64,000 bases of DNA from Henriciella marina DSM 19595 (GTDB lineage Bacteria; Pseudomonadota; Alphaproteobacteria; Caulobacterales; Hyphomonadaceae), in the NCBI RefSeq assembly GCF_000376805.1, contig NZ_AQXT01000002.1:3162001-3226000 (forward strand), in the 5' to 3' direction. This document shows, in pieces, positions 1 through 64,000 of the stretch; position 1 is the first letter of the stretch, and every line of letters starts with the position of its first letter. The position numbers and the translations under genes are program-made. The notes beneath the pieces were generated by a model. That model ran no database searches. It was not told where the DNA came from and worked only from the letters and a program-made list of their open reading frames with translations.

Positions 1-1
1 G

Positions 2-403
2 CGCGCCGCAGAGATGCTCGGCCATGACTGGATCGCCGATGGCCATGTTGAGTCCGGCGAAAAGCGCGGGCGCACGATTGGCTATCCGACCGCCAATCTC
101 CGGCTCGGCACGCTGATCCATCCGCGCCAGGGCGTCTATGCGGTTCGCGTGCGGATCGCGGGCAGCGGCGACTGGCTCGACGGCGTCGCCAATTTCGGGC
201 GGACCCCGACGACAGGGCTTCGCGATCCGCTGCTCGAAACCTTCGTCTTCGATTTCGACCGCGACATCTATGGCCAGTACATAGAGGTCGCCCTCGTTCA
301 CTATCTGCGGGCTGAAGCGCACTTCGGCTCGCTTGATGAGATGGTCGAGCAGATGCACCTCGACACGGCTGAGGCCCGCCGGCTTCTGTCCGCAGCGCGC
401 TAG
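2..403 (+). CDS. ribF: Bifunctional riboflavin kinase/FAD synthetase, C-terminal part (5' end outside window)
   Basis: This is the riboflavin kinase half of RibF, which phosphorylates riboflavin to FMN; the missing N-terminal half would be the FAD synthetase. The reading frame is open from the window edge and ends at TAG 403. The flavokinase signature GRTIGYPTAN lies near the start, followed by GVYAVRVRI, GVANFGRTPT and the ETFVFDFDRDIYGQ segment that carries the catalytic acidic residue in this family. The ATG at 14 is internal, not the real start, because the fold begins upstream of it. In many alphaproteobacteria ribF lies just upstream of ileS, as here with one small gene between. Confidence 0.93.
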   Translation, partial: RAAEMLGHDWIADGHVESGEKRGRTIGYPTANLRLGTLIHPRQGVYAVRVRIAGSGDWLDGVANFGRTPTTGLRDPLLETFVFDFDRDIYGQYIEVALVHYLRAEAHFGSLDEMVEQMHLDTAEARRLLSAAR

Positions 404-471
404 CAACCCCTGACTTTCTGCGCCGTTCGTATAAAAGCGACGATAGACGCACATTCAAAGGGACACCCGTC

Positions 472-936
472 ATGAAACTTGCCTACGCGCTTGCAGGCGC
501 CGCCGCCATCGCTGGAACGGCCGCTGGCCAGTCGGTCGACACACTTCAGTCTGTCACGCTGGAAGACCTTGAACGCTTTGCCACCGAGGCCGGTCACGAG
601 GTTGTTGCCTTTGGTGAAACCACCGAAAACTCCCTGCGCGCCGAGACATCAAACGGTGTGACCTATTACATGGAAGGCACCGCCTGTGAGACAGGCGCCT
701 GCCGCGGGATCGTGATGAGTGCGCGTTTTCAGGCCGATGAAACGGTGACACTGGAAAAGGTCAATCAGGCTAATCTGGACCGCGCCGCCGTCAGCGTCTG
801 GTTGCTGAACGAGTCACTCGGGGTCTCGCGCTATGTCATCCTCGATGGCGGCATGACCCAGGCGAATATCGCGACCAATCTCGACAACTTTCTCGCGATC
901 GTCCCCGGCGTCGTGGAGTTCTTCTTCGGGCAATAG
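472..936 (+). CDS. YbjN-domain exported protein
   Basis: A 154-residue protein with a signal peptide (about residues 1-19, ending in AAG-QS) followed by a YbjN/DUF1790-like domain. Features seen are an N-terminal helix LEDLERFATEAGHEV, a beta-rich middle with GVTYYMEG and a cysteine pair (CETGAC), and a C-terminal helix with the conserved asparagine pattern VNQANLDRAAVS. YbjN relatives are small sensory or chaperone-like folds linked to stress and motility phenotypes in enterobacteria; an exported version is likely periplasmic and its role is not known. An AAGGGA ribosome-binding site sits 8 bases before ATG 472. It stands alone between ribF and ileS. Confidence 0.8.
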   Translation: MKLAYALAGAAAIAGTAAGQSVDTLQSVTLEDLERFATEAGHEVVAFGETTENSLRAETSNGVTYYMEGTACETGACRGIVMSARFQADETVTLEKVNQANLDRAAVSVWLLNESLGVSRYVILDGGMTQANIATNLDNFLAIVPGVVEFFFGQ

Positions 937-1143
937 GACGGGGCGTCCTTTGGCGGGTGACACGCTGCGGGCCGACTGCTACAGGCTGGCGCCATGATGT
1001 TTGGCTCAATTGCTTCGATAATTCGAATTAGCCGCCCGGCGGCGCGCTGAGCTGTCCTTGACCAGACAGCCCTTAGCGCGGTGCCGGGGCCTTGCTATTT
1101 CCGCTTGCAACACAACCGCTAATTCGAGACTGACCTTCCTGCC

Positions 1144-4122
1144 ATGACCGACGATACCAAGACAGCCGCGAACGACTATCGCGACACGCTTTTCCTGCCG
1201 AAAACCGAATTCCCCATGCGCGGCGGCCTGCCAAAGGCCGAGCCGAAATGGATAGAGCGCTGGGACGAGATGCGCCTCTATGACCGTATGCGTGAGGACG
1301 CCAAGGCGCGGGGCGCCAAGCCCTTCATCCTGCATGACGGCCCGCCCTATGCGAACGGCCCCATCCACCTTGGCACCGCCATGAACAAGATCCTCAAGGA
1401 CCTTGTCGTGCGCGGCCACCAGATGCTCGGCTATGATGCCTCCTACATCCCGGGCTGGGACTGTCACGGCCTGCCGATCGAATGGAAGGTCGAGGAAGAG
1501 TTCCGCTCCAAGGGACGCGGCAAGGATGATGTGCCGGGCGACGAGTTTCGAGCCGCCTGCCGCGCATACGCCGCCAAATGGATCGAGGTCCAGAAAGAGG
1601 GCTTCCGCCGCTGCGGCGTCGAGGGCGACTGGGACCATCCGTATCTCACCATGAATTACGGCTCAGAGGCCGCGACCGTGCGTGAGTTTCTGCGCGTCGC
1701 CATGTCGGGCCGCCTCGTGCGCGGCTCCAAACCGATCATGTGGTCACCTGTCGAACGCACCGCGCTCGCCGAAGCCGAAGTCGAGTATCACGACCGGAAA
1801 GTGCCCGTGCTCTGGGTGAAGTTTCCTGTCGATGGCCTTGTACAAGAGGGCACCCCACCATCATCGGAACTTCTATCGGCAAGCGTCGTCATTTGGACAA
1901 CCACACCATGGACGATCCCGGCAAATCAGGCAGTCTCCTTCAATCCCTCAATCAATTACGGTCTCTATGAAGTCGAAACCGTCATGAGCGAGGAAGAATT
2001 GGGCTTCGCGCCGTTCGCAGCCCCTGGTGACAAGTACGTGCTCGCCGACGCATTGGCGCAGGCGGTAATGGACAGCGCGAAGGTTTCTTCCTTCAGGCGG
2101 ATCTCTGATGTCGATCCAAAGTCGATCACGTCACTCAAGCACCCGCTCCACGAGCTTTCCGACTTCTACAAGCACGACATCCCGATGCTTGCCGGCGACC
2201 ATGTCACCGACGACGCAGGTACCGGCTTTGTGCACACGGCGCCCGCCCATGGTGAGGATGACTTCCTCGTCTGGATCGCGTCGGGTCGCACGGCCTCCGA
2301 TATTCGTGACATCGTCAATCAGGACGGCGCCTACGAGCATGAAGACCTGCCAGACGCCCTTCAGGGCCTCGATATCATCCGCACATCCGGCAAGAAGCGC
2401 GGCGAGCAGGGCAAGGCGAACCCGGAAGTCATGCGTCTCCTGACCGAGAGTGGAAACCTCCTCTCGCGCGGCGTGACCATGATTCGCGACGCGCACTCCT
2501 GGCGCTCCAAGGCCCCTGTGATCCGCCGGGCCACCCCGCAATGGTTCATCGCGATGGACAAGCCGGGCTCGAATGGTGCCGCCCCGCTTCGCAAGCTCGC
2601 ACTCCGCGCCCTCGAGGACACCGCTTTCGTCCCGCCGCAGCTGCGCAACCGCATCACAAGCATGGTCGCAGACCGGCCAGACTGGCTGATTTCCCGACAG
2701 CGTAACTGGGGCGTGCCGATCACGCTTCTGGTCAGCCCTGACGGCCAGCCGCACACAGCCGCGCTCAGCGAAGAGCAGGCCAATGAGGTCAACACCCGCA
2801 TCCTCGATGCGATCGCCGCCGAAGGCGTCGAAGCCTGGTTCTCTGCGGACGCAGCCAAATTCCTGGACGGGATTGTCGATCCTGCAGGCTGGGAGAAGGT
2901 CACCGATGTGCTCGACGTCTGGTTCGATAGCGGCACCACGCACGCCTTCACGCTTCGTGATCGCGGCATCATCGACGAGGCAACCGGTCAGGCCGATGTC
3001 TATCTCGAAGGCTCCGACCAGCACCGCGGCTGGTTCCAGTCCTCGCTACTTGAGAACTGCGCGACGCGCGGCATGGCACCTTACAAACAGGTCGTGACCC
3101 ACGGTTTCATCGTCGATTCCGAGGGCAAGAAGATGTCCAAGTCGCTCGGCAACACGGTCGAGCCGCAAAAGGTCGCCGACCAGTTCGGCATCGAGATCCT
3201 GCGCCTCTGGACGGCAAGCTCCGACTTCACCGAAGACCTTCGCATTTCTGACGATATCCTGAAGACCAATGCTGAGTCCTATCGCCGCCTGCGCAATACG
3301 CTGCGCTACCTGCTCGGCGCGCTGGAAGGCTATGACGAAGCCGAAGCAGTCGATTCGAAGGATATGCCCGGCCTGGAACGCTGGGTGCTTCACCGCCTGG
3401 CTGAAAGCGATGCCCTCGTTCGCAAGTCCTATGCGGCTTTCGACTTCAAGCGCGTCATGTCGGCCATGCTCAATTTCTGCGGCGTGGACCTCTCGGCGAT
3501 CTATTTTGACATCCGCAAGGACAGCCTCTATTGCGATGCGCCTTCCGAGACGCGTCGCCGCGCGACCCGTACCGTCATGGCGCTGGTCCTCGAACGCCTC
3601 GTCACCTGGCTTGCGCCGATCATGCCGTTCACGACTGAAGAAGCTTTCCTGATGAGCCATATCGCGGGCAAGGCTGACAGCGTGCATCTCCTGACTTTCC
3701 CGGAAACGCCTGAGGGCTGGCTCGACCCGGCCCATGCCGAGCGCTGGGAGCGTATCTTCAAGGTCCGCCGCGTCGTCACCGGCGCGCTGGAGGTTGAGCG
3801 CCGCGAAAAGCGCATCGGCGCCTCCCTCGAAGCGTCGCCTGAGGTCTATGTCGCAGACAAGGCCCTCATCGACGCGTTCGACGGCGAAAGCCCGGCCGAC
3901 ATCTTCATCACCTCGGGCACGAAACTCGTCCAAGGCGAAGGTCCTGCGGAGGCTTACAGGCTGGATGACACGCCGGGCGTCTCTGTCGTCCCGAAGAAAG
4001 CAGACGGCATCAAGTGCGCGCGCAGCTGGAAGTATTTCGATCCGGCCACGGCCGATCCAGCCTTTCCGGACATCACACCGCGCGACGCCGAGGCTGTGCG
4101 TGAAATGAGAGGCACCAGCTGA
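1144..4122 (+). CDS. ileS: Isoleucine--tRNA ligase
   Basis: Class I synthetase charging tRNA-Ile in the cytoplasm, 992 residues. The HIGH-type motif is HLGT (residues 75-78, in NGPIHLGTA), the KMSKS loop is KMSKS at 663-667, and the CP1 editing domain shows WTTTPWTIPANQA and DAGTGFVHTAPAHGED. The C-terminal anticodon-binding region ends in KCARSWKYF and DITPRDAEA, where the usual zinc-ligand pairs CxxC and CxxC are mostly gone (CARS and TPRD). This loss is, to my knowledge, common in alphaproteobacterial IleS. Part of CP1 (bases about 1830-2110) uses less biased codons than the rest. The stop overlaps the lspA start by one base (TGATG), so the two are probably translationally coupled. Confidence 0.98.
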   Translation: MTDDTKTAANDYRDTLFLPKTEFPMRGGLPKAEPKWIERWDEMRLYDRMREDAKARGAKPFILHDGPPYANGPIHLGTAMNKILKDLVVRGHQMLGYDASYIPGWDCHGLPIEWKVEEEFRSKGRGKDDVPGDEFRAACRAYAAKWIEVQKEGFRRCGVEGDWDHPYLTMNYGSEAATVREFLRVAMSGRLVRGSKPIMWSPVERTALAEAEVEYHDRKVPVLWVKFPVDGLVQEGTPPSSELLSASVVIWTTTPWTIPANQAVSFNPSINYGLYEVETVMSEEELGFAPFAAPGDKYVLADALAQAVMDSAKVSSFRRISDVDPKSITSLKHPLHELSDFYKHDIPMLAGDHVTDDAGTGFVHTAPAHGEDDFLVWIASGRTASDIRDIVNQDGAYEHEDLPDALQGLDIIRTSGKKRGEQGKANPEVMRLLTESGNLLSRGVTMIRDAHSWRSKAPVIRRATPQWFIAMDKPGSNGAAPLRKLALRALEDTAFVPPQLRNRITSMVADRPDWLISRQRNWGVPITLLVSPDGQPHTAALSEEQANEVNTRILDAIAAEGVEAWFSADAAKFLDGIVDPAGWEKVTDVLDVWFDSGTTHAFTLRDRGIIDEATGQADVYLEGSDQHRGWFQSSLLENCATRGMAPYKQVVTHGFIVDSEGKKMSKSLGNTVEPQKVADQFGIEILRLWTASSDFTEDLRISDDILKTNAESYRRLRNTLRYLLGALEGYDEAEAVDSKDMPGLERWVLHRLAESDALVRKSYAAFDFKRVMSAMLNFCGVDLSAIYFDIRKDSLYCDAPSETRRRATRTVMALVLERLVTWLAPIMPFTTEEAFLMSHIAGKADSVHLLTFPETPEGWLDPAHAERWERIFKVRRVVTGALEVERREKRIGASLEASPEVYVADKALIDAFDGESPADIFITSGTKLVQGEGPAEAYRLDDTPGVSVVPKKADGIKCARSWKYFDPATADPAFPDITPRDAEAVREMRGTS

Positions 4123-4679
4123 TGAACGCTGCCCGGCATGTCTGGAGATGGGCGGCGCTGATCGTCTTTGTGATCATCGCAGATCAGATATCCAAATGGA
4201 TGATCCTCGAAGCGCCCGTCTTCCGGGCGCTGGAATGCCTTGACCCGGTCGTGCGCTGTGGCCGGATCGAGATATCCTCCATCTTCGATCTCACCATGCT
4301 CTGGAATCGCGGCGTCAGCTTCGGCACGCTGCAATCGACCGGCATCATGCGTTGGATCCTTGTTGCCTTCACCACGGTCATTGCGATCGGCTTTGCCTAC
4401 TGGCTGACGCGGGCGGAGCGTTGGGTGACGGCGCTTTCCCTCTCAATGGTCATTGGCGGGGCGATCGGCAACCTCATCGACCGCGTTCGCTTTGGCGCCG
4501 TCGTTGACTTCCTCGATTTTTCTGGCCCATGGTTCGGCGCCTATATTGGCAGCGTCCCGATCGGGTTTCCCTGGGTATTCAATATCGCGGACGCGGCGAT
4601 TACTGTCGGCGCGCTCTTGCTGTTTTTCGATCAGTTTTTAATGTCGCGAACGAAACCGGACGAACACAATCCTGCCTGA
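4122..4679 (+). CDS. lspA: Lipoprotein signal peptidase (SPase II)
   Basis: Inner-membrane aspartyl protease that removes signal peptides from diacylglyceryl-modified prolipoproteins. At 185 residues it is slightly longer than the E. coli protein. Four hydrophobic segments are visible. The conserved blocks are NRGVSFGTL, GGAIGNLIDRVRFGAVVDF and FNIADAAITVG; the aspartates in VVDF and FNIAD are the catalytic pair known for the family. An extra cysteine-containing periplasmic loop (ECLDPVVRCGRIEI) lies after the first membrane segment. The start overlaps the ileS stop. The next gene encodes a lipoprotein, a likely substrate, in the conserved ileS-lspA-DUF3035 order. Confidence 0.97.
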   Translation: MNAARHVWRWAALIVFVIIADQISKWMILEAPVFRALECLDPVVRCGRIEISSIFDLTMLWNRGVSFGTLQSTGIMRWILVAFTTVIAIGFAYWLTRAERWVTALSLSMVIGGAIGNLIDRVRFGAVVDFLDFSGPWFGAYIGSVPIGFPWVFNIADAAITVGALLLFFDQFLMSRTKPDEHNPA

Positions 4680-4695
4680 TCGGAGTTGGAGAGAG

Positions 4696-5196
4696 ATGAC
4701 GATGCCGACGAAACAATCAATCCTGACACTGGCTGCCATGGGAATGCTGTTTGCTGCGGGTGGCTGTTCCATCCTTCCGGGCGGCGGCGACGGGGCCAGC
4801 AATGCGGGCCCTGACGAGTTTCGCGTGGTCACAAAAGCGCCGCTGACCGTGCCGCCTGAATACAGCCTGCGCCCACCGCGCGCCGGCACCACGGTTCCAG
4901 CCGAAGCAGACACCACACGCGAAACCACGGTTGCCGCATTCGGAACCCAGGCCGGCGTCGATGCCAGCGCGGCCGAAATGGCACTGGTCCGCGCAGCTGG
5001 CGCAAACGCCACCAACCCGCGTATCCGCGCCATTGTCGACTATGAAGAAGGCGGCCTTGTCCGCAAGGCGAGAGAGGATGCAGACCAGATCCTCTCCTAT
5101 AGCGGTGACGGTACGGTTGCCGACAGCGCGACCGGCGACGAGCCGGTTTCCATTGCCCGGGGCAGCGGTGAACGCATCAAACTACCGGGTACGTGA
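4696..5196 (+). CDS. DUF3035 family lipoprotein
   Basis: A 166-residue predicted outer-membrane or periplasmic lipoprotein. The N-terminus has a hydrophobic stretch and a lipobox ending FAAGGC, so the mature protein would begin at that cysteine. Just after it comes the family hallmark PDEFRVVTKAPLTVPPEYSL, then a short proline-rich stretch and a C-terminal region rich in Ala, Asp and Gly. DUF3035 has no assigned function but is regularly found between lspA and M16 proteases in alphaproteobacteria, exactly as here. A GGAGAGAG ribosome-binding site lies before two possible starts, ATG 4696 and ATG 4702; the second gives a more typical signal peptide (MPTKQS). Confidence 0.9.
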   Translation: MTMPTKQSILTLAAMGMLFAAGGCSILPGGGDGASNAGPDEFRVVTKAPLTVPPEYSLRPPRAGTTVPAEADTTRETTVAAFGTQAGVDASAAEMALVRAAGANATNPRIRAIVDYEEGGLVRKAREDADQILSYSGDGTVADSATGDEPVSIARGSGERIKLPGT

Positions 5197-5243
5197 CGGC
5201 GCATCACCTGCCACAAACCAGACAGTCTAACGGAGGAGATAGG

Positions 5244-6632
5244 ATGAAAGCTTTTCTTGCGGGGGGTCTGGCAGCGATAGGCCTCGGCTCCGGCCTTGCT
5301 TTCGCTGATACGGCCGGGTCCGAATGGGCGCCGACCATTTTCCAACTCGACAACGGCATGGACGTCGTCGTCCTTCCAGACAATCGCGCGCCGGTTGTCA
5401 CGCACATGGTGTGGTACAAGGTCGGTGCGGTCGATGAAGACCCAGGCAAGTCAGGCATCGCCCACCTCTTTGAGCACGTTATGTTCAAGGAAACCGACGA
5501 TATCGGTCCTGAAGAGTTTACCACCATCGTTCAGCGCAATGGTGGCCAGCTCAACGCTTTCACTTCCTGGGACTACACCGCCTATTATGAGCGCGTCGCG
5601 AAAACCCAGCTTGAGCGGATGATGGAGCTCGAAGCCGAGCGGATGACCGACCTGATCATCAATGATGATCCAGACGGCCCATTCATCTCTGAGCGCGACG
5701 TCGTCAAGGAAGAACGCCGCCAGCGCATAGACAATAATCCGGGCGTCATCCTGCAGGAGCAGGTCATGTCCGCGCTCTATCAGGATCATCCCTACAACAT
5801 CACCGTGATCGGCAAGATGGACGAGGTCGGCGCGCTGACCCCGCAGGACGGTCTCGATTTCTACAGAAAATGGTACACCCCGTCCGAAGCGATCCTGATC
5901 GTTGCTGGCGATGTGACGCCGGAAGAGGTTCGCACCCTTGCTGAGCGCACCTACGGCCAGATCGAATCAACCTCGACTGAGATCGCCGAGCGCGGCTGGC
6001 AGGAGGTTGAACCGCTGGCTGAAACGCAACTCATTACCCACCGAGATCCGAAGGTCCGCCAGCCGGAATGGGAACGCTGGTACTTGGCGACCTCCTACAC
6101 CCAGGACCGTGACTTCGCCTATGCCCTTGATGTCGCCATGGACGTTCTCGGCGGCGGGCGCACCAGCCGCCTCTATCAGGCCCTCGTTGAAGAACAGAAG
6201 ATCGCCAATGACGCCTCCGCTGGCGCTTGGCTGTCGCTTCACGACACAGCGCCTGCTGTCCTCTCCGCGTCGCCAAGTGAGGGCGTGAGCCTCGATGATC
6301 TGGAAGCCGCCTACATGGCCGTCGTCGATGATGTTCTCGCCAATGGTTTCACTGAGGCAGAGGTCGAACGCTCGCGCAATTCGCTGGCCGCATCGGCCAT
6401 CTATCAGCGTGACAGCCAGGCTGGCATGGCCAATCTCTATGGCCGCACGCTGGCGGTTGGCGGTACGGTCGACGATGTGATGAGCTATCCGGACGATATC
6501 CGGAAAGTGACCACAGAGGACGCCATCGCCGCGCTGCGCCGCGTCCTGGCCGAAGACAAGAACTATATCGAGGCACACCTGCTTCCTGAAGAAGAAGAGC
6601 AGGCCGCTGAGGAGAGCCAGACCGATGAATAA
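5244..6632 (+). CDS. M16 family zinc peptidase, catalytic subunit
   Basis: Exported pitrilysin/processing-peptidase-like protease of 462 residues. The start was set at ATG 5244, which follows a strong AGGAG site and begins a clear signal peptide (MKAFLAGGLAAIGLGSGLAFA), rather than at the GTG 17 codons upstream. The inverted zinc motif HLFEH is at residues 74-78 and the distal glutamate ligand falls in VKEERRQR about 78 residues later. The second half has GGGRTSRLYQALVEE, the substrate-binding R/Y region. The stop overlaps the next gene by 8 bases. Together with the inactive partner it probably forms a periplasmic heterodimer, as known for paired bacterial M16 subunits. Confidence 0.95.
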   Translation: MKAFLAGGLAAIGLGSGLAFADTAGSEWAPTIFQLDNGMDVVVLPDNRAPVVTHMVWYKVGAVDEDPGKSGIAHLFEHVMFKETDDIGPEEFTTIVQRNGGQLNAFTSWDYTAYYERVAKTQLERMMELEAERMTDLIINDDPDGPFISERDVVKEERRQRIDNNPGVILQEQVMSALYQDHPYNITVIGKMDEVGALTPQDGLDFYRKWYTPSEAILIVAGDVTPEEVRTLAERTYGQIESTSTEIAERGWQEVEPLAETQLITHRDPKVRQPEWERWYLATSYTQDRDFAYALDVAMDVLGGGRTSRLYQALVEEQKIANDASAGAWLSLHDTAPAVLSASPSEGVSLDDLEAAYMAVVDDVLANGFTEAEVERSRNSLAASAIYQRDSQAGMANLYGRTLAVGGTVDDVMSYPDDIRKVTTEDAIAALRRVLAEDKNYIEAHLLPEEEEQAAEESQTDE

Positions 6633-8127
6633 GCTCAATCTTGCTGCAGGCGGCGCGCTTGCTGCCGCTCTTTTCGCCGCTTCGCCTGCTGCGTTCGCGC
6701 AGGCTGAAATGGCATCTGACCCAGCCGAAACCTCATCCAGCCTTGATGTCATGGTGCATGAAGGCGATTTCGCCACGATCCAGCAATTCACCACGCCCGG
6801 CGGTATTTCCGTCTGGCTGGTCGAAGAGCAGTCGATCCCGATCATGGCGCTTCGCATGGCTTGGGAAACGGGCGCTGCAACCGATCCAAAAGGCCAGGAA
6901 GGCCTCACGGATGCGGTGACGTATCTGATGAATGAGGGCGCCGGCGACATGGACTCGCTCGCCTTCGCGACCCGTATGGAAGAGCTCAATATGGGCTTCA
7001 GCTGCGGGGCCGACGCGGAGACCACCTATTGTTCGGCCAATATGCTGACTGACAATGCCGGTGATGCCATGGATCTCATCGCGCTTGCCCTCAACGCGCC
7101 GCGTTTCGATGCTGAACCATTTGAGCGTTTCCAGCGCGAAGAACTTATCGGTATCCGCACGCGCGAAACCAATGCGGGCTTCCTTGCGAGCCGTGCGCGT
7201 GCGCAGGCCCTGATGCCGGACCACCCCTTCTCGCGGATCAAGACTACAGAGAGCATCAATGCGCTGACCACCGATCTGGTGCGTGAGCGCAAGGACGCCA
7301 TCATGGCGGGCGACCGGCTTTATGTGACGGCCGTCGGCGCCATGTCTCCAGAAGAGCTCGCCCCGCTTCTCGATGAAGCGCTGGCTGGCCTGCCTGAAAC
7401 CTCCGACGTCGAAGCGATCGAGGACGTTGCCCTCAATGATCCAATGGCAGCGCCGGTCGTCGTTGACCTGCCGCAACCGCAAAGCCTCGTCACCTTCACC
7501 GCGCCTGCCATGGCGCGCGATGATGATGATTTCTTCCCGGCCTATGTTCTCAATTACACATTCGGCGGTGGCGGATTTGAAAGCCGTCTGATGAAGGATT
7601 TGCGCGTCGACAGGGGCCTTACCTACGGCGTCGGTACCGGCATCAATACCAGCGATCACCTCAATCTCTGGACGGGCGGCGGCCAGACGAAGAATGAGAG
7701 CGCTGGCGACTTCATCGACGGCATCACTGCCCAGATGGAGATGATCGTCGCGGACGGCGTAACCGAACAGGAACTGTCAGATGCCAAGGCGTACCTGACC
7801 GGCTCCTATCCGCTCGCCTTCGACAGCAATGCGAAGATTGCGTCCGGCCTGATGAGCGCACGCCTCGAAGACCTCGGCATCGACTATTTCGACCGGCGCA
7901 ATGCCATGGTCGATGCGGTCACGCTGGAAGATGTGAACCGCATCGCGACTGAATACCTCCAGGCTGAAAACTTTACCTTCATCGTCGTTGGTCAGCCGGA
8001 AGGCATTGAGGAAACCTCCTCCCTGCCAATGCCGATCCTCGGTGAGGTCGATATCGATGAGGCTGGTGACATGCGCGAACGCGACACTGAAGAAACAACC
8101 GACGCGACCCGCGACCAGAACCGCTAG
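6625..8127 (+). CDS. M16 family peptidase, non-catalytic partner subunit
   Basis: A 500-residue M16-fold protein with signal peptide (to about residue 25, AAFA-QA). At the place where the partner has HxxEH this one reads GLTDAVTYLMNEG, so the zinc ligands are lost and it should not be catalytic. It keeps the C-terminal substrate-binding signature RLMKDLRVDRGLTYGVG with the Arg/Tyr pair. This split of roles, zinc site in one chain and R/Y pair in the other, is known for heterodimeric bacterial M16B proteases. The start lies inside the end of the upstream gene (ATGAATAA, 8 bp overlap), and a terminator follows at 8153. Confidence 0.94.
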   Translation: MNKLNLAAGGALAAALFAASPAAFAQAEMASDPAETSSSLDVMVHEGDFATIQQFTTPGGISVWLVEEQSIPIMALRMAWETGAATDPKGQEGLTDAVTYLMNEGAGDMDSLAFATRMEELNMGFSCGADAETTYCSANMLTDNAGDAMDLIALALNAPRFDAEPFERFQREELIGIRTRETNAGFLASRARAQALMPDHPFSRIKTTESINALTTDLVRERKDAIMAGDRLYVTAVGAMSPEELAPLLDEALAGLPETSDVEAIEDVALNDPMAAPVVVDLPQPQSLVTFTAPAMARDDDDFFPAYVLNYTFGGGGFESRLMKDLRVDRGLTYGVGTGINTSDHLNLWTGGGQTKNESAGDFIDGITAQMEMIVADGVTEQELSDAKAYLTGSYPLAFDSNAKIASGLMSARLEDLGIDYFDRRNAMVDAVTLEDVNRIATEYLQAENFTFIVVGQPEGIEETSSLPMPILGEVDIDEAGDMRERDTEETTDATRDQNR

Positions 8128-8152
8128 GGCGGCCAAAGGTTGAACAGACACG

Positions 8153-8184
8153 AAAAGGGCGGTCCACACGGGTCGCCCTTTTTG
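8153..8184 (+). terminator. Rho-independent terminator after the ileS-lspA-M16 gene run
   Basis: Inverted repeat AAAAGGGCG (8153-8161) and CGCCCTTTT (8174-8182) with a 12-base loop, followed by a run of T. It lies 25 bases after the stop of the second M16 gene. Confidence 0.85.
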
Positions 8185-8209
8185 CTTTCAGGTCCTCTAC
8201 ACCGGTAGG

Positions 8210-8237
8210 CTCATCCTGAGCGACGTCGAAGGACGAG
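8210..8237. repeat. Short palindromic intergenic repeat, copy 1
   Basis: CTCATCCTGAGC at the left and GTCGAAGGACGAG at the right form an imperfect palindrome. A closely related copy is at 18122-18147. The motif resembles the small dispersed palindrome seen in intergenic regions of many alphaproteobacteria (recalled, not searched). Confidence 0.7.
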
Positions 8238-8331
8238 CCGGGAATACTGCGCTGTCAAACCTCACCATCCACAGCCTCCCAGCGCATCGCCCCTGCAGCC
8301 CGCAGTCAAAGCCTGATACACTGACCGGCTC

Positions 8332-10239
8332 ATGCCTGATTCTGCTCGCCTCACTTCCCGGCCAACCATCCGCCAGCTTCCGCCTGATGCGGTCAACCGT
8401 ATTGCGGCTGGTGAAGTCGTGGAACGCCCGGCCGCAGCGGTGAAAGAGCTTGTCGAGAATGCGCTCGATGCAGGGGCGCGCGCCATCTCTGTCACGATCG
8501 AAGGCGGCGGTCTCAAACGCCTCATCATTGAAGATAATGGCTGCGGCATGAGCGGGCCCGAAATCCTGATGGCGCTGGAGCGTCACGCGACCTCAAAGCT
8601 GGCGCCCGGCGAGGATGGGCGGATCGATCTTCTCAACATCCACACAATGGGCTTTCGCGGCGAGGCGCTGCCCTCCATCGCCAGCGTGTCGCGCATGACG
8701 CTGACCTCCAAGGCTGAGGGCGAAGACGCGTCCGAAGTCTTCGTCGAGGCAGGCCGCATTGAAGGCCCGAAGCCCGCCGCCTGGACGGGCAGGGGAGAGA
8801 CCGGCACCCGTATCGAGGTCCGCGACCTTTTCCACGCGACCCCGGCGCGCCTCAAATTCATGAAGTCGGAACGCGCTGAAACCATGGCCGTCACCGACGC
8901 GGTCAAACGCCTCGCCATGGCCAATGCGGACGTGTCCATCTCGCTGGAAAGTAATGGCCGCAACGTCTTCCGCTATGCCGCCCATCAGGCGACGCCTGAG
9001 GGCGACCTCGAACGCCTCGGCTCGATCATGGGACGCGAATTCCGTGAGAATGCGCTCGCCATCACATCAGACCGCGACGGCGTAACGCTTACGGGTTTTG
9101 CAGGCCTCCCGACGCTCAACCGCGGCAACGCGCAATACCAGTTCCTCTTCGTGAATGGGCGCCCGGTGAAAGACCGGATGCTGACCGGCGTCATTCGCGC
9201 CGCCTATCAGGATTTCCTTGCCCGTGACCGCCACCCCATGGCCGCGCTCTTCGTCGATTGCGACCCTGAGCTTGTCGATGTGAACGTCCACCCCGCCAAG
9301 ACCGAAGTCCGCTTCCGCGACGCCGGGAATGTGCGCGGGCTTATCATTGGCACGCTTCGCCATACGCTGGCGGCTGCCGGACACCGCGCCAGCACCACAG
9401 TTGCGGGCTACGCGCTCGGCAAGATGCAAGGCGAGGAGACCCGGCCCAGGGACCAGCCCCTGCCCCAGCCATCGGTCTGGGACCGCTCAAGCCTCTTCCG
9501 CGATAGCTATGGCAGCGCGCCGCCGCGCCCGCAGGCGCCGGCTTCTGGCGCTGGCTGGCAGAGCGCTGCTCCCGCAGGTGGCATGGCCGAAGACAGCGCC
9601 CGCTACGACGCCCCATCCGCACGCTATGAGCCAGAGCAACAGCCGACGCCGCACGACTTCCCCCTCGGTGTCGCCCGCGCGCAGCTCCACGAAACCTATG
9701 TCGTCGCCCAGACCCGCGACGGCATCGTCATTGTCGACCAGCACGCCGCGCATGAACGCTTGGTCTATGAACAGATGAAGACGCAGATGGCCGCCGATGG
9801 CGTCAGGCGCCAGGCCTTGCTCATCCCCGAAGTGGTTGAGCTGACCGAAGATGAAGCGGCCCGCGTGCTGGAGCGCGCCGACGAGCTTGCCGAAATGGGC
9901 CTTGAGATCGAGGCATTTGGGGCAGGGGCGGTCTGCGTGCGCGCGACGCCCGCCCTCTTCGGGACAATGGACGCAGCCGGTCTCATCCGTGACCTCGCCG
10001 ATGATTTTGCCGAATATGAAGAAGGCCTCGCCCTCAAGGAGCGGTTCGAGGACGTCATGGGCAATATGGCCTGCGCAGGCGGCGCCGTGCGCGCCGGTCG
10101 GCGTCTCAACGGCGATGAAATGAACGCCCTGCTGCGCCAGATGGAAGCCACGCCCTATTCAGGCCAGTGCAATCACGGCCGCCCCACTTATGTCGAACTG
10201 AAGCTCGCCGACATCGAAAAACTCTTCGGACGGCGTTAG
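8332..10239 (+). CDS. mutL: DNA mismatch repair protein MutL, endonuclease type
   Basis: GHKL ATPase that couples MutS mismatch recognition to strand removal; 635 residues. N-terminal motifs are [27 protein letters not shown] and [15 protein letters not shown] low-complexity Pro/Ala/Gln-rich linker (about 360-440) joins the C-terminal dimerisation domain. That domain contains [12 protein letters not shown], which fits the metal-binding endonuclease motif DQHA(x)2E(x)4E, plus the supporting blocks [12 protein letters not shown] and CNHGRPT. The protein therefore should nick DNA itself, as in bacteria without MutH. ATG 8332 lacks a strong ribosome-binding site. The next gene begins directly after the stop. 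Confidence 0.96.
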
Positions 10240-10923
10240 GTGGAAAAGCCGCAGGCCATCATCTTCGATTGCGATGGCGTGCTGGTCGACTCCGAGATTA
10301 TCGCCATCGCCGTTGAGCGGGAGTATCTTGGCGGGCGGGGCCTCGTCTACGATGACGAGACCTATATTTCCCGCTTCGTCGGCCTGCATAATCGCGACTA
10401 TCATGCGGCTTTGCGGGCTGATGCCAGCGATCGTGGTATCGCACTTCCGGCAGACTTCCCGGCTATCATACAGGCTGCGATCTGGACCCGTTTCACGTCA
10501 GAGCTGCGGGCGATCCGCGGCGCTGTGGAGCTTGCCGCCGCCTTTCATGGGCCCGTCGCGGTCGCATCGTCATCCGAACAGGACAAGCTGCATCGCAAGC
10601 TCGAGATGACAGGGCTGGCCCCTGCATTCGGCCACCACATCTATTCTGCCGATCTGGTCGAGCACGGCAAACCGGCGCCAGACCTCTTCCTGTATGCCGC
10701 CGAGAGGCTCGGTACCGCGCCAGACACATGTCTGATCATAGAAGACAGCGAAAACGGCGTCCGCGCCGGCCGGTCCGCTGGAATGCAGACCGTCGGCTTC
10801 ACGGGCGGCGCCCATGCGGATGCCGGTTTGCGGGAAAGATTGGAGGCAGCCGGCGCGCATCATGTCGCCGCAAGCTTCGCTGAAATCGCTGCATTGATCG
10901 GCGCGGGTCGCCAGCAAGGCTAG
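10240..10923 (+). CDS. HAD superfamily (subfamily IA) phosphatase
   Basis: A 227-residue haloacid dehalogenase-like hydrolase of the phosphoglycolate phosphatase/beta-phosphoglucomutase type. Motif I is [11 protein letters not shown] with the nucleophilic and acid/base aspartates, motif II is VASSSEQ, motif III the lysine in HGKPAPDLF, and motif [15 protein letters not shown] helical cap occupies about residues 20-90. The substrate cannot be told from sequence. It starts with GTG immediately after the mutL stop (TAGGTG), so it is likely co-translated with mutL, and it ends with a 4-bp convergent overlap with the small acidic gene on the other strand. Confidence 0.92.
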
Positions 10924-11084
10924 TAATTCGCCGGTGGGTCGCTTGCCGGAAATGACTCGTCCAGCTCTTCGTCCTGATCGTCCCAGTCTTTTGGCGGGTT
11001 CTTCTGGCTTTCCTTGCCAGCCGGACGAACATGCTGATCGGCAAGCCCTTCCGAGGCTTCCTCTTCGATAGTTTTCTTGTCCAT
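10920..11084 (-). CDS. Small acidic protein with C-terminal ESFPASDPP motif
   Basis: A 54-residue hydrophilic protein with no cysteine, signal peptide or membrane segment. The start MDKKTIEEE was chosen because GGAG lies 6 bases before it; in-frame starts also exist at 11096 and 11129. The chain is strongly charged ([11 protein letters not shown]) and closes with [13 protein letters not shown]. From memory, the [10 protein letters not shown] ending recurs in short uncharacterised proteins of alphaproteobacteria, which argues that this is a real gene and that the tail matters. Its function is unknown. The end overlaps the HAD gene stop by 4 bp in convergent orientation, and upstream lies the divergent promoter region of the lactate dehydrogenase-like gene. 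Confidence 0.7.
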
Positions 11085-11226
11085 CTCGATCTCCATTGTG
11101 GTGTGACCATGTAGAACGAAATCCCTCATCGGGTCGTTCCCCCGAGGGCGACGGTGATTGACGCGCCCTCGCGCGCGTGCCTAACGCTCAGACAAGGAAA
11201 AACCGCGGAAGGGAGACTGCGCCGCC

Positions 11227-12384
11227 ATGAAGCTCGAACGCGCCAATAACATTGATGATCTGCGTAAAATGGCGAAGGCGAAACTGCCGCGCATGGTGTT
11301 CGACTATATCGACGGCGGCGCTGATGACGAAGTGACGCTGAAGCGTTCGGTCAGCCGCTTTGATGACTATCAGCTGACAGGCCGCGTCCTTCGCGACGTG
11401 TCCAAGATCGACTGCTCAACCACCATCATGGGCCAGAAAACGCGGCTCCCCTTCTTCATCTCCCCGACGGCCTCGACCCGGCTCTTCCATCCTGCCAAAG
11501 GCGAGCTGGCGATGGCCGGGGCCGCGAACGAGAAGAAAGTAATCTATTGCTGCTCGACGCTCGCCTCGCAGACGGTGGAAAACATCGCCAGGGCCAATCC
11601 CGGCCCCAAATGGGTGCAGCTCTATGTCTGGCACGACAAGGAAATCGTGAAGACATTCCTGAAACGGGCAAAGGCAGCGGGTTTCACAGGCTGCATCCTC
11701 ACCGTGGATATGCCTGTGGCAGGTAACAGGGAGCGTGATCCGCGCAACCACTTTTCGGTGCCGCCGACGCCCAACCTCAAAATCGCCAGTCAGGTGCTTG
11801 CGCGTCCGCGCTGGCTTTGGGACCTCATTCGCAGCCCAAAGATCACGCCCGCAAATTTCAAACATCTTCGCGGCGGCGATGCTGGTGCCAAGGACGGCAT
11901 TATCGGGTTCGTGAACGAGCAGTTTTCCCGCTCTGTTGCCTGGGAGGACGTCAAGTGGATGCGTGACTTCTGGGAGGGCGGATTTGCCATCAAAGGCATC
12001 GCCCGTGCTGAAGATGCGAAGAATGCCGTCTCTTTAGGTGCCGATGCCGTCTGGGTCTCTAATCATGGTGGACGCCAGCTCGACACATCGGTACCTGTCA
12101 TCGACCTCCTGCCGGAAATCGCGGATGCGGTGCGCGGGCGGGCAGATATTATCGCAGATGGCGGCGTGCGCAGGGGGAGCCATGTCGCCAAGCTGCTATT
12201 GCGCGGGGCCACCGGCGTCGCGCTGGGCCGCGCGTCGCTGTTTGGGCTTGGCGCAGGCGGTCAGGCCGGCGTCGAAAAGGCGCTTGCCATCATGGAGGAT
12301 GAGTTCCGCCGCACCATGGCGCTACTCGGGGCAACAAATCTCGCTGAGCTCGATCCAGAGCTTATGCGAATTCCGAAATTCTAA
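11227..12384 (+). CDS. lldD: FMN-dependent alpha-hydroxy-acid dehydrogenase (L-lactate dehydrogenase LldD-like)
   Basis: TIM-barrel flavoenzyme of 385 residues that oxidises L-2-hydroxy acids, most likely L-lactate to pyruvate feeding the respiratory chain. Visible family marks are FDYIDGGADDEVTLKRS at the N-terminus, the FMN and substrate residues in WVQLYVW and LTVDMPVAGNRERD, the catalytic histidine and arginine in VSNHGGRQLD, and the phosphate-binding DGGVRRGSHVAKLL and GRASLFGLG. The region about 180-220 corresponds to the variable loop that makes some members membrane-associated. A GGAAGGGAG element lies a little far (about 13 bases) before ATG. Exact substrate within the family is not certain; glycolate or mandelate are alternatives. 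Confidence 0.9.
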   Translation: MKLERANNIDDLRKMAKAKLPRMVFDYIDGGADDEVTLKRSVSRFDDYQLTGRVLRDVSKIDCSTTIMGQKTRLPFFISPTASTRLFHPAKGELAMAGAANEKKVIYCCSTLASQTVENIARANPGPKWVQLYVWHDKEIVKTFLKRAKAAGFTGCILTVDMPVAGNRERDPRNHFSVPPTPNLKIASQVLARPRWLWDLIRSPKITPANFKHLRGGDAGAKDGIIGFVNEQFSRSVAWEDVKWMRDFWEGGFAIKGIARAEDAKNAVSLGADAVWVSNHGGRQLDTSVPVIDLLPEIADAVRGRADIIADGGVRRGSHVAKLLLRGATGVALGRASLFGLGAGGQAGVEKALAIMEDEFRRTMALLGATNLAELDPELMRIPKF

Positions 12385-12407
12385 GGGTTCATCCGGGGAC
12401 AGGGGAC

Positions 12408-13043
12408 ATGCAAACAGCAAGACGGAGCGATCAGCGCTTCTGGGACAAGCTCGCGGCAAAATATGCCAGCCAGCCGATCAGCGACGAGATAGCCTATGAA
12501 CAGAAACTCGGGCTGACGCGCAAACATCTGACGCCAGAAAGCGAGGTGTTCGAATTCGGTTGCGGAACCGGGTCCACCGCGCTGCGTCACGCGCCCTATG
12601 TCAAGTATATCCTCGCCACCGATGTCGCGGACAACATGCTTGATGTCGGGCGGGGAAAGGCGGCTGACGCGGGCGTTGATAATGTCGATTTCATGCGCAC
12701 CGGCATCGAGGAATACGACGCCCAGGGCCGACAGTTCGACGTCGTCCTCGGTCTCAACATCCTGCACCTCTGCCGCGATCCCAAAGGTGTCACCCGAAAG
12801 GTCCATAGCCTCCTGAAACCCGGCGGCTATTTCATACAGAGCACGGCCTGCCTGAAAGACGCCTCGCCCATCCTGCGTCTCGCCGTGCCGGTCATGCGCG
12901 CCATCGGCAAGGCGCCCTTTGTCAAATTTCTCTCTGAGGAAGATGTTCTCGAAATGCTGAACAAGACGGGCTTCAGTATGGTAGAGATTCTCCGCACCGA
13001 CAGCAGCATGGCCGCGAATTTCTACGTCGCGCAGAAGTGGTAG
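12408..13043 (+). CDS. Class I SAM-dependent methyltransferase
   Basis: A 211-residue protein with the Rossmann-like methyltransferase fold. Motif I is VFEFGCGTGSTAL (SAM-binding glycine loop), followed by the acidic end of strand 2 in ILATDVADNML, motif II/III FMRTGIEEYD, motif IV FDVVLGLNILHL and the post-motif LLKPGGYFIQS. An N-terminal helix (FWDKLAAKYASQPI) is typical of small UbiE/COQ5-like enzymes. The methyl acceptor is unknown. It starts 23 bases after the lldD-like gene and is probably in the same transcript. A short AT-richer gap follows it. Confidence 0.88.
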   Translation: MQTARRSDQRFWDKLAAKYASQPISDEIAYEQKLGLTRKHLTPESEVFEFGCGTGSTALRHAPYVKYILATDVADNMLDVGRGKAADAGVDNVDFMRTGIEEYDAQGRQFDVVLGLNILHLCRDPKGVTRKVHSLLKPGGYFIQSTACLKDASPILRLAVPVMRAIGKAPFVKFLSEEDVLEMLNKTGFSMVEILRTDSSMAANFYVAQKW

Positions 13044-13122
13044 ATTGCGGCAGCCCGTCAGACCCTGTGCCGCTGCGGGCGCTCATAAATTGCGGCGAAC
13101 TGGCATTGTTCATGTCCATTGT

Positions 13123-13151
13123 TTGACACCAAAATTGACGACCTGCATAAG
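13123..13151 (+). promoter_or_regulatory. Candidate sigma-70-like promoter of the SGNH hydrolase gene
   Basis: A perfect -35 hexamer TTGACA (13123-13128), 17 bases, then CATAAG (13146-13151), in an AT-richer stretch about 65 bases before the GTG start. The -10 match is only partial (4 of 6). Confidence 0.35.
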
Positions 13152-13216
13152 GCTAATACGGTGCCTTTTCTGGTGCTTAACCATACTTTTCATTCTGCAA
13201 AAGAAGAGCTTTACCG

Positions 13217-14023
13217 GTGCCCTCACTTCTCAAGATTGCTATATCCTTGGCCTTCATGGCGGCTTCCCTTAGCGCACAAGCTGCCGCGCAAGCCGGCCCT
13301 CAGGACCAGCCTTACGGTGACGCGCTCAAGAACCGCACAGAGGGAAAACCTGTCGTCCATCTCTTCGGCGACAGTATTTTTCGTGGCTGGGCGCTCAAGA
13401 AGTTTCCTGACGAGTACACTGAAGAGGAAACAGAAGAAGATCTCCTATGGCCGCTTCGGTCACCGGTCTCCATGATTCGGATGGTTTCAGATGGCGGTTA
13501 CGACGTAGGCTATGGCGGTGGATCGGGGCTACCAACTGCAAGCACAGGAAACGTGCTTATGGGTGTGATCCACGGTCAAATCCAAGAAGGCGACATTGCA
13601 GTAATTGAAGATGCCGGCGAGCACGGTAAGGACCCGATGGCGTTTTATCTTCTGCTGATGGATATTCGGGTCACGCTCTGTCGGAAGGATGTCGATGTCA
13701 TCTTCGCCAATACTTACGATGAGATCGAGCCTGGCTGGCTTACTTACCATTGGGGTGTCGAGGACGAGGACACGTATCGCTGGTCGGTTCCTTTTGAAGG
13801 TATGAGCATGAATGACGCCTATGCCAAAGCCGCGCGGGCAAAGATTGCAGATTGCAAGGACGCTCATCTTCTCGACGTTCAGGGACTGCTGAAGAACGTC
13901 AAACAGCGCGAGCACGTCGTCATTCACGAGGATGGTATTCATCCGAATATCGCGGGGCAGTGGGCGATCGCGCTGGCGTTGGAAAGGAAAGTTGAAGAAA
14001 TCCTGAGCGAACGCGCAGAGTAG
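13217..14023 (+). CDS. Exported SGNH/GDSL-like hydrolase
   Basis: A 268-residue protein with a signal peptide (about 1-22, SAQAAA). Block I of the SGNH fold is visible as HLFGDSIFRGW with the candidate serine nucleophile, and block V as DGIHPNIAGQ with the Asp/His pair. The oxyanion Gly and Asn blocks are less clear; DAGEHGKDP sits where block III could be. The family holds esterases, lipases and acyl-carbohydrate hydrolases, so an extracytoplasmic ester hydrolase is likely, without a known substrate. The start is GTG 13217. GC content and codon choice look lower than in the neighbours, suggesting recent acquisition. Confidence 0.75.
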   Translation: MPSLLKIAISLAFMAASLSAQAAAQAGPQDQPYGDALKNRTEGKPVVHLFGDSIFRGWALKKFPDEYTEEETEEDLLWPLRSPVSMIRMVSDGGYDVGYGGGSGLPTASTGNVLMGVIHGQIQEGDIAVIEDAGEHGKDPMAFYLLLMDIRVTLCRKDVDVIFANTYDEIEPGWLTYHWGVEDEDTYRWSVPFEGMSMNDAYAKAARAKIADCKDAHLLDVQGLLKNVKQREHVVIHEDGIHPNIAGQWAIALALERKVEEILSERAE

Positions 14024-14058
14024 CACCGAGCCGCTTTACCAGACCTCAAATACCCTTA

Positions 14059-14517
14059 TTACCGCCCGCGTTTCAGCTTCTGGATTTCCACTTCCAGCGC
14101 TGAGAGGAAATTTGACCGGTCGGCCGGTTTGAACGCGGCTGGTCCGCTTGTCTGTTCGCCCATTCCGCGCAGGTCTTCCATGATGGCGCGGGTCGCGACG
14201 GCTTGCCCGATGGAGTTCTCGGTAAACGCCTTGCCCTTGGCGGAAAGCACCCGCGCCCCGGATTGGAGGCACCGCTCGGCCAGAAGAATGTCGGCGGTTA
14301 TTACGATCGAGTTCGCATCTGCTCGCTCGGCGATCCAGTCGTCAGCGACATCCGGCCCATCCGGCACAGTCACGCGCGTGAACAGCTTGTGCTGCGGCAC
14401 GCGCATGAAGCTGTTCGCCACGACATTGACCGGCAAGCCGTGGCGAAGCGCGACCTTGTAGACCTCATCTTTTACCGGACAGGCATCGGCGTCGACATGA
14501 ATGACAATACCGCTCAC
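14059..14517 (-). CDS. YaiI/YqxD family protein (UPF0178, DUF188)
   Basis: A 152-residue cytoplasmic protein of the PIN-like UPF0178 family. It shows the conserved N-terminal IHVDADACPVKDEVYKVA, the middle SIVITADILLAERCL and the block ARVLSAKGKAFTENSIG. The aspartates in DADACPV and ITADI resemble a metal-binding nuclease site, but activity has not been established for the family as far as I know. The gene starts with GTG inside the stop of the upstream amidohydrolase (4-bp GTGA overlap), so it is translated from the same message. Confidence 0.92.
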   Translation of the reverse strand: MSGIVIHVDADACPVKDEVYKVALRHGLPVNVVANSFMRVPQHKLFTRVTVPDGPDVADDWIAERADANSIVITADILLAERCLQSGARVLSAKGKAFTENSIGQAVATRAIMEDLRGMGEQTSGPAAFKPADRSNFLSALEVEIQKLKRGR

Positions 14518-16619
14518 TCGCCCTCGGACGCCTCGCCGGCCGGTACAGCGACGTCCGGCGCGTCGACGAAAGGTTCGATGCCGAAGGCGGGATAGATGTC
14601 GCGCGGGAAATAGGCCGTGCCATCCTTCATAACCAGTTGCACCGTCTTGATCGCGGCAAGGTCTTCGAGGGGATCGCCTGGCACCAGGAAGAAGTCCGCT
14701 TTCTTGCCGGGCTCGATGGAGCCGATCTCTTCGCCCATCTCAAGATAGTCCGCAGCCTCCTGGGTAGCCCGCGTCAGGATTTCGGCGGGTGTGAAGCCCA
14801 CCTGCTGGAAGAGCTCCATTTCGCGGTGCTGGTTGAACGCCCCGCCCATATCGGTGCCGAACCAGATCATGATGCCAGCTTCGCGCATCATGGACAGCGT
14901 CTCGACGATCTGGTCGAACGCCCCGGCATAGGCGGCGTCATCTTCAGGTGTCTCGATGTTCGACCAGGCCTGTTTGGCGCCCCGCTGCACACCAACCGGC
15001 ATGTGGTCGATATAATCGGCGACACCGGCCCGCGTCTCGCCATTGCGCGAAAGAAGCAGCGCTTCATGGATCGCCAGCGTCGGATCAATCGACACATCTT
15101 TCTCCACCATCAGGTCCAGCGTTTCCTGAACCTGCGGGCTGTCGAGATCGACATCCGGCAGGCGCGACAGTGCCGTCAGGCGCAGCAGCGTCCGCGTGTC
15201 TTCCTCATCTTCCAGCACCCAGCCCAGCATGACCTGGTTGATATGTGTCAGCTCATCATAGCCAGCCTCGATCATCGCATTGGCGCGCGAGAAGGCCGGC
15301 ACGTGGCCCGCGACCCGCAGGCCGCACTCATGCGCGATATCGACCATTTCAGGCACCCACTCACCCTTCATGGAGTTGTAGATCTTGATCATGAAGAAGT
15401 GCCCGGCCTCGCAGGAGGTGCGGACCGCCTCATTGGCTTCTTCCTGACTGGTGACGATAATGCCATTATTGGAATTGTAGGGGCTCTTGCCCTCGATGAA
15501 GCTGGAGCGGACGATGCGTGGCCCGGCCAGCGTGCCGGTCTCGATCTTGTTGATCAGCTCGCCCAGCACCTCATTGTCATTGCCCATGTCGCGCACGAAT
15601 GTGACGCCAGCCAGCACGTTCAGAAGCGCAGAATTCTGCCCCATATGCCCATGCATGTCAGAGATGCCGGGGATCAGCGTGCCGCCCTTGCCGTCGATGA
15701 CATATTCGCCCTCGTCGCTTGCATCGGCCGCTTCGATCGCAGTGATGCGATCATCTTCGATGACAACCGATGAGGGCTTGGACAGCATGTCTGAGCCGGG
15801 CTCGAAAAGGCGCACATTGGTGATGCGCACCGGCCCGTCGAAATTGCGGGCATGTTCGGCCTGCAGATCCTCGAAGCGCTGCGTCGAATAGTCGACCGCT
15901 TTCTGGCGCAGCATCTCGTCATTGGCCTCAAGACCTTCCTTCACGATAAGGAATTCCGGCGTCATCAGGGCGAGATAGTCATCGCCCTCTGCATCCATCA
16001 GGAAATAGGTCGGGTCGAGCTCTGGCCCGATCAGCGCATAGGCGGTCGCCTCTACCGCGCCATCGGTGCTTTCCACCCCAAAGCTCTCGATCTCTTCCAT
16101 GCTGAGCGTGCCAGCCGGGAGCGCCGGCATCGACATGTCTTCTTCGCCGAGCAGCGCGCCTGCATAGATGGCCAGCGCATAGGGCGTGCCCGACTGTGCG
16201 ATATAGACGCTCGGCTCTGTAATCTCGGCCTCGCCCGGGCCAGTTGAGTCCGTCCAGCTTGCGGCGCCGTCTTCGTCTGAATAGCTCTCATCGACCGCAT
16301 TGCCGAACGTCGTATTGCCGCGCACCGACCATGACACCGGCACGCCGTCTTCGTTCAGCGTAATCTCCTCGACCATGGTGGGCCCGCGGCCATTATTGCG
16401 GTACTCATAGTCGACGGTGATCTCATTGCCCGCGCGGTCCACGACCATATCGCCGATCTTGGTGCCGCTGGTCATGATCGTATACACGGTCTGGCCATCG
16501 GCGGCGGTGGTCTCCACACCTGTCTCACCTGGCGTCTGCGCGCCGTCATCGCCCGATGGGTTCGAACAGGCACCAAGCGCCAGAAGACCCATCGCGGCCA
16601 GCCATCTATACGACATCAA
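14514..16619 (-). CDS. Amidohydrolase family lipoprotein
   Basis: A 701-residue predicted lipoprotein (lipobox LALGAC, Cys 18) located in the envelope. Residues about 20-260 form a beta-rich N-terminal domain of unknown type. From about 265 comes a composite amidohydrolase: strand ITNVRLFEPG, the metal-binding HGHM (HxH at 323-325), a histidine in RVAGHVPAF, the distal aspartate in FGTDMGGAF and the closing beta-sandwich ADFFLVPGDPLEDLAAIK. This architecture fits the imidazolonepropionase/prolidase-like group, which cleaves amides or dipeptides. The substrate is unknown. It reads away from the PQQ-type dehydrogenase gene, and yaiI follows with overlapping stop and start. Confidence 0.9.
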   Translation of the reverse strand: MMSYRWLAAMGLLALGACSNPSGDDGAQTPGETGVETTAADGQTVYTIMTSGTKIGDMVVDRAGNEITVDYEYRNNGRGPTMVEEITLNEDGVPVSWSVRGNTTFGNAVDESYSDEDGAASWTDSTGPGEAEITEPSVYIAQSGTPYALAIYAGALLGEEDMSMPALPAGTLSMEEIESFGVESTDGAVEATAYALIGPELDPTYFLMDAEGDDYLALMTPEFLIVKEGLEANDEMLRQKAVDYSTQRFEDLQAEHARNFDGPVRITNVRLFEPGSDMLSKPSSVVIEDDRITAIEAADASDEGEYVIDGKGGTLIPGISDMHGHMGQNSALLNVLAGVTFVRDMGNDNEVLGELINKIETGTLAGPRIVRSSFIEGKSPYNSNNGIIVTSQEEANEAVRTSCEAGHFFMIKIYNSMKGEWVPEMVDIAHECGLRVAGHVPAFSRANAMIEAGYDELTHINQVMLGWVLEDEEDTRTLLRLTALSRLPDVDLDSPQVQETLDLMVEKDVSIDPTLAIHEALLLSRNGETRAGVADYIDHMPVGVQRGAKQAWSNIETPEDDAAYAGAFDQIVETLSMMREAGIMIWFGTDMGGAFNQHREMELFQQVGFTPAEILTRATQEAADYLEMGEEIGSIEPGKKADFFLVPGDPLEDLAAIKTVQLVMKDGTAYFPRDIYPAFGIEPFVDAPDVAVPAGEASEGE

Positions 16620-16770
16620 AATACTCCCTCAGTCGGTGATCTGATTTTCTTGCATAAAAGCAGACTGAAGCGGTGAAAGCGAGAGGGCGTGTTGCTCTCT
16701 TTCCTCGCTCGCCGTCTGGACCTCAGGGTTCGCCGCATCATGTCCTTCAGGTCAGTAAGGAGATATCGCC

Positions 16771-18075
16771 ATGCGTGCTGCCAGCCCCATTATCCTCGCC
16801 TGCGCCGCCCTTGCCGCCTGCGGCACGACGGCGGACCAGCCGGTTTCCATCGGCTACGGCGCTTCGCCCGAGCTTCCCGAACCTTCGAACAATCTCATCC
16901 CCATTGTGAATGTTCAGAAAGCGACCGGCTGGCCGGATGGCGCCAGGCCGGTGGCCGCCGAGGGCTTGCAGGTCCAGGCCTTTGCAACAGGCCTCGATCA
17001 TCCGCGCGCGCTCCACGTCCTGCCCAATGGCGACGTGCTTGTGGCCGAAACCAATGCTCCGCCGCGTCCACAGCAGGGCCAGGGCATTCGCGGCTTCTTC
17101 ATGAAACAGGCAATGGAAAAGGCCGGCGCCGCCGTGCCCAGCGCCAACCGCATTTCGCTGCTGCGCGACACAGATGGCGACGGCATCGCCGAGACCCGCC
17201 ACGCCTTCCTCGAAGGGCTGAATTCCCCCTATGGCATGCAGCTTGTCGGCGACACGCTCTACGTCGCCAACACCGACGCCATCATCGCCTTCCCCTATGA
17301 GGCAGGTGCCACCAGCATCGACGCGCCCGGCACGACGCTCACCACGCTCCCTGCGGGTCCGGTCAATTATCACTGGACCAAGAACATCATCGCCTCGCCG
17401 GACGGGACAAAACTCTATGCCGCCGTCGGCTCCAACTCCAACATCGCCGAAAACGGCCTTGCTGCCGAAGAAGGCCGCGCCGCCATCTGGGAAGTCGACA
17501 TCGCCACCGGCGAGAAACGCCTCTACGCCACGGGCCTGCGCAACCCGGTCGGACTGGCCTTCAACGACGCCTCTGGCAAACTCTGGACCGCCGTCAATGA
17601 GCGCGATGAACTCGGTAATAATCTGGTGCCGGACTATGTGACCTCGGTAGACGAGGGCGCCTTCTATGGCTGGCCATGGAGCTATTACGGCCAGACCGTC
17701 GACACGCGGGTTCAGCCGGTCAACGCCGCAAAAGTCGCCGCCGCCACCGCGCCAGACTATGCCCTCGGCAGCCACACCGCCTCGCTCGGCATTGCCTTTG
17801 CCGATGGTGCGGCGCTCGGGCCAGATTTCGAAGATGGCCTTTTCGTCGGCCAGCACGGCTCGTGGAACCGCAAGCCCGCTGTCGGCTACAAAGTGGTCTT
17901 CGTGCCGTTTGCAGGTACTGACCCCGACGGCATGCCGGTGGATGTGCTCACCGGCTTTCTTGACGGCAACAAGGCCCGCGGCCGCCCCGTCGACACCGCC
18001 ATCGCGAATGATGGCGCCCTGCTGGTGACAGACGATGTCGGCAACGTGGTCTGGCGGGTGGCCGCCGCGCAGTAG
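16771..18075 (+). CDS. PQQ-dependent sugar dehydrogenase-like (sorbosone dehydrogenase) lipoprotein
   Basis: A 434-residue beta-propeller protein with a lipobox (ALAACG), so probably periplasmic and membrane-anchored. Family marks are LDHPRALHVLPNGDVLVAE at the first blade, DTDGDGIAE (a calcium-binding-like loop), GLNSPYGMQL, ATGLRNPVGLAF, NERDELGNNLVPDY and GAFYGWPWSYYG near the end. Soluble glucose/sorbosone dehydrogenases with this fold oxidise aldose sugars using PQQ; whether PQQ is bound here cannot be seen. An AAGGAGA site precedes ATG 16771. It reads divergently from the amidohydrolase across a gap of about 150 bases with no clear operator. Confidence 0.9.
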   Translation: MRAASPIILACAALAACGTTADQPVSIGYGASPELPEPSNNLIPIVNVQKATGWPDGARPVAAEGLQVQAFATGLDHPRALHVLPNGDVLVAETNAPPRPQQGQGIRGFFMKQAMEKAGAAVPSANRISLLRDTDGDGIAETRHAFLEGLNSPYGMQLVGDTLYVANTDAIIAFPYEAGATSIDAPGTTLTTLPAGPVNYHWTKNIIASPDGTKLYAAVGSNSNIAENGLAAEEGRAAIWEVDIATGEKRLYATGLRNPVGLAFNDASGKLWTAVNERDELGNNLVPDYVTSVDEGAFYGWPWSYYGQTVDTRVQPVNAAKVAAATAPDYALGSHTASLGIAFADGAALGPDFEDGLFVGQHGSWNRKPAVGYKVVFVPFAGTDPDGMPVDVLTGFLDGNKARGRPVDTAIANDGALLVTDDVGNVVWRVAAAQ

Positions 18076-18121
18076 CGGTTCCCGCTCCCTCGGCCCCGGC
18101 CGCCCTCAACACAACCCGTCC

Positions 18122-18147
18122 CTCATCCTGAGCCCGTCGAAGGATGA
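18122..18147. repeat. Short palindromic intergenic repeat, copy 2
   Basis: CTCATCCTGAGCCC then GTCGAAGGATGA, an inverted repeat with TCATCCT and AGGATGA arms. It matches copy 1 at 8210-8237 except for a 2-base spacer difference and small substitutions. Confidence 0.7.
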
Positions 18148-18177
18148 AGCAGCAAACGCTCGGCTTGTAAAAAATAA

Positions 18178-18226
18178 TTGACAAGTCAAAAATCTTTGAC
18201 TACCTATCGTGTTAGATATTTTTGAC
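18178..18226. promoter_or_regulatory. Clustered TTGAC half-sites, candidate operator of the XRE cassette
   Basis: TTGAC-AA-GTCAA (18178-18189), then GTCAAA-AATC-TTTGAC (18185-18200) sharing the middle arm, and a further TTTGAC at 18221-18226. These overlapping inverted repeats fill the AT-rich gap just before the membrane-protein/XRE genes, where an autoregulator would bind. No good -10 hexamer could be fixed. Confidence 0.5.
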
Positions 18227-18242
18227 ACGAAGGAATATTCCC

Positions 18243-18662
18243 ATGTCTTTCAGGGAAAAATTCAACTGGATCGTCGCCATTGTGACGGCGCTGACGCTCG
18301 CGGCGCTCGGCTACTGGTATCTGCGCCAGACGGGCAGCGGCGCTCTGGCTGAAAGCGCGCTGCCGGTTATCATCGCCTATGTTGCCTGGTTCATTCTGAT
18401 GACCATCGGGGCTGCCGCCATCGCCGCGCGCGACCCTAAGGATGCAGAGGCCCCGAGCGATGAACGCGACCGTATCATCAATATGAAGGCGGCCCTGCCG
18501 ACGATGCATCTCTATGGCTTTGCCCTGACCGGCCTCATCCTGCTTCTATTCGTTTTCGATATGAGCAAATGGGACGCGCTTTACGCAATCGTCGCCATCC
18601 AGCTGGTCGCCACCTTGCTCGAAGCGACGGCCAAGATCCGCTTTTACCAGATGGCTGTCTGA
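18243..18662 (+). CDS. Four-helix membrane protein, DUF2178-like, paralogue 1
   Basis: A 139-residue integral membrane protein with four hydrophobic segments (about 10-27, 40-60, 85-105, 112-132). The only strongly polar loop, after helix 2, carries DERDRIINMKA, which its neighbour repeats as DERDKLIAGRA. The start was placed at ATG 18243 with AAGGAA upstream, not at the TTG seven codons earlier. Small proteins of this type paired with a very short XRE regulator resemble DUF2178 membrane proteins linked to YozG-like regulators. No biochemical role is known. It is the first gene of a three-gene cassette. Confidence 0.75.
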   Translation: MSFREKFNWIVAIVTALTLAALGYWYLRQTGSGALAESALPVIIAYVAWFILMTIGAAAIAARDPKDAEAPSDERDRIINMKAALPTMHLYGFALTGLILLLFVFDMSKWDALYAIVAIQLVATLLEATAKIRFYQMAV

Positions 18663-18692
18663 GCCGCCAAACGTCCAGGAGGACCACTTCAA

Positions 18693-19115
18693 ATGTCTTT
18701 TCACGAAAAAACCGCCTGGGTCATGGGACTCATCATGGTCGTCGGCATGATCTTCTACTTCAACACTGTCGCGGCCATGTCTGCCGGGCTCGAACAGCTT
18801 GCGCCGCCTGTCCTGCCGCTGGTCATCATTTACGTGATCATCATCGTCGTGCTCTCGATCGTCGGCCACATCCTGATTGCGGTCAGCAAGCCATCGGAGG
18901 CCGACGATACGATGGACGAGCGCGACAAGCTCATTGCGGGGCGCGCGGGCAATATCGCCGGCGTCGTCCTCGGTGTCGGCCTGATCAGCGCGCTTGGCAT
19001 CTACCTCTTCACCTATGACGGTAATCTTCTGTTCCACGCCGCCTTTGGCGCCCTGATGATGTCGCAACTCGCCGAATACGCTGCCCGCATCGTCTATTAC
19101 CGCAGCAGCGTATAA
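18693..19115 (+). CDS. Four-helix membrane protein, DUF2178-like, paralogue 2
   Basis: A 140-residue paralogue of the preceding gene. Both begin MSF-EK, have four membrane segments, place an acidic DERD motif (here MDERDKLIAGRAG) after helix 2, and end with a helix followed by a basic RI-YY / KIRFY tail. The repeat of topology and motif points to a tandem duplication followed by divergence, so the products may form a heteromer. An AGGAGG site precedes ATG. The XRE regulator starts 4 bases after its stop. Confidence 0.75.
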   Translation: MSFHEKTAWVMGLIMVVGMIFYFNTVAAMSAGLEQLAPPVLPLVIIYVIIIVVLSIVGHILIAVSKPSEADDTMDERDKLIAGRAGNIAGVVLGVGLISALGIYLFTYDGNLLFHAAFGALMMSQLAEYAARIVYYRSSV

Positions 19116-19119
19116 AGAG

Positions 19120-19338
19120 ATGGCCAAACGTCCCCCCATCACAAACCGCGTGCGGGAGCTGCGCGAAGCGCATGGCGCCATGTCGCAGGCCACCCTCGGG
19201 AAGGAGATCGGCGTCACCCGCCAGACGATCATCGCGATAGAGCAGGGGCGATATTCGCCTTCGCTCGAAAGCGCGTTCCGCATCTCTCGCGTCTTCGGGG
19301 TCGGGCTGGAGGATGTCTTCGGCTGGGCGGGCGACTGA
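19120..19338 (+). CDS. Small XRE-family (Cro/C1-type) transcriptional regulator
   Basis: A 72-residue helix-turn-helix protein consisting of little but the DNA-binding domain. It shows RVRELREAHGAMSQATLGKEIG and the recognition helix VTRQTIIAIEQGRYSP, then SLESAFRISRVFGVGLEDVFGW, the ending typical of YozG-like regulators. It follows the second membrane protein by 4 bases and is probably co-translated with it. It is the natural candidate to bind the TTGAC repeats at the front of the cassette, and the membrane partners may control its activity. Confidence 0.9.
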   Translation: MAKRPPITNRVRELREAHGAMSQATLGKEIGVTRQTIIAIEQGRYSPSLESAFRISRVFGVGLEDVFGWAGD

Positions 19339-19418
19339 CCGGCCAAGGGAGCCTTGCCGGGGCCACGGCGTTGATCGGGCAGCAACCCCACGGTTTTCCC
19401 GGATCAGAAGGATCTTCC

Positions 19419-20380
19419 ATGCCCAGCTCTATGCTTCGTCTCTCCACCGCCGCTCTTGCCATCCTCGCAGCCCCTGCCGCTTTCGCGAGTGTTAGTCCGG
19501 ACGACATCAATTCGGCGACCTATGAGGGCGATGCCCTGCCGGACGGCCAGAGCGCGATCACGATCAAGATTCAGGTCCTGCTGGACAGGGCCGGTGCGTC
19601 TCCGGGCGTGATCGACGGCTACACAGGTGAGAATGTCGACAATGCCATTCGCGACTTTGAGGAGATGCACGGTCTCGATGTGGACGGCGTCATGGATGAG
19701 AACGTCTGGAGCGCGCTCGGCGATGCCAGCAACCTCACCACCACCTACACGATCACGGAAGAAGACCTGTCGGGTCTCATGCCCGACCTCACGCACGATT
19801 ACGAAGATTTTGCCGCGCGCGAGCGTCTTGGTTTCCGCACCATCGAAGAGCTTGTCGCCGAAAACTGGCATTTGGACCGCGACCTTCTCATCATGATGAA
19901 CCCGGACGCCGACTGGTCTGCCGGATCAAGCGTCACCGTGCTCGACCCCGGCACCGCGCTTGAGGGCGAGGTCGCAAGGATCACCGCTGACAAATCGCGC
20001 GCGCAGGTGCTCGCCTACGACAAGGATGACAAGCTGATCGCGGGCTATCCCGCAACAATCGGCTCAGCGACACGCCGAGCCCTGAAGGCACCTACGCCAT
20101 CACCGCCGTCGCGATTGACCCGACCTATTCCTACAATCCGGAAAAGAACTTCCAGCAGGGCGACAATACAGAGGCGATGACCCTGCCGCCGGGCCCCAAT
20201 GGACCTGTCGGCACCGTCTGGATCGACCTCGAGAAAGAGACCTTCGGCCTGCACGGAACCGAAGACCCCCACCTTGTCGGCAAGGAACAGTCACATGGCT
20301 GCATTCGTCTCACCAATTGGGACGCGACCGAACTTGCCGGCATGGTCAGCCGGGGCGTGGAAGTGAGCTTTGTCGACTAA
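19419..20380 (+). pseudogene. L,D-transpeptidase (YkuD family) with peptidoglycan-binding domain, frameshifted
   Basis: Two reading frames together make one exported L,D-transpeptidase. Frame A starts at ATG 19419 (AGAAGGA upstream), with signal peptide, a peptidoglycan-binding_1 domain (IKIQVLLDRAGASPGVIDG, FEEMHGLDVDGVMD) and the start of the catalytic domain up to YPATIGSA near 20068. Frame B resumes about base 20069 with DTPSPEGTYAITAVAIDP and runs to TAA 20380 through the catalytic SHGCIRLTN motif. A single-base deletion around 20060-20070 explains the switch; restoring one base gives the usual IGS-DTPSPEGTY junction. Frame A alone would end at 20180 without the active-site cysteine. This is either a true inactivating mutation or a sequencing error. 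Confidence 0.85.
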
Positions 20381-20559
20381 CTGGTCAGCATCGGCGCAAT
20401 GACAAGCCCGCCCGCAAGCCAGAGATAGGCAATCACCGCCAGCACGAAGAGCAGCTTCTCTGGGACGCCTTCGCCGACCGGGTTTCCAAAGCCTGCCGTC
20501 ACACCTTTCCACCAGAGGAAAGCCGGCAGGACGACAAGGTCTGAAAAGATGAAAGCCAT
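20377..20559 (-). CDS. Small two-helix membrane protein, hypothetical
   Basis: A 60-residue product with two hydrophobic segments (about 2-17 and 34-57) separated by a short polar turn GNPVGEGVPEK. The amino acid make-up (membrane-like, few rare residues) is better than expected for a random frame. It overlaps the stop of the L,D-transpeptidase by 3 bases in convergent orientation. No clear ribosome-binding site precedes the ATG, and I recognise no family, so the call is tentative. Confidence 0.45.
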   Translation of the reverse strand: MAFIFSDLVVLPAFLWWKGVTAGFGNPVGEGVPEKLLFVLAVIAYLWLAGGLVIAPMLTS

Positions 20560-20711
20560 GATGCCCGCAAGTCGACAGGAACGTTTCCACGGAGACGAAA
20601 TCCTCTCTCGCTGCTTGCTGCGACCAATACGGGCGTCCCGTCACGGGGTCCGGGCCTGCTTGGCACTCTCCCGTCGCCAGCTGCCCGGAAACCTGCTATG
20701 AATTCTCCATC

Positions 20712-21251
20712 ATGCAACAGAGTGTCAGGCAGATGGTAGACCGGGTCTATGTCGCCCGGCGGGGCGCAAGTCCCGATGACGCCCATGAGCTTGCCCATGA
20801 AGCGCTTGAGCTGGCCCGCGGCCGCGATGAGCCAGAGCTTCTCGTGCGCGCCCTGATGGCCAAGGGTCAGTGTTGCCGCGACGCGCATGAGTTCGAACAG
20901 GCCGAGCGTCTTTATGTCGAAGCGGCCAATCTCTGCCGGCGCGAAGACGACGTGCCCGCGCTCGTCACTGCACATGTCATCCGTCATCTCGGTGATGTCA
21001 CCGCAGAGCTAGGACGCTTCGGGCTTGCCAAGACACATTATGAAGACGCGCTGGAAATCTATCGCCAGATCGAGGGCATCGAGCCGGACATGCTGGCCAA
21101 TGGGGTACGCGCGCTGGCCCGCATCCATGACCGGCTCGACGATCCTGCGAACGCCGCCGATTACTGGCGAGAAGCGCGCGGCCTCTATTCAGCCGCCGGT
21201 CTCTCCGCCCGGGCCGAGGAATGCGAGCGCCGCCTCAATGGCGCGGGGTAG
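20712..21251 (+). CDS. Tetratricopeptide-repeat protein
   Basis: A 179-residue all-helical protein with about three to four TPR-like units. Repeat signatures with small residues at the packing positions are seen at ARGRDEPELLVRALMAKGQ, HEFEQAERLYVEAANLCRR, GRFGLAKTHYEDALEIYRQ and DDPANAADYWREARGLYSA. No signal peptide or catalytic motif is seen, so it probably works as a cytoplasmic protein-binding scaffold. It is convergent with the ArsR gene, with only 5 bases between the two stops. Confidence 0.8.
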   Translation: MQQSVRQMVDRVYVARRGASPDDAHELAHEALELARGRDEPELLVRALMAKGQCCRDAHEFEQAERLYVEAANLCRREDDVPALVTAHVIRHLGDVTAELGRFGLAKTHYEDALEIYRQIEGIEPDMLANGVRALARIHDRLDDPANAADYWREARGLYSAAGLSARAEECERRLNGAG

Positions 21252-21256
21252 GGCGG

Positions 21257-21598
21257 TTAGTTGGCCTGCGTTTTCCGCGATTTCTTGCCACGTTCGATTT
21301 CAGTTTCAAGCGCCATGAGTTTCGGCTCCCAGAAGGCACGGAACGTATCCAGCCATTGGTCGACCTCCTGCATCGGGGCGGTATCGAGCGAGTAGAGCCG
21401 TTTAGACCCGTTCGCTCTGACAGTGACAAAGCCGCTTTCACGCAGAACTTTCAGATGCTGGGAGACAGCGGCCTGAGAAATTGCGAATTCTCCTTGGACG
21501 ACAGCGCTGACTTCGCCCGCGGCTCGCTCTCCTTCCGTTAGACATTCGAGGATGCGGCGCCGGACGGGGTCGCCAAGAACGTCGAACGCGTGCATCAC
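21257..21598 (-). CDS. ArsR/SmtB-family transcriptional regulator
   Basis: A 113-residue winged-helix repressor. The family pattern is seen as FDVLGDPVRRRILECLTEGE, the recognition helix ISQAAVSQHLKVLRESGFV and the wing TVRANGSKRLYSL. The cysteines that bind metal in ArsR or SmtB are absent, so it belongs to the non-metal branch usually paired with SRPBCC/AHSA1 proteins. It overlaps the upstream SRPBCC gene by 4 bp and so sits second in that operon. It probably represses its own operon through the palindrome at 22238-22271. Confidence 0.93.
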   Translation of the reverse strand: MMHAFDVLGDPVRRRILECLTEGERAAGEVSAVVQGEFAISQAAVSQHLKVLRESGFVTVRANGSKRLYSLDTAPMQEVDQWLDTFRAFWEPKLMALETEIERGKKSRKTQAN

Positions 21599-22224
21599 GC
21601 GTCCGGCAGGCTGTCGCCGAGATAGAAGGCAGTCGTGCGAACCGCGCGTTTTTGCGCGATCTCTTTATCCTCCCCGCTGGCGGCGTCCGCCTTGCCCCAC
21701 GCTTGGCCGCACTGGCGGATCAGCCATTTTCCGTCTTCGGACTGGCCGAAGGCCTCCTCGTCAAACATGGCCTCCGGATTGGCGAGGTGGAATTGCATCC
21801 CGATCAGGGCAAGGTCCCAGCCAGCGCCGGCCGCGCCCGGGCCATAGGTTTCCCAGTGTTCTTCGACAGGGGCGGTGTGAATCAGGGTCAGCCGGGCCTC
21901 TTCGGCCTCGGGCGCAAGATGCACATCGAGCCAGCTTATCGCTTCACCGAATTCCCAGGTCAGCGACAGACGCGCCGGGCGCTCGCAAATAAGGATCTTG
22001 CCGCCAGCATTACCGATAAGCTGGTAGTGGCCGCCGACCCTGAGATCACCTTCGACCGGAAGGAAGGCCCGCGGGAGGCGTGCGGGATTGGTGATAGCGT
22101 CCCAGAGATCCTCGACATCTGTCTTAAAAGTTCGCGACAGTTTTACCGCTCGGGCAGGCGCGCCGCCGCGCTCGGTCGTCTCTACGGACCGCTCCACCGC
22201 GCCAAAGGCTTTCCCGAAATCCAT
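21595..22224 (-). CDS. SRPBCC (AHSA1-like) domain protein
   Basis: A 209-residue protein of the START/Bet v1-like fold. The AHSA1 pattern is clear in the second quarter: LSRTFKTDVEDLWDAITNP, RLPRAFLPVEGDLRVGGHY, ILICERPARLSLTWEF, then LTLIHTAPVEEHWETYGPG. Such proteins bind small hydrophobic ligands or act as partners of ArsR regulators, but the ligand is unknown. ATG 22224 was chosen because GAGG lies 6 bases before it; a TTG two codons upstream also opens the frame. It is the first gene of the operon with arsR. Confidence 0.87.
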   Translation of the reverse strand: MDFGKAFGAVERSVETTERGGAPARAVKLSRTFKTDVEDLWDAITNPARLPRAFLPVEGDLRVGGHYQLIGNAGGKILICERPARLSLTWEFGEAISWLDVHLAPEAEEARLTLIHTAPVEEHWETYGPGAAGAGWDLALIGMQFHLANPEAMFDEEAFGQSEDGKWLIRQCGQAWGKADAASGEDKEIAQKRAVRTTAFYLGDSLPDA

Positions 22225-22237
22225 GATCAACCTCGCA

Positions 22238-22271
22238 TTTAAGTGCGATCTTATATAAGCAGTACCTTAAA
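22238..22271. promoter_or_regulatory. Nested perfect palindrome before the SRPBCC-ArsR operon, probable ArsR operator
   Basis: TTTAAG, 6 bases, CTTATATAAG, 6 bases, CTTAAA. Both the inner 10-bp palindrome (22250-22259) and the outer 6-bp arms (22238-22243, 22266-22271) share one centre of symmetry. It lies 14 bases upstream of the operon start, overlapping where the promoter must be. Confidence 0.7.
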
Positions 22272-22307
22272 TATAGGTCAAATGACGGATCCGTGGGCGA
22301 CCGGCTT

Positions 22308-23186
22308 TCAGAACGGCACGTTCGGGTCGTCCTCGCCGGTGCCGCCAAGCGCGAGGCCCGCAAAGTCGAAGACGCGCGGGTCGTGCAGATGGCTCGGCCG
22401 TACCGTCGCCAGCGCATGCGCCATGACCTGCCGTACGCCCGGCTTCTTGCGCTCCCACTCATCCAGCATCGCCTTCATAGCCTGACGCTGCAGTCCATCC
22501 TGCGACCCGCAGAGGTTGCAGGGGATGATCGGGAATTCCATCGCTTCTGCGAACTTTGCGAGGTCATCCTCGGCGCAGGTGATCAGCGGGCGCAGCACAA
22601 AGAGGTCGCCTGCATCATTGAGCAGCTTTGGCGGCATCGCCGCCATCCGGCCGCCATGGATGAGGTTCATCATGAAGGTCTCAAGCGCATCGTCGCGGTG
22701 ATGGCCGAGCACGATGGCTTCGCAGCCTTCCTCGCGCGCAATGCGGTAGAGAATGCCCCGGCGCAGGCGCGAACACATCGAACAGAAAGTCCGGTTCTCC
22801 GGCACTTTTTCTGTGACGATGGAATAGGTGTCTTCGGTCTCGATCCGGTATTTGACGCCCACCTTGTCCAGCCATTCGGGCAGGACGTGTTTCGGAAAGC
22901 CCGGCTGGCCCTGATCGAGGTTGCAGGCAATCAGCTCCACCGGAAGCGCGCCTTGCCATTTCAGGTCGATCAGCGCGGCCAATAGGCCATAGCTGTCCTT
23001 GCCGCCCGACAGGCAGACCAGCCATTTCGGCGGCGGTCCGGTACGCGCCCGGTCAACCATGCCATACTGGTCCACCGCCTGCAGCGCATTGCGGACAATC
23101 CGCTTGCGCAATTTCTTGAAGGAAACGCTTTTTGGCACGTCGGCAAAAAGCGGCGGGACAAGCCCTGTCATCTGATCGTCAGCCAT
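22308..23186 (-). CDS. ttcA: tRNA 2-thiocytidine(32) biosynthesis protein TtcA
   Basis: ATP-dependent thiolase that makes s2C32 in certain tRNAs using an iron-sulfur cluster; 292 residues from ATG 23186. The PP-loop is LSGGKDS (60-65). The cluster cysteines are the CSMC pair (135, 138) and the CNLC pair (223, 226), and the helical block [22 protein letters not shown] is typical. A TTG six codons upstream extends the frame, but no ribosome-binding site supports it. The gene stands alone between the ArsR operon and a repeat-bearing gap. Confidence 0.95.
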
Positions 23187-23318
23187 GAAGTGCGTATCGC
23201 ACAATTGGTAAGGTGCGAGAAAGCGTCCAACTCACGCGATGGCATCATGTTTGTTGAAATTTATTGTTATTCGACCCCAGTGAACGGGTAGGAAATCCAG
23301 ACGCTGATGGTCTCTCTT

Positions 23319-23355
23319 CTTCCCGCATGAGGGGGAAGTGGCCCGCGCGAGCGGG
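23319..23355. repeat. Double-hairpin intergenic repeat
   Basis: Two adjacent inverted repeats: CTTCCC/GGGAAG (23319-23324 and 23333-23338) and CCCGC/GCGGG (23342-23346 and 23351-23355), followed by TCGAAGGGGGG. The layout resembles a repetitive intergenic element common in alphaproteobacteria (from memory). Confidence 0.5.
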
Positions 23356-23368
23356 TCGAAGGGGGGCT

Positions 23369-24325
23369 CTAATTCAGTCCTTCAAAATACGTATCCATCA
23401 CCTCGTCGAAATCTTCCGACAGCACGATCGTGTTATGCCCGGCTGAAAAGCTCTCGATCTCGACATCGCGCGAGGCAGCGTCCAGACCCTGAAAGATCTG
23501 CTGACTGAGTTCGAGCGGCAGGACACGATCGCGCGTCCCTGCCAGGATGAGAATCGGTTTCTCAAAGTCTTCAAGTGCGTTGACGATATCGTACCTGGCG
23601 AGGTTGTCATCGACGCGCCAGTTGACGAAAAAGAGATACCACGGCCGCCACGCATCGGCGATCTCGGCAATATTTCTGGCGCTTGCCTCGATAATGATCC
23701 CGGCCGCCCCCGGAAATCTTGCCGCCATATCAGCGCAGACAAACCCGCCAAGGGAGTGGCCCCAGAACACGACGCCCCGCGCCACGCCCGCCCTCTCTTC
23801 GGCAAGGCTGCGAACCGTATCCGCTGCAGCTTCAAAATTGGCGAGGTTCGCCTCGCCCCCTGTGTCGCCCGAGCCCGGATAGTCGAACAGAAGGACATCG
23901 CCATGTTCAATCGCGGCGAGGCTATAGGCGACACCCGCCGAATATCGTGAAAAGGCATTGCCGCCACACATCACGACCAGCGGGCGCGGCGCCTCGCTAT
24001 CTCTCGCCTCTCGGCTTATCAGCGTCCAGGCAAGCCGGTCCCCCGTTCCATTGTAGGGTGCAAACCCGTGAACGACGCTGGCGGGCACATGGTCGGCGCG
24101 GCTGACAGGGACCTCACGCGGGGCCCCCAGAATGTCGAAGGAGAGGGTATAGTCTGTCGGCGCGGCGTATATCTCCTCGCCATCAATGTAGAGATCGTCT
24201 TCGGTTGCAGCCACGAAGTCTGGCTCATTTGGTACGAAGACATCATCTGCCGTCAGGGTCCGTGATGGGCACGCCGCCAGCATGAACATGGCGACCGGCA
24301 AGGCGATGAGACGGACCGCACGCAT
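23369..24325 (-). CDS. Alpha/beta-hydrolase lipoprotein
   Basis: A 318-residue predicted lipoprotein with lipobox LAAC close to the N-terminus and an alpha/beta-hydrolase domain. The nucleophile elbow is WGHSLGGF, the acid is the Asp in AGTRDRVLP, and the catalytic histidine lies in SAGHNTIV, all in the right order and spacing. The block LLFDYPGSGDTGG before the nucleophile matches the BEM46/YfhR-like hydrolases. Its substrate is unknown. ATG 24325 follows a TTG two codons upstream. A gap of nearly 400 bases lies before it. Confidence 0.88.
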   Translation of the reverse strand: MRAVRLIALPVAMFMLAACPSRTLTADDVFVPNEPDFVAATEDDLYIDGEEIYAAPTDYTLSFDILGAPREVPVSRADHVPASVVHGFAPYNGTGDRLAWTLISREARDSEAPRPLVVMCGGNAFSRYSAGVAYSLAAIEHGDVLLFDYPGSGDTGGEANLANFEAAADTVRSLAEERAGVARGVVFWGHSLGGFVCADMAARFPGAAGIIIEASARNIAEIADAWRPWYLFFVNWRVDDNLARYDIVNALEDFEKPILILAGTRDRVLPLELSQQIFQGLDAASRDVEIESFSAGHNTIVLSEDFDEVMDTYFEGLN

Positions 24326-24706
24326 GCTCAATAAACCTCGTTTAAACCAGCGAAACTCTATTTAAGATTACACTAACTCTACAAAAGATATAACCGCCAC
24401 TCACTGATTTTTCTGCGGTATTCACACCAGCGCGTAACTTCAAGGCAATGCTGGACCGGAAAACCATTATGGCCCGGATCCTCACAGGTCGCACAGTTTT
24501 TCTGATTGTCAGTCGCTGCGCCGCCTTAGGGCGGGAGAGCTGGCACCGGTCCCCGATTGGCGTTTTGATGGGGTCTGGCAGGTCCTGAAGCCTCGCCCCT
24601 CTAGACACCATCCCGACACCGTCCAGACACCGCCACGACACCGTGATTTCCGGCTTTTTTCCAACCGGACCAAATCATTCGATCCGGTCGGAAAATAGGG
24701 GCGCGA
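24326..24706. other. Intergenic region of 381 bases without a gene
   Basis: This gap separates two minus-strand genes. Its right-hand 100 bases hold four 11-bp tandem repeats (24603-24646) and an inverted repeat CCAACCGGA / TCCGGTCGG (24661-24669, 24683-24691) bounded by T6 and A4. The inverted repeat is not followed by T on either coding strand, so it is not a standard terminator. The rest is unremarkable, with an AT-rich stretch at 24345-24400 that probably contains the promoter of the hydrolase gene. Confidence 0.6.
24603..24646. repeat. Four tandem 11-bp repeats, consensus (A/C)GACACCGTCC
   Basis: AGACACCATCC, CGACACCGTCC, AGACACCGCCA and CGACACCGTGA follow each other without gaps, each keeping GACACC. 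The 11-bp period places every unit on the same face of the helix. Confidence 0.75.
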
Positions 24707-26338
24707 TCAGGCCGAAACGCCGAGGCTTTCCATCGCGAAAGCCTTGATCGATTTATAGTCGGCCTTGCCATTTGGCGCCCGGCTAAGGCTTGGCTTGAAC
24801 AGGACGCGTTTAGGCGCCTTATAGCGGGCCAGCTGGGTCTGGACGAAGGCGCGCAGCGTGTCTTCATCGACCTCGGCCCCGTCATTGAGCTCGACCACCG
24901 CCGTCACTGCCTGGCCCCACTTCTCATCGGCAAGGCCGACGACCAGCGCATCGCGCACAGCGTCATGATTCTTAAGGGCTTCTTCGACCTCTTCAGGGTA
25001 GATCTTCTCACCCGCCGAGTTGATACAGTTGGACCCGCGTCCGAGCAGCGTGATCGTGCCGTCTTCCTCGACCGTGCACCAGTCGCCAGGGACCGCATAG
25101 CGCACGCCGTCCACCTCCCAGAAGGTCGATTTGGTCTTCTCCGGGTCTTTGTAATAGCCAAGCGGTACGGCCCCGCCGCGCGCGATGAAACCCGGAATGC
25201 CAGAGCCCGGTTTCACTTCCTTTCGGTCTTCGGTGAAGACCTTGCAGTCCTCGCCAAGCGTAAAGCGCGCGGTCTTCTGCGTGCCTTCGGCGGTGGTCAC
25301 CGACATGCCGAACCCGACCGCTTCAGAGGCGCCAAAACTGTCCATCAAAGCGACCTGCGGCATGTGCTCGATGAGGCCGCGCTTGACCTCCATCGACCAC
25401 ATCACGCCAGAGCTTGTGATGGTCTGGGCCGAAGAAAGGTCATATTTTCCAGGGTTCTCTTCGAGGACGCGGAGCATTGGCTTGGCAAAGGCGTCGCCAA
25501 CGATCGCCATCGCCGTGACGCCGCGCCGGTCAACCGTCGACCAGAGCTCTTCAGGATCAAACGTCTTGGTGTTCTCCAGCGTCACGATACAGCCGCCGGA
25601 GATGATCGAGCCCATGGCTGTGAAAAGGCCGGTGCCGTGCATGAGCGGGCAGGCCGGCAGCTGGCGGCCATGCTTGCCGACCTCATGCATGAAGGCGAGA
25701 TGCTCGGCCATGTTGTCAGGCGCAAAGCCATAGATCGACATCATCGACTGGCGTGAGCTTTCGCGCCAGATCTTGTGGCTCCACATTACGCCCTTCGGCA
25801 TGCCGGTCGTGCCGCCGGTATAGAGAAAGATGAGATCGTCGTCGGAGCGCTCGATGCCCAGCGGTTCGCCGTCGCCCTTGGAGGCCAGCGTTTCATAGTC
25901 GACGGCATAACCCGGCGTGTCGGTGCCATCTCCGCCGATTTCGACCCAGACCTTCACCTTGGGCAGACGGTCCTTCACGCGGGCGACATGCTCACGGAAT
26001 TCGCGGTCGAAGAAGACGACGGCAGCGTCCGAATTGTCGAAAATATAGGTCAGCTCATCGTCGAGATAGCGGTAATTGACGTTCACATGCGTGAAGCGCG
26101 CTTTGAAGCAGGCGACTAGCGCTTCCATGTATTCTGGCTGGTTGCGCAGATAGAAGCCGGCCTTGTCGCCTGTCTCGACCCCCATGGTCCGAAGCTCACG
26201 CGCAAGATTGTTCGAGCGCTTCGTCATTTCCGGCCAGCTTATGACCCGGTCGCCATGAATGAGGGCAGGATGTTCTTCGCCGAGCTCCGCGCCGACCGCG
26301 TCGAGCATATCGCCAAGATTATAGATGCTGTCGCCCAT
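24707..26338 (-). CDS. Acyl-CoA synthetase (AMP-forming), fatty-acid type
   Basis: ANL-superfamily ligase of 543 residues that activates carboxylic acids, probably fatty acids, to acyl-CoA via an acyl-adenylate. Motifs in order are YTGGTTGMPKGVMWSHK (P-loop), FGASEAVGFG (ATP/substrate), LGRGSNCINSAGEKIYPEEV (hinge) and SRAPNGKADYK with the C-terminal catalytic lysine. The true start is ATG 26338, preceded by GGAGGAAC at 7 bases; the frame stays open upstream for 89 codons, but that stretch is Arg/Ala/Pro-rich and overlaps rnhB. The exact chain-length preference is unknown. Confidence 0.93.
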   Translation of the reverse strand: MGDSIYNLGDMLDAVGAELGEEHPALIHGDRVISWPEMTKRSNNLARELRTMGVETGDKAGFYLRNQPEYMEALVACFKARFTHVNVNYRYLDDELTYIFDNSDAAVVFFDREFREHVARVKDRLPKVKVWVEIGGDGTDTPGYAVDYETLASKGDGEPLGIERSDDDLIFLYTGGTTGMPKGVMWSHKIWRESSRQSMMSIYGFAPDNMAEHLAFMHEVGKHGRQLPACPLMHGTGLFTAMGSIISGGCIVTLENTKTFDPEELWSTVDRRGVTAMAIVGDAFAKPMLRVLEENPGKYDLSSAQTITSSGVMWSMEVKRGLIEHMPQVALMDSFGASEAVGFGMSVTTAEGTQKTARFTLGEDCKVFTEDRKEVKPGSGIPGFIARGGAVPLGYYKDPEKTKSTFWEVDGVRYAVPGDWCTVEEDGTITLLGRGSNCINSAGEKIYPEEVEEALKNHDAVRDALVVGLADEKWGQAVTAVVELNDGAEVDEDTLRAFVQTQLARYKAPKRVLFKPSLSRAPNGKADYKSIKAFAMESLGVSA

Positions 26339-26432
26339 GTGTGACGTTCCTCCGATGAAGTCTTCTATTTCAGCGCATTCTAGGCGCAAAACAGCAGATT
26401 CACGAGGGGTAACGTGGCGTATGGGGCGCGTC

Positions 26433-26999
26433 TCAGGCGGCGCGGAGGGCGCGGGCGATGGGCGCGAAGCTCTTGCGGTGGCAGGCGCACGGCCCAAGCG
26501 TCTCCAGCGCGCTGGAATGGGCCGCGGTGCCATAGCCCTTATGCTGGCTGAAGCCATAGCCCGGATAGCGGGCGCAAAGCTCTGCCATCGCGCGGTCACG
26601 GGCAACTTTGGCCAGAATTGACGCTGCCGAAATGGCAGGTTCGGTGAGGTCGCCTTTTATGATGGCGCGGGCCGGGCAGGGCAGGTTCTGCGGCAGGCAA
26701 TTGCCGTCGATGATCAGCTCTTTCGGGGTCAGGCCCATGATGGCGATGGCGCGCGACATGGCGAGGAAGGTCGCCTGCCGAATGTTCAGCCGGTCGACCT
26801 CTCCGGGGCTCGCCCAGCCAATGCCGAACGTCACGGCCTTGGCCCGGATCTCGGGGTAGATCGCCTCGCGGTGCGCTTCGCTCAGCCTCTTGGAATCTGT
26901 CAGGCCATCAATGGGTTGATCGGGGTCCAGAATAACCGCCCCTGCCGTCACTGGTCCGGCCCAGGGTCCCCGCCCGGCCTCGTCAACGCCGCAAATCAT
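26433..26999 (-). CDS. rnhB: Ribonuclease HII
   Basis: Cleaves the RNA strand of RNA/DNA hybrids and single ribonucleotides in DNA; 188 residues. The catalytic acidic residues sit in CGVDEAGRGPWAGPV (Asp, Glu), LTDSKRLS and the later KGDLTEPAISAASILAKVARDR-type block, with GYGFSQHKGYGT near the C-terminus. ATG 26999 was taken as start because it begins the family's MICGVDEAGRG and has GAGGGAG upstream; an extension to 27071 is not conserved. It reads divergently from the quinone oxidoreductase across about 50 bases and upstream of the acyl-CoA synthetase on the same strand. Confidence 0.96.
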   Translation of the reverse strand: MICGVDEAGRGPWAGPVTAGAVILDPDQPIDGLTDSKRLSEAHREAIYPEIRAKAVTFGIGWASPGEVDRLNIRQATFLAMSRAIAIMGLTPKELIIDGNCLPQNLPCPARAIIKGDLTEPAISAASILAKVARDRAMAELCARYPGYGFSQHKGYGTAAHSSALETLGPCACHRKSFAPIARALRAA

Positions 27000-27051
27000 C
27001 CCTATCTCCCTCTTCAGAAAAACAAGACCACGATTTTGTGAGGATTCCATT

Positions 27052-28023
27052 ATGAGCGACGCATATTGCATTCAGATGAACGAACTTGGCGGCCCGGACG
27101 TGTTGAAAAAGACACAGATGGAGCCCCGCCAGCCCTGGCCGGGCGAGGCGCTGGTGCGCCAGTCGGCGGCGGGCCTGAATTTTATCGATACCTATTTTCG
27201 CACGGGTCTCTACCCCGCCAAGCTGCCTTTTACACCCGGCCAGGAAGGTGCGGGCACAATCGAGGCGGTCGGTGAGGGCGTCGAAAAACTGAAGGTCGGC
27301 GACCGGGTCGCCTATCTCGGCCAGGGCACATATGCGACGCACTATACAGGCCCGGCCTCGCGCATGCTGAAGCTGCCAGATGGTGTCTCTGAAGATGAAG
27401 GCGCGGCGGTCATGCTGAAAGGCCTGACAGCCTGGATGCTATTGTTCGAGGTTTACCGCCCACAGCCGGGCGAGACGGCGCTCGTCTGGGCCCCGGTCGG
27501 CGGTGTCGGCTCTCTCTTGTTGCCGTGGGCAACCTCAATGGGTGTGCGTGTGATCGCGGTGACCTCCAGCGATGAGAAGGCAGAGCTTGCGAAAAAATCG
27601 GGCGCGACAGACGTCATCATGTCGAGCGATGATGTCGCGAGCCGTGTCCGCGAGCTGACCGACGGCAAGGGCGTCAATGTCGCCTATGACAGCGTTGGCA
27701 AGGACTCGGCCAAAGCTTCTCTCGACAGCCTTAAAAGCCGAGGCTGGTTCGTGACCTATGGCAACGCCTCCGGCGCCGTGGAGCCTCTGGCGCCGGGTGA
27801 GCTGAACCGGCGCGGATCCCTCGTCATGACACGGCCCGGCCTCTTTCACTTCGTCGCCGATGATGAGGGCTTGAGACGCGGGGCCGCGGCGCTCTTCGGC
27901 GCGCTTCGGACCGGCACGCTGAAAGCCCAGATCGGCCAGACGTTTGATCTTGCCGATGCGCCAGACGCGCACCGCGCCATTGAAAGCGGCAAGACGATCG
28001 GGTCGACCCTGCTGAAGCCCTAG
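27052..28023 (+). CDS. qor: NADPH:quinone oxidoreductase, zinc-free MDR family
   Basis: A 323-residue medium-chain dehydrogenase/reductase without structural or catalytic zinc cysteines. The N-terminal GroES-like domain shows LNFIDTYFRTGLYP and TPGQEGAGTIEAVGEGV; the Rossmann domain carries the NADPH-binding APVGGVGSLLLPWA, then GKGVNVAYDSVGKDS. The pattern is that of Qor, which reduces quinones or other electrophiles by one electron. It ends with a 4-bp convergent overlap with the cupin gene. Confidence 0.92.
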   Translation: MSDAYCIQMNELGGPDVLKKTQMEPRQPWPGEALVRQSAAGLNFIDTYFRTGLYPAKLPFTPGQEGAGTIEAVGEGVEKLKVGDRVAYLGQGTYATHYTGPASRMLKLPDGVSEDEGAAVMLKGLTAWMLLFEVYRPQPGETALVWAPVGGVGSLLLPWATSMGVRVIAVTSSDEKAELAKKSGATDVIMSSDDVASRVRELTDGKGVNVAYDSVGKDSAKASLDSLKSRGWFVTYGNASGAVEPLAPGELNRRGSLVMTRPGLFHFVADDEGLRRGAAALFGALRTGTLKAQIGQTFDLADAPDAHRAIESGKTIGSTLLKP

Positions 28024-28466
28024 TCAGCGTCGTCTTCGGGTGGCGGTGTTTCGCCATCTTCAAGCAGGATTCGTTCTGGCATGCCGTCCCGGTGGACCCG
28101 GAACACAACCGCGCGCGCCCCATCGGGGCCGCCGCGCGGGGCGTGGGCCGCGCGTGGTGGAATGACGTAGGAGTCGCCCGCGGAAAGAATAATGTCTTCC
28201 TGGCCATCCTGGACGTGCACGGCTGAACCGGAGATCACGTAGAGAAATTCCTCGCCCGGATGGTAATGGCGCGGCACGGTCGCGCCGGGCGGAATGACAA
28301 CATCTGAAATGAGGACTTCGAGGCCGTCGGCAGAGGCAATTGGAGCGCGAAGTTTCTCGTTCGATCCAGCCGGCAGCGTTTCTGCGCCTGAATGGTCTGG
28401 ACCCCCGTGAGCATACGCGGGACCTGCGATTGCCGCGATGACGCCTGCGATAATTAGCGTTTTCAT
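28020..28466 (-). CDS. Exported cupin-domain protein
   Basis: A 148-residue protein with signal peptide (1-19, PAYA-HG) and one cupin barrel. Cupin motif 1 is PRHYHPGEEFLYVISGSA with two His and a Glu for metal; motif 2 is YVIPPRAAHAPRGG with the third histidine. The tail is acidic (PPPEDDAD). It could bind a metal and small ligand in the periplasm; no substrate is evident. Its ribosome-binding site GGGAGG is the end of a 45-base hairpin, which suggests structure-controlled translation. Confidence 0.85.
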   Translation of the reverse strand: MKTLIIAGVIAAIAGPAYAHGGPDHSGAETLPAGSNEKLRAPIASADGLEVLISDVVIPPGATVPRHYHPGEEFLYVISGSAVHVQDGQEDIILSAGDSYVIPPRAAHAPRGGPDGARAVVFRVHRDGMPERILLEDGETPPPEDDAD

Positions 28467-28472
28467 GAAGAA

Positions 28473-28517
28473 CCTCCCTCAAGGTGCGTCGAGCATTGCT
28501 CGGCACCCTGAGGGAGG
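28473..28517 (-). promoter_or_regulatory. Long hairpin enclosing the ribosome-binding site of the cupin gene
   Basis: Arms CCTCCCTCAAGGTGC (28473-28487) and GCACCCTGAGGGAGG (28503-28517) pair over 15 positions (one G-U in the minus-strand RNA), with an inner CGAGC/GCTCG stem and a 3-base loop. Read on the minus strand, the last arm ends in GAGGGAGG, 6 bases before the cupin ATG, so folding would hide the Shine-Dalgarno sequence. It could also end transcription from the dodecin gene. Confidence 0.65.
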
Positions 28518-28537
28518 CAAGAAAAATCAGAGGGCGA

Positions 28538-28756
28538 TCAGGATGGCTTTTCTTCGTATTTGAAGCCGATCTCGATGCAGACCTGATAATAGGCGACCTG
28601 ACCGTCTTCGATATAGCCGCGCGTCTCGGTCACATGAAACCAGTCCATATTCCGGATCGTCTTGCTCGCGCTTTTAAGCGCGCCGTTAATGGCCTCTTCG
28701 ATGGATGTCTTCGACGTGCCAACGACTTTGGTCATTGCGAAAGTATCAGTGGACAT
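28538..28756 (-). CDS. Dodecin, flavin-storage protein
   Basis: A 72-residue dodecin, which forms hollow dodecamers that bind riboflavin or FMN and protect the cell from free flavin. Family marks are VVGTSKTSIEEAINGALKSA, the aromatic MDWFHVTETRGYIEDG with the flavin-stacking tryptophan, and the strand AYYQVCIEIGFKYE with the conserved glutamine. AAAGGAA lies before ATG. The cupin gene follows on the same strand with the hairpin between them. Confidence 0.95.
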   Translation of the reverse strand: MSTDTFAMTKVVGTSKTSIEEAINGALKSASKTIRNMDWFHVTETRGYIEDGQVAYYQVCIEIGFKYEEKPS

Positions 28757-28932
28757 GGGTATTCCTTTCTAAATCTGTCTTCCAAGGAACTAGTCCAACC
28801 CCATCGTGTTCCGAATTGATCCGGAAAATCTTGCGATAACAAAGCGTGTGACGTCGCGGGAGGCCGACGAACGGTCAGCACCAAGGCATCGCCCGTTACG
28901 ACGGCAGTCTGCTTAAATGTAAGGAGGCTCTC

Positions 28933-29826
28933 TTACTGAGGTTCGAGCGCCATCAGCAGCGCTGGATCGATGTAGAAATCCTCGTCCCGGTTCTCGGATG
29001 CGGGATTTCTCCATTTCACGGCCCAGTGAAGATGGGGGCCGGTGGTGCGGCCGGTATTGCCCGTGAGGCCTAGCTGCTCACCGGCCTCGACCTCATCGCC
29101 AGCCGTCACGCCAACTTTGGACATGTGCATGAAGACAGAGACAAGTCCCTGGCCGTGATCGAGGAAGACAGCGCCGCCTTCATAGTAAAGGTCCGGGTCA
29201 CCTAGAATAACGGTTCCCGGTGCAGGTGCGCGGACCGGCGTCCCGATGGGGGCGGCAATGTCATAGCCCTGATGGACCGACACTTTCTCGCATGTTTCGC
29301 CGTCGGCGCCCGTGCCGCTATATTTGCGCTCGGGCCCAAAAGGCGATGAGGCGCGCCCCTCTGCGGGACGTTTGAAGCCAAGGCTCGCACCCGGCCCCTC
29401 ATTGAAAGTTTCGAAGGCGGCCTTTTTCTTCAGCCAGCTCACTTCGACCTGGCGCATCTGCTCCTCGGTGCGCGCATCGACCTTGTCGCAGTCGAGCCCG
29501 GACAGGACCCGGATGTCATCATTGCGCGCGGTAATGTCGAGCGCGAGGGGCGCCGCATCTGGCTGTCCTGGTGTGAGGATGAGCAGACTCGTTTCATCGC
29601 GGGTGAGACCGATCACGGCGTTGCCATCTGCATCCGTGCGCACGTCCCGGACGTTTGCCCCGTTCTCGCCAGCGACGCGGATTTCCGTCTCTGCAGGCCC
29701 GCTGCAGCTCAGAAGGCCGCCTTGCTGCATGACGCCAGTACAGGAGAGGGCGGTGCCTTGCGAGGCCGCGGTCAGGCCGCCGAAGGCCGCCACCGCGAAA
29801 GCAATAGAAAGCCGGATGGGCGTCAT
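28933..29826 (-). CDS. M23-family metallopeptidase
   Basis: Exported LytM-type zinc endopeptidase of 297 residues acting on cell-wall peptide bridges. Signal peptide about 1-23. The N-terminal 150 residues hold three cysteines and a beta-rich domain; the M23 domain follows with HQGYDIAAP (ligands H and D), a histidine in VFMHMSKVG and the HLH in TGPHLHWAV. All zinc ligands are present, so it should be active rather than an EnvC/NlpD-type activator. Its start overlaps the DUF2093 stop by 4 bp. Confidence 0.93.
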   Translation of the reverse strand: MTPIRLSIAFAVAAFGGLTAASQGTALSCTGVMQQGGLLSCSGPAETEIRVAGENGANVRDVRTDADGNAVIGLTRDETSLLILTPGQPDAAPLALDITARNDDIRVLSGLDCDKVDARTEEQMRQVEVSWLKKKAAFETFNEGPGASLGFKRPAEGRASSPFGPERKYSGTGADGETCEKVSVHQGYDIAAPIGTPVRAPAPGTVILGDPDLYYEGGAVFLDHGQGLVSVFMHMSKVGVTAGDEVEAGEQLGLTGNTGRTTGPHLHWAVKWRNPASENRDEDFYIDPALLMALEPQ

Positions 29827-30050
29827 TCTGGGGTCTTGCCCTCGACCATACGGGCCGCGGCTGCGGCGGCATCGATATAGGCTTCCTGGTGATCGACGCT
29901 CCAGTAGCGCAGGGCCGCGATTGGGATTTTCCGGCCGGTCACGGCGCAGGTCACATAATCGCCGGGCTCAATGACATCGACGTCGCCGTCGAGATAGCGC
30001 AATCTGGCTTCGCCGCCTGAAGGTCCGTTTCTGGTAAGCATGGCGCTCAT
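29823..30050 (-). CDS. DUF2093 family protein
   Basis: A 75-residue cytoplasmic protein of a family nearly confined to alphaproteobacteria. The conserved core is EARLRYLDGDVDVIEPGDYV, CAVTGRKIPIAALRYWSVD and HQEAYIDA. The pattern of CAVTG and the aromatic WSVDHQEAY suggests a small zinc-ribbon-like or adaptor fold but the function is unknown. It overlaps the M23 gene by 4 bp and is co-translated with it; the pairing with a cell-wall hydrolase is a possible clue. Confidence 0.9.
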   Translation of the reverse strand: MSAMLTRNGPSGGEARLRYLDGDVDVIEPGDYVTCAVTGRKIPIAALRYWSVDHQEAYIDAAAAAARMVEGKTPE

Positions 30051-30107
30051 AATGGGCTGCCCTGTCCCGCTTGGAAAGTGCGCACCTACAGCTTTTTGTG
30101 CCCTTGG

Positions 30108-30917
30108 CTAATTGCTGCCCGTCTCTGTTTCCTGGGCCGGTTCCGGCGGGGGCGGACGGTCCGGGTTGGGCGTGCGCAGGATAAGGGCCAGCGTGCGGAT
30201 ATAATTGTCTGGCCATTGTCCGGACTTCATGCGCTGGCTGGCGCGCACCACCATCTCAACATTGACGTCCGGGTGGCTGAAGACCTGGTCGGCCGTCAAT
30301 GAACCTTCGCGTGTGCCAGATGTCGTGACGAGTTCTGCCTGCCATTCGGCGACCGCAGGACATTCGGCGATACGCTGGGTCAGGGTGTCACGCCGGGCGC
30401 GGAACGGGTCGAGGCCCGTCTCATCGGACTGCTCGATCGCGAGGGTGCAAGTGACCTGATTATAGGGTGCTTCGACACCGAAGGGTTCGGCGCCCGGGAT
30501 GACGACGACGCACTGGCCAGCACCAAGCGCGCTGAGCGCGTCGCCAGCCTCAAAACTGCCAATGGCATTTCCGCTCGCCGTGGATGGGCTGAGCGCGGCG
30601 AAACGTGACGCGCTGGCGCCCTCGCGGATATAGGGCCCGATCTCGTAGCAGAGCGGGTCGCCGGGGGGAGGCGGCGGCGGTGGAGGCGGCGAGCCCGGAG
30701 ATTGCTGGCGCTGTGGCTGAGAGGGCCTTGGCGTGCTGGGCTGACTGGGCTGAGGCTCATAGCCTGGCGGGGCAGAGGGCACGGTCGGTTCGAAAGGCAG
30801 CGTCGTCGGCGGGGTGTTATCGTCCCGCTGTGCCTGCGCGCCAGCCGGTGTGCTGAGCGCCAGTATAGCGCCGAGACTGGAGAGAAGCCCGCGACGGAGA
30901 GTTCGAATCGATATCAT
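30108..30917 (-). CDS. Exported proline-rich protein, hypothetical
   Basis: A 269-residue protein. ATG 30917 was taken as the start because it opens a good signal peptide (MISIRTLRRGLLSS ... GAQA); a frame extension of 10 codons is possible. Residues about 35-85 are Pro/Gln/Ser-rich and end in nine prolines in a row. The C-terminal 180 residues form a compact domain with three or four cysteines (LCYEIGPYI, GQCVVVIPG, VTCTLAIEQ, AECPAVAEW), likely disulfide-bonded. The long proline spacer suggests the domain is held away from a surface or crosses peptidoglycan. No family recognised. Confidence 0.7.
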   Translation of the reverse strand: MISIRTLRRGLLSSLGAILALSTPAGAQAQRDDNTPPTTLPFEPTVPSAPPGYEPQPSQPSTPRPSQPQRQQSPGSPPPPPPPPPGDPLCYEIGPYIREGASASRFAALSPSTASGNAIGSFEAGDALSALGAGQCVVVIPGAEPFGVEAPYNQVTCTLAIEQSDETGLDPFRARRDTLTQRIAECPAVAEWQAELVTTSGTREGSLTADQVFSHPDVNVEMVVRASQRMKSGQWPDNYIRTLALILRTPNPDRPPPPEPAQETETGSN

Positions 30918-31012
30918 ATACCTGCCAGCGCCGCTCTGCTTGATCATCTCCCGACACTAGGCGGGTTGCCCATATTTCGGCAAGCGTCTGGGTGAGCTTC
31001 AGCGTTTTTGTT

Positions 31013-31037
31013 TTGTTCTCGTGAACAAGTGTGGTAC
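31013..31037. promoter_or_regulatory. Candidate LexA operator before recA
   Basis: TTGTTC-TCGT-GAACAA is a perfect 6-bp inverted repeat (31013-31028). Its right half begins GAAC-N7-GTAC (31023-31037), one base off the GAAC-N7-GAAC direct repeat described for alphaproteobacterial LexA. It lies 63 bases before the recA start. Confidence 0.45.
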
Positions 31038-31099
31038 AGACTGCGCTTCGACAGGAACGCCGGCCTTGCAAAGCGGGGCCATTTATGAGGAGACTGAAC

Positions 31100-32206
31100 A
31101 TGGCCAAACGCGGCAATCTGCAACTCGTGGACAAGGAATCCGGCGTGGATAAGCAAAAGGCACTCGAAACGGCGCTGTCCAATATTGAGCGCTCTTTCGG
31201 CAAGGGCTCGGTTATGCGGCTCGGCGACAAGAAGACCCTCGATGTCGAGGCCGTCTCAACCGGCTCGCTCGGTCTTGATATCGCCCTTGGTATTGGCGGT
31301 CTCCCAAAGGGACGGATCATCGAGATCTATGGCCCTGAAAGCTCTGGCAAGACGACATTGGCGCTGCATTCTGTTGCCGAGGCGCAGAAGGATGGCGGGG
31401 TTTGCGCCTTCATCGACGCAGAACACGCGCTCGACCCTTCCTATGCGGCAAAGCTCGGTGTTGATCTGGACGACCTTCTGGTCTCCCAGCCTGACACGGG
31501 CGAACAGGCGCTTGAGATTGCCGACACGCTGGTGCGGTCCGGCGCGGTCGATCTTCTGGTGATCGATTCGGTGGCGGCGCTGACGCCGCGCGCCGAGATC
31601 GAGGGCGAGATGGGCGATTCGCTGCCCGGTCTTCAGGCCCGCCTGATGAGCCAGGCACTGCGCAAGCTGACCGGTTCGATCTCCAAGTCGAAATGCATGG
31701 TGATCTTCATCAACCAGATCCGCATGAAGATCGGCGTGATGTTTGGCAGCCCTGAAACGACCAGCGGCGGCAACGCGCTGAAATTCTACGCCTCAGTGCG
31801 TCTCGACATTCGCCGCATCGGCGCGATCAAGGACCGCGAGGAGACAATCGGCAACCAGACGCGCGTCAAGGTGGTCAAGAACAAGGTCGCCCCGCCATTC
31901 CGGCAGGTGGAGTTCGATATCCTCTATGGCGAAGGTATTTCCAAGACCGGCGAACTCATTGACCTCGGCGTGAAGTGCGAAGTGGTCGAGAAGGCGGGCT
32001 CCTGGTATTCCTACAAGGAAGAACGCATCGGGCAGGGCCGTGAGAAAGCGCGGCAGTTCCTGAAGGATAATCCTGATATTTCAAATGAGATCGAGCTCGA
32101 AATCCGGCGTCAGTCGGGGCTCCTCTCCGATGTCATGCTGTCTGTCGAAGAAGAGGCAGAAGCTGCCGCAGCAGAAGACGATAGCGACCAGGCTGAAGCA
32201 GGTTGA
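31100..32206 (+). CDS. recA: Recombinase RecA
   Basis: DNA strand-exchange ATPase and LexA co-protease, 368 residues. Walker A is GPESSGKT (78-85), Walker [11 protein letters not shown], loop regions [20 protein letters not shown]-like and the L2 block [19 protein letters not shown]. The C-terminal tail is acidic ([15 protein letters not shown]), as is usual. ATG 31100 with AGGAGA upstream is the start; the open frame 23 codons longer is not conserved. The gene has its own promoter region with a possible LexA site and a terminator-like hairpin behind it, and alaS follows, a common neighbour in alphaproteobacteria. Confidence 0.98.
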
Positions 32207-32302
32207 TCTTGACGTCTGGTACTGCCGCACTGCACTGAACGGCAGACTGCGGCGTGCCAGCTTCTTGGCGAGCCCACATAGAGCCTTTATATCGAAGGCC
32301 TG

Positions 32303-32336
32303 AAGCGCCCGGCTGGTTTCGGCCGGGCGCTTGAAT
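32303..32336 (+). terminator. Terminator-like hairpin after recA
   Basis: AAGCGCCCGGC (32303-32313) pairs fully with GCCGGGCGCTT (32322-32332) over an 8-base loop. The T tract behind it is weak (TTGAATTT), so termination may be partial and leave some read-through into alaS. Confidence 0.6.
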
Positions 32337-32370
32337 TTGAGCAAGCGGCAAGGATGGGCCAGACGAGAAG

Positions 32371-35022
32371 ATGACGAGCGTCAATCAGCTTCGAGAGACA
32401 TTTCTTTCCTATTTCGAGAAACAGGGCCACGCCCGCAAACCCTCCGCGCCGCTGGTGCCGAACAATGATCCGACGCTGCTCTTCGTGAATGCGGGCATGG
32501 TGCCGTTCAAGAACATCTTTACCGGCGCCGAGACGCCGTTCGCCCCGCGCGCCACAACTTCTCAGAAGTGCGTGCGCGCTGGCGGCAAGCACAACGACCT
32601 CGACAATGTCGGCTACACCGCCCGTCACCACACCTTCTTTGAAATGCTGGGCAATTTCTCGTTCGGTGACTATTTCAAGGACGACGCGATCGCCTTTGCC
32701 TGGGAGCTGGCGACGAAGGAATTTGGCCTTTCAAAGGACCGCCTTCTCGTCACTGTGTATTCGGAAGACACCGAAGCCCGGGATCTCTGGAAGAAGGTCG
32801 CTGGCCTTCCAGACGATCGGATCATTCCGATCTCGACGTCCGACAATTTCTGGTCGATGGGCGATACCGGTCCATGCGGACCTTGCTCGGAAATCTTCTT
32901 TGACCATGGTGACAAGATCGCTGGCGGTCCGCCGGGCTCGCCCGATGAGGACGGCGACCGGTTCATCGAGATCTGGAACCTGGTCTTCATGCAATATGAG
33001 CAGCAGGCCGATGGCACGCGCAAGGACCTGCCCAAACCGTCTATCGATACCGGCATGGGCCTTGAGCGGATGGCGGCCGTCCTGCAGGGCGTTCACAATA
33101 ATTACGACATCGATCTTTTCCGCGCGCTGATCGCGGCTGAAGAAGATGTCTACAAGAGCAAAGCCTCTGGCGATCAGCTTGCTTCTTTCCGCGTCATTGC
33201 TGACCATCTTCGCACCTCCGCTTTTGTGATTGCCGACGGCGTCACCCCGTCGAATGAAGGCCGCGGCTATGTGCTGCGCCGGATCATGCGCCGCGCCATG
33301 CGCCACGGTCACCTGCTTGGGGCCCGCGAACCGGTCATGCACCGGCTCGTCGGTGCTCTGACCACCGAAATGGGCGAAGCCTATCCAGAGCTTGGCCGTG
33401 CGCAGCCTGCCATTGAAGCGGCGCTGGAGCAGGAAGAGGCCCGCTTTCAGCGCACGCTCGGACGCGGTCTCGCCCTGCTGGACGAGGCGACGGGGGACCT
33501 CAGTGAGGGCGGCGAGCTTGCCGGGGAAACCGCATTCCGGCTTTACGACACGTTCGGCTTCCCGCTGGATCTGACCGCCGACATCCTTCGCGGACGCGGC
33601 ATGAATGTTGATCAGGCCGGCTTCGATGCGGCCATGGCCGAACAGAAAAAGGCCGCGCGAGACGCCTGGTCCGGCTCTGGCGACACAGCGTCGGAGGCCG
33701 TCTGGTTCCGCGTGCGCGACAAGATCGGCGCGACGAAATTTCTCGGTTATGCCGGCACCCACGACAACGGCACGCTCAAGGCAATCGTGTCGGATGGAGA
33801 GATGCGCGACGAGATTGACGCAGGCGACTGCGAACTCGTTTTCGACAGCTCGCCCTTCTATGCCGAAAGCGGCGGGCAGGCCGGTGATCATGGCGAGATC
33901 CGCTTCGCCTCTGGTGCCCGTTTTATTGTGCGCGACGTCCAGAAGCGGGCTGGCGACCTGCACGTCCATGTCGGCGAATTGACAGATGGGCCCGTACAGG
34001 TCGGCGACAAGGCCGAGCTTATTGCCAGCTTTGAGCGGCGCCAGCGGATCCGTGCCAACCATTCGGCGACGCACCTGCTGCACGCCGCGCTCCGCAATAT
34101 TCTTGGTCCGCATGTCACCCAGAAAGGCTCGCTCGTCGAAGAAGACCGGCTGCGCTTTGACTTCTCGCATGGCGGCGGCCTCAGCGCGGCTGAGATCGAG
34201 ACGATTGAGGATGAGGTCAATCAGGTTATCCGCCAGAATGACGAAGCGCGCATTGAGACAATGGCGCCGGACAAGGCTATTGAAGCCGGGGCGCTGGCGC
34301 TCTTCGGTGAGAAATATGGCGACGAGGTCCGCGTGCTTTCCATGGGCCAGGCCATCGATGCCGATGAGAAGCTCTATTCGGTTGAACTTTGCGGCGGCAC
34401 ACACGTGTCCCGTACGGGCGATATCGCGGCTTTCGTGATCACATCTGAAGGCGGCGTCTCCGCAGGCATTCGGCGGATCGAAGCGGCGACCGGCGCTGAA
34501 GCGCTGTCCTTCCTGAAAGGCCGCGCGCAAGTCGCTCTGGACCTCTCAGATCAGCTGAAAGTCCCCCTCAAGGATGTTGGTCGCAAGGTCGGCAGCCTGA
34601 TGGAAGACCGCCGAAGTCTTGAGCGTGAGCTTGCCGAGACCAAGCGCAAGCTCGCCATGGGCGGTGGCGGCGGTGAAGCCCCGGCAGGGCCCGAAGAGAT
34701 TGGCGGCTACAAGCTGATCGCGCGCGTTGCAGACGGCGTCGGCGGCAAGGATCTGCGCGGTCTCGTTGATGAAGCCAAATCGAAGCTCGGCTCAGGCATC
34801 GCCGTCTTTGTTGGCGTGAATGAGGGCAAGGCGGGCGTCGCGGTCGGTGTAACCTCTGACCTGACGGACCGAGTGTCCGCGGTTGATCTGGTGCGCGTGG
34901 CCGCTGCTGAAGTTGGCGGCAAAGGCGGGGGCGGACGGCCTGACATGGCGCAGGCGGGCGGCCCTGAGGGTGACAAGGCCGACGCTGCCCTGAACGCGGT
35001 CAGGAAATTCCTCGCCGGTTAA
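32371..35022 (+). CDS. alaS: Alanine--tRNA ligase
   Basis: Class II synthetase charging tRNA-Ala, 883 residues, the usual length. The N-terminal catalytic core shows [28 protein letters not shown] and [17 protein letters not shown]. The editing domain contains the zinc site [12 protein letters not shown] (about 563-574) and CGGTHV (about 674-679). The C-terminal oligomerisation domain has a coiled coil ([19 protein letters not shown]) and a glycine-rich [16 protein letters not shown]. It is followed after 19 bases by convergent genes. Confidence 0.98.
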
Positions 35023-35041
35023 GCGCTGCGCGCCGCGCGGG

Positions 35042-35698
35042 TCAGTTTGCTGGAAAGACCGGCTCTTCGTCGCCGGTCTGCCATTGTTTGAACTTTGGCA
35101 TGATGGCTTTGAAACGCGCGCTTTCCAGATGGGCGCCAAGCCACGCCTGCACATGGGGATAGGGCGCGGCGTCGAACCATGCCCGGTCCGTGTTTGCGAA
35201 CTGCCGGATGAACGGCATCACCGCCATATCGCCGAGCGAGACGCGTGTGCCGAACAATTGTTCGCGCGAAGTAAGGCGCTCTTCCAGTGTGTCCAGAAAG
35301 GCTGACCCGGCCTTGCGATGGTCTTCTGCGACCGCGCCTTCTTCTTCATAGCGATTGGCATATTTGTAGCGATCAAGGTGATGCTTGAAGGGGCCGTCGC
35401 AGGCAGCGATGAAATCCAGCATCTCCTGCAGGGAGCCTTCTTCAGGAGAAAGCCAGTCGCCTGGGTCATTGCCGCGCAAAGCGTGCAACATCACGTCGAG
35501 GCTCTCGTCGATAACTTTGCCATCTTCCAGAACGAGGACCGGGACCGTACCCTTTGGTGAAGCTTCCAGCATCTCGGCCGGTTTATCGCGAAGAACCACT
35601 TCGCGAAGGCGGCAGGTGAGACCCGCCGACGAAATCGCTAGCCGTGCCCGCATGGCATAGGGGCAACGGCGGAAGGAATAGAGGATGGGAAGCGTCAT
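35042..35698 (-). CDS. Glutathione S-transferase family protein
   Basis: A 218-residue cytoplasmic GST. The thioredoxin-like N-terminal half has a CPYAMRAR motif (Cys 12) and the glutathione-binding KGTVPVLVLEDGKVIDESLDV; the helical C-terminal half is normal. The CPYA motif and overall shape resemble glutaredoxin-2-like or omega-class GSTs that do thiol-disulfide exchange rather than conjugation. It overlaps the upstream trhO by 4 bp and is translated from the same message, possibly supporting thiol chemistry there. Confidence 0.9.
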   Translation of the reverse strand: MTLPILYSFRRCPYAMRARLAISSAGLTCRLREVVLRDKPAEMLEASPKGTVPVLVLEDGKVIDESLDVMLHALRGNDPGDWLSPEEGSLQEMLDFIAACDGPFKHHLDRYKYANRYEEEGAVAEDHRKAGSAFLDTLEERLTSREQLFGTRVSLGDMAVMPFIRQFANTDRAWFDAAPYPHVQAWLGAHLESARFKAIMPKFKQWQTGDEEPVFPAN

Positions 35699-36642
35699 GA
35701 CGCCTCTGTTTTGCCAGACTTCTCAGTTCGCCCGATATGCGCCTCGCCGCGCTGCCTTGCGAGCTTCATCTGTTTCTGGCGCTCGGTGAAGCGGGCGCGT
35801 TGCTCATCGGTGAGCGTGTCGTGGCAGGCCGGGCAGGCGATGCCTTTTTCGTAGCGCGGATCTTGCCGCTCGGCCTCACTTACCGGGCGCTGGCAGCCAT
35901 GGCAGAGGTCATAACTGCCAATCTCCAGCCCGTGTCCGACAGAGACCCGCTGGTCGAAGACGAAGCACTCGCCCTGCCATTTACTCTCATCGCGGGGCAC
36001 CGTTTCGAGATATTTCAGGATGCCGCCCTTGAGGTGGAAAACCTCATCGATGCCTTCCGACTTTACGAAACTCGTCGCCTTCTCGCACCGGATGCCGCCG
36101 GTACAGAACATGGCGACTTTCGGCTTGCGGCCTTCAGATTCAAGCTTTTCGCGAAATTCGCGAAACCAGCCCGGAAACTCCCGGAAGGTCGCGGTGTCCG
36201 GGTCGACAGCGCCTTCGAACGTGCCGATCTCATATTCATAATCATTGCGGGTATCGATCACGACCGTATCAGGATCGGAGATGAGCGCGTTCCAGTCGCC
36301 GGGGTCGACATAGGTGCCGACAAGGTCGTTCGGGTCCGTGCCCGGCACGCCCATGGTGACGATCTCCTGCTTCAGGCGCACTTTCAGCCGCCAGAATGGC
36401 ATCTTGTCTGCATGGCTTTCCTTATGCTCAAGGTCGCTGCAGCCGGGCAGCGCGCGCAGATGGGCCATAGCCTTGTCGAGCGCTTCGCCCTCTGCCGCGA
36501 TCGTGCCGTTCAGTCCTTCGGCAGCAACGAGCACGGTGCCGCGCACGCCAAGGTCAGCGAATGCAGACGATATCTCGCCGCGAATCGCATCCGGGTCGGG
36601 GAAACGAACGAATTTGTAGAAGGCAGATACGCGAAAGCTCAT
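35695..36642 (-). CDS. trhO: tRNA uridine(34) hydroxylase, rhodanese family
   Basis: TrhO (YceA) makes 5-hydroxyuridine at tRNA position 34 using molecular oxygen. The 315-residue chain has an N-terminal ferredoxin-like domain (VLVAAEGLNGTIA), the rhodanese domain with the loop CTGGIRCEK (Cys 180 and 186), and a C-terminal segment with CHGC and CPAC, a probable zinc-binding set. The end is lysine-rich. All signature elements of the family are present. It overlaps the GST gene by 4 bp and its start faces a short gap before the entericidin gene. Confidence 0.95.
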   Translation of the reverse strand: MSFRVSAFYKFVRFPDPDAIRGEISSAFADLGVRGTVLVAAEGLNGTIAAEGEALDKAMAHLRALPGCSDLEHKESHADKMPFWRLKVRLKQEIVTMGVPGTDPNDLVGTYVDPGDWNALISDPDTVVIDTRNDYEYEIGTFEGAVDPDTATFREFPGWFREFREKLESEGRKPKVAMFCTGGIRCEKATSFVKSEGIDEVFHLKGGILKYLETVPRDESKWQGECFVFDQRVSVGHGLEIGSYDLCHGCQRPVSEAERQDPRYEKGIACPACHDTLTDEQRARFTERQKQMKLARQRGEAHIGRTEKSGKTEAS

Positions 36643-36726
36643 GACCTGCCCCTTATGCCAGAGCTGGTCATGAGCTTCCAGAACGAGGTTCAGGCAGAGC
36701 TGAGCCCCACCTTTCCCTGTTTCTGA

Positions 36727-36867
36727 CTAGTTGCGAACTTCGCGCGACGCTTCGCTAACCGCTTCGCCGGTTGCTTCAACGTCCTGGCCAACACCTTCGA
36801 CAGTGTTGCAAGCAGCGAGTGTGCCGAGCGTCAGCAGGGCTGCGAGGGAAAGAGCGATCTTTTTCAT
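36727..36867 (-). CDS. Entericidin A/B family small lipoprotein
   Basis: A 46-residue lipoprotein: basic start MKKIALSL, hydrophobic core, lipobox TLAAC, then NTVEGVGQDVEATGEAVSEAS, the conserved entericidin tail. These peptides are known in enterics as an antidote/toxin pair under stress control; in alphaproteobacteria single copies are common and their role is unclear. AAGGAA precedes ATG 36867; longer in-frame starts up to 36930 lack support. The palindrome at 36920-36941 lies in front. Confidence 0.93.
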   Translation of the reverse strand: MKKIALSLAALLTLGTLAACNTVEGVGQDVEATGEAVSEASREVRN

Positions 36868-36919
36868 CTTCGAATTCCTTTTGGATAATCCGGTTAATGG
36901 CCGAGCCGGACCTCCCGAC

Positions 36920-36941
36920 AAGACCTGCATAATAAGGTCTT
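36920..36941. promoter_or_regulatory. Palindrome between divergent entericidin and purQ genes
   Basis: AAGACCT (36920-36926), an 8-base loop GCATAATA, then AGGTCTT (36935-36941). The loop contains CATAAT, a -10-like hexamer, and reads TATTAT on the other strand, so a protein bound here could control both genes. Confidence 0.4.
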
Positions 36942-36992
36942 ACCGACATCTTTGGTTCCCAAGATAAGGGCGCCTCTGCTAAAGGGAGTGCC

Positions 36993-37655
36993 ATGAAAAG
37001 CGCTGTTATTGTCTTTCCCGGATCAAATTGTGACCGCGACGCCGAAATCGCTCTCAAAGAGCTGACCGGTGAGGCGCCGGCCATGGTGTGGCACAAGGAT
37101 GGGGAGCTGCCTGAAGATGCCGACCTTGTGGTCGTGCCGGGCGGTTTCTCTTATGGCGACTATCTTCGCTGCGGGGCGATGGCGGCCAATTCACCGGTGA
37201 TCGCGGGGCTGAAGCGCCACGCCGAGCGCGGCGGATATGTCCTTGGCGTCTGCAACGGGTTTCAGGTGCTGACCGAAACGCAGCTTCTGCCGGGCGCACT
37301 CTTGCGCAATACCGGGCTCGATTTTGTCTGCCGCCCGCAGAAGCTTCGTATCGAAACCTCCAATTCGGCGTTCACCCGCGCCTATGGCGAGAGCAAAGAG
37401 ATCGCCATTCCGGTGGCCCATCATGACGGCAATTACGTCGCCGATGAAGAGACGCTGGACCGGCTGGAAGGCGAGGGGCGCGTTGCGTTCCGCTATAATG
37501 GCAATCCAAACGGATCGGCGCGCGATATTGCGGGCGTCCTTTCAGAGAATGGCCGCGTGCTTGGCCTGATGCCCCATCCTGAACGGGCGATTGGCGGACA
37601 CGAAGGCGGCAGCGATGGCCGCGCCCTGTTCGAAAGCCTTCTTTCAGCGATCTAG
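36993..37655 (+). CDS. purQ: Phosphoribosylformylglycinamidine synthase, glutaminase subunit
   Basis: PurQ, 220 residues, supplies ammonia from glutamine to PurL in the fourth step of purine synthesis. The class I amidotransferase triad is visible: nucleophile Cys 87 in GVCNGFQVL and the His/Glu pair in [10 protein letters not shown]. The oxyanion region [13 protein letters not shown] is also conserved. Bacteria with this small PurQ need PurS and the small PurL; purL is 6 kb downstream on the same strand and purS is not seen in the window. Confidence 0.97.
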
Positions 37656-37711
37656 ACTGGCGAAGATCGCCGTTTTCTTCAATACTGCCCTCCTGACTGG
37701 GAGGGGAGAAG

Positions 37712-38899
37712 ATGGGCTATATCGAGGAAACCAGCGCAGCTGGTCGCGAAATATTCCCTGATCTGACGCGCGCCTTTGCGTTGATCGGCATTGCGCTTGT
37801 GAATGTTGCCGTCTTTTCCCATCCGATGGTGACCGGATACGGCGTGCTGCAGGGCGCTGATCAATGGGCATATTTCGGCGTGAATGCCCTGTTCCTTCTG
37901 AAGTCCTACACGCTCTTCTCATTCATGTTCGGTGTCGGGTTTGCCTACCAGATGATGGCGGCCGAGCGCCGCGGTGTCGGGTTCGCCGGGCGATACTGGC
38001 GCCGTATTCTGGGCTTGCTGGTTCTCGGCCTGTTTCATGTCGCCTTCGCGTTTCAAGGCGACATTCTTGTCATCTACGCGATCCTTGGCTGTTTTCTTTT
38101 CCTCTTTCGCAAGACCAGTCCAAAGGTCCTTATTGTTTGGGGTGTCGGCCTTTACACGCTGCAGGTTCTGGTGGTGCTTGTTGCGTTCAGCCTGATCTGG
38201 CTCGGTTCGACGTTCGCGCCGGAACAGATGGCCGCCGAAGCGGGCGCCGGGCGAGAGGTAGCGCAGGCTGCGGGCCGCGCCTTTGGCGAAGGCAATTTTG
38301 CCGACACTGTCGTACAGCGCTTTGCAGACTGGTCGATGGTCATCACAGGCGGGCTGTTCATGCAGGGGATCGGCGCGATGGCTTTCTTCGTGTTTGGCCT
38401 TGCGAGCGTGCGCTATGAAGTGATTTCCAACCCTGGCAGTCCAATCTGGAAAACCTTCAGGCGTTACTTTCTGCCAGTTGGCCTGGCTGGCAGTGTCTGG
38501 GGCGGGTGGCTAATTGCGTCCTCAGATGGCGGCATGATGAGTGTGGAAGCGCTCGGGGGCATGACCATCGTGACCCTGTTCAGTCCTTTCTCGACGGCGG
38601 GATATCTTGGCCTCATCGCGAAGTGGGCCGAGACGCCGCGTGGCCGCATAAAGGTCTTTCTCGCGCGCGGCGGCACGGCATCGCTGACTGCCTACATTCT
38701 GCAAAGCGTGATCTTCTCGCTGATCTTCAACAATTACGGGCTTGGGCTCTACGATGAAATTGGGGCCCTCGGCACCGTTATCATCGCGCTTCTGGTCGGG
38801 GTCGGGTCAATTGCTGCCACCAGTTTGTGGCGGACGGTATTTCCACGTGGCCCACTGGAATACCTTCTTCGCAGCTGGACCTATCTCGGCGCACGTTAG
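37712..38899 (+). CDS. DUF418 family membrane protein
   Basis: A 395-residue inner-membrane protein with about eight hydrophobic segments. It fits the DUF418 (YeiB-like) group: an N-terminal DLTRAFALIGIALVN, a middle GRYWRRILGLLVLGLFH and the C-terminal FPRGPLEYLLRSWTYL that defines the family. The function of this family is unknown; the layout resembles acyltransferase-3 type proteins. The end overlaps the acetyltransferase-like gene by 4 bp in convergent orientation. Confidence 0.88.
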   Translation: MGYIEETSAAGREIFPDLTRAFALIGIALVNVAVFSHPMVTGYGVLQGADQWAYFGVNALFLLKSYTLFSFMFGVGFAYQMMAAERRGVGFAGRYWRRILGLLVLGLFHVAFAFQGDILVIYAILGCFLFLFRKTSPKVLIVWGVGLYTLQVLVVLVAFSLIWLGSTFAPEQMAAEAGAGREVAQAAGRAFGEGNFADTVVQRFADWSMVITGGLFMQGIGAMAFFVFGLASVRYEVISNPGSPIWKTFRRYFLPVGLAGSVWGGWLIASSDGGMMSVEALGGMTIVTLFSPFSTAGYLGLIAKWAETPRGRIKVFLARGGTASLTAYILQSVIFSLIFNNYGLGLYDEIGALGTVIIALLVGVGSIAATSLWRTVFPRGPLEYLLRSWTYLGAR

Positions 38900-40044
38900 G
38901 GCGCGACCCTCAGAGCGAAATGGAAATCGCCCTCAAAGCCGGTGGGCTCCCAGGCTTCGCCGAAACGCTCCATGCCTTCGCCGAATGAGGCGTGCGCCGG
39001 ATCATAGGAATACCGCCGCTGAACATGATAGCCGGTCTGGCTGAGGTCTTCGCGCAAGAATCTTCCTGACAGAAGCAGCCGCAACCGGCCCGCGCCAGCG
39101 GCCCGCGCGATCTTTCTGGCGTTTCTGACAAGGTGACCGATCGCCCGGCTGCGCGGGGCGTCGGGGTGGAGTTCCAGATCGGTAATCTCAAGCTCTGCTG
39201 GCTCGAACGCGTTGGGTTTCGTCAGAATGACCTGCATCAGGCCGAGAACACGATTGCCGTCCCGTACGGTGAGAAGGACGCTACGGCCGGGCGCATCGGG
39301 ATCGGCCATCTGATAGGAATAGAATTCAGCGCTTCTGACCGGGGCGACGGATCTTACCTCGCAGATGGACGCGTTGAAGCTTTCGATGAGGTCCGCATCC
39401 GTCTCATTGGCGGGATCAAGCCTGTCCTTTTCGGAGAGGAGGTCGATCGCAATTTGCCTCAGCGGCGCGGTGCGACCGTTGAACCACTCCCGCGAGGATA
39501 GAGCGTCGTAGAAACGGTCGGCGCGGGCCAGCCTGGAAAAACAGAGCCCCGCCGCCATGATCAGCGGACGGGCGGGCCAGTCGACCCGGTGACGCCCGGC
39601 TTCATTCAGCCATGCGTCCAGACCCAGTTTCTTGTAGAGGCCGGCCGAGCTGGCATTATTGTTCAGTGAGTAGACCGATGCGAGCCCCGGATAAGAAATG
39701 GCGCGCTTGGCCAATTGGACTCCGCTGCCGCGGCCTTTCCTGCCTGAGATGAAAGTATGCCCGGTGGCGGCCTTGATGATGGCGCCATTGTAGCAGAAAT
39801 CACGTGCCTGCAGGCCGATCATGGACACGACCTCGCCGGCCCGCTCGGCGACGAAGCCGGTCGGAATGTCGCCTTGCTGCGGGTTTCCAAACAGCGCCCA
39901 GTGCCAGCCCGCCTTGCTGCGATAGGGGAAATCGACCTTTGCAACGAGGTCCATTACCTGAGGCAGGTCGTCTTCCCGGATAGTCCTGATTTCAGTCAAA
40001 AACGCGCAGTCTCCCGCCCGGATAATCTTGGGCCAGACCCACAT
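38896..40044 (-). CDS. GNAT-like acetyltransferase domain protein
   Basis: A 382-residue cytoplasmic protein. The N-terminal half resembles a GNAT fold: IRTIREDDLPQVMDLVAKV, the beta strand FVAERAGEVVSMIGLQ, then the acyl-CoA loop region SGRKGRGSGVQLAKRA and SVYSLNNNASSAGLYKKLG. The C-terminal half has a second, weaker GNAT-like pattern with ITDLELHPDAPRSRAIGHLV. No substrate is evident. No ribosome-binding site is seen before ATG 40044; a TTG at 39999 (LTEIRTIRED), with GGGAGA about 10 bases upstream, fits the domain start better. Confidence 0.7.
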   Translation of the reverse strand: MWVWPKIIRAGDCAFLTEIRTIREDDLPQVMDLVAKVDFPYRSKAGWHWALFGNPQQGDIPTGFVAERAGEVVSMIGLQARDFCYNGAIIKAATGHTFISGRKGRGSGVQLAKRAISYPGLASVYSLNNNASSAGLYKKLGLDAWLNEAGRHRVDWPARPLIMAAGLCFSRLARADRFYDALSSREWFNGRTAPLRQIAIDLLSEKDRLDPANETDADLIESFNASICEVRSVAPVRSAEFYSYQMADPDAPGRSVLLTVRDGNRVLGLMQVILTKPNAFEPAELEITDLELHPDAPRSRAIGHLVRNARKIARAAGAGRLRLLLSGRFLREDLSQTGYHVQRRYSYDPAHASFGEGMERFGEAWEPTGFEGDFHFALRVAP

Positions 40045-40140
40045 AAGGCATTGAAACTTAAAAATTGGTCGATTCGAACTGTTCTCCGCGAACGGGCGCG
40101 GCTAGTCAGTTAGGTGACACCGTATTGAGGGAGTGGCGAC

Positions 40141-41358
40141 ATGATTAAACGGGCAAGTGTCCTTGCGATATTGGGACTGGCCGTCGTGGCCTGTGGCGGC
40201 GCCGAGGAGACCGCGCCAGCAGCAGAGGCCGCCGATGAGGCTGCCTCTGCGGAGGACACGGCGAATGCCGCCGGTGCAGATGCGCCGACTGACTATAGCG
40301 AGCTCAGTAACTGGCTCTGCCATCCCGGCAAGGCTGAAGACGCCTGCGACATCGATCTCGATTACACGGTCGTCAGTGCTGATGGCATGACGGAGCAGCG
40401 CGCCTACACGCCAGCAAACGACCCGGCCATCGACTGCTTCTACATCTATCCCACTGTCTCCATGGACGAGACGCCCAATAGTGACCTGACGCCTGGCGAC
40501 GAGGAACTGCGTGTGGTCGAGAGCCAGTTTGCGCATTTTGGCTCGGCGTGTCGGCTCTATGCGCCGATGTACCGCCAGATGACGATACCGGAGCTTCGCA
40601 GCCGCATGATGGGCGGAGAGGTTCGCGCCGACGAGGACATGCGCTGGGCAGACGTTTCAGGCGCCTGGCAGGCCTATGTCGAAACGCAGAATGACGGGCG
40701 CGGCGTCGTCATTATCGGTCATTCGCAGGGCGCCCACATGATCGAGGAACTGGTCAGCCGCGAGATTGAAGGGGCGGAGATCGAGGGCCGCGTTCTCAGT
40801 GTGATGCCGATCGGCTGGACGGCCTATCCGGACGCATCCTCGGGCGGCATAGGTCCTTTTGCGCCTTGCGAAACACTTGGCCAGACAGGCTGTAGCGTCA
40901 GCTATGTATCTTTCCGCGCGACGTCTGCCCCGCCAGAGCGCAGCTGGTTCGGCCAGACGAATGATGAGGGCCGGCGCGCCCTTTGCGTTAATCCGGCAGC
41001 TGTCACCGGCAGCGGCGACGCGCTTGATGCGCGTCTGTCTGCTCGCAACTGGGTAACCGGTGAGGCTGCGGGCTTTATGGACGAGGGGAGCATCGAGACG
41101 CCGTTTGCATCCGTTCCGGGCCTTCTCACCGGCGCCTGCGTCGAGACCGAAGAACACACCTATCTCGAGGTGACGGTGAACGGTGACCCAACCGATCCGC
41201 GTACCGACGATATCGCTGGCGACGTCATGATCGCCGGTCAGGTTCTGTCAGACTGGGGGCTGCACCTGGTCGACATGAATGTCGCGATGGGTGACCTCGT
41301 CACGATTGTCGAGGCGCAAGCCAATAGCTGGTCCTCCAGCGAGGAGCTAGCCGAGTAG
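40141..41358 (+). CDS. DUF3089 family lipoprotein, alpha/beta-hydrolase-like
   Basis: A 405-residue predicted lipoprotein with lipobox (AVVACG) and an Ala/Glu-rich spacer. DUF3089 hallmarks are the start NWLCHPGKAEDAC, CFYIYPTVS, the region CRLYAPMYRQMTI, and the nucleophile elbow IIGHSQGAHM. Six or more cysteines suggest disulfides. The fold is of the lipase/esterase type, so an envelope esterase is likely but no substrate is known. It precedes the convergent flavoprotein gene with 24 bases between stops. Confidence 0.87.
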   Translation: MIKRASVLAILGLAVVACGGAEETAPAAEAADEAASAEDTANAAGADAPTDYSELSNWLCHPGKAEDACDIDLDYTVVSADGMTEQRAYTPANDPAIDCFYIYPTVSMDETPNSDLTPGDEELRVVESQFAHFGSACRLYAPMYRQMTIPELRSRMMGGEVRADEDMRWADVSGAWQAYVETQNDGRGVVIIGHSQGAHMIEELVSREIEGAEIEGRVLSVMPIGWTAYPDASSGGIGPFAPCETLGQTGCSVSYVSFRATSAPPERSWFGQTNDEGRRALCVNPAAVTGSGDALDARLSARNWVTGEAAGFMDEGSIETPFASVPGLLTGACVETEEHTYLEVTVNGDPTDPRTDDIAGDVMIAGQVLSDWGLHLVDMNVAMGDLVTIVEAQANSWSSSEELAE

Positions 41359-41382
41359 GTTTTCAGGGCATGTCCGCCCGGT

Positions 41383-42510
41383 TCAGGCAGTCGCGCTGAG
41401 CCGGGCGGCAAGCTCTGCATGACCCTCGACCATTCGGATGATCTGATCTGGGTCTGGCAACAGGCTGTCATTGCCTTCCTCATGCGTACCGCCAAGGACC
41501 AGTCCGGTCTTGCGCGGAAACATGTAGAGGACCCCGGTCGAGGTCGGGGCGACATAGGAATAATTGATGTCCGGCTGGGGCAGGAGGTGGCTTAGCTGGC
41601 CCTTCACCGGCACCAGCGTGTCATCCCCGAAAAGCGTTGAGGCGCCGAGACCGGTACAGTTCACGATGACACGTTCGTCCAGTGCCAGAATGTCTTCCAG
41701 CGAGGCGAAATGCACGCGTTCAGTGCGCGCACCGGCGAGCTGCGCGTCTTTCAGAATGGCATCGAGGTAATAGTCGGGGTCGATGATCATCGCCTTGAAC
41801 CGCTCCTCATAGGCATAGCCGAAGAGGGTGTTCTCGCGGGATATGCGAAGATCGGGATAGATATCGTCGCCGCCGGGAAGCTCATGGCGCTCCGCTGGAA
41901 CGCGTCGCCCGAGCTGGTGATGATCAGTCCAGTAGACCCCGTAACCCGGCCGGTTCACATAAGGCAGGAAGCCGTAATAGGCGAGACGGATGAGCTTGCG
42001 GTTCATGGCCAGCCAATCCTGGCTGACAGCCGAACGGTCGAAATAGCCGGTCGGCATCCAGAGGACGCCAGCGACGTTTGACGTCGTGTGCGGCGGGAGC
42101 TGTTCGGCATACATGGTGACGTTGTGCCCGCGCCGCGCCAGAATCAGCGCCGCCGTCAGCCCCTGCACCCCGCAGCCAAGCACCGCAATATCGCGCGCCC
42201 CTGTCGCGGTCGCCTCATCGGCAGCGACAGAGGCCGTGCCCCAGGACATGGTCACGCCGCAGCCGCCATGACCGTAATTGTGGATCACGGTTTTCTCGCC
42301 GATTGTTTCCGCCTCGAGCCGGTAACCGATTGGGCGGTATGGCCTGAGGCCAACTACGGTCCGGGTCACGCGCGACAGCGACGACTGGACGGGCGTATAG
42401 TGAGCGTAGGGCGCCGTTGCTTCGGGCTGGAGAATCTCCGCAGCCGGGTGGGTCGCGCAGGCGCCCAGCGTGGCAAGACCGAGGCTGCTCACAAAGTCGC
42501 GTCGCCGCAT
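41383..42510 (-). CDS. D-amino-acid-oxidase-like FAD protein, circularly permuted, Tat/lipoprotein signal
   Basis: A 375-residue protein with a twin-arginine start MRRRDFVSSLGLATLGAC, so it is exported folded and perhaps lipidated. It contains every piece of the DAAO family but in changed order. GLRPYRPIGYRLE and IHNYGHGGCGVTMSWG, normally the C-terminal end, come first (54-91); the FAD-binding IAVLGCGVQGLTAALILARRG (split here at its motif, GCGVQG 112-117) follows, then TTSNVAGVLWMP, the middle domain, and CTGLGAS / LVPVKGQLSHLL, LGGTHEEGN. The chain ends just where a normal DAAO would continue into GLRP. The start MRRRDF was preferred over one 22 codons upstream. Likely a periplasmic D-amino acid or related oxidase/dehydrogenase. 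Confidence 0.88.
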   Translation of the reverse strand: MRRRDFVSSLGLATLGACATHPAAEILQPEATAPYAHYTPVQSSLSRVTRTVVGLRPYRPIGYRLEAETIGEKTVIHNYGHGGCGVTMSWGTASVAADEATATGARDIAVLGCGVQGLTAALILARRGHNVTMYAEQLPPHTTSNVAGVLWMPTGYFDRSAVSQDWLAMNRKLIRLAYYGFLPYVNRPGYGVYWTDHHQLGRRVPAERHELPGGDDIYPDLRISRENTLFGYAYEERFKAMIIDPDYYLDAILKDAQLAGARTERVHFASLEDILALDERVIVNCTGLGASTLFGDDTLVPVKGQLSHLLPQPDINYSYVAPTSTGVLYMFPRKTGLVLGGTHEEGNDSLLPDPDQIIRMVEGHAELAARLSATA

Positions 42511-42688
42511 AGAAACCCTCGTCTTTCGCTTTCGCCCCGTCGGCGCGACACTGCCCTCAGCATTGATAGAGGGCAAGTCCGGTAAGGAGGGAATCTGGCA
42601 CCTGATCTAGCTGCATCGTCACGGCATCGGAACCGAGACCGCCATGCCCGGTTCATCAATCAGTAATGCAGTCGAAGAAGGAAATGAG

Positions 42689-42910
42689 ATGTCCAAGGGA
42701 AATGGATACAATGAAGGCGACAAGGTCGAATGGGACTGGGGCAACGGCACCGGGTCCGGCACGATCAAACAGGTCTACACCCAGAAGCGGACGGTCACGA
42801 TCAAAGGCAGCGAAATCACGCGCGACGCCAGCGAGGACGAGCCAGCCTATCTGATTGAGCAGGACGCTTCAGAAGTGTTCAAAAGCCATTCGGAAGTCCG
42901 CAAAGCCTGA
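42689..42910 (+). CDS. DUF2945 (TUDOR-like) small protein
   Basis: A 73-residue soluble protein. The family core is visible: GDKVEWDWGNGTGSGTIKQVY, then RTVTIKGSEITRDASEDEPAYLI and EVFKSHSEV at the end. DUF2945 is a small SH3/TUDOR-like beta-barrel of unknown function that is common in bacteria and fungi. ATG 42689 was used with GAAGGAAATGAG upstream; the 15-codon extension is not conserved. A bidirectional terminator follows. Confidence 0.88.
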   Translation: MSKGNGYNEGDKVEWDWGNGTGSGTIKQVYTQKRTVTIKGSEITRDASEDEPAYLIEQDASEVFKSHSEVRKA

Positions 42911-42945
42911 TGATCAGCCTCTAACGGCTCATCTCGCTTCCATAC

Positions 42946-42986
42946 AAAAAGGCCGACGCGATTGATTGCGCCGGCCTTTTGTTTTC
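42946..42986. terminator. Bidirectional terminator between DUF2945 and the acidic lipoprotein
   Basis: AAAAGGCCG (42947-42955) pairs with CGGCCTTTT (42972-42980), with a further CGC/GCG pair inside. The A run on the left and T run on the right let it serve both convergent genes. Confidence 0.85.
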
Positions 42987-43004
42987 GTTCAAGCAGAGCA
43001 GAGA

Positions 43005-43616
43005 CTATTCTTCGGTCTCGTCCTCTGCTTCACCTTCAGTCTCTTCTTCCTCTTCTGCGACTGGCTCTGGGCGGCAATCATTGACGAGGGTCTTCATCGC
43101 GTCATCAGCTGGGACGACAATCTCATCATTGCCCGACCGAACCCGGATGACGTCATTCGCGTTGACCAGCGTCGCAACGCCATTGGTTGCAGGATCAACG
43201 GAGCCGCCAATCATCGGGGTGTCCGTCTCAAGCGCGACGGCGTCTATGCTGACATTGCCAGCAGACGTCAGGAAATCGATCGTATCGCCGCCCTGGTTTT
43301 CACTGATGGCGCGCTGGATGACGAGCGAGTTGCCGTCGCCATCAATCGATTCAGAGCGGCAAATCAGGGTCAGAAGCGTTTCACCTTCAGGACCGAAGCT
43401 GACGGATGGGTCGCCTCTGTCGGTAGCTGTTGTCCAGCTGCCTTCCATGGCCTCCGGCATTTCACGGGACGTGCCGCTGCTCTCTTCAGCTGCGGCGGCC
43501 GCCTCTTCCATGGTCGGGCCGGGTGCCGGCATCGTGCCATCGGCGCCGCCATAACCGCCATCATTGCCACAGGCAGCAAGCGCCGCGGGAAGAAGTGCTA
43601 ACAGGATCAGTCTCAT
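43005..43616 (-). CDS. Acidic lipoprotein, hypothetical
   Basis: A 203-residue predicted lipoprotein (lipobox ALAACG at residues 12-16), then a Gly/Pro/Ala linker and a beta-rich domain about 55-185 with two cysteines (LICRSES and VNDCRPE) that may pair. It ends in a glutamate-rich tail (EEEEETEGEAEDETEE). No family was recognised. It stands alone, convergent with DUF2945 and divergent from purL. Confidence 0.75.
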   Translation of the reverse strand: MRLILLALLPAALAACGNDGGYGGADGTMPAPGPTMEEAAAAAEESSGTSREMPEAMEGSWTTATDRGDPSVSFGPEGETLLTLICRSESIDGDGNSLVIQRAISENQGGDTIDFLTSAGNVSIDAVALETDTPMIGGSVDPATNGVATLVNANDVIRVRSGNDEIVVPADDAMKTLVNDCRPEPVAEEEEETEGEAEDETEE

Positions 43617-43844
43617 AGAAGGTATCCTTTCGTTTCGTATCCAAGAACCACGGCATCAACGCAGAGACCACCTCGCAGGTTTCGACCAAAACAAAATTGA
43701 TGCTCTGCGTGCGGTGCTGATACCACTTCTTGCAGGCGCCCAACTGGATTGCGGCCTGCAAATCGCGCAAGAGTGCATTGTCCCGGAGCTGCGCGCCAAG
43801 TATCGAGCATTTCAAAGTTACCAATCAGGATCGAGCAAGCCAAA

Positions 43845-46157
43845 TTGACCGACACTTCTGACCTCTCGAACCGGATCGTTGACGCCATGCAGGCGCAGCA
43901 ATCCGAAACCGATGCAGCCGGCCACGGCATCAATGCCGAGGAGTGGGACCGGCTGGTGACCCGCCTGGGGCGAAACCCGAACCTTGTCGAGCTCGGCATC
44001 TATTCGGTGATGTGGTCAGAGCACTGCTCCTACAAATCCTCACGCCGTCATCTCTCGAAATTTCCGACCAAGAATGACCGGGTCATCCAGGGGCCGGGCG
44101 AGAATGCGGGCGTTATCGATATTGGCGACGGTCAGGCGGCCATCTTCAAGATGGAGTCGCATAACCATCCCTCCTACATCGAGCCCTATCAAGGCGCGGC
44201 GACCGGTGTTGGCGGCATCCTTCGCGATGTCTTCACAATGGGCGCACGGCCGATTGCGCTGGTCAATGCGCTTCGTTTTGGGTCTCCGGACCACCCAAAG
44301 ACGCGCAGCCTTGTGGCTGGCGTCGTTGCGGGCATTGGCGGCTATGGCAACTGCGTCGGTGTGCCGACCGTCGCGGGTGAGACCCAGTTCGACGAAGGTT
44401 ACAATGGTAACATCCTCGTCAATGCGATGGCGGTCGGCCTCGCAGATCAGGACAAGATTTTCTATGCGCGCGGCGCGACCCCCGGCAACCAGATATTCTA
44501 TGTCGGCTCGAAGACCGGCCGCGACGGCATTCATGGCGCGACCATGGCCTCGGCGGAATTCTCGGAAGGCGACGAGGAAAAGCGCCCCACGGTTCAGGTT
44601 GGCGACCCGTTCACCGAAAAGCTGCTGATCGAGGCCTGCCTTGAGCTGATGGCGACGGATGCAATTCAGGCGATTCAGGATATGGGCGCGGCGGGACTCA
44701 CCTCGTCCTCGGTTGAGATGGCGGCGTCAGGCGGCGAGAATGGCGAGGGCATCGGCATCGAGATGGACCTCGACAAGGTGCCCCAGCGCGAAACCGGCAT
44801 GACGGCTTATGAGATCATGCTGTCGGAGAGCCAGGAGCGGATGCTCATGGTCCTCCAGCCCGGCAAGGAAGACCTCGCCAAGGCGATCTTCGAAAAGTAC
44901 GACCTCGACGCCGAAGTGATCGGCATGACGACCGATACAGGCCGCATGGTGCTCAAACAGTTCGGGCAGACGGTGTGCGATATTCCTGTCGCGCCGCTAG
45001 CCGAAGACGCGCCGAACTATGACCGGCCATGGGTTGAGCCAAAGGTTCGCGCGCCACTCGATATGTCCAAATACCCTGAGCCAGAGGATTATGGCGAGGT
45101 GTTGCTGAAGCTCATGTCCTCACCCGACATGGCCTCCAAGCGCTGGATCTGGGAACAGTATGACCGCCATGTCATGGGCGACACGATCGACAGCTCACAG
45201 TCCATGGGCGACGCGGCCATCGTGCGTATCCACGGCACGAACAAGGCGCTGGCGATCTGCTCGGACTGCAACCCGCATTATGTTGCCGCAGACCCTTATG
45301 AGGGTGGCAAGGCGGTCGTCGCCGAAGCCTATCGCAACCTCTCTAGCGTGGGCGCGACGCCCATCGCGATCACCGACAATCTCAATTTCGGCAATCCGGA
45401 AAAGCCCGCCACGATGGGCTATATCGTCAAGGCCATCGAAGGCATGGCGGAAGCCTGCCGCGCGCTCGATTTCCCGGTCGTGTCCGGCAATGTGTCGCTT
45501 TACAATGAGACAGACGGCGTCGCCATTCCGCCAACCCCGGTCGTCGGCGGCGTGGGCCTGATCGAAGATGTGTCTAAGATTGCGACGCTGAAAGGCGCGC
45601 AGCCGGGCGATGCGATCATCCTCATCGGTGATTTCGAGAACTGCTCAATGGGCGCGTCCCTCTATGCGCGTGAGTGGCTGGGCCTCAAGGGCGAAGCGCT
45701 CGGCCCGTCTCCGCGTGTGGATCTCGCGGACGAAATCGACAATGCTGCGCTGGTTCGAAAGCTCATCCATGACGGGCTCGTCAATGCCGTTCACGATGTG
45801 AGTGACGGCGGTATCGCCTGCGCCCTCTCGGAAATCGCGCTTGCTGCCAATGCTGGCGTGAGCATCGATATCGGCGAACGTTTCGGCAAACTTTCGGCGC
45901 TCTCATTCCTGTTTGGAGAAGGAACGGCACGCTATGTCGTCGCCGCAAAGGGTGGTGAAGAGGCAGTCTTTGACCTGATCGAGGCCGAGGGCGACAAGGT
46001 GAAATGCCTCTATCTCGGCTATGTCGAAGAGGTGGGCGAACCGGAAATCAGCTTTGTTCATGACGCACAGAGCGGCGATGCGACAAGTCTTTCGCTCGAC
46101 ACCCTTCGCGAGGCCCATGAAGGCTGGCTGCCGCGCTACATGAAGGGCGAGGGCTGA
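43845..46157 (+). CDS. purL: Phosphoribosylformylglycinamidine synthase, large subunit
   Basis: Small-type PurL of about 770 residues that uses ATP and PurQ-derived ammonia to turn FGAR into FGAM. Core motifs are [62 protein letters not shown] and the second half [14 protein letters not shown]. The start is uncertain: no ATG fits. TTG 43845 (LTDTSDLSN) gives a normal-length N-terminus with AGGA some way upstream, while the first ATG (43887) would remove part of the leading helix. It is 6 kb from purQ. Confidence 0.95.
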
Positions 46158-46251
46158 CCGTCGGTTAGTTTTCGCGTGATTGCACGTAGGCTCGGCTGAC
46201 GCGTGGCGCGGAGCCGTGACTTCGAGCATCAGATCATAGGCTGGAGATGGG

Positions 46252-46282
46252 TCCCGGATATTTGCTTTCGCAAATTCCGGGA
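46252..46282. repeat. Palindromic intergenic repeat (CCCGGA...TCCGGG)
   Basis: CCCGGATATTTGC (46253-46265) and GCAAATTCCGGG (46270-46281) form a strong hairpin with one bulged base, flanked by GGGT and ATGACG. The form TGGGTCCCGGAT...TCCGGGATGACG resembles dispersed repeats in alphaproteobacterial intergenic DNA (recalled). No T run, so it is not a terminator. Confidence 0.55.
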
Positions 46283-46312
46283 TGACGCATCAAGTTGCCG
46301 TGCGTGAGTGGC

Positions 46313-46819
46313 TCAGCCCGGGACGAGGAAGTCCCGTTTGCCGAGCGCGACACCCTGATGACGCAGCAGGCCATAGGCGGTGGCGGCGTGGAAATGCAGA
46401 TTTGGCAGGATGAAGCGGGAAAGGTAGTCCCGGCCTTCCATCGCCATTGTGTTGTCACCCATCGGGATCTGCAGAACTTCGCGCTCATTCGCGTCGATGG
46501 CGGCGCTGTCCGTACCGTCGACAAACGCGATTGCTGATTTGCAGCGTGCGATGAGCTCATCGAACGTGGTCTCTGTGTCTGGAAAGCTCGGAAGCTCCGC
46601 GCCGGAAAGGCGGGCGGCGCCCCGTGCGGCGCCGTCGCAGGCGATCTGTACCTGGCGGGTCAGCGGATGCATGTCCGGATAGAGCCGCGCGGCGAGCAGG
46701 ACAGACCCATCGACCTTCATGGCCTCTGCATGTGCCTTGCCCTTGGCGAGGCAGCTCGCCAATGCGCCGAGCGTCTGGGTGACGGATGATTTGAGTATGC
46801 TGGAAACCGTGTCGCTCAT
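46313..46819 (-). CDS. DUF1993 family protein
   Basis: A 168-residue cytoplasmic helical protein. The family core includes LARLYPDMHPL-type text (LAARLYPDMHPLTRQVQIACDG split over the helix), TTFDELIARCKSAIAFV and the C-terminal FILPNLHFHAATAYGLLRHQG with GKRDFL. The two or three histidines in LHFHAATAY suggest a DinB-like metal-binding four-helix bundle. Function unknown. It reads divergently from the M2 peptidase gene. Confidence 0.88.
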   Translation of the reverse strand: MSDTVSSILKSSVTQTLGALASCLAKGKAHAEAMKVDGSVLLAARLYPDMHPLTRQVQIACDGAARGAARLSGAELPSFPDTETTFDELIARCKSAIAFVDGTDSAAIDANEREVLQIPMGDNTMAMEGRDYLSRFILPNLHFHAATAYGLLRHQGVALGKRDFLVPG

Positions 46820-46949
46820 GGAAATTCCTCCCTTGGAAGGCGCAGATGTGAGGCCGATGTTTCGCCTCTACAAGATGGACCAAACGAATTGTGCCCATTG
46901 ACCTTTGCCACGGCTGGCGCTTCGGTACGGCCATCATGGAGGTCCCCCG

Positions 46950-48812
46950 ATGAAAACAAGTCTTCTTTCTACCAGCGTGATCGCGCTTGGCACGGCGCTG
47001 CTTGTGTCCTGCACCAATAATTCTGGCGAACCACCGGCCGCCGAAGTGCCGACCCCGCCAATGGCGGAAGACACGGCCGACGTCGCTGAAGCGCGCGCCT
47101 TCCTTGATCGCGCCGACGCCGAACTTGGCGCGATGTCCAAGGAAATCAGCCCGGTCTTCTGGGAGCAGGCGACCAACATCACCGATGAGACCAACGCCGC
47201 AGCCGCAGAGGCCGGCGCCCGCGCGACAAAGATGGCTGTCTCGCTGGCAAACGAGTCCAAACAGTTCAAGGATGTCGACCTGCCGCCAGATCTTGCCCGC
47301 AAGATGCAGCGCCTGCAGTCCGGCGTGACGATCCCGGCGCCGTCGACCGAAGGCGCGGCTGAAGAGCTGTCGCAGATCACCACCGGTCTTGAGGCGACCT
47401 ATGGGACGGGCACGTTTACCTATAAGGGCGAGACGCTGAACCTCGATCAGCTTTCCACCATCATCGAGACGAGCCGCGATCCGGAAGAGCTGAAAGCCGT
47501 CTGGGAAGGTTGGCGCACAGTCTCTCCGCCGATGAAGGATGATTATGCCCGCATGGTGGATATCGCCAATGAAGGCGCACGCGAGCTTGGCTACGACAAT
47601 CTGAAGACGATGTGGCTGTCTAATTACGACATGCCACCGGAAGAAATGGCGGCAGAGGTCGAGCGGCTCTGGGGCCAGGTCGAGCCGCTTTACGAAGAGC
47701 TGCACTGCTATGTGCGCGCAGAACTCAACGCCGAATATGGCGATGAAGTCCAGCCGGGCACCGGTCCGATCCGGGCAGATCTGCTTGGCAATATGTGGTC
47801 GCAGGGCTGGTCGAGCATCTATCCAGTCGTCGCGTCAGAAGACCTGCCGGGGCAGGGCTATGACCTGACAGAAGAACTAGTTGAAGCCGATTATGATCCG
47901 ATCAAGATGGTTGAAACGGGCGAGGCGTTCTTCACCTCGCTTGGGCTGGCCCCGCTGCCGGAGACATTCTGGGAACGGTCAATGATCGTGCGCCCGCCTG
48001 CGCCGCGCGAAGTGGTCTGCCACGCCTCGGCCTGGGACCTCGATGACGAGGAAGACGTGCGCATCAAGATGTGTACCGAGGTCAATGCGGAAGACTTCTA
48101 CACCGTGCACCATGAGCTTGGTCACAACTTCTATCAGCGCGCCTACAAGGATCAGGACTATCTCTACAAGTCCGGTGCCCATGACGGCTTCCACGAAGCG
48201 ATTGGCGACTTTATCGGCCTGTCGATCACGCCGGTCTATCTTGAGAAAATCGGCTTGATCACCGAGGACCAGATCCCCGGTGCCGACGCCGATACAGCGC
48301 TTCTGATGAACACAGCGCTCGACAAGATCGCCTTCCTGCCATTCGCGCTGACGGTCGATAGCTGGCGCTGGGATGTGCTGGACGGCACGACGGCGCCAGA
48401 AGACTACAACTCGTCCTGGTGGGAAAAGCGCACCAGGTATCAGGGCATCGTTCCGCCGGGCCCGCGTCCGGCAGACGCCTTCGACCCGGGGGCGAAGTAT
48501 CACATCCCCGGCAACACGCCGTATCTTCGCTATTTCCTGAGCTACATCATGCAGTTCCAGTTCCACGAAGCGGCCTGTGAGCAGGCTGGCTGGGATGGCC
48601 CGCTGCATCGCTGCTCGATCTACGGGAATGAAGAGGTTGGCGCGCGCTTCAATGCGATGATGGAAATGGGGGCCTCCGAGCCTTGGCCAGACGTGCTGGA
48701 GACCTTCACCGGCACGCGCGAAATGGATGGCTCTGCGATCATCGAGTATTTCGATCCGCTGATCGGCTATCTCGAAGAGCAGAATGAAGGCCGCCGCTGC
48801 GGCTGGGAATAG
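46950..48812 (+). CDS. M2-family peptidyl-dipeptidase (ACE-like), lipoprotein
   Basis: A 620-residue relative of angiotensin-converting enzyme that removes C-terminal dipeptides. It has a signal with lipobox (LLVSC), so it is probably anchored in the envelope. The zinc site HELGH is at residues 388-392, with the third ligand glutamate in GFHEAIGDF about 20 residues later. Other ACE-like blocks are CTEVNAEDFYTVHHELG and the C-terminal FQFHEAAC. ATG 46950 with GGAGG upstream opens the signal peptide. A bidirectional terminator follows. Confidence 0.94.
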   Translation: MKTSLLSTSVIALGTALLVSCTNNSGEPPAAEVPTPPMAEDTADVAEARAFLDRADAELGAMSKEISPVFWEQATNITDETNAAAAEAGARATKMAVSLANESKQFKDVDLPPDLARKMQRLQSGVTIPAPSTEGAAEELSQITTGLEATYGTGTFTYKGETLNLDQLSTIIETSRDPEELKAVWEGWRTVSPPMKDDYARMVDIANEGARELGYDNLKTMWLSNYDMPPEEMAAEVERLWGQVEPLYEELHCYVRAELNAEYGDEVQPGTGPIRADLLGNMWSQGWSSIYPVVASEDLPGQGYDLTEELVEADYDPIKMVETGEAFFTSLGLAPLPETFWERSMIVRPPAPREVVCHASAWDLDDEEDVRIKMCTEVNAEDFYTVHHELGHNFYQRAYKDQDYLYKSGAHDGFHEAIGDFIGLSITPVYLEKIGLITEDQIPGADADTALLMNTALDKIAFLPFALTVDSWRWDVLDGTTAPEDYNSSWWEKRTRYQGIVPPGPRPADAFDPGAKYHIPGNTPYLRYFLSYIMQFQFHEAACEQAGWDGPLHRCSIYGNEEVGARFNAMMEMGASEPWPDVLETFTGTREMDGSAIIEYFDPLIGYLEEQNEGRRCGWE

Positions 48813-48834
48813 GCCCCAATTAAGCCAGACAGAT

Positions 48835-48870
48835 AAAAGCCCCGGGCGAGAGATCGTCCGGGGCTTTTTT
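48835..48870. terminator. Bidirectional terminator between M2 and M28 peptidase genes
   Basis: AAAAGCCCCGG (48835-48845) pairs with CCGGGGCTTTT (48858-48868), followed by further T on the plus strand and A on the left. It serves both convergent genes. Confidence 0.9.
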
Positions 48871-48888
48871 ATTCAGGTTCAGCTGAGT

Positions 48889-49857
48889 TCAGCCGGCCTC
48901 CTGGGCCACCCAGTCATCGGCCGCCTCTGCGACCAGAATGATCGTGTCGATCGCGCGGGCAAAGGTCTCCGGGGCGACCTTGTCAAACGTGTCGGTGACC
49001 CTGTGATAGTCGGCATGGTCTTCGACGCCGAGATAGATGATCGGAAGACCGGCGCGCAGGAAGGGTGCATGGTCCGACAGGGCCGACCAGTCCTGCTCTC
49101 CCCATTCCGGGCTGTCATGCCCGCGTTTGAGGGTGAGAGGCGTAGACGTTGCGACCCTGTCAATCAGCGGCACAAGATCTGGAAAATGGTGTGTGCCAAC
49201 CGCGAATATTTCTCCTTTGTCAGCGCGCGAAACCATGTCGAGATTGAGATTGAAGGCGACCCGGTCTTCGATGGATGGCGGCAGGTCGCGGACGAAGGCT
49301 GCCGATCCGGCAATCCCCATTTCCTCTGCATCGAAGAAGGCGAAAACGATCGTGTTTTCCGGCGGGTTCTTCTGAAACCAGGCAATGGTTTCCAGAAGGG
49401 CCGAGACGCCGGACGCATTATCGTCGGCACCGTTATAAAGGCCGTCCTCGCCTATGCCGAGATGGTCGAAATGGGCGGACATGACGATGACGGGCGCGTC
49501 CGGGCCTGCCTCGATAACGGCGAGCACGTTGGTGCCGCTGACGCTATCTTTTGCATCAGAGAAGCTGGCCGTATCAAACGGGGCGTCATAGGTGCCCGCG
49601 CTGAGCGATGGGACGCCAAGTCCCTCAAGCTGGGTGGTGATCCACTCGCGCGCCTTCAGATTGCCAGGTTCGCCGGTGCGCCGGCCCTCAAATGCGTCTG
49701 ACGACAGTGTCTCAAGCGAGGAGAGCGCCCGGTCTGCATCATGAAATTCGGGGGTATACTCGCGGTCCGCAACGGTCGCTGCCACGTTGGTGTCATGCTC
49801 GGCCGGACTGGAACAGGCGGCCAGAAACAGTCCGGCGGCAACAATACATCTGATCAT
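48889..49857 (-). CDS. M28-family aminopeptidase lipoprotein
   Basis: A 322-residue zinc exopeptidase with lipobox (LFLAAC). The co-catalytic metal ligands are all visible: AHFDHLG (His), NGADDNASGV (Asp), FFDAEEMG (Glu), LNLDMVSR (Asp) and DHADYHRVTDTFD (His). M28 enzymes such as aminopeptidase Y/S remove N-terminal residues from peptides. ATG 49857 opens the signal peptide; a start 18 codons upstream is possible. It is convergent with the M2 gene and divergent from bolA. Confidence 0.93.
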   Translation of the reverse strand: MIRCIVAAGLFLAACSSPAEHDTNVAATVADREYTPEFHDADRALSSLETLSSDAFEGRRTGEPGNLKAREWITTQLEGLGVPSLSAGTYDAPFDTASFSDAKDSVSGTNVLAVIEAGPDAPVIVMSAHFDHLGIGEDGLYNGADDNASGVSALLETIAWFQKNPPENTIVFAFFDAEEMGIAGSAAFVRDLPPSIEDRVAFNLNLDMVSRADKGEIFAVGTHHFPDLVPLIDRVATSTPLTLKRGHDSPEWGEQDWSALSDHAPFLRAGLPIIYLGVEDHADYHRVTDTFDKVAPETFARAIDTIILVAEAADDWVAQEAG

Positions 49858-49935
49858 TCGTGGGAAATCTCCATGGGACAACGCCTTGACCATACGGCCA
49901 TTGGCCGCCATGTGCGAGCGTCAAAGGAGACTGCC

Positions 49936-50169
49936 ATGGCGATGGACCGCGCGACACTCGAGACCTATTTGAACGACGCTTTTCCGGAAGCTGAAATCAT
50001 CCTGACCGATCTCGCTGGCGACGATAATCACTGGCAGGCCGAAATCGTTTCGCCGCAGTTCAAGGGCGTGCCGCGCGTGCGCCAGCATCAGATGGTCTAT
50101 GCGGCCCTTAAAGGGACGATGGGCGGAGAGCTTCACGCTCTGGCCCTGAAGACGCGCGCGCCGGACTAG
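49936..50169 (+). CDS. BolA/IbaG family protein
   Basis: A 77-residue BolA-like protein, a family that works with monothiol glutaredoxins in iron-sulfur and iron signalling. It shows LETYLNDAFPEAEIILTDLAGDD, SPQFKGVPRVRQHQMVYAAL and GGELHALALKT, with the conserved histidine in RQHQMVY. A strong AAGGAGA lies before ATG 49936. The end overlaps the PAN-domain gene by 4 bp in convergent orientation. A partner glutaredoxin is not seen here. Confidence 0.93.
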   Translation: MAMDRATLETYLNDAFPEAEIILTDLAGDDNHWQAEIVSPQFKGVPRVRQHQMVYAALKGTMGGELHALALKTRAPD

Positions 50170-51404
50170 TCTTCGTCGTCGTCATCCATACGGCCGATGG
50201 GGCCGCCTAGCGGGTCGGGATATTCTGGATACCCTTCCGGCCAGCTATCGTCGTCATCGTCATCATCATCAGAGCTGCTGCGCTCTTCGCTTTCGTCCCG
50301 CTGGATGGGTTCAACGCGGGCATTCTCTGGCAGGCCATCAATAAACCCGGCCGTGGCATCAAAATCGCCCGGAAAGCCGCCCATATTCTGAACCGAATAA
50401 GCCGTCCCGTTTCTTTCGAGCGGACTTGGAAGTGACGGCAGACGGCTAGGCCGGGGAAGTGGTGGGCGCGTGTCGACGGATGTCGAAGCTGCTGGGGTGG
50501 TCCTCGTCGCCGAGCTGCCTGTTGGTCTTGCTGCCGCGGACGGTGATGCGGAAGTTTGCGTCACGGTCGGGGTCGCCGCTCGGACTGTGGTCTGCGCCTC
50601 AGTTGTGGGCTGCGGCGCCGGCGTAACTGTGCGGCGCGTTACATAACGCGAAGGGTCATTTTCAGGGCGCGCGATTGACGCGGGCGGAGTTGCGGCGGGC
50701 ATGGTGCGTGCAGGCTGGCGCTGAACAGGGCGGGTCTCGACCTGACGTGTGACGGTTCTTGCTGGCGCGGTCTGGACAGGTCGCGGACGCTGCTCGACAG
50801 TCGCCGTGGTGCTGGCCGAGCGCGCCGCAACAGTGTTGGCGAGCTGCGTTCTGGTGCTCGCCGGCTGGCTGGTCCGGCGCGTCGCCGTTTGACGGACAGG
50901 CGCCTGCGGTGTCGGAAGCATGTGGCTGGTCGCCGCGCCGGAAGGCGCTGGTGGCATCGACGCGGTCGCCCGGCTGCTTGTGGTGGTCATTCCGCCGGCG
51001 AGGACATCGCTGCCCGCTGGGCGCGATCGTACGGTTGTTCGGCGCGGCGCTGATCTTGTTGCAACGCTTGTTGTCTGAGGGGGCGCCATGTCACCGCTGA
51101 GGCCCGACATATACCCCGGTCTTGGCTGCCTCTGCCCGACTGAGCTTTTGAGTTCGCACCGCGGCCCGACCCGGAAGGTTGGGGGCGTCATCGACCAGGC
51201 GACGCAGCGTTGATCTTCGGCGCACGCGGCCGCGCAGGCCTGCAGGCCGTTGGCGCGTTCAGACTGGTAGGTCTGGCCAATGCGATAGCTGTCGGCTTCC
51301 ACCGCCTCATCGGCCAGCGCGAGCGCGGGCAAGCCTGCAGCCATTACAGAAAGGCCGAGCAGACGGCCCCAGCGGGCGGTGATGGTGCGGGTCGTGATCT
51401 TCAT
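50166..51404 (-). CDS. PAN-domain protein with Thr/Pro-rich stalk and Asp-rich tail
   Basis: A 412-residue exported protein (signal peptide ending ALALA-DE). Residues about 40-90 resemble a PAN/Apple domain with SERANGLQACAAACAEDQRCVAW, whose cysteines form the usual disulfide core and which binds proteins or carbohydrate. The next 250 residues are low-complexity Thr/Pro/Ala/Arg, like an extended stalk. A short globular stretch (NMGGFPGDFDATAGFIDGLP) and an Asp-rich end (SSSDDDDDDDDSWPEG) close it. The Asp run may bind calcium. No full-length family known to me. Confidence 0.8.
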   Translation of the reverse strand: MKITTRTITARWGRLLGLSVMAAGLPALALADEAVEADSYRIGQTYQSERANGLQACAAACAEDQRCVAWSMTPPTFRVGPRCELKSSVGQRQPRPGYMSGLSGDMAPPQTTSVATRSAPRRTTVRSRPAGSDVLAGGMTTTSSRATASMPPAPSGAATSHMLPTPQAPVRQTATRRTSQPASTRTQLANTVAARSASTTATVEQRPRPVQTAPARTVTRQVETRPVQRQPARTMPAATPPASIARPENDPSRYVTRRTVTPAPQPTTEAQTTVRAATPTVTQTSASPSAAARPTGSSATRTTPAASTSVDTRPPLPRPSRLPSLPSPLERNGTAYSVQNMGGFPGDFDATAGFIDGLPENARVEPIQRDESEERSSSDDDDDDDDSWPEGYPEYPDPLGGPIGRMDDDDED

Positions 51405-51439
51405 AGTCTGAAGACTATGCGCGAGGGATTAAGAGGTCG

Positions 51440-53266
51440 TTAGGCCTGGCCCGTCTTCTCAAGCTTTTCTTTCAGGGCTTCGATCTCCAACCAGTCCATT
51501 TCTGCCTGCTCCAGTTCATCGCGGGCGGCGGCAAGCCGGTCGCTCAGTTTCTGGAAACGGGCTGGATCCTTGTTGAAGAGATCAGCATCCGACAGGTCTT
51601 CTTCCAGGCGCTCAATCTCAGCGCCAAGCTTCGGCATGGCTTGCTCGACCTCTTTCAGGCGGTGCTTGTCCTTGAAAGAGAGCTTCGCCTCGCGCTTCGG
51701 AGGCTCGCTTGTCTTGCTGCCAGATTTCTTCGAAGCTTTGTCAGAGGGCTTTGCCGCGACACGCGTGGTCAGCGATGGCACCTGACGGGCGGCGTCGCTC
51801 CAGCCGCCGGACGTCTCAACCCATTTACCGGCTCCCATAGGCACAAGGCAGCTAGTCACGATGGCATCGAGGAAGGCCCGGTCGTGGCTGACGAGGATCA
51901 GCGTGCCATCATAATCACTCAGCATCTCTTCCAGGAGGTCTAGCGTCTGCATGTCGAGATCGTTGGTCGGCTCATCCAGCACAAGCACGTCGGCGGGTTT
52001 GGCGAGCGAGATGGCCAGTGTCAGCCGGTTGCGTTCGCCGCCGGACAGGGCCGAGACGGGCTGGCGCAGCTGCGCTGGTGAGAACAGGAAGTCCTTGGCG
52101 TAACCGGCAACGTGTTTGGGGTGGCCCTGCACCATGATGGAGTCGCCCCCGGACGGGGTCAGCGCTTCCCAGAGAGTATCGGTGGGATTGAGGGTCTCTC
52201 GTGTCTGGTCGAGATAGGTAACGGTAAGCGTCTGGCCGATTTTTACCGACCCCTTGTCGGGCTCCAGCTCGCCCAGAAGAATTTTCAGCAGGGTCGTCTT
52301 GCCCACGCCATTGGGGCCGACAATGCCGATCCGGTCTCCCTTCAGGATGCGCAAGGAAAGATCATCGGCGATGATCGTGTCGCCGAACTGCTTTGATATG
52401 CCGAAAGCTTCGAGTACCTTGCGGCTCTGGCTGTCGCCGCTCTCCGCGCTCAACCCGGCTGTGGAGCGGGCTTCGTTCAGATTGGCGCGTTGCGTGGCGT
52501 GTTTGGCGCGGAGATCATGGAGGCGGCTGAGCCGGCCCATATTGCGCTTGCGGCGGGCGGTCACGCCGCGCGCGAGCCAGTGCTGCTCTTCCTTGAGGTG
52601 GGTCTTCAGGCGGCTGAGTTCTTTTTCTTCTTCGGCTTCGATGGCCCCGGCCCATTCATCGAAATAGGCATATCCCTTTGGCGACTTCCAGACCTTGCCC
52701 TGGCGCAGCCAGAGCGTCGTGGTCGAGACGTTCTCCAGGAAACGGCGATCGTGGCTGACCAGCAGGACGGCGCCGGAGAAAGATTTGAGCCGCGTTTCCA
52801 GCGTCTCGATCATCGGCACGTCCAGATGGTTGGTCGGCTCATCGAGCAGCAGGATGTCGGGATCCTGCGCGAAGGCGCGGGCAAGCGCGGCGCGGCGGAT
52901 CTGGCCACCAGAAAGGGTCGCAGGGTCGGCGGCAGGGTCGATGCCAAAGAGGCCGAGTTCCGCCTCAGCCATCCAGATCGCTTCCAGCCCGTCGGCGGTA
53001 TAGTCGAGCACGGTCTTGAAGGCGGAAAGGTCCGGCTCCTGTTCAACGGTGGCCGCTTCCACGCCTGGCTGGCGCCAGAGATCGCCTGCGTCCGGCACGT
53101 GCTGGCCGGTCACCAGCTTCATGAGCGTTGACTTGCCAGCGCCGTTTCGGCCGACAAGCGCAGCGCGTTCGCCGCGTGCGAGAGTGAAGGATACACCGGT
53201 AAAGATCGGTGTGCCGCCAAAGGTCAGCTCGACATCAGCGAGGCGAAGAATAGGAAGATCAGCCAT
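51440..53266 (-). CDS. uup: ABC-F family ATPase, Uup-like
   Basis: A 608-residue soluble protein with two ATPase domains and no membrane part. Domain 1 has GRNGAGKST, LSGGQIRRAALARA and LLLDEPTNHLD; domain 2 has GPNGVGKTT, LSGGERNRLTLAIS and LVLDEPTNDLD. The linker is charged and helical. The C-terminal tail (about 510-600) is a coiled coil that in Uup binds DNA or the ribosome. ABC-F proteins act on the ribosome or in DNA maintenance, not in transport. Confidence 0.95.
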   Translation of the reverse strand: MADLPILRLADVELTFGGTPIFTGVSFTLARGERAALVGRNGAGKSTLMKLVTGQHVPDAGDLWRQPGVEAATVEQEPDLSAFKTVLDYTADGLEAIWMAEAELGLFGIDPAADPATLSGGQIRRAALARAFAQDPDILLLDEPTNHLDVPMIETLETRLKSFSGAVLLVSHDRRFLENVSTTTLWLRQGKVWKSPKGYAYFDEWAGAIEAEEEKELSRLKTHLKEEQHWLARGVTARRKRNMGRLSRLHDLRAKHATQRANLNEARSTAGLSAESGDSQSRKVLEAFGISKQFGDTIIADDLSLRILKGDRIGIVGPNGVGKTTLLKILLGELEPDKGSVKIGQTLTVTYLDQTRETLNPTDTLWEALTPSGGDSIMVQGHPKHVAGYAKDFLFSPAQLRQPVSALSGGERNRLTLAISLAKPADVLVLDEPTNDLDMQTLDLLEEMLSDYDGTLILVSHDRAFLDAIVTSCLVPMGAGKWVETSGGWSDAARQVPSLTTRVAAKPSDKASKKSGSKTSEPPKREAKLSFKDKHRLKEVEQAMPKLGAEIERLEEDLSDADLFNKDPARFQKLSDRLAAARDELEQAEMDWLEIEALKEKLEKTGQA

Positions 53267-53314
53267 GGCGGCGAGAGGTGCGGCCCAGCAGGGGCAGTCG
53301 TCAAGATATGTTGA

Positions 53315-54154
53315 TCAGGACTTCAGCTTGTAGCCGGTTCTGAAGAGCCACCATACCCAGAAAACGGCAACAAAAGTGAACCCGGCAGAGACGGCCGCGC
53401 CTGTTGCCAGCGATGTGTTCGACACGCCGATAAAGCCAGCCCGGAAGCCGTCGATCAGATAGAAGATCGGGTCGAAATGTGCCGCCGTCTGAAACGGCTC
53501 CACAAGAACCTTGATGTCGTAGAACGTGCCTGAAAGGAAGGTGAGGGGGACGATCACGAAATTGGTGATGGCGGCAAGGTGGTCGAACTTTTCGGCCCAT
53601 ATCCCTGCAATGGCACCGAGCGCGGCAAGGAAGATCGTGGCCATCAGGCTGAACCAGATCAGCGGCCAGACCATTGCGATATTGAGGCTGGCAAGTCCTG
53701 AGAAATGGATGGCAAGTCCGCCGACGATGCCAACCATGAGTCCGCGTGTGACGGCACCAAAGATGAAGCCGAGCGTCAGCTCAAGCGGCGACAGAGGCGG
53801 CATCAGGAAGTCGACCTGACTGCCCTGGACCTTCGCAATCGTCAGGGAGGACGAGGTGTTCTGGAAGGCGTTCTGCAGCATCGACATGATGATCAGGCCG
53901 GGCGCCAGAAAGGAATTATAGTCGAGGCCGGAAAAGTCGCCGGTCAGCTCCCCCCGGTTGCCGAAGGCGAGCTTGAAGACGGTCATGAACAAGAGCGTCG
54001 TGATAACTGGCGCAAACAGGGTCTGCATCCAGACCTTCAGGAAGCGTCCAACCTCACGCTGGTAAAGGGTCGAGAGACCGATCCAGTTGATCGCGCCATA
54101 ATTGCGCGGCGGGGCGGGAAGCGGGCGGGCGGCTGCAGAAATCTCATCGCTCAT
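53315..54154 (-). CDS. ABC-2 type transporter permease
   Basis: A 279-residue inner-membrane protein with six hydrophobic segments and a cytoplasmic N-terminus. The pattern LYQREVGRFLKVWMQTLFAPVITTLLFMTVF and the conserved block PLTFLSGTFYDIKVLV-FQTAAHFDPIFYLIDGFR match YadH-like/ABC-2 permeases. The ATPase partner is not next to it; the neighbouring gene encodes an ABC-F protein, which is not a transporter ATPase. Substrate unknown. The start reads away from gcrA. Confidence 0.92.
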   Translation of the reverse strand: MSDEISAAARPLPAPPRNYGAINWIGLSTLYQREVGRFLKVWMQTLFAPVITTLLFMTVFKLAFGNRGELTGDFSGLDYNSFLAPGLIIMSMLQNAFQNTSSSLTIAKVQGSQVDFLMPPLSPLELTLGFIFGAVTRGLMVGIVGGLAIHFSGLASLNIAMVWPLIWFSLMATIFLAALGAIAGIWAEKFDHLAAITNFVIVPLTFLSGTFYDIKVLVEPFQTAAHFDPIFYLIDGFRAGFIGVSNTSLATGAAVSAGFTFVAVFWVWWLFRTGYKLKS

Positions 54155-54224
54155 GGGGGCTATTTAGGGGCTAGGGGACGCAATGACGATAGCTAAAAGT
54201 CGCTTGCGCAAGGATTTATCCCAG

Positions 54225-54266
54225 ATATCCACAGGCTCCTACTATATATAGAAAGGTTGTGGAGAA
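54225..54266. promoter_or_regulatory. Two DnaA-box-like sites before gcrA
   Basis: ATATCCACA (54225-54233) and, inverted, TGTGGAGAA (54258-54266) each match 8 of 9 bases of the DnaA box TTATCCACA. Their centres are 33 bases apart (three helical turns). They lie 118-159 bases before the gcrA start. DnaA is known to activate gcrA in Caulobacter. Confidence 0.55.
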
Positions 54267-54383
54267 CCCGCATCATCATATTGTGTTTCGTTTCGCCTTG
54301 GATACGATATATAGGTGTTCAGCACGGCGGCGAAATTCCGTCGTCACTATATCTAGGGTCGCATAAAGCCAGGAGGCCATCCA

Positions 54384-54908
54384 ATGTCTTGGACCGAAGA
54401 TCGCGTCGATGTTCTGAAGAAACTGTGGGCTGAAGGTCATTCAGCCAGCCAGATCGCAAAGCAACTGGGTGGCGTGACCCGTAATGCCGTGATCGGGAAA
54501 GTCCATCGGCTTGGCCTGTCTGGCCGCGCAACGCCGTCACGGCCTGTGAAGCGCCCACCGCGCCTGGCGAGACCGAAGCCGCAGGTGCAGGCAGATGGAG
54601 CGTTGCAGGTTCAGGCCTCAGCATCACCGGAAGATACGCAGATTCGCCGTTCGGCTCAGCAGGCGATTCAGTCTGTTCTGGCCCCGGCGCCGGTTGCAGA
54701 TGGTGAAGCAGCAACCATTCTCACGCTCCGCGACTCCATGTGCAAATGGCCAATCGGTGATCCGGCGGATCCTCAATTTGCCTTCTGCGGTCGCAAGTCG
54801 GACTGCGGTCCGTACTGCACCGAGCACGCAAAAGTGGCGTTCCAGCCGCAGCGCAAGCGCGAACGCAAGTCCAGCGACGAGCAGCAGGCGCGCAAGATCG
54901 CGGGCTAG
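54384..54908 (+). CDS. gcrA: Cell-cycle regulator GcrA
   Basis: GcrA, 174 residues, binds sigma-70 and GANTC-methylated promoters to drive S-phase transcription in alphaproteobacteria. The N-terminal helix-turn-helix reads SWTEDRVDVLKKLWAEGHSA and GGVTRNAVIGKVHRLGLSGR, the most conserved part of the family. After a variable Pro/Gln/Ala linker the C-terminal domain has CKWPIGDPADPQFAFCG and CGPYCTEHAKVAFQP, with cysteines in the usual places. AGGAGG lies before ATG. A bidirectional terminator follows. Confidence 0.97.
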   Translation: MSWTEDRVDVLKKLWAEGHSASQIAKQLGGVTRNAVIGKVHRLGLSGRATPSRPVKRPPRLARPKPQVQADGALQVQASASPEDTQIRRSAQQAIQSVLAPAPVADGEAATILTLRDSMCKWPIGDPADPQFAFCGRKSDCGPYCTEHAKVAFQPQRKRERKSSDEQQARKIAG

Positions 54909-54930
54909 GCTCCAGGCGACCAGAAAAAAG

Positions 54931-54966
54931 AAAGCCGGGTCTCCATCGATGAGGCCCGGCTTTTTT
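54931..54966. terminator. Bidirectional terminator between gcrA and the antiporter gene
   Basis: AAAGCCGGG (54931-54939) pairs with CCCGGCTTT (54955-54963) across 15 bases, T run on the right and A run on the left. Confidence 0.9.
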
Positions 54967-55003
54967 CTTGTCGATGTGCAGGCAAGGAAGTTGGAGGAGA
55001 GGC

Positions 55004-56752
55004 CTAGGCCGCTTCGGTTTCAACGCTTTCACCGAGGTCTTGCGGCTCATCGACCTCGAACCGGTCAGCTTCCCGGGACATCCAGTTTGCGACTTTCGCC
55101 TCCGTTACGCCGAGCTGGCGGAGGATATCGGCGGCCATCTCGATGCCTTTGGGTTCTCCCATGGCGAGCCATGCGCGCATGCCGAGATTGGCAAAGCGGC
55201 GCCGGTCTGCCTCATTATCGACGGAGACAAAGCGTGGCGTGTCTGGAAACTCGCGCTGCGCGGCGGGTGTCAGGTCACGGGAAACTTCGTAGCGAGGGGC
55301 CCCGATAACCACGGCGCGCGGATTGCGCCCGGCGACCGCTTCGACAAGTCGTAAGTTGGCGGCGTTCCCGAACGACACCTTGTAACCGTCAGCAATGGCC
55401 GACACGAAACGCTCAGGCTCTGCGTCGAGACAGACATGCGGGATACTGTGATCGGCCAGCGCATCGGCGGCGAGACGGCCTTCGCGCGTCATGCCGAAAA
55501 TGATCACAGGTCTGTCCGGACCGATCGGCGTCGTCTCGTTCACAGAACGGGTCTGCCCCTTGAACATGTTTGCGACCTTGCGGGAGAGCTTCATGCCGCC
55601 TGCCGCCCAGAAGGGCGCAATCGCCAGCGACAGGGCGATGGAGGCAACTGCGATCGTGTCGAGGACAGGGGGCACCGCATTGGTTGCGACCACAAGGATC
55701 GACAGGACAACCAGCGTAAATTCGGAGCCTTGGGCCAGCAGGAAAGAGAGCTGGATGCTACCGGGATTGCTCCATTGGTTAAGCCTGGCCGCAGCAAAGC
55801 CCGTCAGTGTTTTCACGACCAGAATGGCGACGGTCACTCCAAGGACAACGGGCCAGCGATTGATCAGCACGCCAAGATCTACCGACAGGCCGACCGACAT
55901 GAAAAAGAAGGAGAGGAGCAGGCCGCGGAATGGCCCCGTCTCCATCTGAACCTGGTGGCGGAAGGCCGTCCCGGACACGGCAAGACCCGCAAGGAAGGCG
56001 CCAAGGGTCAGTGACAGACCAAGATAGGCGGTGGCCGATGCTGCGCCGAGCACAAGCAGAAGGGTGACGGCTGTGAACGCTTCCTGGTTACGGGTCTGGG
56101 CAAGACCGCGCAGGACCGGCCCCATAAGGTAATGACCGGCCGCGAACGCGACCCCGAACGCAAGCAGCGCAAGGCCCGCAGCTTTTGCCATCGTCATGGC
56201 GAGCTGCACGCCGTCGCCGTCTCCTCCGAGAGAGTTGGCAAAGATCAGAAGGAAGATCGCGATTATGTCCTGGAAGATCAGGACATGCGTGGCCGACCGG
56301 CCAAGCGGGCACGAGCCAAGGCCGCGCTCCACTATGACGCGCGAGACAACCGCCGTCGAGGAGAGGCCAAACGATATGCCAAGCGCAAGTGCGATGGGCC
56401 AGTCCAGACCGAACATCGTCAGGGCGATGGTGAAGGGAATACTGGTCAGGACAAGGTGCGCGGGCGCGAGCCCCATCAGGTCACGCTGGCTTTCGCGCAG
56501 CTCCCGCAGCGAAACGTGCAGGCCGATATCAAAAAGGAGGAAAACAACGCCAAGCTCTGCGAGCAGATGCGTTGTCGAGCTTTCCTCGATCAGTCCGAAG
56601 ACGTGCGGGCCGATCAGAATGCCGACAGCCAGATACCCGACAATGGGAGAGAGTTTGAGGGCTTTGGAGGCAAGTGCCGCTGCGCCACCGGCCGCCAGAA
56701 GCGTCATGGCCGGGATAAGTGCATCGACTGGTGCTGTTGCGGCATCCGCCAT
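55004..56752 (-). CDS. CPA2-type monovalent cation:proton antiporter (KefB/KefC-like) with RCK domain
   Basis: A 582-residue protein with about 12 membrane segments (1-390) and a C-terminal regulatory domain. The Na+/H+ exchanger fold shows LKLSPIVGYLAVGILIGPHVFG, ELGVVFLLFDIGLHVSL, the unwound-helix region GLSSTAVVSRVIVERG and LSLTLGAFLAGLAVSGT. The C-terminal TrkA-N/RCK domain begins PVIIFGMTREGRLAADAL and could bind NAD(H), followed by VIGAPRYEVSRDL. It likely exports K+ in exchange for protons, although other ions are possible. It reads towards gcrA. Confidence 0.93.
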   Translation of the reverse strand: MADAATAPVDALIPAMTLLAAGGAAALASKALKLSPIVGYLAVGILIGPHVFGLIEESSTTHLLAELGVVFLLFDIGLHVSLRELRESQRDLMGLAPAHLVLTSIPFTIALTMFGLDWPIALALGISFGLSSTAVVSRVIVERGLGSCPLGRSATHVLIFQDIIAIFLLIFANSLGGDGDGVQLAMTMAKAAGLALLAFGVAFAAGHYLMGPVLRGLAQTRNQEAFTAVTLLLVLGAASATAYLGLSLTLGAFLAGLAVSGTAFRHQVQMETGPFRGLLLSFFFMSVGLSVDLGVLINRWPVVLGVTVAILVVKTLTGFAAARLNQWSNPGSIQLSFLLAQGSEFTLVVLSILVVATNAVPPVLDTIAVASIALSLAIAPFWAAGGMKLSRKVANMFKGQTRSVNETTPIGPDRPVIIFGMTREGRLAADALADHSIPHVCLDAEPERFVSAIADGYKVSFGNAANLRLVEAVAGRNPRAVVIGAPRYEVSRDLTPAAQREFPDTPRFVSVDNEADRRRFANLGMRAWLAMGEPKGIEMAADILRQLGVTEAKVANWMSREADRFEVDEPQDLGESVETEAA

Positions 56753-56874
56753 GGCCGTCCTCCTTGCGGTCTATATTGGCTTGTTATGCGCCGAAAGAAA
56801 GGCCGCCGCTTCGATTGGAAGCGGCGGCCCTGGTCTTGCCGGCGATTAAACCGGTAGAGACGTCGTTCTTGCGC

Positions 56875-57555
56875 TTAGAGCGACCGGCTGACTGAGACGA
56901 CGAAATACTCGTCGAATGCATCATCATCCGTGCCGATGAAGCGGAAGTCGAGATCGAACCCTTCAAGCGAGGTGGTCAGACCAAGCGAGTAGTCGGTGTA
57001 GTCGCCGCCAGCGTCGACAAAGTCGGAATAGCCGACCGTCGCATCGACAGAGAACATCTCGCTGAGCGGAATGCCAATGCTTGCAGCGTAGTAGAAGGCG
57101 TCACCGATTTCGAGATAGAACTCTGGCGAGTAGGCAACGGACGCGCCGACTTCCACCGTATCGCCGAGGGTCGTGCTTGCGCCGGCATAGGCCTCGAAGA
57201 AGTTCTGCTCTGGATTGTCCGGCGCATCCGGATACCAGTAATAGATGACACCAAGATCGAGGTCGAAGGCACCAACGGTCGGTGTCCAGCCTGCGTAGAG
57301 GTCGATCTCAGTTGACGTGCCGTCGCCGAAGTCGACGCCAGACGCCCAGGTGCCAACGTAGAAGCTGTCGCTCGCCCAGTCGAAGCCGCCCTGAACCATC
57401 GGGGCTTCATCGGTTTGGGTGATCCCACGGAAAACGTAGTTGGACGTGAGCGTAACGTTGCCGCTCCATTCCCCCTCATCCTGCGCGAGAGCAGGCGTGG
57501 CCATAGTCGCAGCTGCAGCGGCCGCAACGGCCAGACGTGTGAATGATTTGAACAT
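56875..57555 (-). CDS. TIGR02001 family outer-membrane protein
   Basis: A 226-residue exported beta-rich protein. ATG 57555 follows an excellent AAAGGAGGT and opens a signal peptide ending ALAQD; the 70-codon extension upstream is spurious. The family opening WSGNVTLTSNYVFRGITQTDEAPMVQGG (here split: SNYVFRGITQT) is clear, followed by alternating aromatic strands typical of a beta-barrel, ending in FVVSVSRSL with a C-terminal hydrophobic residue as expected for BAM substrates. Function unknown; a small channel is possible. Confidence 0.92.
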   Translation of the reverse strand: MFKSFTRLAVAAAAAATMATPALAQDEGEWSGNVTLTSNYVFRGITQTDEAPMVQGGFDWASDSFYVGTWASGVDFGDGTSTEIDLYAGWTPTVGAFDLDLGVIYYWYPDAPDNPEQNFFEAYAGASTTLGDTVEVGASVAYSPEFYLEIGDAFYYAASIGIPLSEMFSVDATVGYSDFVDAGGDYTDYSLGLTTSLEGFDLDFRFIGTDDDAFDEYFVVSVSRSL

Positions 57556-57715
57556 GAATTCTACCTCCTTTGCATCCTCATCACGAGGAGCAAACTGACC
57601 GCCTGCACGTCTGGCAGCCATGATGAAGCAGATGTGACCGTAGAATTTTGCGCTGCAGCACGAAAAAGAGGCAGAAGACGCAAAAATCGCCTGCCAAAAG
57701 TGCGGGTTTGGTTCT

Positions 57716-58528
57716 TTATCTCGCGGTGAGCGGTGCGAAACCGAGGTGTGTGCCGGCATCGACAAGCAGCGTTTCGCCGGTGACGTGGCGTGAAGCGTCT
57801 GTCAGGAAAAACATGGCAGAATCAGCGATATCGTCTGGTCCGCTGGCCGCATTGAGCGGCGTCGAGCGCGCGACGCTGGCTTCCAGACGGTCATACTGAT
57901 CGCCGTCCATCTCATTCTTGAACCAGCGCGTGCCGATGAACCCCGGGCAGACAGCGTTCACACGGATCGCCGGCGCAAGTGCGCGGGCGAGCGACAGTGT
58001 CATCGTGTTGAGTGCGCCCTTGGTCGCTGCGTAGGCAATTGATGAGCCGATGCCCGTGACCCCCGCGATAGATGAAATATTGAGAACGGTTGAGGCGCGG
58101 CCTGTCTGTTCGTGGGCGTTGACCATCAAACCTTTGCAGGCCTGCATCACGAGGAAGGGGCCGGCCACGTTCACGGCATAGGTATCGAGAAAGTCGGCGC
58201 GGCTCAGTGCATCAAGATCGGCATGGTCGCGCGCATGGCGGGTAATACCAGCATTATTGACCAGTATATCCAGCCGGCCCCAGGCATTCGCGGCATCGGC
58301 AAGTTTGCGCGCGCCCTCTTCGGTCGACACATCAGCAGCGACCAGCTGGGCCTGCGCGCCGGCTTCATTGCAGGCGGCGACAGTGGCCTCGCCGTCTTCA
58401 ATGCTCCGCGTGCAATTGATGATGACATCCGCGCCGCGCTCTGCCAGCCGAAGAGCGATGGATCGCCCGAGACCTGTAGCTGAGCCCGTTACGATTGCCT
58501 TGCGTCCCGCCAGATCCTTCTCGGCCAT
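57716..58528 (-). CDS. Short-chain dehydrogenase/reductase
   Basis: Classical SDR of 270 residues. The cofactor motif is VTGSATGLGRS (TGxxxGxG), followed by NNAGI, the catalytic Ser in NISSIAG and the YAATKGAL motif with Tyr and Lys. The C-terminal part has VCPGFIGTRW and VTGETLLVDAGTHLG. The substrate is not evident; the type is close to FabG-like and sugar/steroid dehydrogenases. ATG 58528 (MAEKDLAGR) was used with GGAGGAA at 6 bases; an ATG five codons upstream overlaps that site. Confidence 0.92.
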   Translation of the reverse strand: MAEKDLAGRKAIVTGSATGLGRSIALRLAERGADVIINCTRSIEDGEATVAACNEAGAQAQLVAADVSTEEGARKLADAANAWGRLDILVNNAGITRHARDHADLDALSRADFLDTYAVNVAGPFLVMQACKGLMVNAHEQTGRASTVLNISSIAGVTGIGSSIAYAATKGALNTMTLSLARALAPAIRVNAVCPGFIGTRWFKNEMDGDQYDRLEASVARSTPLNAASGPDDIADSAMFFLTDASRHVTGETLLVDAGTHLGFAPLTAR

Positions 58529-58603
58529 TCCCGTTTCCTCCATCCTGTTTTGACGCACTTGGCCCGTCTTGGCCGCTGGCGTCAATGAGAGAACGGGGCG
58601 GGC

Positions 58604-59068
58604 TCAGGCCTTGTGGTAGGGAAGGCCTGCTTCGAGGCTGGCGGCGCGGTAGAGCTGTTCTGCCAGCATGACCCGCACCAGGCGGTGAGGCCACGTTTGA
58701 ACGCCAAAGGCCATAGTCTGCGGGACGGCCCGGCGCACCGCTTCGCCATAGCCTTCAGCGCCGCCAATCATGAAACATAGATCGGTCAGACCCTTATCAC
58801 GCTCGGTGGAAAGAAAGCTGGAGAAGGCGGTGGATGTGTATTGCTCGCCAAATTCATCAAGGCGGATCGAGCGCGCACCAGATGGTATTTTGGAGAGAAG
58901 ACGGTCAGCTTCCGCGTCGAGCCCGCCGGACGAGTCGACCTCTATGAGGTCAGCGCTGCGAAAGCCGAGCTGTCGCCCGGCCTTCCTGAAACGGTTGAGA
59001 TAATCGTCGAAGAGGTCGCGCTCCGGCCCCTTCTTGATACGGCCGACGGCAATGATCGTGATACGCAC
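58604..59068 (-). CDS. rlmH: 23S rRNA pseudouridine(1915) N3-methyltransferase RlmH
   Basis: SPOUT-class enzyme of 154 residues that methylates m3-pseudouridine in helix 69 of 23S rRNA. It shows the start ITIIAVGRIKKGPE, the trefoil-knot region DLCFMIGGAEGYGEAVR and the C-terminal knot WPHRLVRVMLAEQLYRA, all part of the SAM site. The end GLPYHKA matches the usual YHR-type tail closely. It follows rsfS by 15 bases in the order nadD-rsfS-rlmH that many bacteria keep. Confidence 0.97.
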   Translation of the reverse strand: MRITIIAVGRIKKGPERDLFDDYLNRFRKAGRQLGFRSADLIEVDSSGGLDAEADRLLSKIPSGARSIRLDEFGEQYTSTAFSSFLSTERDKGLTDLCFMIGGAEGYGEAVRRAVPQTMAFGVQTWPHRLVRVMLAEQLYRAASLEAGLPYHKA

Positions 59069-59083
59069 CTTGCCCGGCGCTTA

Positions 59084-59473
59084 TCAGGCGTGGCCGTGCG
59101 TGCTGCCGTCAGACCAGATCTTCTCGAGATTGTAGAAGCTGCGCACTTCCGGGCGGAAGAGGTGGACAATGATGTCGCCAATATCGAGCAGAACCCAGTC
59201 AGCATTCGGCATCCCCTCAACCTTGATGGGGCGGCCGGTCGCATCCTTCATGGTCTGCGCGAGGTGGTCTGCAATGGAAGCAACGTGACGGGCCGAACGA
59301 CCTGACGCGATGACCATCACGTCGGCGAGGGAAGATTTTCCCTGAAGATCAATCGAGATGATGTCCTCGGCCTTATCGTCTTCGAGACTATTGATAACCG
59401 TGTCCGCGAGGGCGCGAATGTCATCGACATTGGCTTTGGCGGCCTTTAACGGCTGCGGGCTTGAAGAAGGCAG
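59084..59473 (-). CDS. rsfS: Ribosomal silencing factor RsfS; start codon unusual
   Basis: RsfS binds L14 and blocks joining of ribosomal subunits at starvation. The reading frame gives DLQGKSSLADVMVIASGRSARHV (read across two blocks), DWVLLDIGDIIVHLFRPEV and RSFYNLEKIW, a full RsfS domain. The domain begins well before the GTG/ATG at 59320, yet no ATG, GTG or TTG occurs in frame between there and the stop upstream near 59570. The best starts are CTG 59473 (AGGA 7 bases before), ATC 59494 (GAGG 5 bases before) or ATT 59506. A missing A in a run of six A's near 59485 would instead join it to a TTG. It lies between nadD and rlmH. Confidence 0.9.
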   Translation of the reverse strand: MPSSSPQPLKAAKANVDDIRALADTVINSLEDDKAEDIISIDLQGKSSLADVMVIASGRSARHVASIADHLAQTMKDATGRPIKVEGMPNADWVLLDIGDIIVHLFRPEVRSFYNLEKIWSDGSTHGHA

Positions 59474-59529
59474 GGCGTAATCCTTTTTTCCGATTCCAGC
59501 CTCAATATAGCATGCGAGCCCCGGCGGCT

Positions 59530-60159
59530 CTAGCTTTTTTGCCTGTGCGTTCGCAGCTGCGTTGACGATGACGGATCAAAGGGGGCCTTGAGGTAAACCC
59601 AGGCTGGCGGCGCCTCGAATGGCAGCAAGGCGGCATCGCGCTCGGGAAGCCTGTTGGCGGCATAGCGTCTGGCGAATGGGGATCGAAGGGCGCGGGGTCC
59701 TGCATTCGGCCTCGAGACGACGCAAAGGGGCAGGGCCGCAGCGACGGTCTGCCAGTTCTTCCAGTCGTGAAAGTTCTGCAGGCTGTCGGCCCCCATCAGC
59801 CAGACGAAGTTTGCTCGCGGGCAATTGGCCGCAAAGCCGCGCACGACATCTGCCGTGTAACGCAGGCCCGCCCAGTGTTCGAAATCGCTGACAAACATGC
59901 GCGGGTGATGCCCGATAAGCTCGCGCACTGCATGAACCCGGTCATAGAAATCTGCGGGCTCGCTTTTCAGCGGATTTCCGCGCGCGGGCAGCCAGTACAC
60001 CCAGTCGAGATGAAGCCGCTTCATGGCTGTTATCGCAACGTGCCGATGGCCTGAATGGGGCGGATCGAATGAGCCCCCGAAAAGGCCGATGCGCTGGTCG
60101 GTCTGTGACGGGGGCAGTGTGCGCACAGGCGGCAGGAATGGGACTGTGGAATTACTCAC
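59530..60159 (-). CDS. nadD: Nicotinate-nucleotide adenylyltransferase
   Basis: NadD, 209 residues, joins NaMN and ATP in NAD synthesis. The nucleotidyltransferase motif is GGSFDPPHSGH (28-38) with the two catalytic histidines, followed by VYWLPARGNPLK and NFVWLMGADSLQNFHDW. The usual C-terminal ISSTxIR is changed to DPSSSTQLR. It comes after proA by 9 bases and before rsfS, in the conserved order. Confidence 0.95.
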   Translation of the reverse strand: MSNSTVPFLPPVRTLPPSQTDQRIGLFGGSFDPPHSGHRHVAITAMKRLHLDWVYWLPARGNPLKSEPADFYDRVHAVRELIGHHPRMFVSDFEHWAGLRYTADVVRGFAANCPRANFVWLMGADSLQNFHDWKNWQTVAAALPLCVVSRPNAGPRALRSPFARRYAANRLPERDAALLPFEAPPAWVYLKAPFDPSSSTQLRTHRQKS

Positions 60160-60168
60160 GCGGCGCGG

Positions 60169-61455
60169 CTATGGGCGCGTCTGGCCGTTACCGCGAACGA
60201 CATATTTGAATGTCGTCAGCTGTTCGGCGCCGACGGGGCCGCGGGCATGAATGCGGCCTGTAGCGATGCCGATTTCCGCGCCCATTCCGAACTCACCGCC
60301 ATCGGCGAACTGGGTCGACGCGTTGTGTAGAACGATCCCTGCATCGACCTCACGAAGGAAGCGTTCGGCCGTCGATGTGTTCTCGGTGATGATGCACTCG
60401 GTATGCCCGGTGCCATAGCGCGAGATATGGCCTAGCGCCTCGTCCAGCCCTTTCACAATCCGGACCGAGAGGATTGGCGCAAGATATTCCGTGCGCCAGT
60501 CTTCTTCCTTTGCGGGGGTCATGTCGGGCAGGATTTCGCGAGCAGCGGCATCGCCGCGCAGCTCGCAGCCGCCATCGCGAAGCGGCGCTGCAATTGCAGG
60601 AAGAAGCTGACTTGCGACCGTTTCATTGATCAGCAGGGTTTCCAGCGCGCCGCAGATACCTGTGCGCCTCAGCTTGGCATTGTAAACGATATTGATGGCC
60701 TTCTCCGCATCGGCATCGCCATCGACATAAGCGTGGCAGAGGCCTTCGAGGTGACCGATGACAGGGATGCGGGCCTCCTCCTGGACGCGGGCAACCAGAC
60801 CCTTGCCGCCGCGAGGCACGACGACGTCGAGATTGCCGCCGAGACCCGTTAACATATGGCCGACGGCTTCGCGCTCACGCGTCGCGACAAGCTGGATGGC
60901 ATCGGCGGGCAGGCCTGCGCCTTTCAGCCCGGAGCGCAGCGCCGTTGCGATCGCGAGCGCAGAATTGAGGCTTTCGCTGCCAGCGCGCAGGATCGCGGCA
61001 TTGCCTGATCTGAGGCAGAGCGCCGATGCGTCAGCCGTCACATTCGGACGGGATTCGTAGATGATGCCGATCACGCCGAGGGGCGTGCGCACGCGTGAGA
61101 TGTCGAGACCAGATGGCACGGTCCAGTTCGCAATGGTCTCGCCGACCGGGTCTGGAAGGCCGGCAATCTTGCGAACCGCATCTGCCGTGGCGCGCGTGCG
61201 CTCTGGCGTCAGCAGCAGCCTGTCGAGCATTGCATCGCTCAGGCCTTTTTCCTTGCCGGCCGCCATGTCGCGGGCATTGGCCTTCAGAATGTCCTCGGTG
61301 GACGTCTCCAGGGCATCAGCCATGGCCAGAAGGCCCCTACTGCGGTCCTCACCGCCAAGATGCGATAGCCTTGTCGAGGCGGCGCGTGCGCGCTGCCCCA
61401 TTTCCAGCATCGTATCGGCAAGGCTGGTTTCGGAAGATTGCATGATGCGTGTCAT
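60169..61455 (-). CDS. proA: Glutamate-5-semialdehyde dehydrogenase (gamma-glutamyl phosphate reductase)
   Basis: Second enzyme of proline synthesis, 428 residues. Family blocks are VRTPLGVIGIIYESRPNVTADA, LRSGNAAILRAGSES, VPRGGKGLVARVQEEARIPV and the catalytic cysteine in RRTGICGALETLL. The C-terminal part has VDAGIVLHNASTQFADGGEFGMGAEIGI. ATG 61455 or 61443 can start it; the frame opens 12 codons earlier. The usual partner proB is not next to it: trkH precedes it instead. Confidence 0.96.
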   Translation of the reverse strand: MTRIMQSSETSLADTMLEMGQRARAASTRLSHLGGEDRSRGLLAMADALETSTEDILKANARDMAAGKEKGLSDAMLDRLLLTPERTRATADAVRKIAGLPDPVGETIANWTVPSGLDISRVRTPLGVIGIIYESRPNVTADASALCLRSGNAAILRAGSESLNSALAIATALRSGLKGAGLPADAIQLVATREREAVGHMLTGLGGNLDVVVPRGGKGLVARVQEEARIPVIGHLEGLCHAYVDGDADAEKAINIVYNAKLRRTGICGALETLLINETVASQLLPAIAAPLRDGGCELRGDAAAREILPDMTPAKEEDWRTEYLAPILSVRIVKGLDEALGHISRYGTGHTECIITENTSTAERFLREVDAGIVLHNASTQFADGGEFGMGAEIGIATGRIHARGPVGAEQLTTFKYVVRGNGQTRP

Positions 61456-61538
61456 GTCTGGCTGTTTGCCGGAAAGCAGCAGGGCGCGCAAGACGGGCTC
61501 CTGGCAGGCGACTTTGCCGCAGGCCTGCTCGGAGTGCT

Positions 61539-62993
61539 TCAGCCGCGCCAGAAGCGGGCTGTCATCAGGGTAAAGACGGAAACGAATTCAAGGCGGCCAA
61601 GCAGCATCGCGGTCAGGCAAACCCATTTTGCGGTCTCGGGTATGTTCTGGAACGTTCCCGATGGGCCGATCTCCGGGCCGAGCCCCGGGCCGACATTCGA
61701 GACGCTCGTCGCGGCACCCGAAATCGCAGAAAGCGCATCCATGCCGGTCATCGAGAGAAGGATCGCGGCGATGATGAAGGTCGCCATATAGAGAAAGACA
61801 AACACCATGACCGATTGCAGCGTGTCGGAAGAAACGACGCGCCCGGCATAGCGCACACGCACAATGCGGTTCGGGCGAACGATCTGGGCGGCATAGGCGG
61901 CGACAGCCTTGAAGCTGATCTCCAGCCTGAACATCTTGATGCCACACGCCGCAGACCCGGCGCACCCGCCGAGAAAAGTGGCCACCAGAAAGATCACAAC
62001 CACCGGTTTGCCCCAGGTGTCATATGGCGCGGACGCATAGCCCGTTCCCGTCATGATCGAGATGATGTTGAACAGCGCCTGCCTGAAGCCATGGAAGACG
62101 TGGTCGAAAACGGGCGGGTCGACGACCGCCTCATGCCAGATGACGATGACGAGCGAAAAGAGGATCGCGACCCAGAAATAGAGCCTGGGCTGGGGGTCGC
62201 TGATGAAGGGGCGCCATCGCCCGTGCAGGATCGCCAGGGTCAGCAGGCTGAATGGCAGGCCGGCGACGAACATGAAGAAGGTCGCCGCATAGGCGGCCGG
62301 CGTATCGCTGAAATAGGCAAAGGAGGCGTCATGCGTTGAATATCCGCCCGCCGACATCGTGGTCATGGAATGGGCGATGGCATCGAAGGCCGTCATTCCG
62401 CACGCAGCATAGGTGATGGCGCAGACCACGGAGATGATCAGATAGACGATACCCGTCTGCGCCGTGATTTCAGTAATGCGCGGCAGGAATTTGCCGGACA
62501 TATCGGAGCTTTCGATCTGGAAAAGTTGCATGCCGCCAACGCGCAGCATGGGCAGGATCACGATTGCGGTCACGATAATGCCGATGCCGCCAATCCATTG
62601 CAGGATGGCGCGCCAGAGAAGGATACCGCGCGGCGTGGAATCCAGCCCCGTCAACACGGTGGCGCCGGTTGTGGTCAGACCGGACACCGCCTCGAACATG
62701 GAATCGGTGAAGCTCATCCCGTAACTGATGAAGGGTATGGTCGCGATCAGGGGCAGAGCGATCCAGATCACCACGGTCAGCAGGAACGCCTCACGCGCTC
62801 CTGTCGAGGGAGGCGCGCCGCCCGACAGGACGGCGAGACCTGCGCCTATCAGAATGCTGACCGCTGCAGAAACCAGGAATATCGGCCATTGATCGGACCG
62901 GTCTGCGATGTCGAGCAGCGCTGACGGGATCATGGCGGCGCCGAGCAGGGCAACCATGATGCCTATGGCAAATATGACAGCTCGAATCTGCAT
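61539..62993 (-). CDS. trkH: Trk-type potassium transporter membrane subunit
   Basis: A 484-residue K+ uptake protein with four membrane-pore-membrane repeats. The four filter stretches are visible in order: LTTTGATVLTGL, MSAGGYSTH, GTGYASAPYDTW and TSVSNVGPGLGP. The first membrane pair before the first pore also fits TrkH/TrkG. Its regulatory NAD-binding partner TrkA is not in the window. It is followed by proA after about 80 bases and reads away from mraZ. Confidence 0.95.
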   Translation of the reverse strand: MQIRAVIFAIGIMVALLGAAMIPSALLDIADRSDQWPIFLVSAAVSILIGAGLAVLSGGAPPSTGAREAFLLTVVIWIALPLIATIPFISYGMSFTDSMFEAVSGLTTTGATVLTGLDSTPRGILLWRAILQWIGGIGIIVTAIVILPMLRVGGMQLFQIESSDMSGKFLPRITEITAQTGIVYLIISVVCAITYAACGMTAFDAIAHSMTTMSAGGYSTHDASFAYFSDTPAAYAATFFMFVAGLPFSLLTLAILHGRWRPFISDPQPRLYFWVAILFSLVIVIWHEAVVDPPVFDHVFHGFRQALFNIISIMTGTGYASAPYDTWGKPVVVIFLVATFLGGCAGSAACGIKMFRLEISFKAVAAYAAQIVRPNRIVRVRYAGRVVSSDTLQSVMVFVFLYMATFIIAAILLSMTGMDALSAISGAATSVSNVGPGLGPEIGPSGTFQNIPETAKWVCLTAMLLGRLEFVSVFTLMTARFWRG

Positions 62994-63332
62994 CGCCGGG
63001 AGGCTTTAGCATCGATTGTGGGGCCGGGCCGCGATTTTCTTCATGACGGCAAGGCATTGTCCGGCGACCTGCGCAAGCTGTGCACAAATCGAGGTTGGCC
63101 TGTAAAAACTTCTGCGAGTTTTCCGACAAAAGTTAACAGCCGGTAAATGAATATTTTTCAACGATCTATCGCATAAGCCAGTAATTCGGACGGTAGTCTG
63201 TTCCATTTTATTCGGCTTATGTTCTTGTTCTGGACATATGTGGGTGCCGCGAATCACCAGCTCTCCCCATTGGTGCCCTGACGCTCCCATGCTATCCCAA
63301 TTCATGCTTAGATTGTCCCAATTCCTGGGGTG
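62994..63332. other. Intergenic region between trkH and mraZ
   Basis: About 340 bases with no gene. It begins AT-rich and holds TTAA-N7-TAAA (63133-63147), one base short of a CtrA site TTAA-N7-TTAA. The last 70 bases carry a row of TCCCA/CCCCA boxes (63265-63320) and two TGGG boxes on the other strand (63326-63338), candidates for the MraZ operator. Promoters for both directions must lie here. Confidence 0.5.
63265..63320 (-). promoter_or_regulatory. Candidate MraZ operator: four TGGGA/TGGGG boxes at 10-base steps
   Basis: On the minus strand TGGGG/TGGGA boxes fall at 63265-63269, 63285-63289, 63295-63299 and 63316-63320, spaced 20, 10 and 21 bases. E. coli MraZ binds TGGGN repeats separated by 5 bases, that is, with a 10-base period, before its own gene. 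Confidence 0.45.
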
Positions 63333-63356
63333 ATGGGTCCAAGGGAAACGTGGCTG

Positions 63357-63857
63357 GTGTTTGTCTCCTCCTATGAAACGGCGCTCGACGCGAAGGGGCG
63401 GGTCTCTGTGCCCGCCTCCTTCCGCGCAGCGCTTGGAGGGGGCTCGCGCATATTCGTCTGGCCGGCCATGGACGGGTCTGGCTGTCTTGAGGGCGGCGGA
63501 GACGAGTTGATGGCGGTCTACCGCCAGACGCTGGCGCGCATGGCCCCAACAGATCCGCATCGCCGCGCCTTCATGCATGCGATCTTTACGCGCTCCGCCG
63601 ACCTTAAAATGGACGATACCGGCCGCATCACATTGCCAGCGAGCCTGCTTGAGGCGGCTGGCATTACCAAAAAGCTCGTCTTTGCGGGCGCGTTCGACCG
63701 GTTCCACATCTGGGAGCCGTCGCGCTTTCACGCCTTCGATGAAAAGATGTCCCAGACCGCGCTCGACAATCAGAGCGCTCTGGATGAGCCCTTTCAGAAG
63801 GCGCTGGAGGCCGGCAATCTCCCGGACGTTGCGACAAGCCGCGCGGGAGGTGGCTGA
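63357..63857 (+). CDS. mraZ: Transcriptional regulator MraZ
   Basis: MraZ, 166 residues, first gene of the division and cell-wall (dcw) cluster, a ring-forming DNA-binding repressor of its own operon. Two SpoVT/AbrB-like swapped-hairpin domains are visible: [18 protein letters not shown] and [21 protein letters not shown] 63357 begins [15 protein letters not shown], the family start; ATG 63333 adds eight residues and cannot be excluded. The tail beyond about 145 is variable. The stop overlaps rsmH (TGATG). Confidence 0.94.
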
Positions 63858-64000
63858 TGGGTCACGTTCCGGTTCTTCTTGATGAGGTCGTGGAAGGTCT
63901 TCGCCCGCAGGCAGGCAACATTATCGTCGATGGCACGCTCGGCGGGGGCGGCTATACACGTGCAATCCTCGCGGCGGCGGACTGCCGCGTCATCGGCATC
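63857..64000 (+). CDS. rsmH: 16S rRNA (cytosine(1402)-N4)-methyltransferase, N-terminal part (3' end outside window)
   Basis: The first 48 codons of RsmH (MraW). They show the family start [14 protein letters not shown] and the SAM-binding [14 protein letters not shown]. The start codon overlaps the mraZ stop by one base, with GGGAGG directly upstream, as in the usual mraZ-rsmH-ftsL order. The window ends within the gene. Confidence 0.95.

Follow-up and report, generated by a model that had tools for sequence, protein, structure and literature searches.

D-amino acid oxidase (DAAO) is a textbook flavoenzyme. In the chains of DAAO (EC 1.4.3.3) and of D-aspartate oxidase (DASPO, EC 1.4.3.1) the Rossmann core comes first and the GxRP strand and HNYGHGG loop come last, and glycine oxidase ThiO and the other DAO flavoproteins (PF01266) belong to the same superfamily. 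According to PMC6279847, the substrate carboxylate of human DAAO contacts Arg283 and Tyr228, with Tyr224, part of a mobile loop, serving as the roof of the active site. A circularly permuted DAAO is apparently undescribed: no description was found in the open-access full-text literature, a corpus that omits most subscription papers, and the main text of PMC4699246 contains no word beginning 'permut'. Where annotation was seen, permuted genes were labelled only 'FAD-dependent oxidoreductase', as are the rhizobial proteins WSH67949.1 and WP_304495191.1, which share the permuted order and in which no export leader was found.

We analysed a window of 64,000 nucleotides from Henriciella marina DSM 19595, in which a first-pass annotation had proposed a clean circular permutation of a DAAO-family protein, said to carry a Tat/lipoprotein signal suggestive of export and to be without a known description; as far as open-access full text shows, this last point stands. 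Translation of 41383-42510 on the minus strand gave 375 amino acids without an internal stop, with the motifs at the positions that had been claimed (GLRPYRP at residues 54-60, HNYGHGGCGVTMSWG at 77-91, then GCGVQG at 112-117). The features of the gene are as follows.

41383-42510, minus strand: permuted DAAO-family flavoprotein gene, 375 amino acids plus stop (translation; PF01266 in swapped order; genus relatives 82-86% identical)
42457-42510, minus strand: twin-arginine leader with a lipobox-like LGAC, residues 1-18 (RR and Cys recur in relatives; putative export signal)
42217-42378, minus strand: moved block, residues 45-98 (PF01266 positions 296-352)
41401-42195, minus strand: FAD-binding Rossmann and substrate core, residues 106-370 (PF01266 positions 1-297)

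The moved block contains the GLRP strand with R56, the HNYGHGG loop and the start of the next helix, and Tyr329 lies within the core. In canonical DAAO the counterpart of the moved block is C-terminal and that of the core is N-terminal, an order that is reversed in the window protein. PF01266 (DAO) was the sole Pfam match at E <= 0.001 and placed the protein in the DAO superfamily, with 112 bits against a curated cut-off of 27.9, divided over two stretches. When the DAO profile (353 positions) was run against the genome of the window, its positions 1-297 matched the core (E 4.7e-24) and its positions 296-352 matched the N-terminal block (E 1.3e-6), upstream of the core and in the same open frame. 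Each block was present once, as had been claimed. NCBIfam models matched the window protein far below their cut-offs, the best being ThiO (55 of 251 bits), a far weaker match than those to DAAO and DASPO; the ThiO model also matched 15 of the 19 members of the permuted alignment A1.

All solved structures found by phmmer at E <= 0.001, amounting to 17 distinct sequences, bore the name of a D-amino acid oxidase or a D-aspartate oxidase. The best match, human DASPO (6rkf, 2.1e-26), aligned query residues 106-356 with chain residues 13-259 and query residues 50-97 with chain residues 281-331; Rasamsonia emersonii DAAO (7ct4) aligned query 104-371 with chain 22-308 and query 49-98 with chain 321-370, and the two stretches (query 106-352 and 47-97) were likewise swapped in a third DAAO, 8hy5. 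Two stretches were present in 16 of the 17 solved matches, the swapped order being displayed for these three alignments. A profile of 19 permuted relatives matched 17 solved DAAO/DASPO sequences at E 2.3e-29 or better, with the next match at 1.3e-10. In all 17 the core started at chain residue 3-23, which leaves no space for a moved block ahead of it, so that none of the solved structures found has the permuted form. The window protein shares with DAAO (human, pig and Rasamsonia emersonii) both blocks, the carboxylate arginine, the Tyr228 counterpart and the HNYGHGG loop, and differs from it by the swapped blocks, by a leader of Tat/lipobox type and by a gap at the Tyr224 lid column; with human DASPO it shares the two swapped stretches and differs in block order and in the export leader.

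The structure prediction that the first-pass annotation had proposed as a check gave a confident model: AlphaFold2, run on a 19-row alignment, returned a pLDDT of 87 and a pTM of 0.84, with residues 1-32 (leader and linker, 32 in all) below 50 and ten-residue blocks from residue 41 to 140 averaging 90 or more in nine of ten cases. The core alone, folded as a single sequence, gave an unusable pLDDT of 30. In the model, strands 48-58, 64-70 and 73-79 are followed by helix 89-102 and Rossmann strand 107-111, and the chain ends with helix 354-374. The GxRP strand is where the chain now enters the fold from its new N-terminus, and, since helix 89-102 runs into strand 107-111, the old ends are predicted to be joined by four residues. 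Foldseek against the PDB ranked DAAO/DASPO chains 1-33 (29 by title, and four from 4qfd/4qfc, which we take to be human DAAO), with E between 2.5e-16 and 3.3e-13 and 21-26% identity in the structural alignments. These covered 274-320 columns with a TM-score by target of 0.56-0.69, as expected for a permutation, since the aligner is sequential and can place just one of the two swapped blocks. Glycine oxidases followed from rank 34 (E 1.1e-8). By sequence and by fold, DAAO and DASPO are thus the nearest solved relatives.

We then considered how widely the swapped order is shared. Among 61 genomes (the window's own and 60 relatives of its own or related species), 28 had a match to the window protein at E <= 1e-20, and in 28 of 28, own genome included, the moved block lay ahead of the core within a single open frame; six other genomes of the genus encoded relatives that were 82-86% identical and 375-378 amino acids long, with a start chosen by us. 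In named bacterial genomes, the family profile confirmed at least 262 relatives among at least 594 candidate stretches, and the best 80 of these (at least 262) were permuted without exception, in a set that favours permuted forms because the query itself was permuted. They came from Pseudomonadota, Bacteroidota, Acidobacteriota, Cyanobacteriota, Verrucomicrobiota, Planctomycetota and Myxococcota, and a permuted member from Nonomuraea (Actinomycetota) in a plasmid collection raised the total to eight phyla; three further plasmid-collection matches, from Mycobacterium, Streptomyces and Nocardia, were all canonical. No relative was found in the viral contigs searched.

Samples of single phyla were scored at E <= 1e-12 (1e-15 for the own phylum), with at most 9 to 17 candidates per genome. 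In the own phylum, 8 of 200 genomes had a match and all eight were permuted. In Bacteroidota there were 17 matching genomes of 148, 2 permuted (the sample-centre genome and G418) and 15 canonical; in Acidobacteriota 17 of 149, 10 permuted (sample-centre genome included), 6 canonical and 1 a short fragment; in Planctomycetota 5 of 119, 3 permuted (sample-centre genome included) and 2 canonical; in Myxococcota 3 of 112, 1 permuted (the sample-centre genome) and 2 canonical; and in Cyanobacteriota 1 of 117, the sample-centre genome itself. One Acidobacteriota genome, G462, had four matches spanning the permuted profile (L174, L188, L194 and one without a locus), and the order was read for three of them. 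Over all loci, 192 open reading frames carried both blocks, 154 permuted and 38 canonical, repeat copies of a gene included, in a census that leans to the permuted form through the permuted query at E <= 1e-20, the profile built from permuted proteins and the few candidates scored per genome in the phylum samples; none of the 192 was a tandem intermediate with either block twice. The distinct set comprised 128 permuted bacterial sequences and 34 canonical rows, 31 of them bacterial and three of them eukaryotic proteins of solved structure.

The permuted form is therefore real and widespread, neither an assembly error nor a one-off. That a frameshift, a gene fusion or a misassembly (the last raised, together with overlapping genes, by the first-pass annotation itself) had put a DAAO tail ahead of a core might draw on a rhizobial relative annotated in two pieces; yet in that gene, on the Mesorhizobium plasmid pOM4 (L118:3953-5016, two annotated genes with a 4-base overlap), the frame changes in the GxGxxG loop of an otherwise normally permuted gene and not at the permutation junction, and the finding of the permuted order, within a single open frame, in 28/28 own or related matches and 80/80 kept named loci refutes such an artefact for all practical purposes. 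Chance motif matching, overlapping genes and misassembly were ruled out by the same conserved order.

As regards its origin, L001 and L002, which match DAO best in the genome of the window, are canonical in order, unlike the window protein, and match PF01266 end to end in that order, which is therefore likely to be ancestral. In a quick 162-row tree (LG+G4) the block order changes twice; the second change is due to one long-branched permuted row, L163, that sits among canonical rows. This row has the longest end branch and is joined to long canonical branches, a join about which the tree program warns, so that its grouping is possibly an artefact or a second permutation. L163 (from G418 of the Bacteroidota sample) is very divergent and has the permuted order with an RR leader and a cysteine. 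An 84-row tree under a mixture model, from which L163, 71 other permuted rows and 6 canonical rows were left out, had one branch parting 56 permuted from 28 canonical rows, with an SH-aLRT of 91, under the 95 mark. This tree is consistent with a single ancient permutation event, and L163 may represent a second one. Together with the profile and pairwise matches, the relatives and the confident model, it supports the clean permutation first proposed.

Permuted order and export signal go together. The leader of the window protein, MRRRDFVSSLGLATLGAC, has the RR pair, the hydrophobic stretch and the lipobox-like cysteine (C18) of a Tat lipoprotein signal. A home-made pattern (RR, an uncharged hydrophobic stretch and an optional lipobox) found a Tat-type leader in 118 of 128 distinct permuted proteins and in 0 of 31 canonical ones, where shuffled leaders would be expected to give 12.2 and 0.2; a lipobox-like Cys was also present in 88 of the 128. 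A stricter first pattern (Met before RR and a stronger hydrophobic stretch) found 91/128 and was loosened after its misses had been viewed; the looser one still misses L099, in which a leader is visible by eye, and probably passes some proteins wrongly. The predicted signal thus recurs throughout most of the permuted group, in line with the export that had been suggested. Ten permuted proteins were leaderless by the pattern. Six of them (L102, L104, L117, L119, L120 and L152) are planctomycete, rhizobial or of actinobacterial type and belong to the first group to split from the remaining permuted proteins in the 84-row tree, and thus the permuted order also occurs without export; of the other four, L099 has the leader seen by eye, L091 is cut by a contig end, and L025 and L079 have none. 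The association of leader and permutation lies within one clade and so does not show that there were many independent gains.

Active-site residues were counted in an alignment with the blocks rearranged into one order (128 permuted and 34 canonical rows). The counterpart of Arg283, R56 in the window protein, was Arg in 128/128 permuted and 34/34 canonical rows; the three GxGxxG glycines were complete in all rows of both kinds, and the HNYGHGG positions tested were invariant or nearly so over the 128 diverse permuted proteins. This conservation of FAD loop, HNYGHGG loop and carboxylate arginine argues against a dead or purely structural lipoprotein that had kept the fold and lost catalysis, which we regard as very improbable. 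The counterpart of Tyr228, Y329 in the window protein, was Tyr in 63/128 permuted and 32/34 canonical rows, and the Tyr224 column was a gap in the window protein and in 120/128 permuted rows, in a lid loop that aligns poorly and in which canonical bacterial rows likewise lack a conserved Tyr224. Given these counts, substrate and kinetics may differ from those of DAAO. Both carboxylate residues are kept in the window protein, and one of them is altered in about half of the sampled permuted proteins, a pattern suggestive of more than a single class of substrate. The 65 of 128 permuted rows that have lost the Tyr228 counterpart (for example L098, L030 and L036) have often lost the Gly-Gly behind the next strand as well. 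The loss suggests a different substrate or function for these proteins, and much of the permuted family may not be D-amino acid oxidases.

Such counts are also what one would expect if the permuted DAAO fold served another substrate, in an exported oxidase or dehydrogenase acting on a different amine or imino acid, the candidates being a sarcosine- or glycine-like compound, a cyclic imino acid or an amino sugar. The partial loss of Tyr228, the Tyr224 gap, the ThiO model as best NCBIfam match and the neighbourhoods described below, which hold no conserved D-amino-acid genes, all lean this way; against it, the only solved relatives at E < 1e-20 are the 17 DAAO/DASPO sequences, the Foldseek ranking puts 33 such chains ahead of the first glycine oxidase, the carboxylate arginine is invariant and Tyr329 is present in the window protein. 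We consider this alternative unlikely, although of some weight. Our preferred reading, to which we give a probability of roughly 0.7, is that the window protein is a circularly permuted flavoenzyme of the DAAO/DASPO superfamily, putatively exported by Tat and anchored to lipid, that would oxidise D-amino acids outside the cytoplasm.

For a D-amino-acid-oxidising flavoenzyme of this kind, the old C-terminal segment (the substrate-arginine strand, the HNYGHGG loop and the last helix) would have moved ahead of the Rossmann core, with new ends created in the loop that precedes the GxRP strand, in an ancient event that would have happened on one or at most very few occasions and that would free the N-terminus from the Rossmann strand. 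The chain would fold and take up FAD in the cytoplasm, be exported folded via Tat and become lipidated at Cys18. D-amino acids, probably from wall turnover or from the surroundings, would then be oxidised to 2-oxo acids, the electrons passing to oxygen, giving hydrogen peroxide, or to another acceptor. A wider proposal is that this is a large, ancient permuted family of bacterial amino acid oxidases, which in several phyla would oxidise D-amino acids in the periplasm as DAAO does in the cytoplasm and in peroxisomes, and in which the permutation was kept as it freed the N-terminus for a Tat leader and lipid anchor; we advance it tentatively, at well below even odds.

A natural permuted DAAO in eight phyla would show that the fold tolerates new ends beside its active-site strand, a tolerance useful for engineering and biosensors. 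The variation at Tyr228 inside the permuted group would provide natural tests of the role of this residue, the tie between permuted order and export leader would make the question of why proteins get permuted a testable one, and the family would suggest that environmental bacteria oxidise D-amino acids outside the cytoplasm.

Within the window, genes which we take to be purL (43749-46157) and purQ (36993-37655) lie on either side of the flavoprotein gene. Homologues of both are present in four loci of relatives (L037, L038, L041 and L043), and the place of the gene is thus conserved among relatives. A DUF3089 (PF11288) gene with a lipoprotein-like start (40141-41358, plus strand) is convergent with the flavoprotein gene and has homologues in L037, L038 and L043, and a small Hva1_TUDOR gene (PF11160; 42644-42910, plus strand) is divergent from it. 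The adjacent DUF3089, GNAT and tudor-domain genes were considered as partners and rejected, as they suggest no pathway. When the neighbours in 80 loci, called with a home-made gene caller, were clustered, no family apart from the gene itself occurred in more than five loci. Pfam scanning covered 66 same-strand neighbour frames, namely 65 of about 86 (hand-counted) same-strand ones among 183 open reading frames selected from 65 of the 80 loci, and one from the clustered set. Among the first 25 of 119 families none occurred in more than four; there were TonB receptors (4), beta-lactamase-family hydrolases (3), amino acid permeases (2) and S15 peptidases (2), a weak signal. No conserved D-amino-acid partner gene was found in the 80 clustered loci and 66 scanned frames. 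On two rhizobial plasmids (L117:3554-7780 and L119:2363-6690), the leaderless permuted gene lies in a same-strand cluster, with an FAD-binding oxidoreductase on one side and a thiamine pyrophosphate-binding enzyme on the other, as if the permuted fold were used there in a separate pathway.
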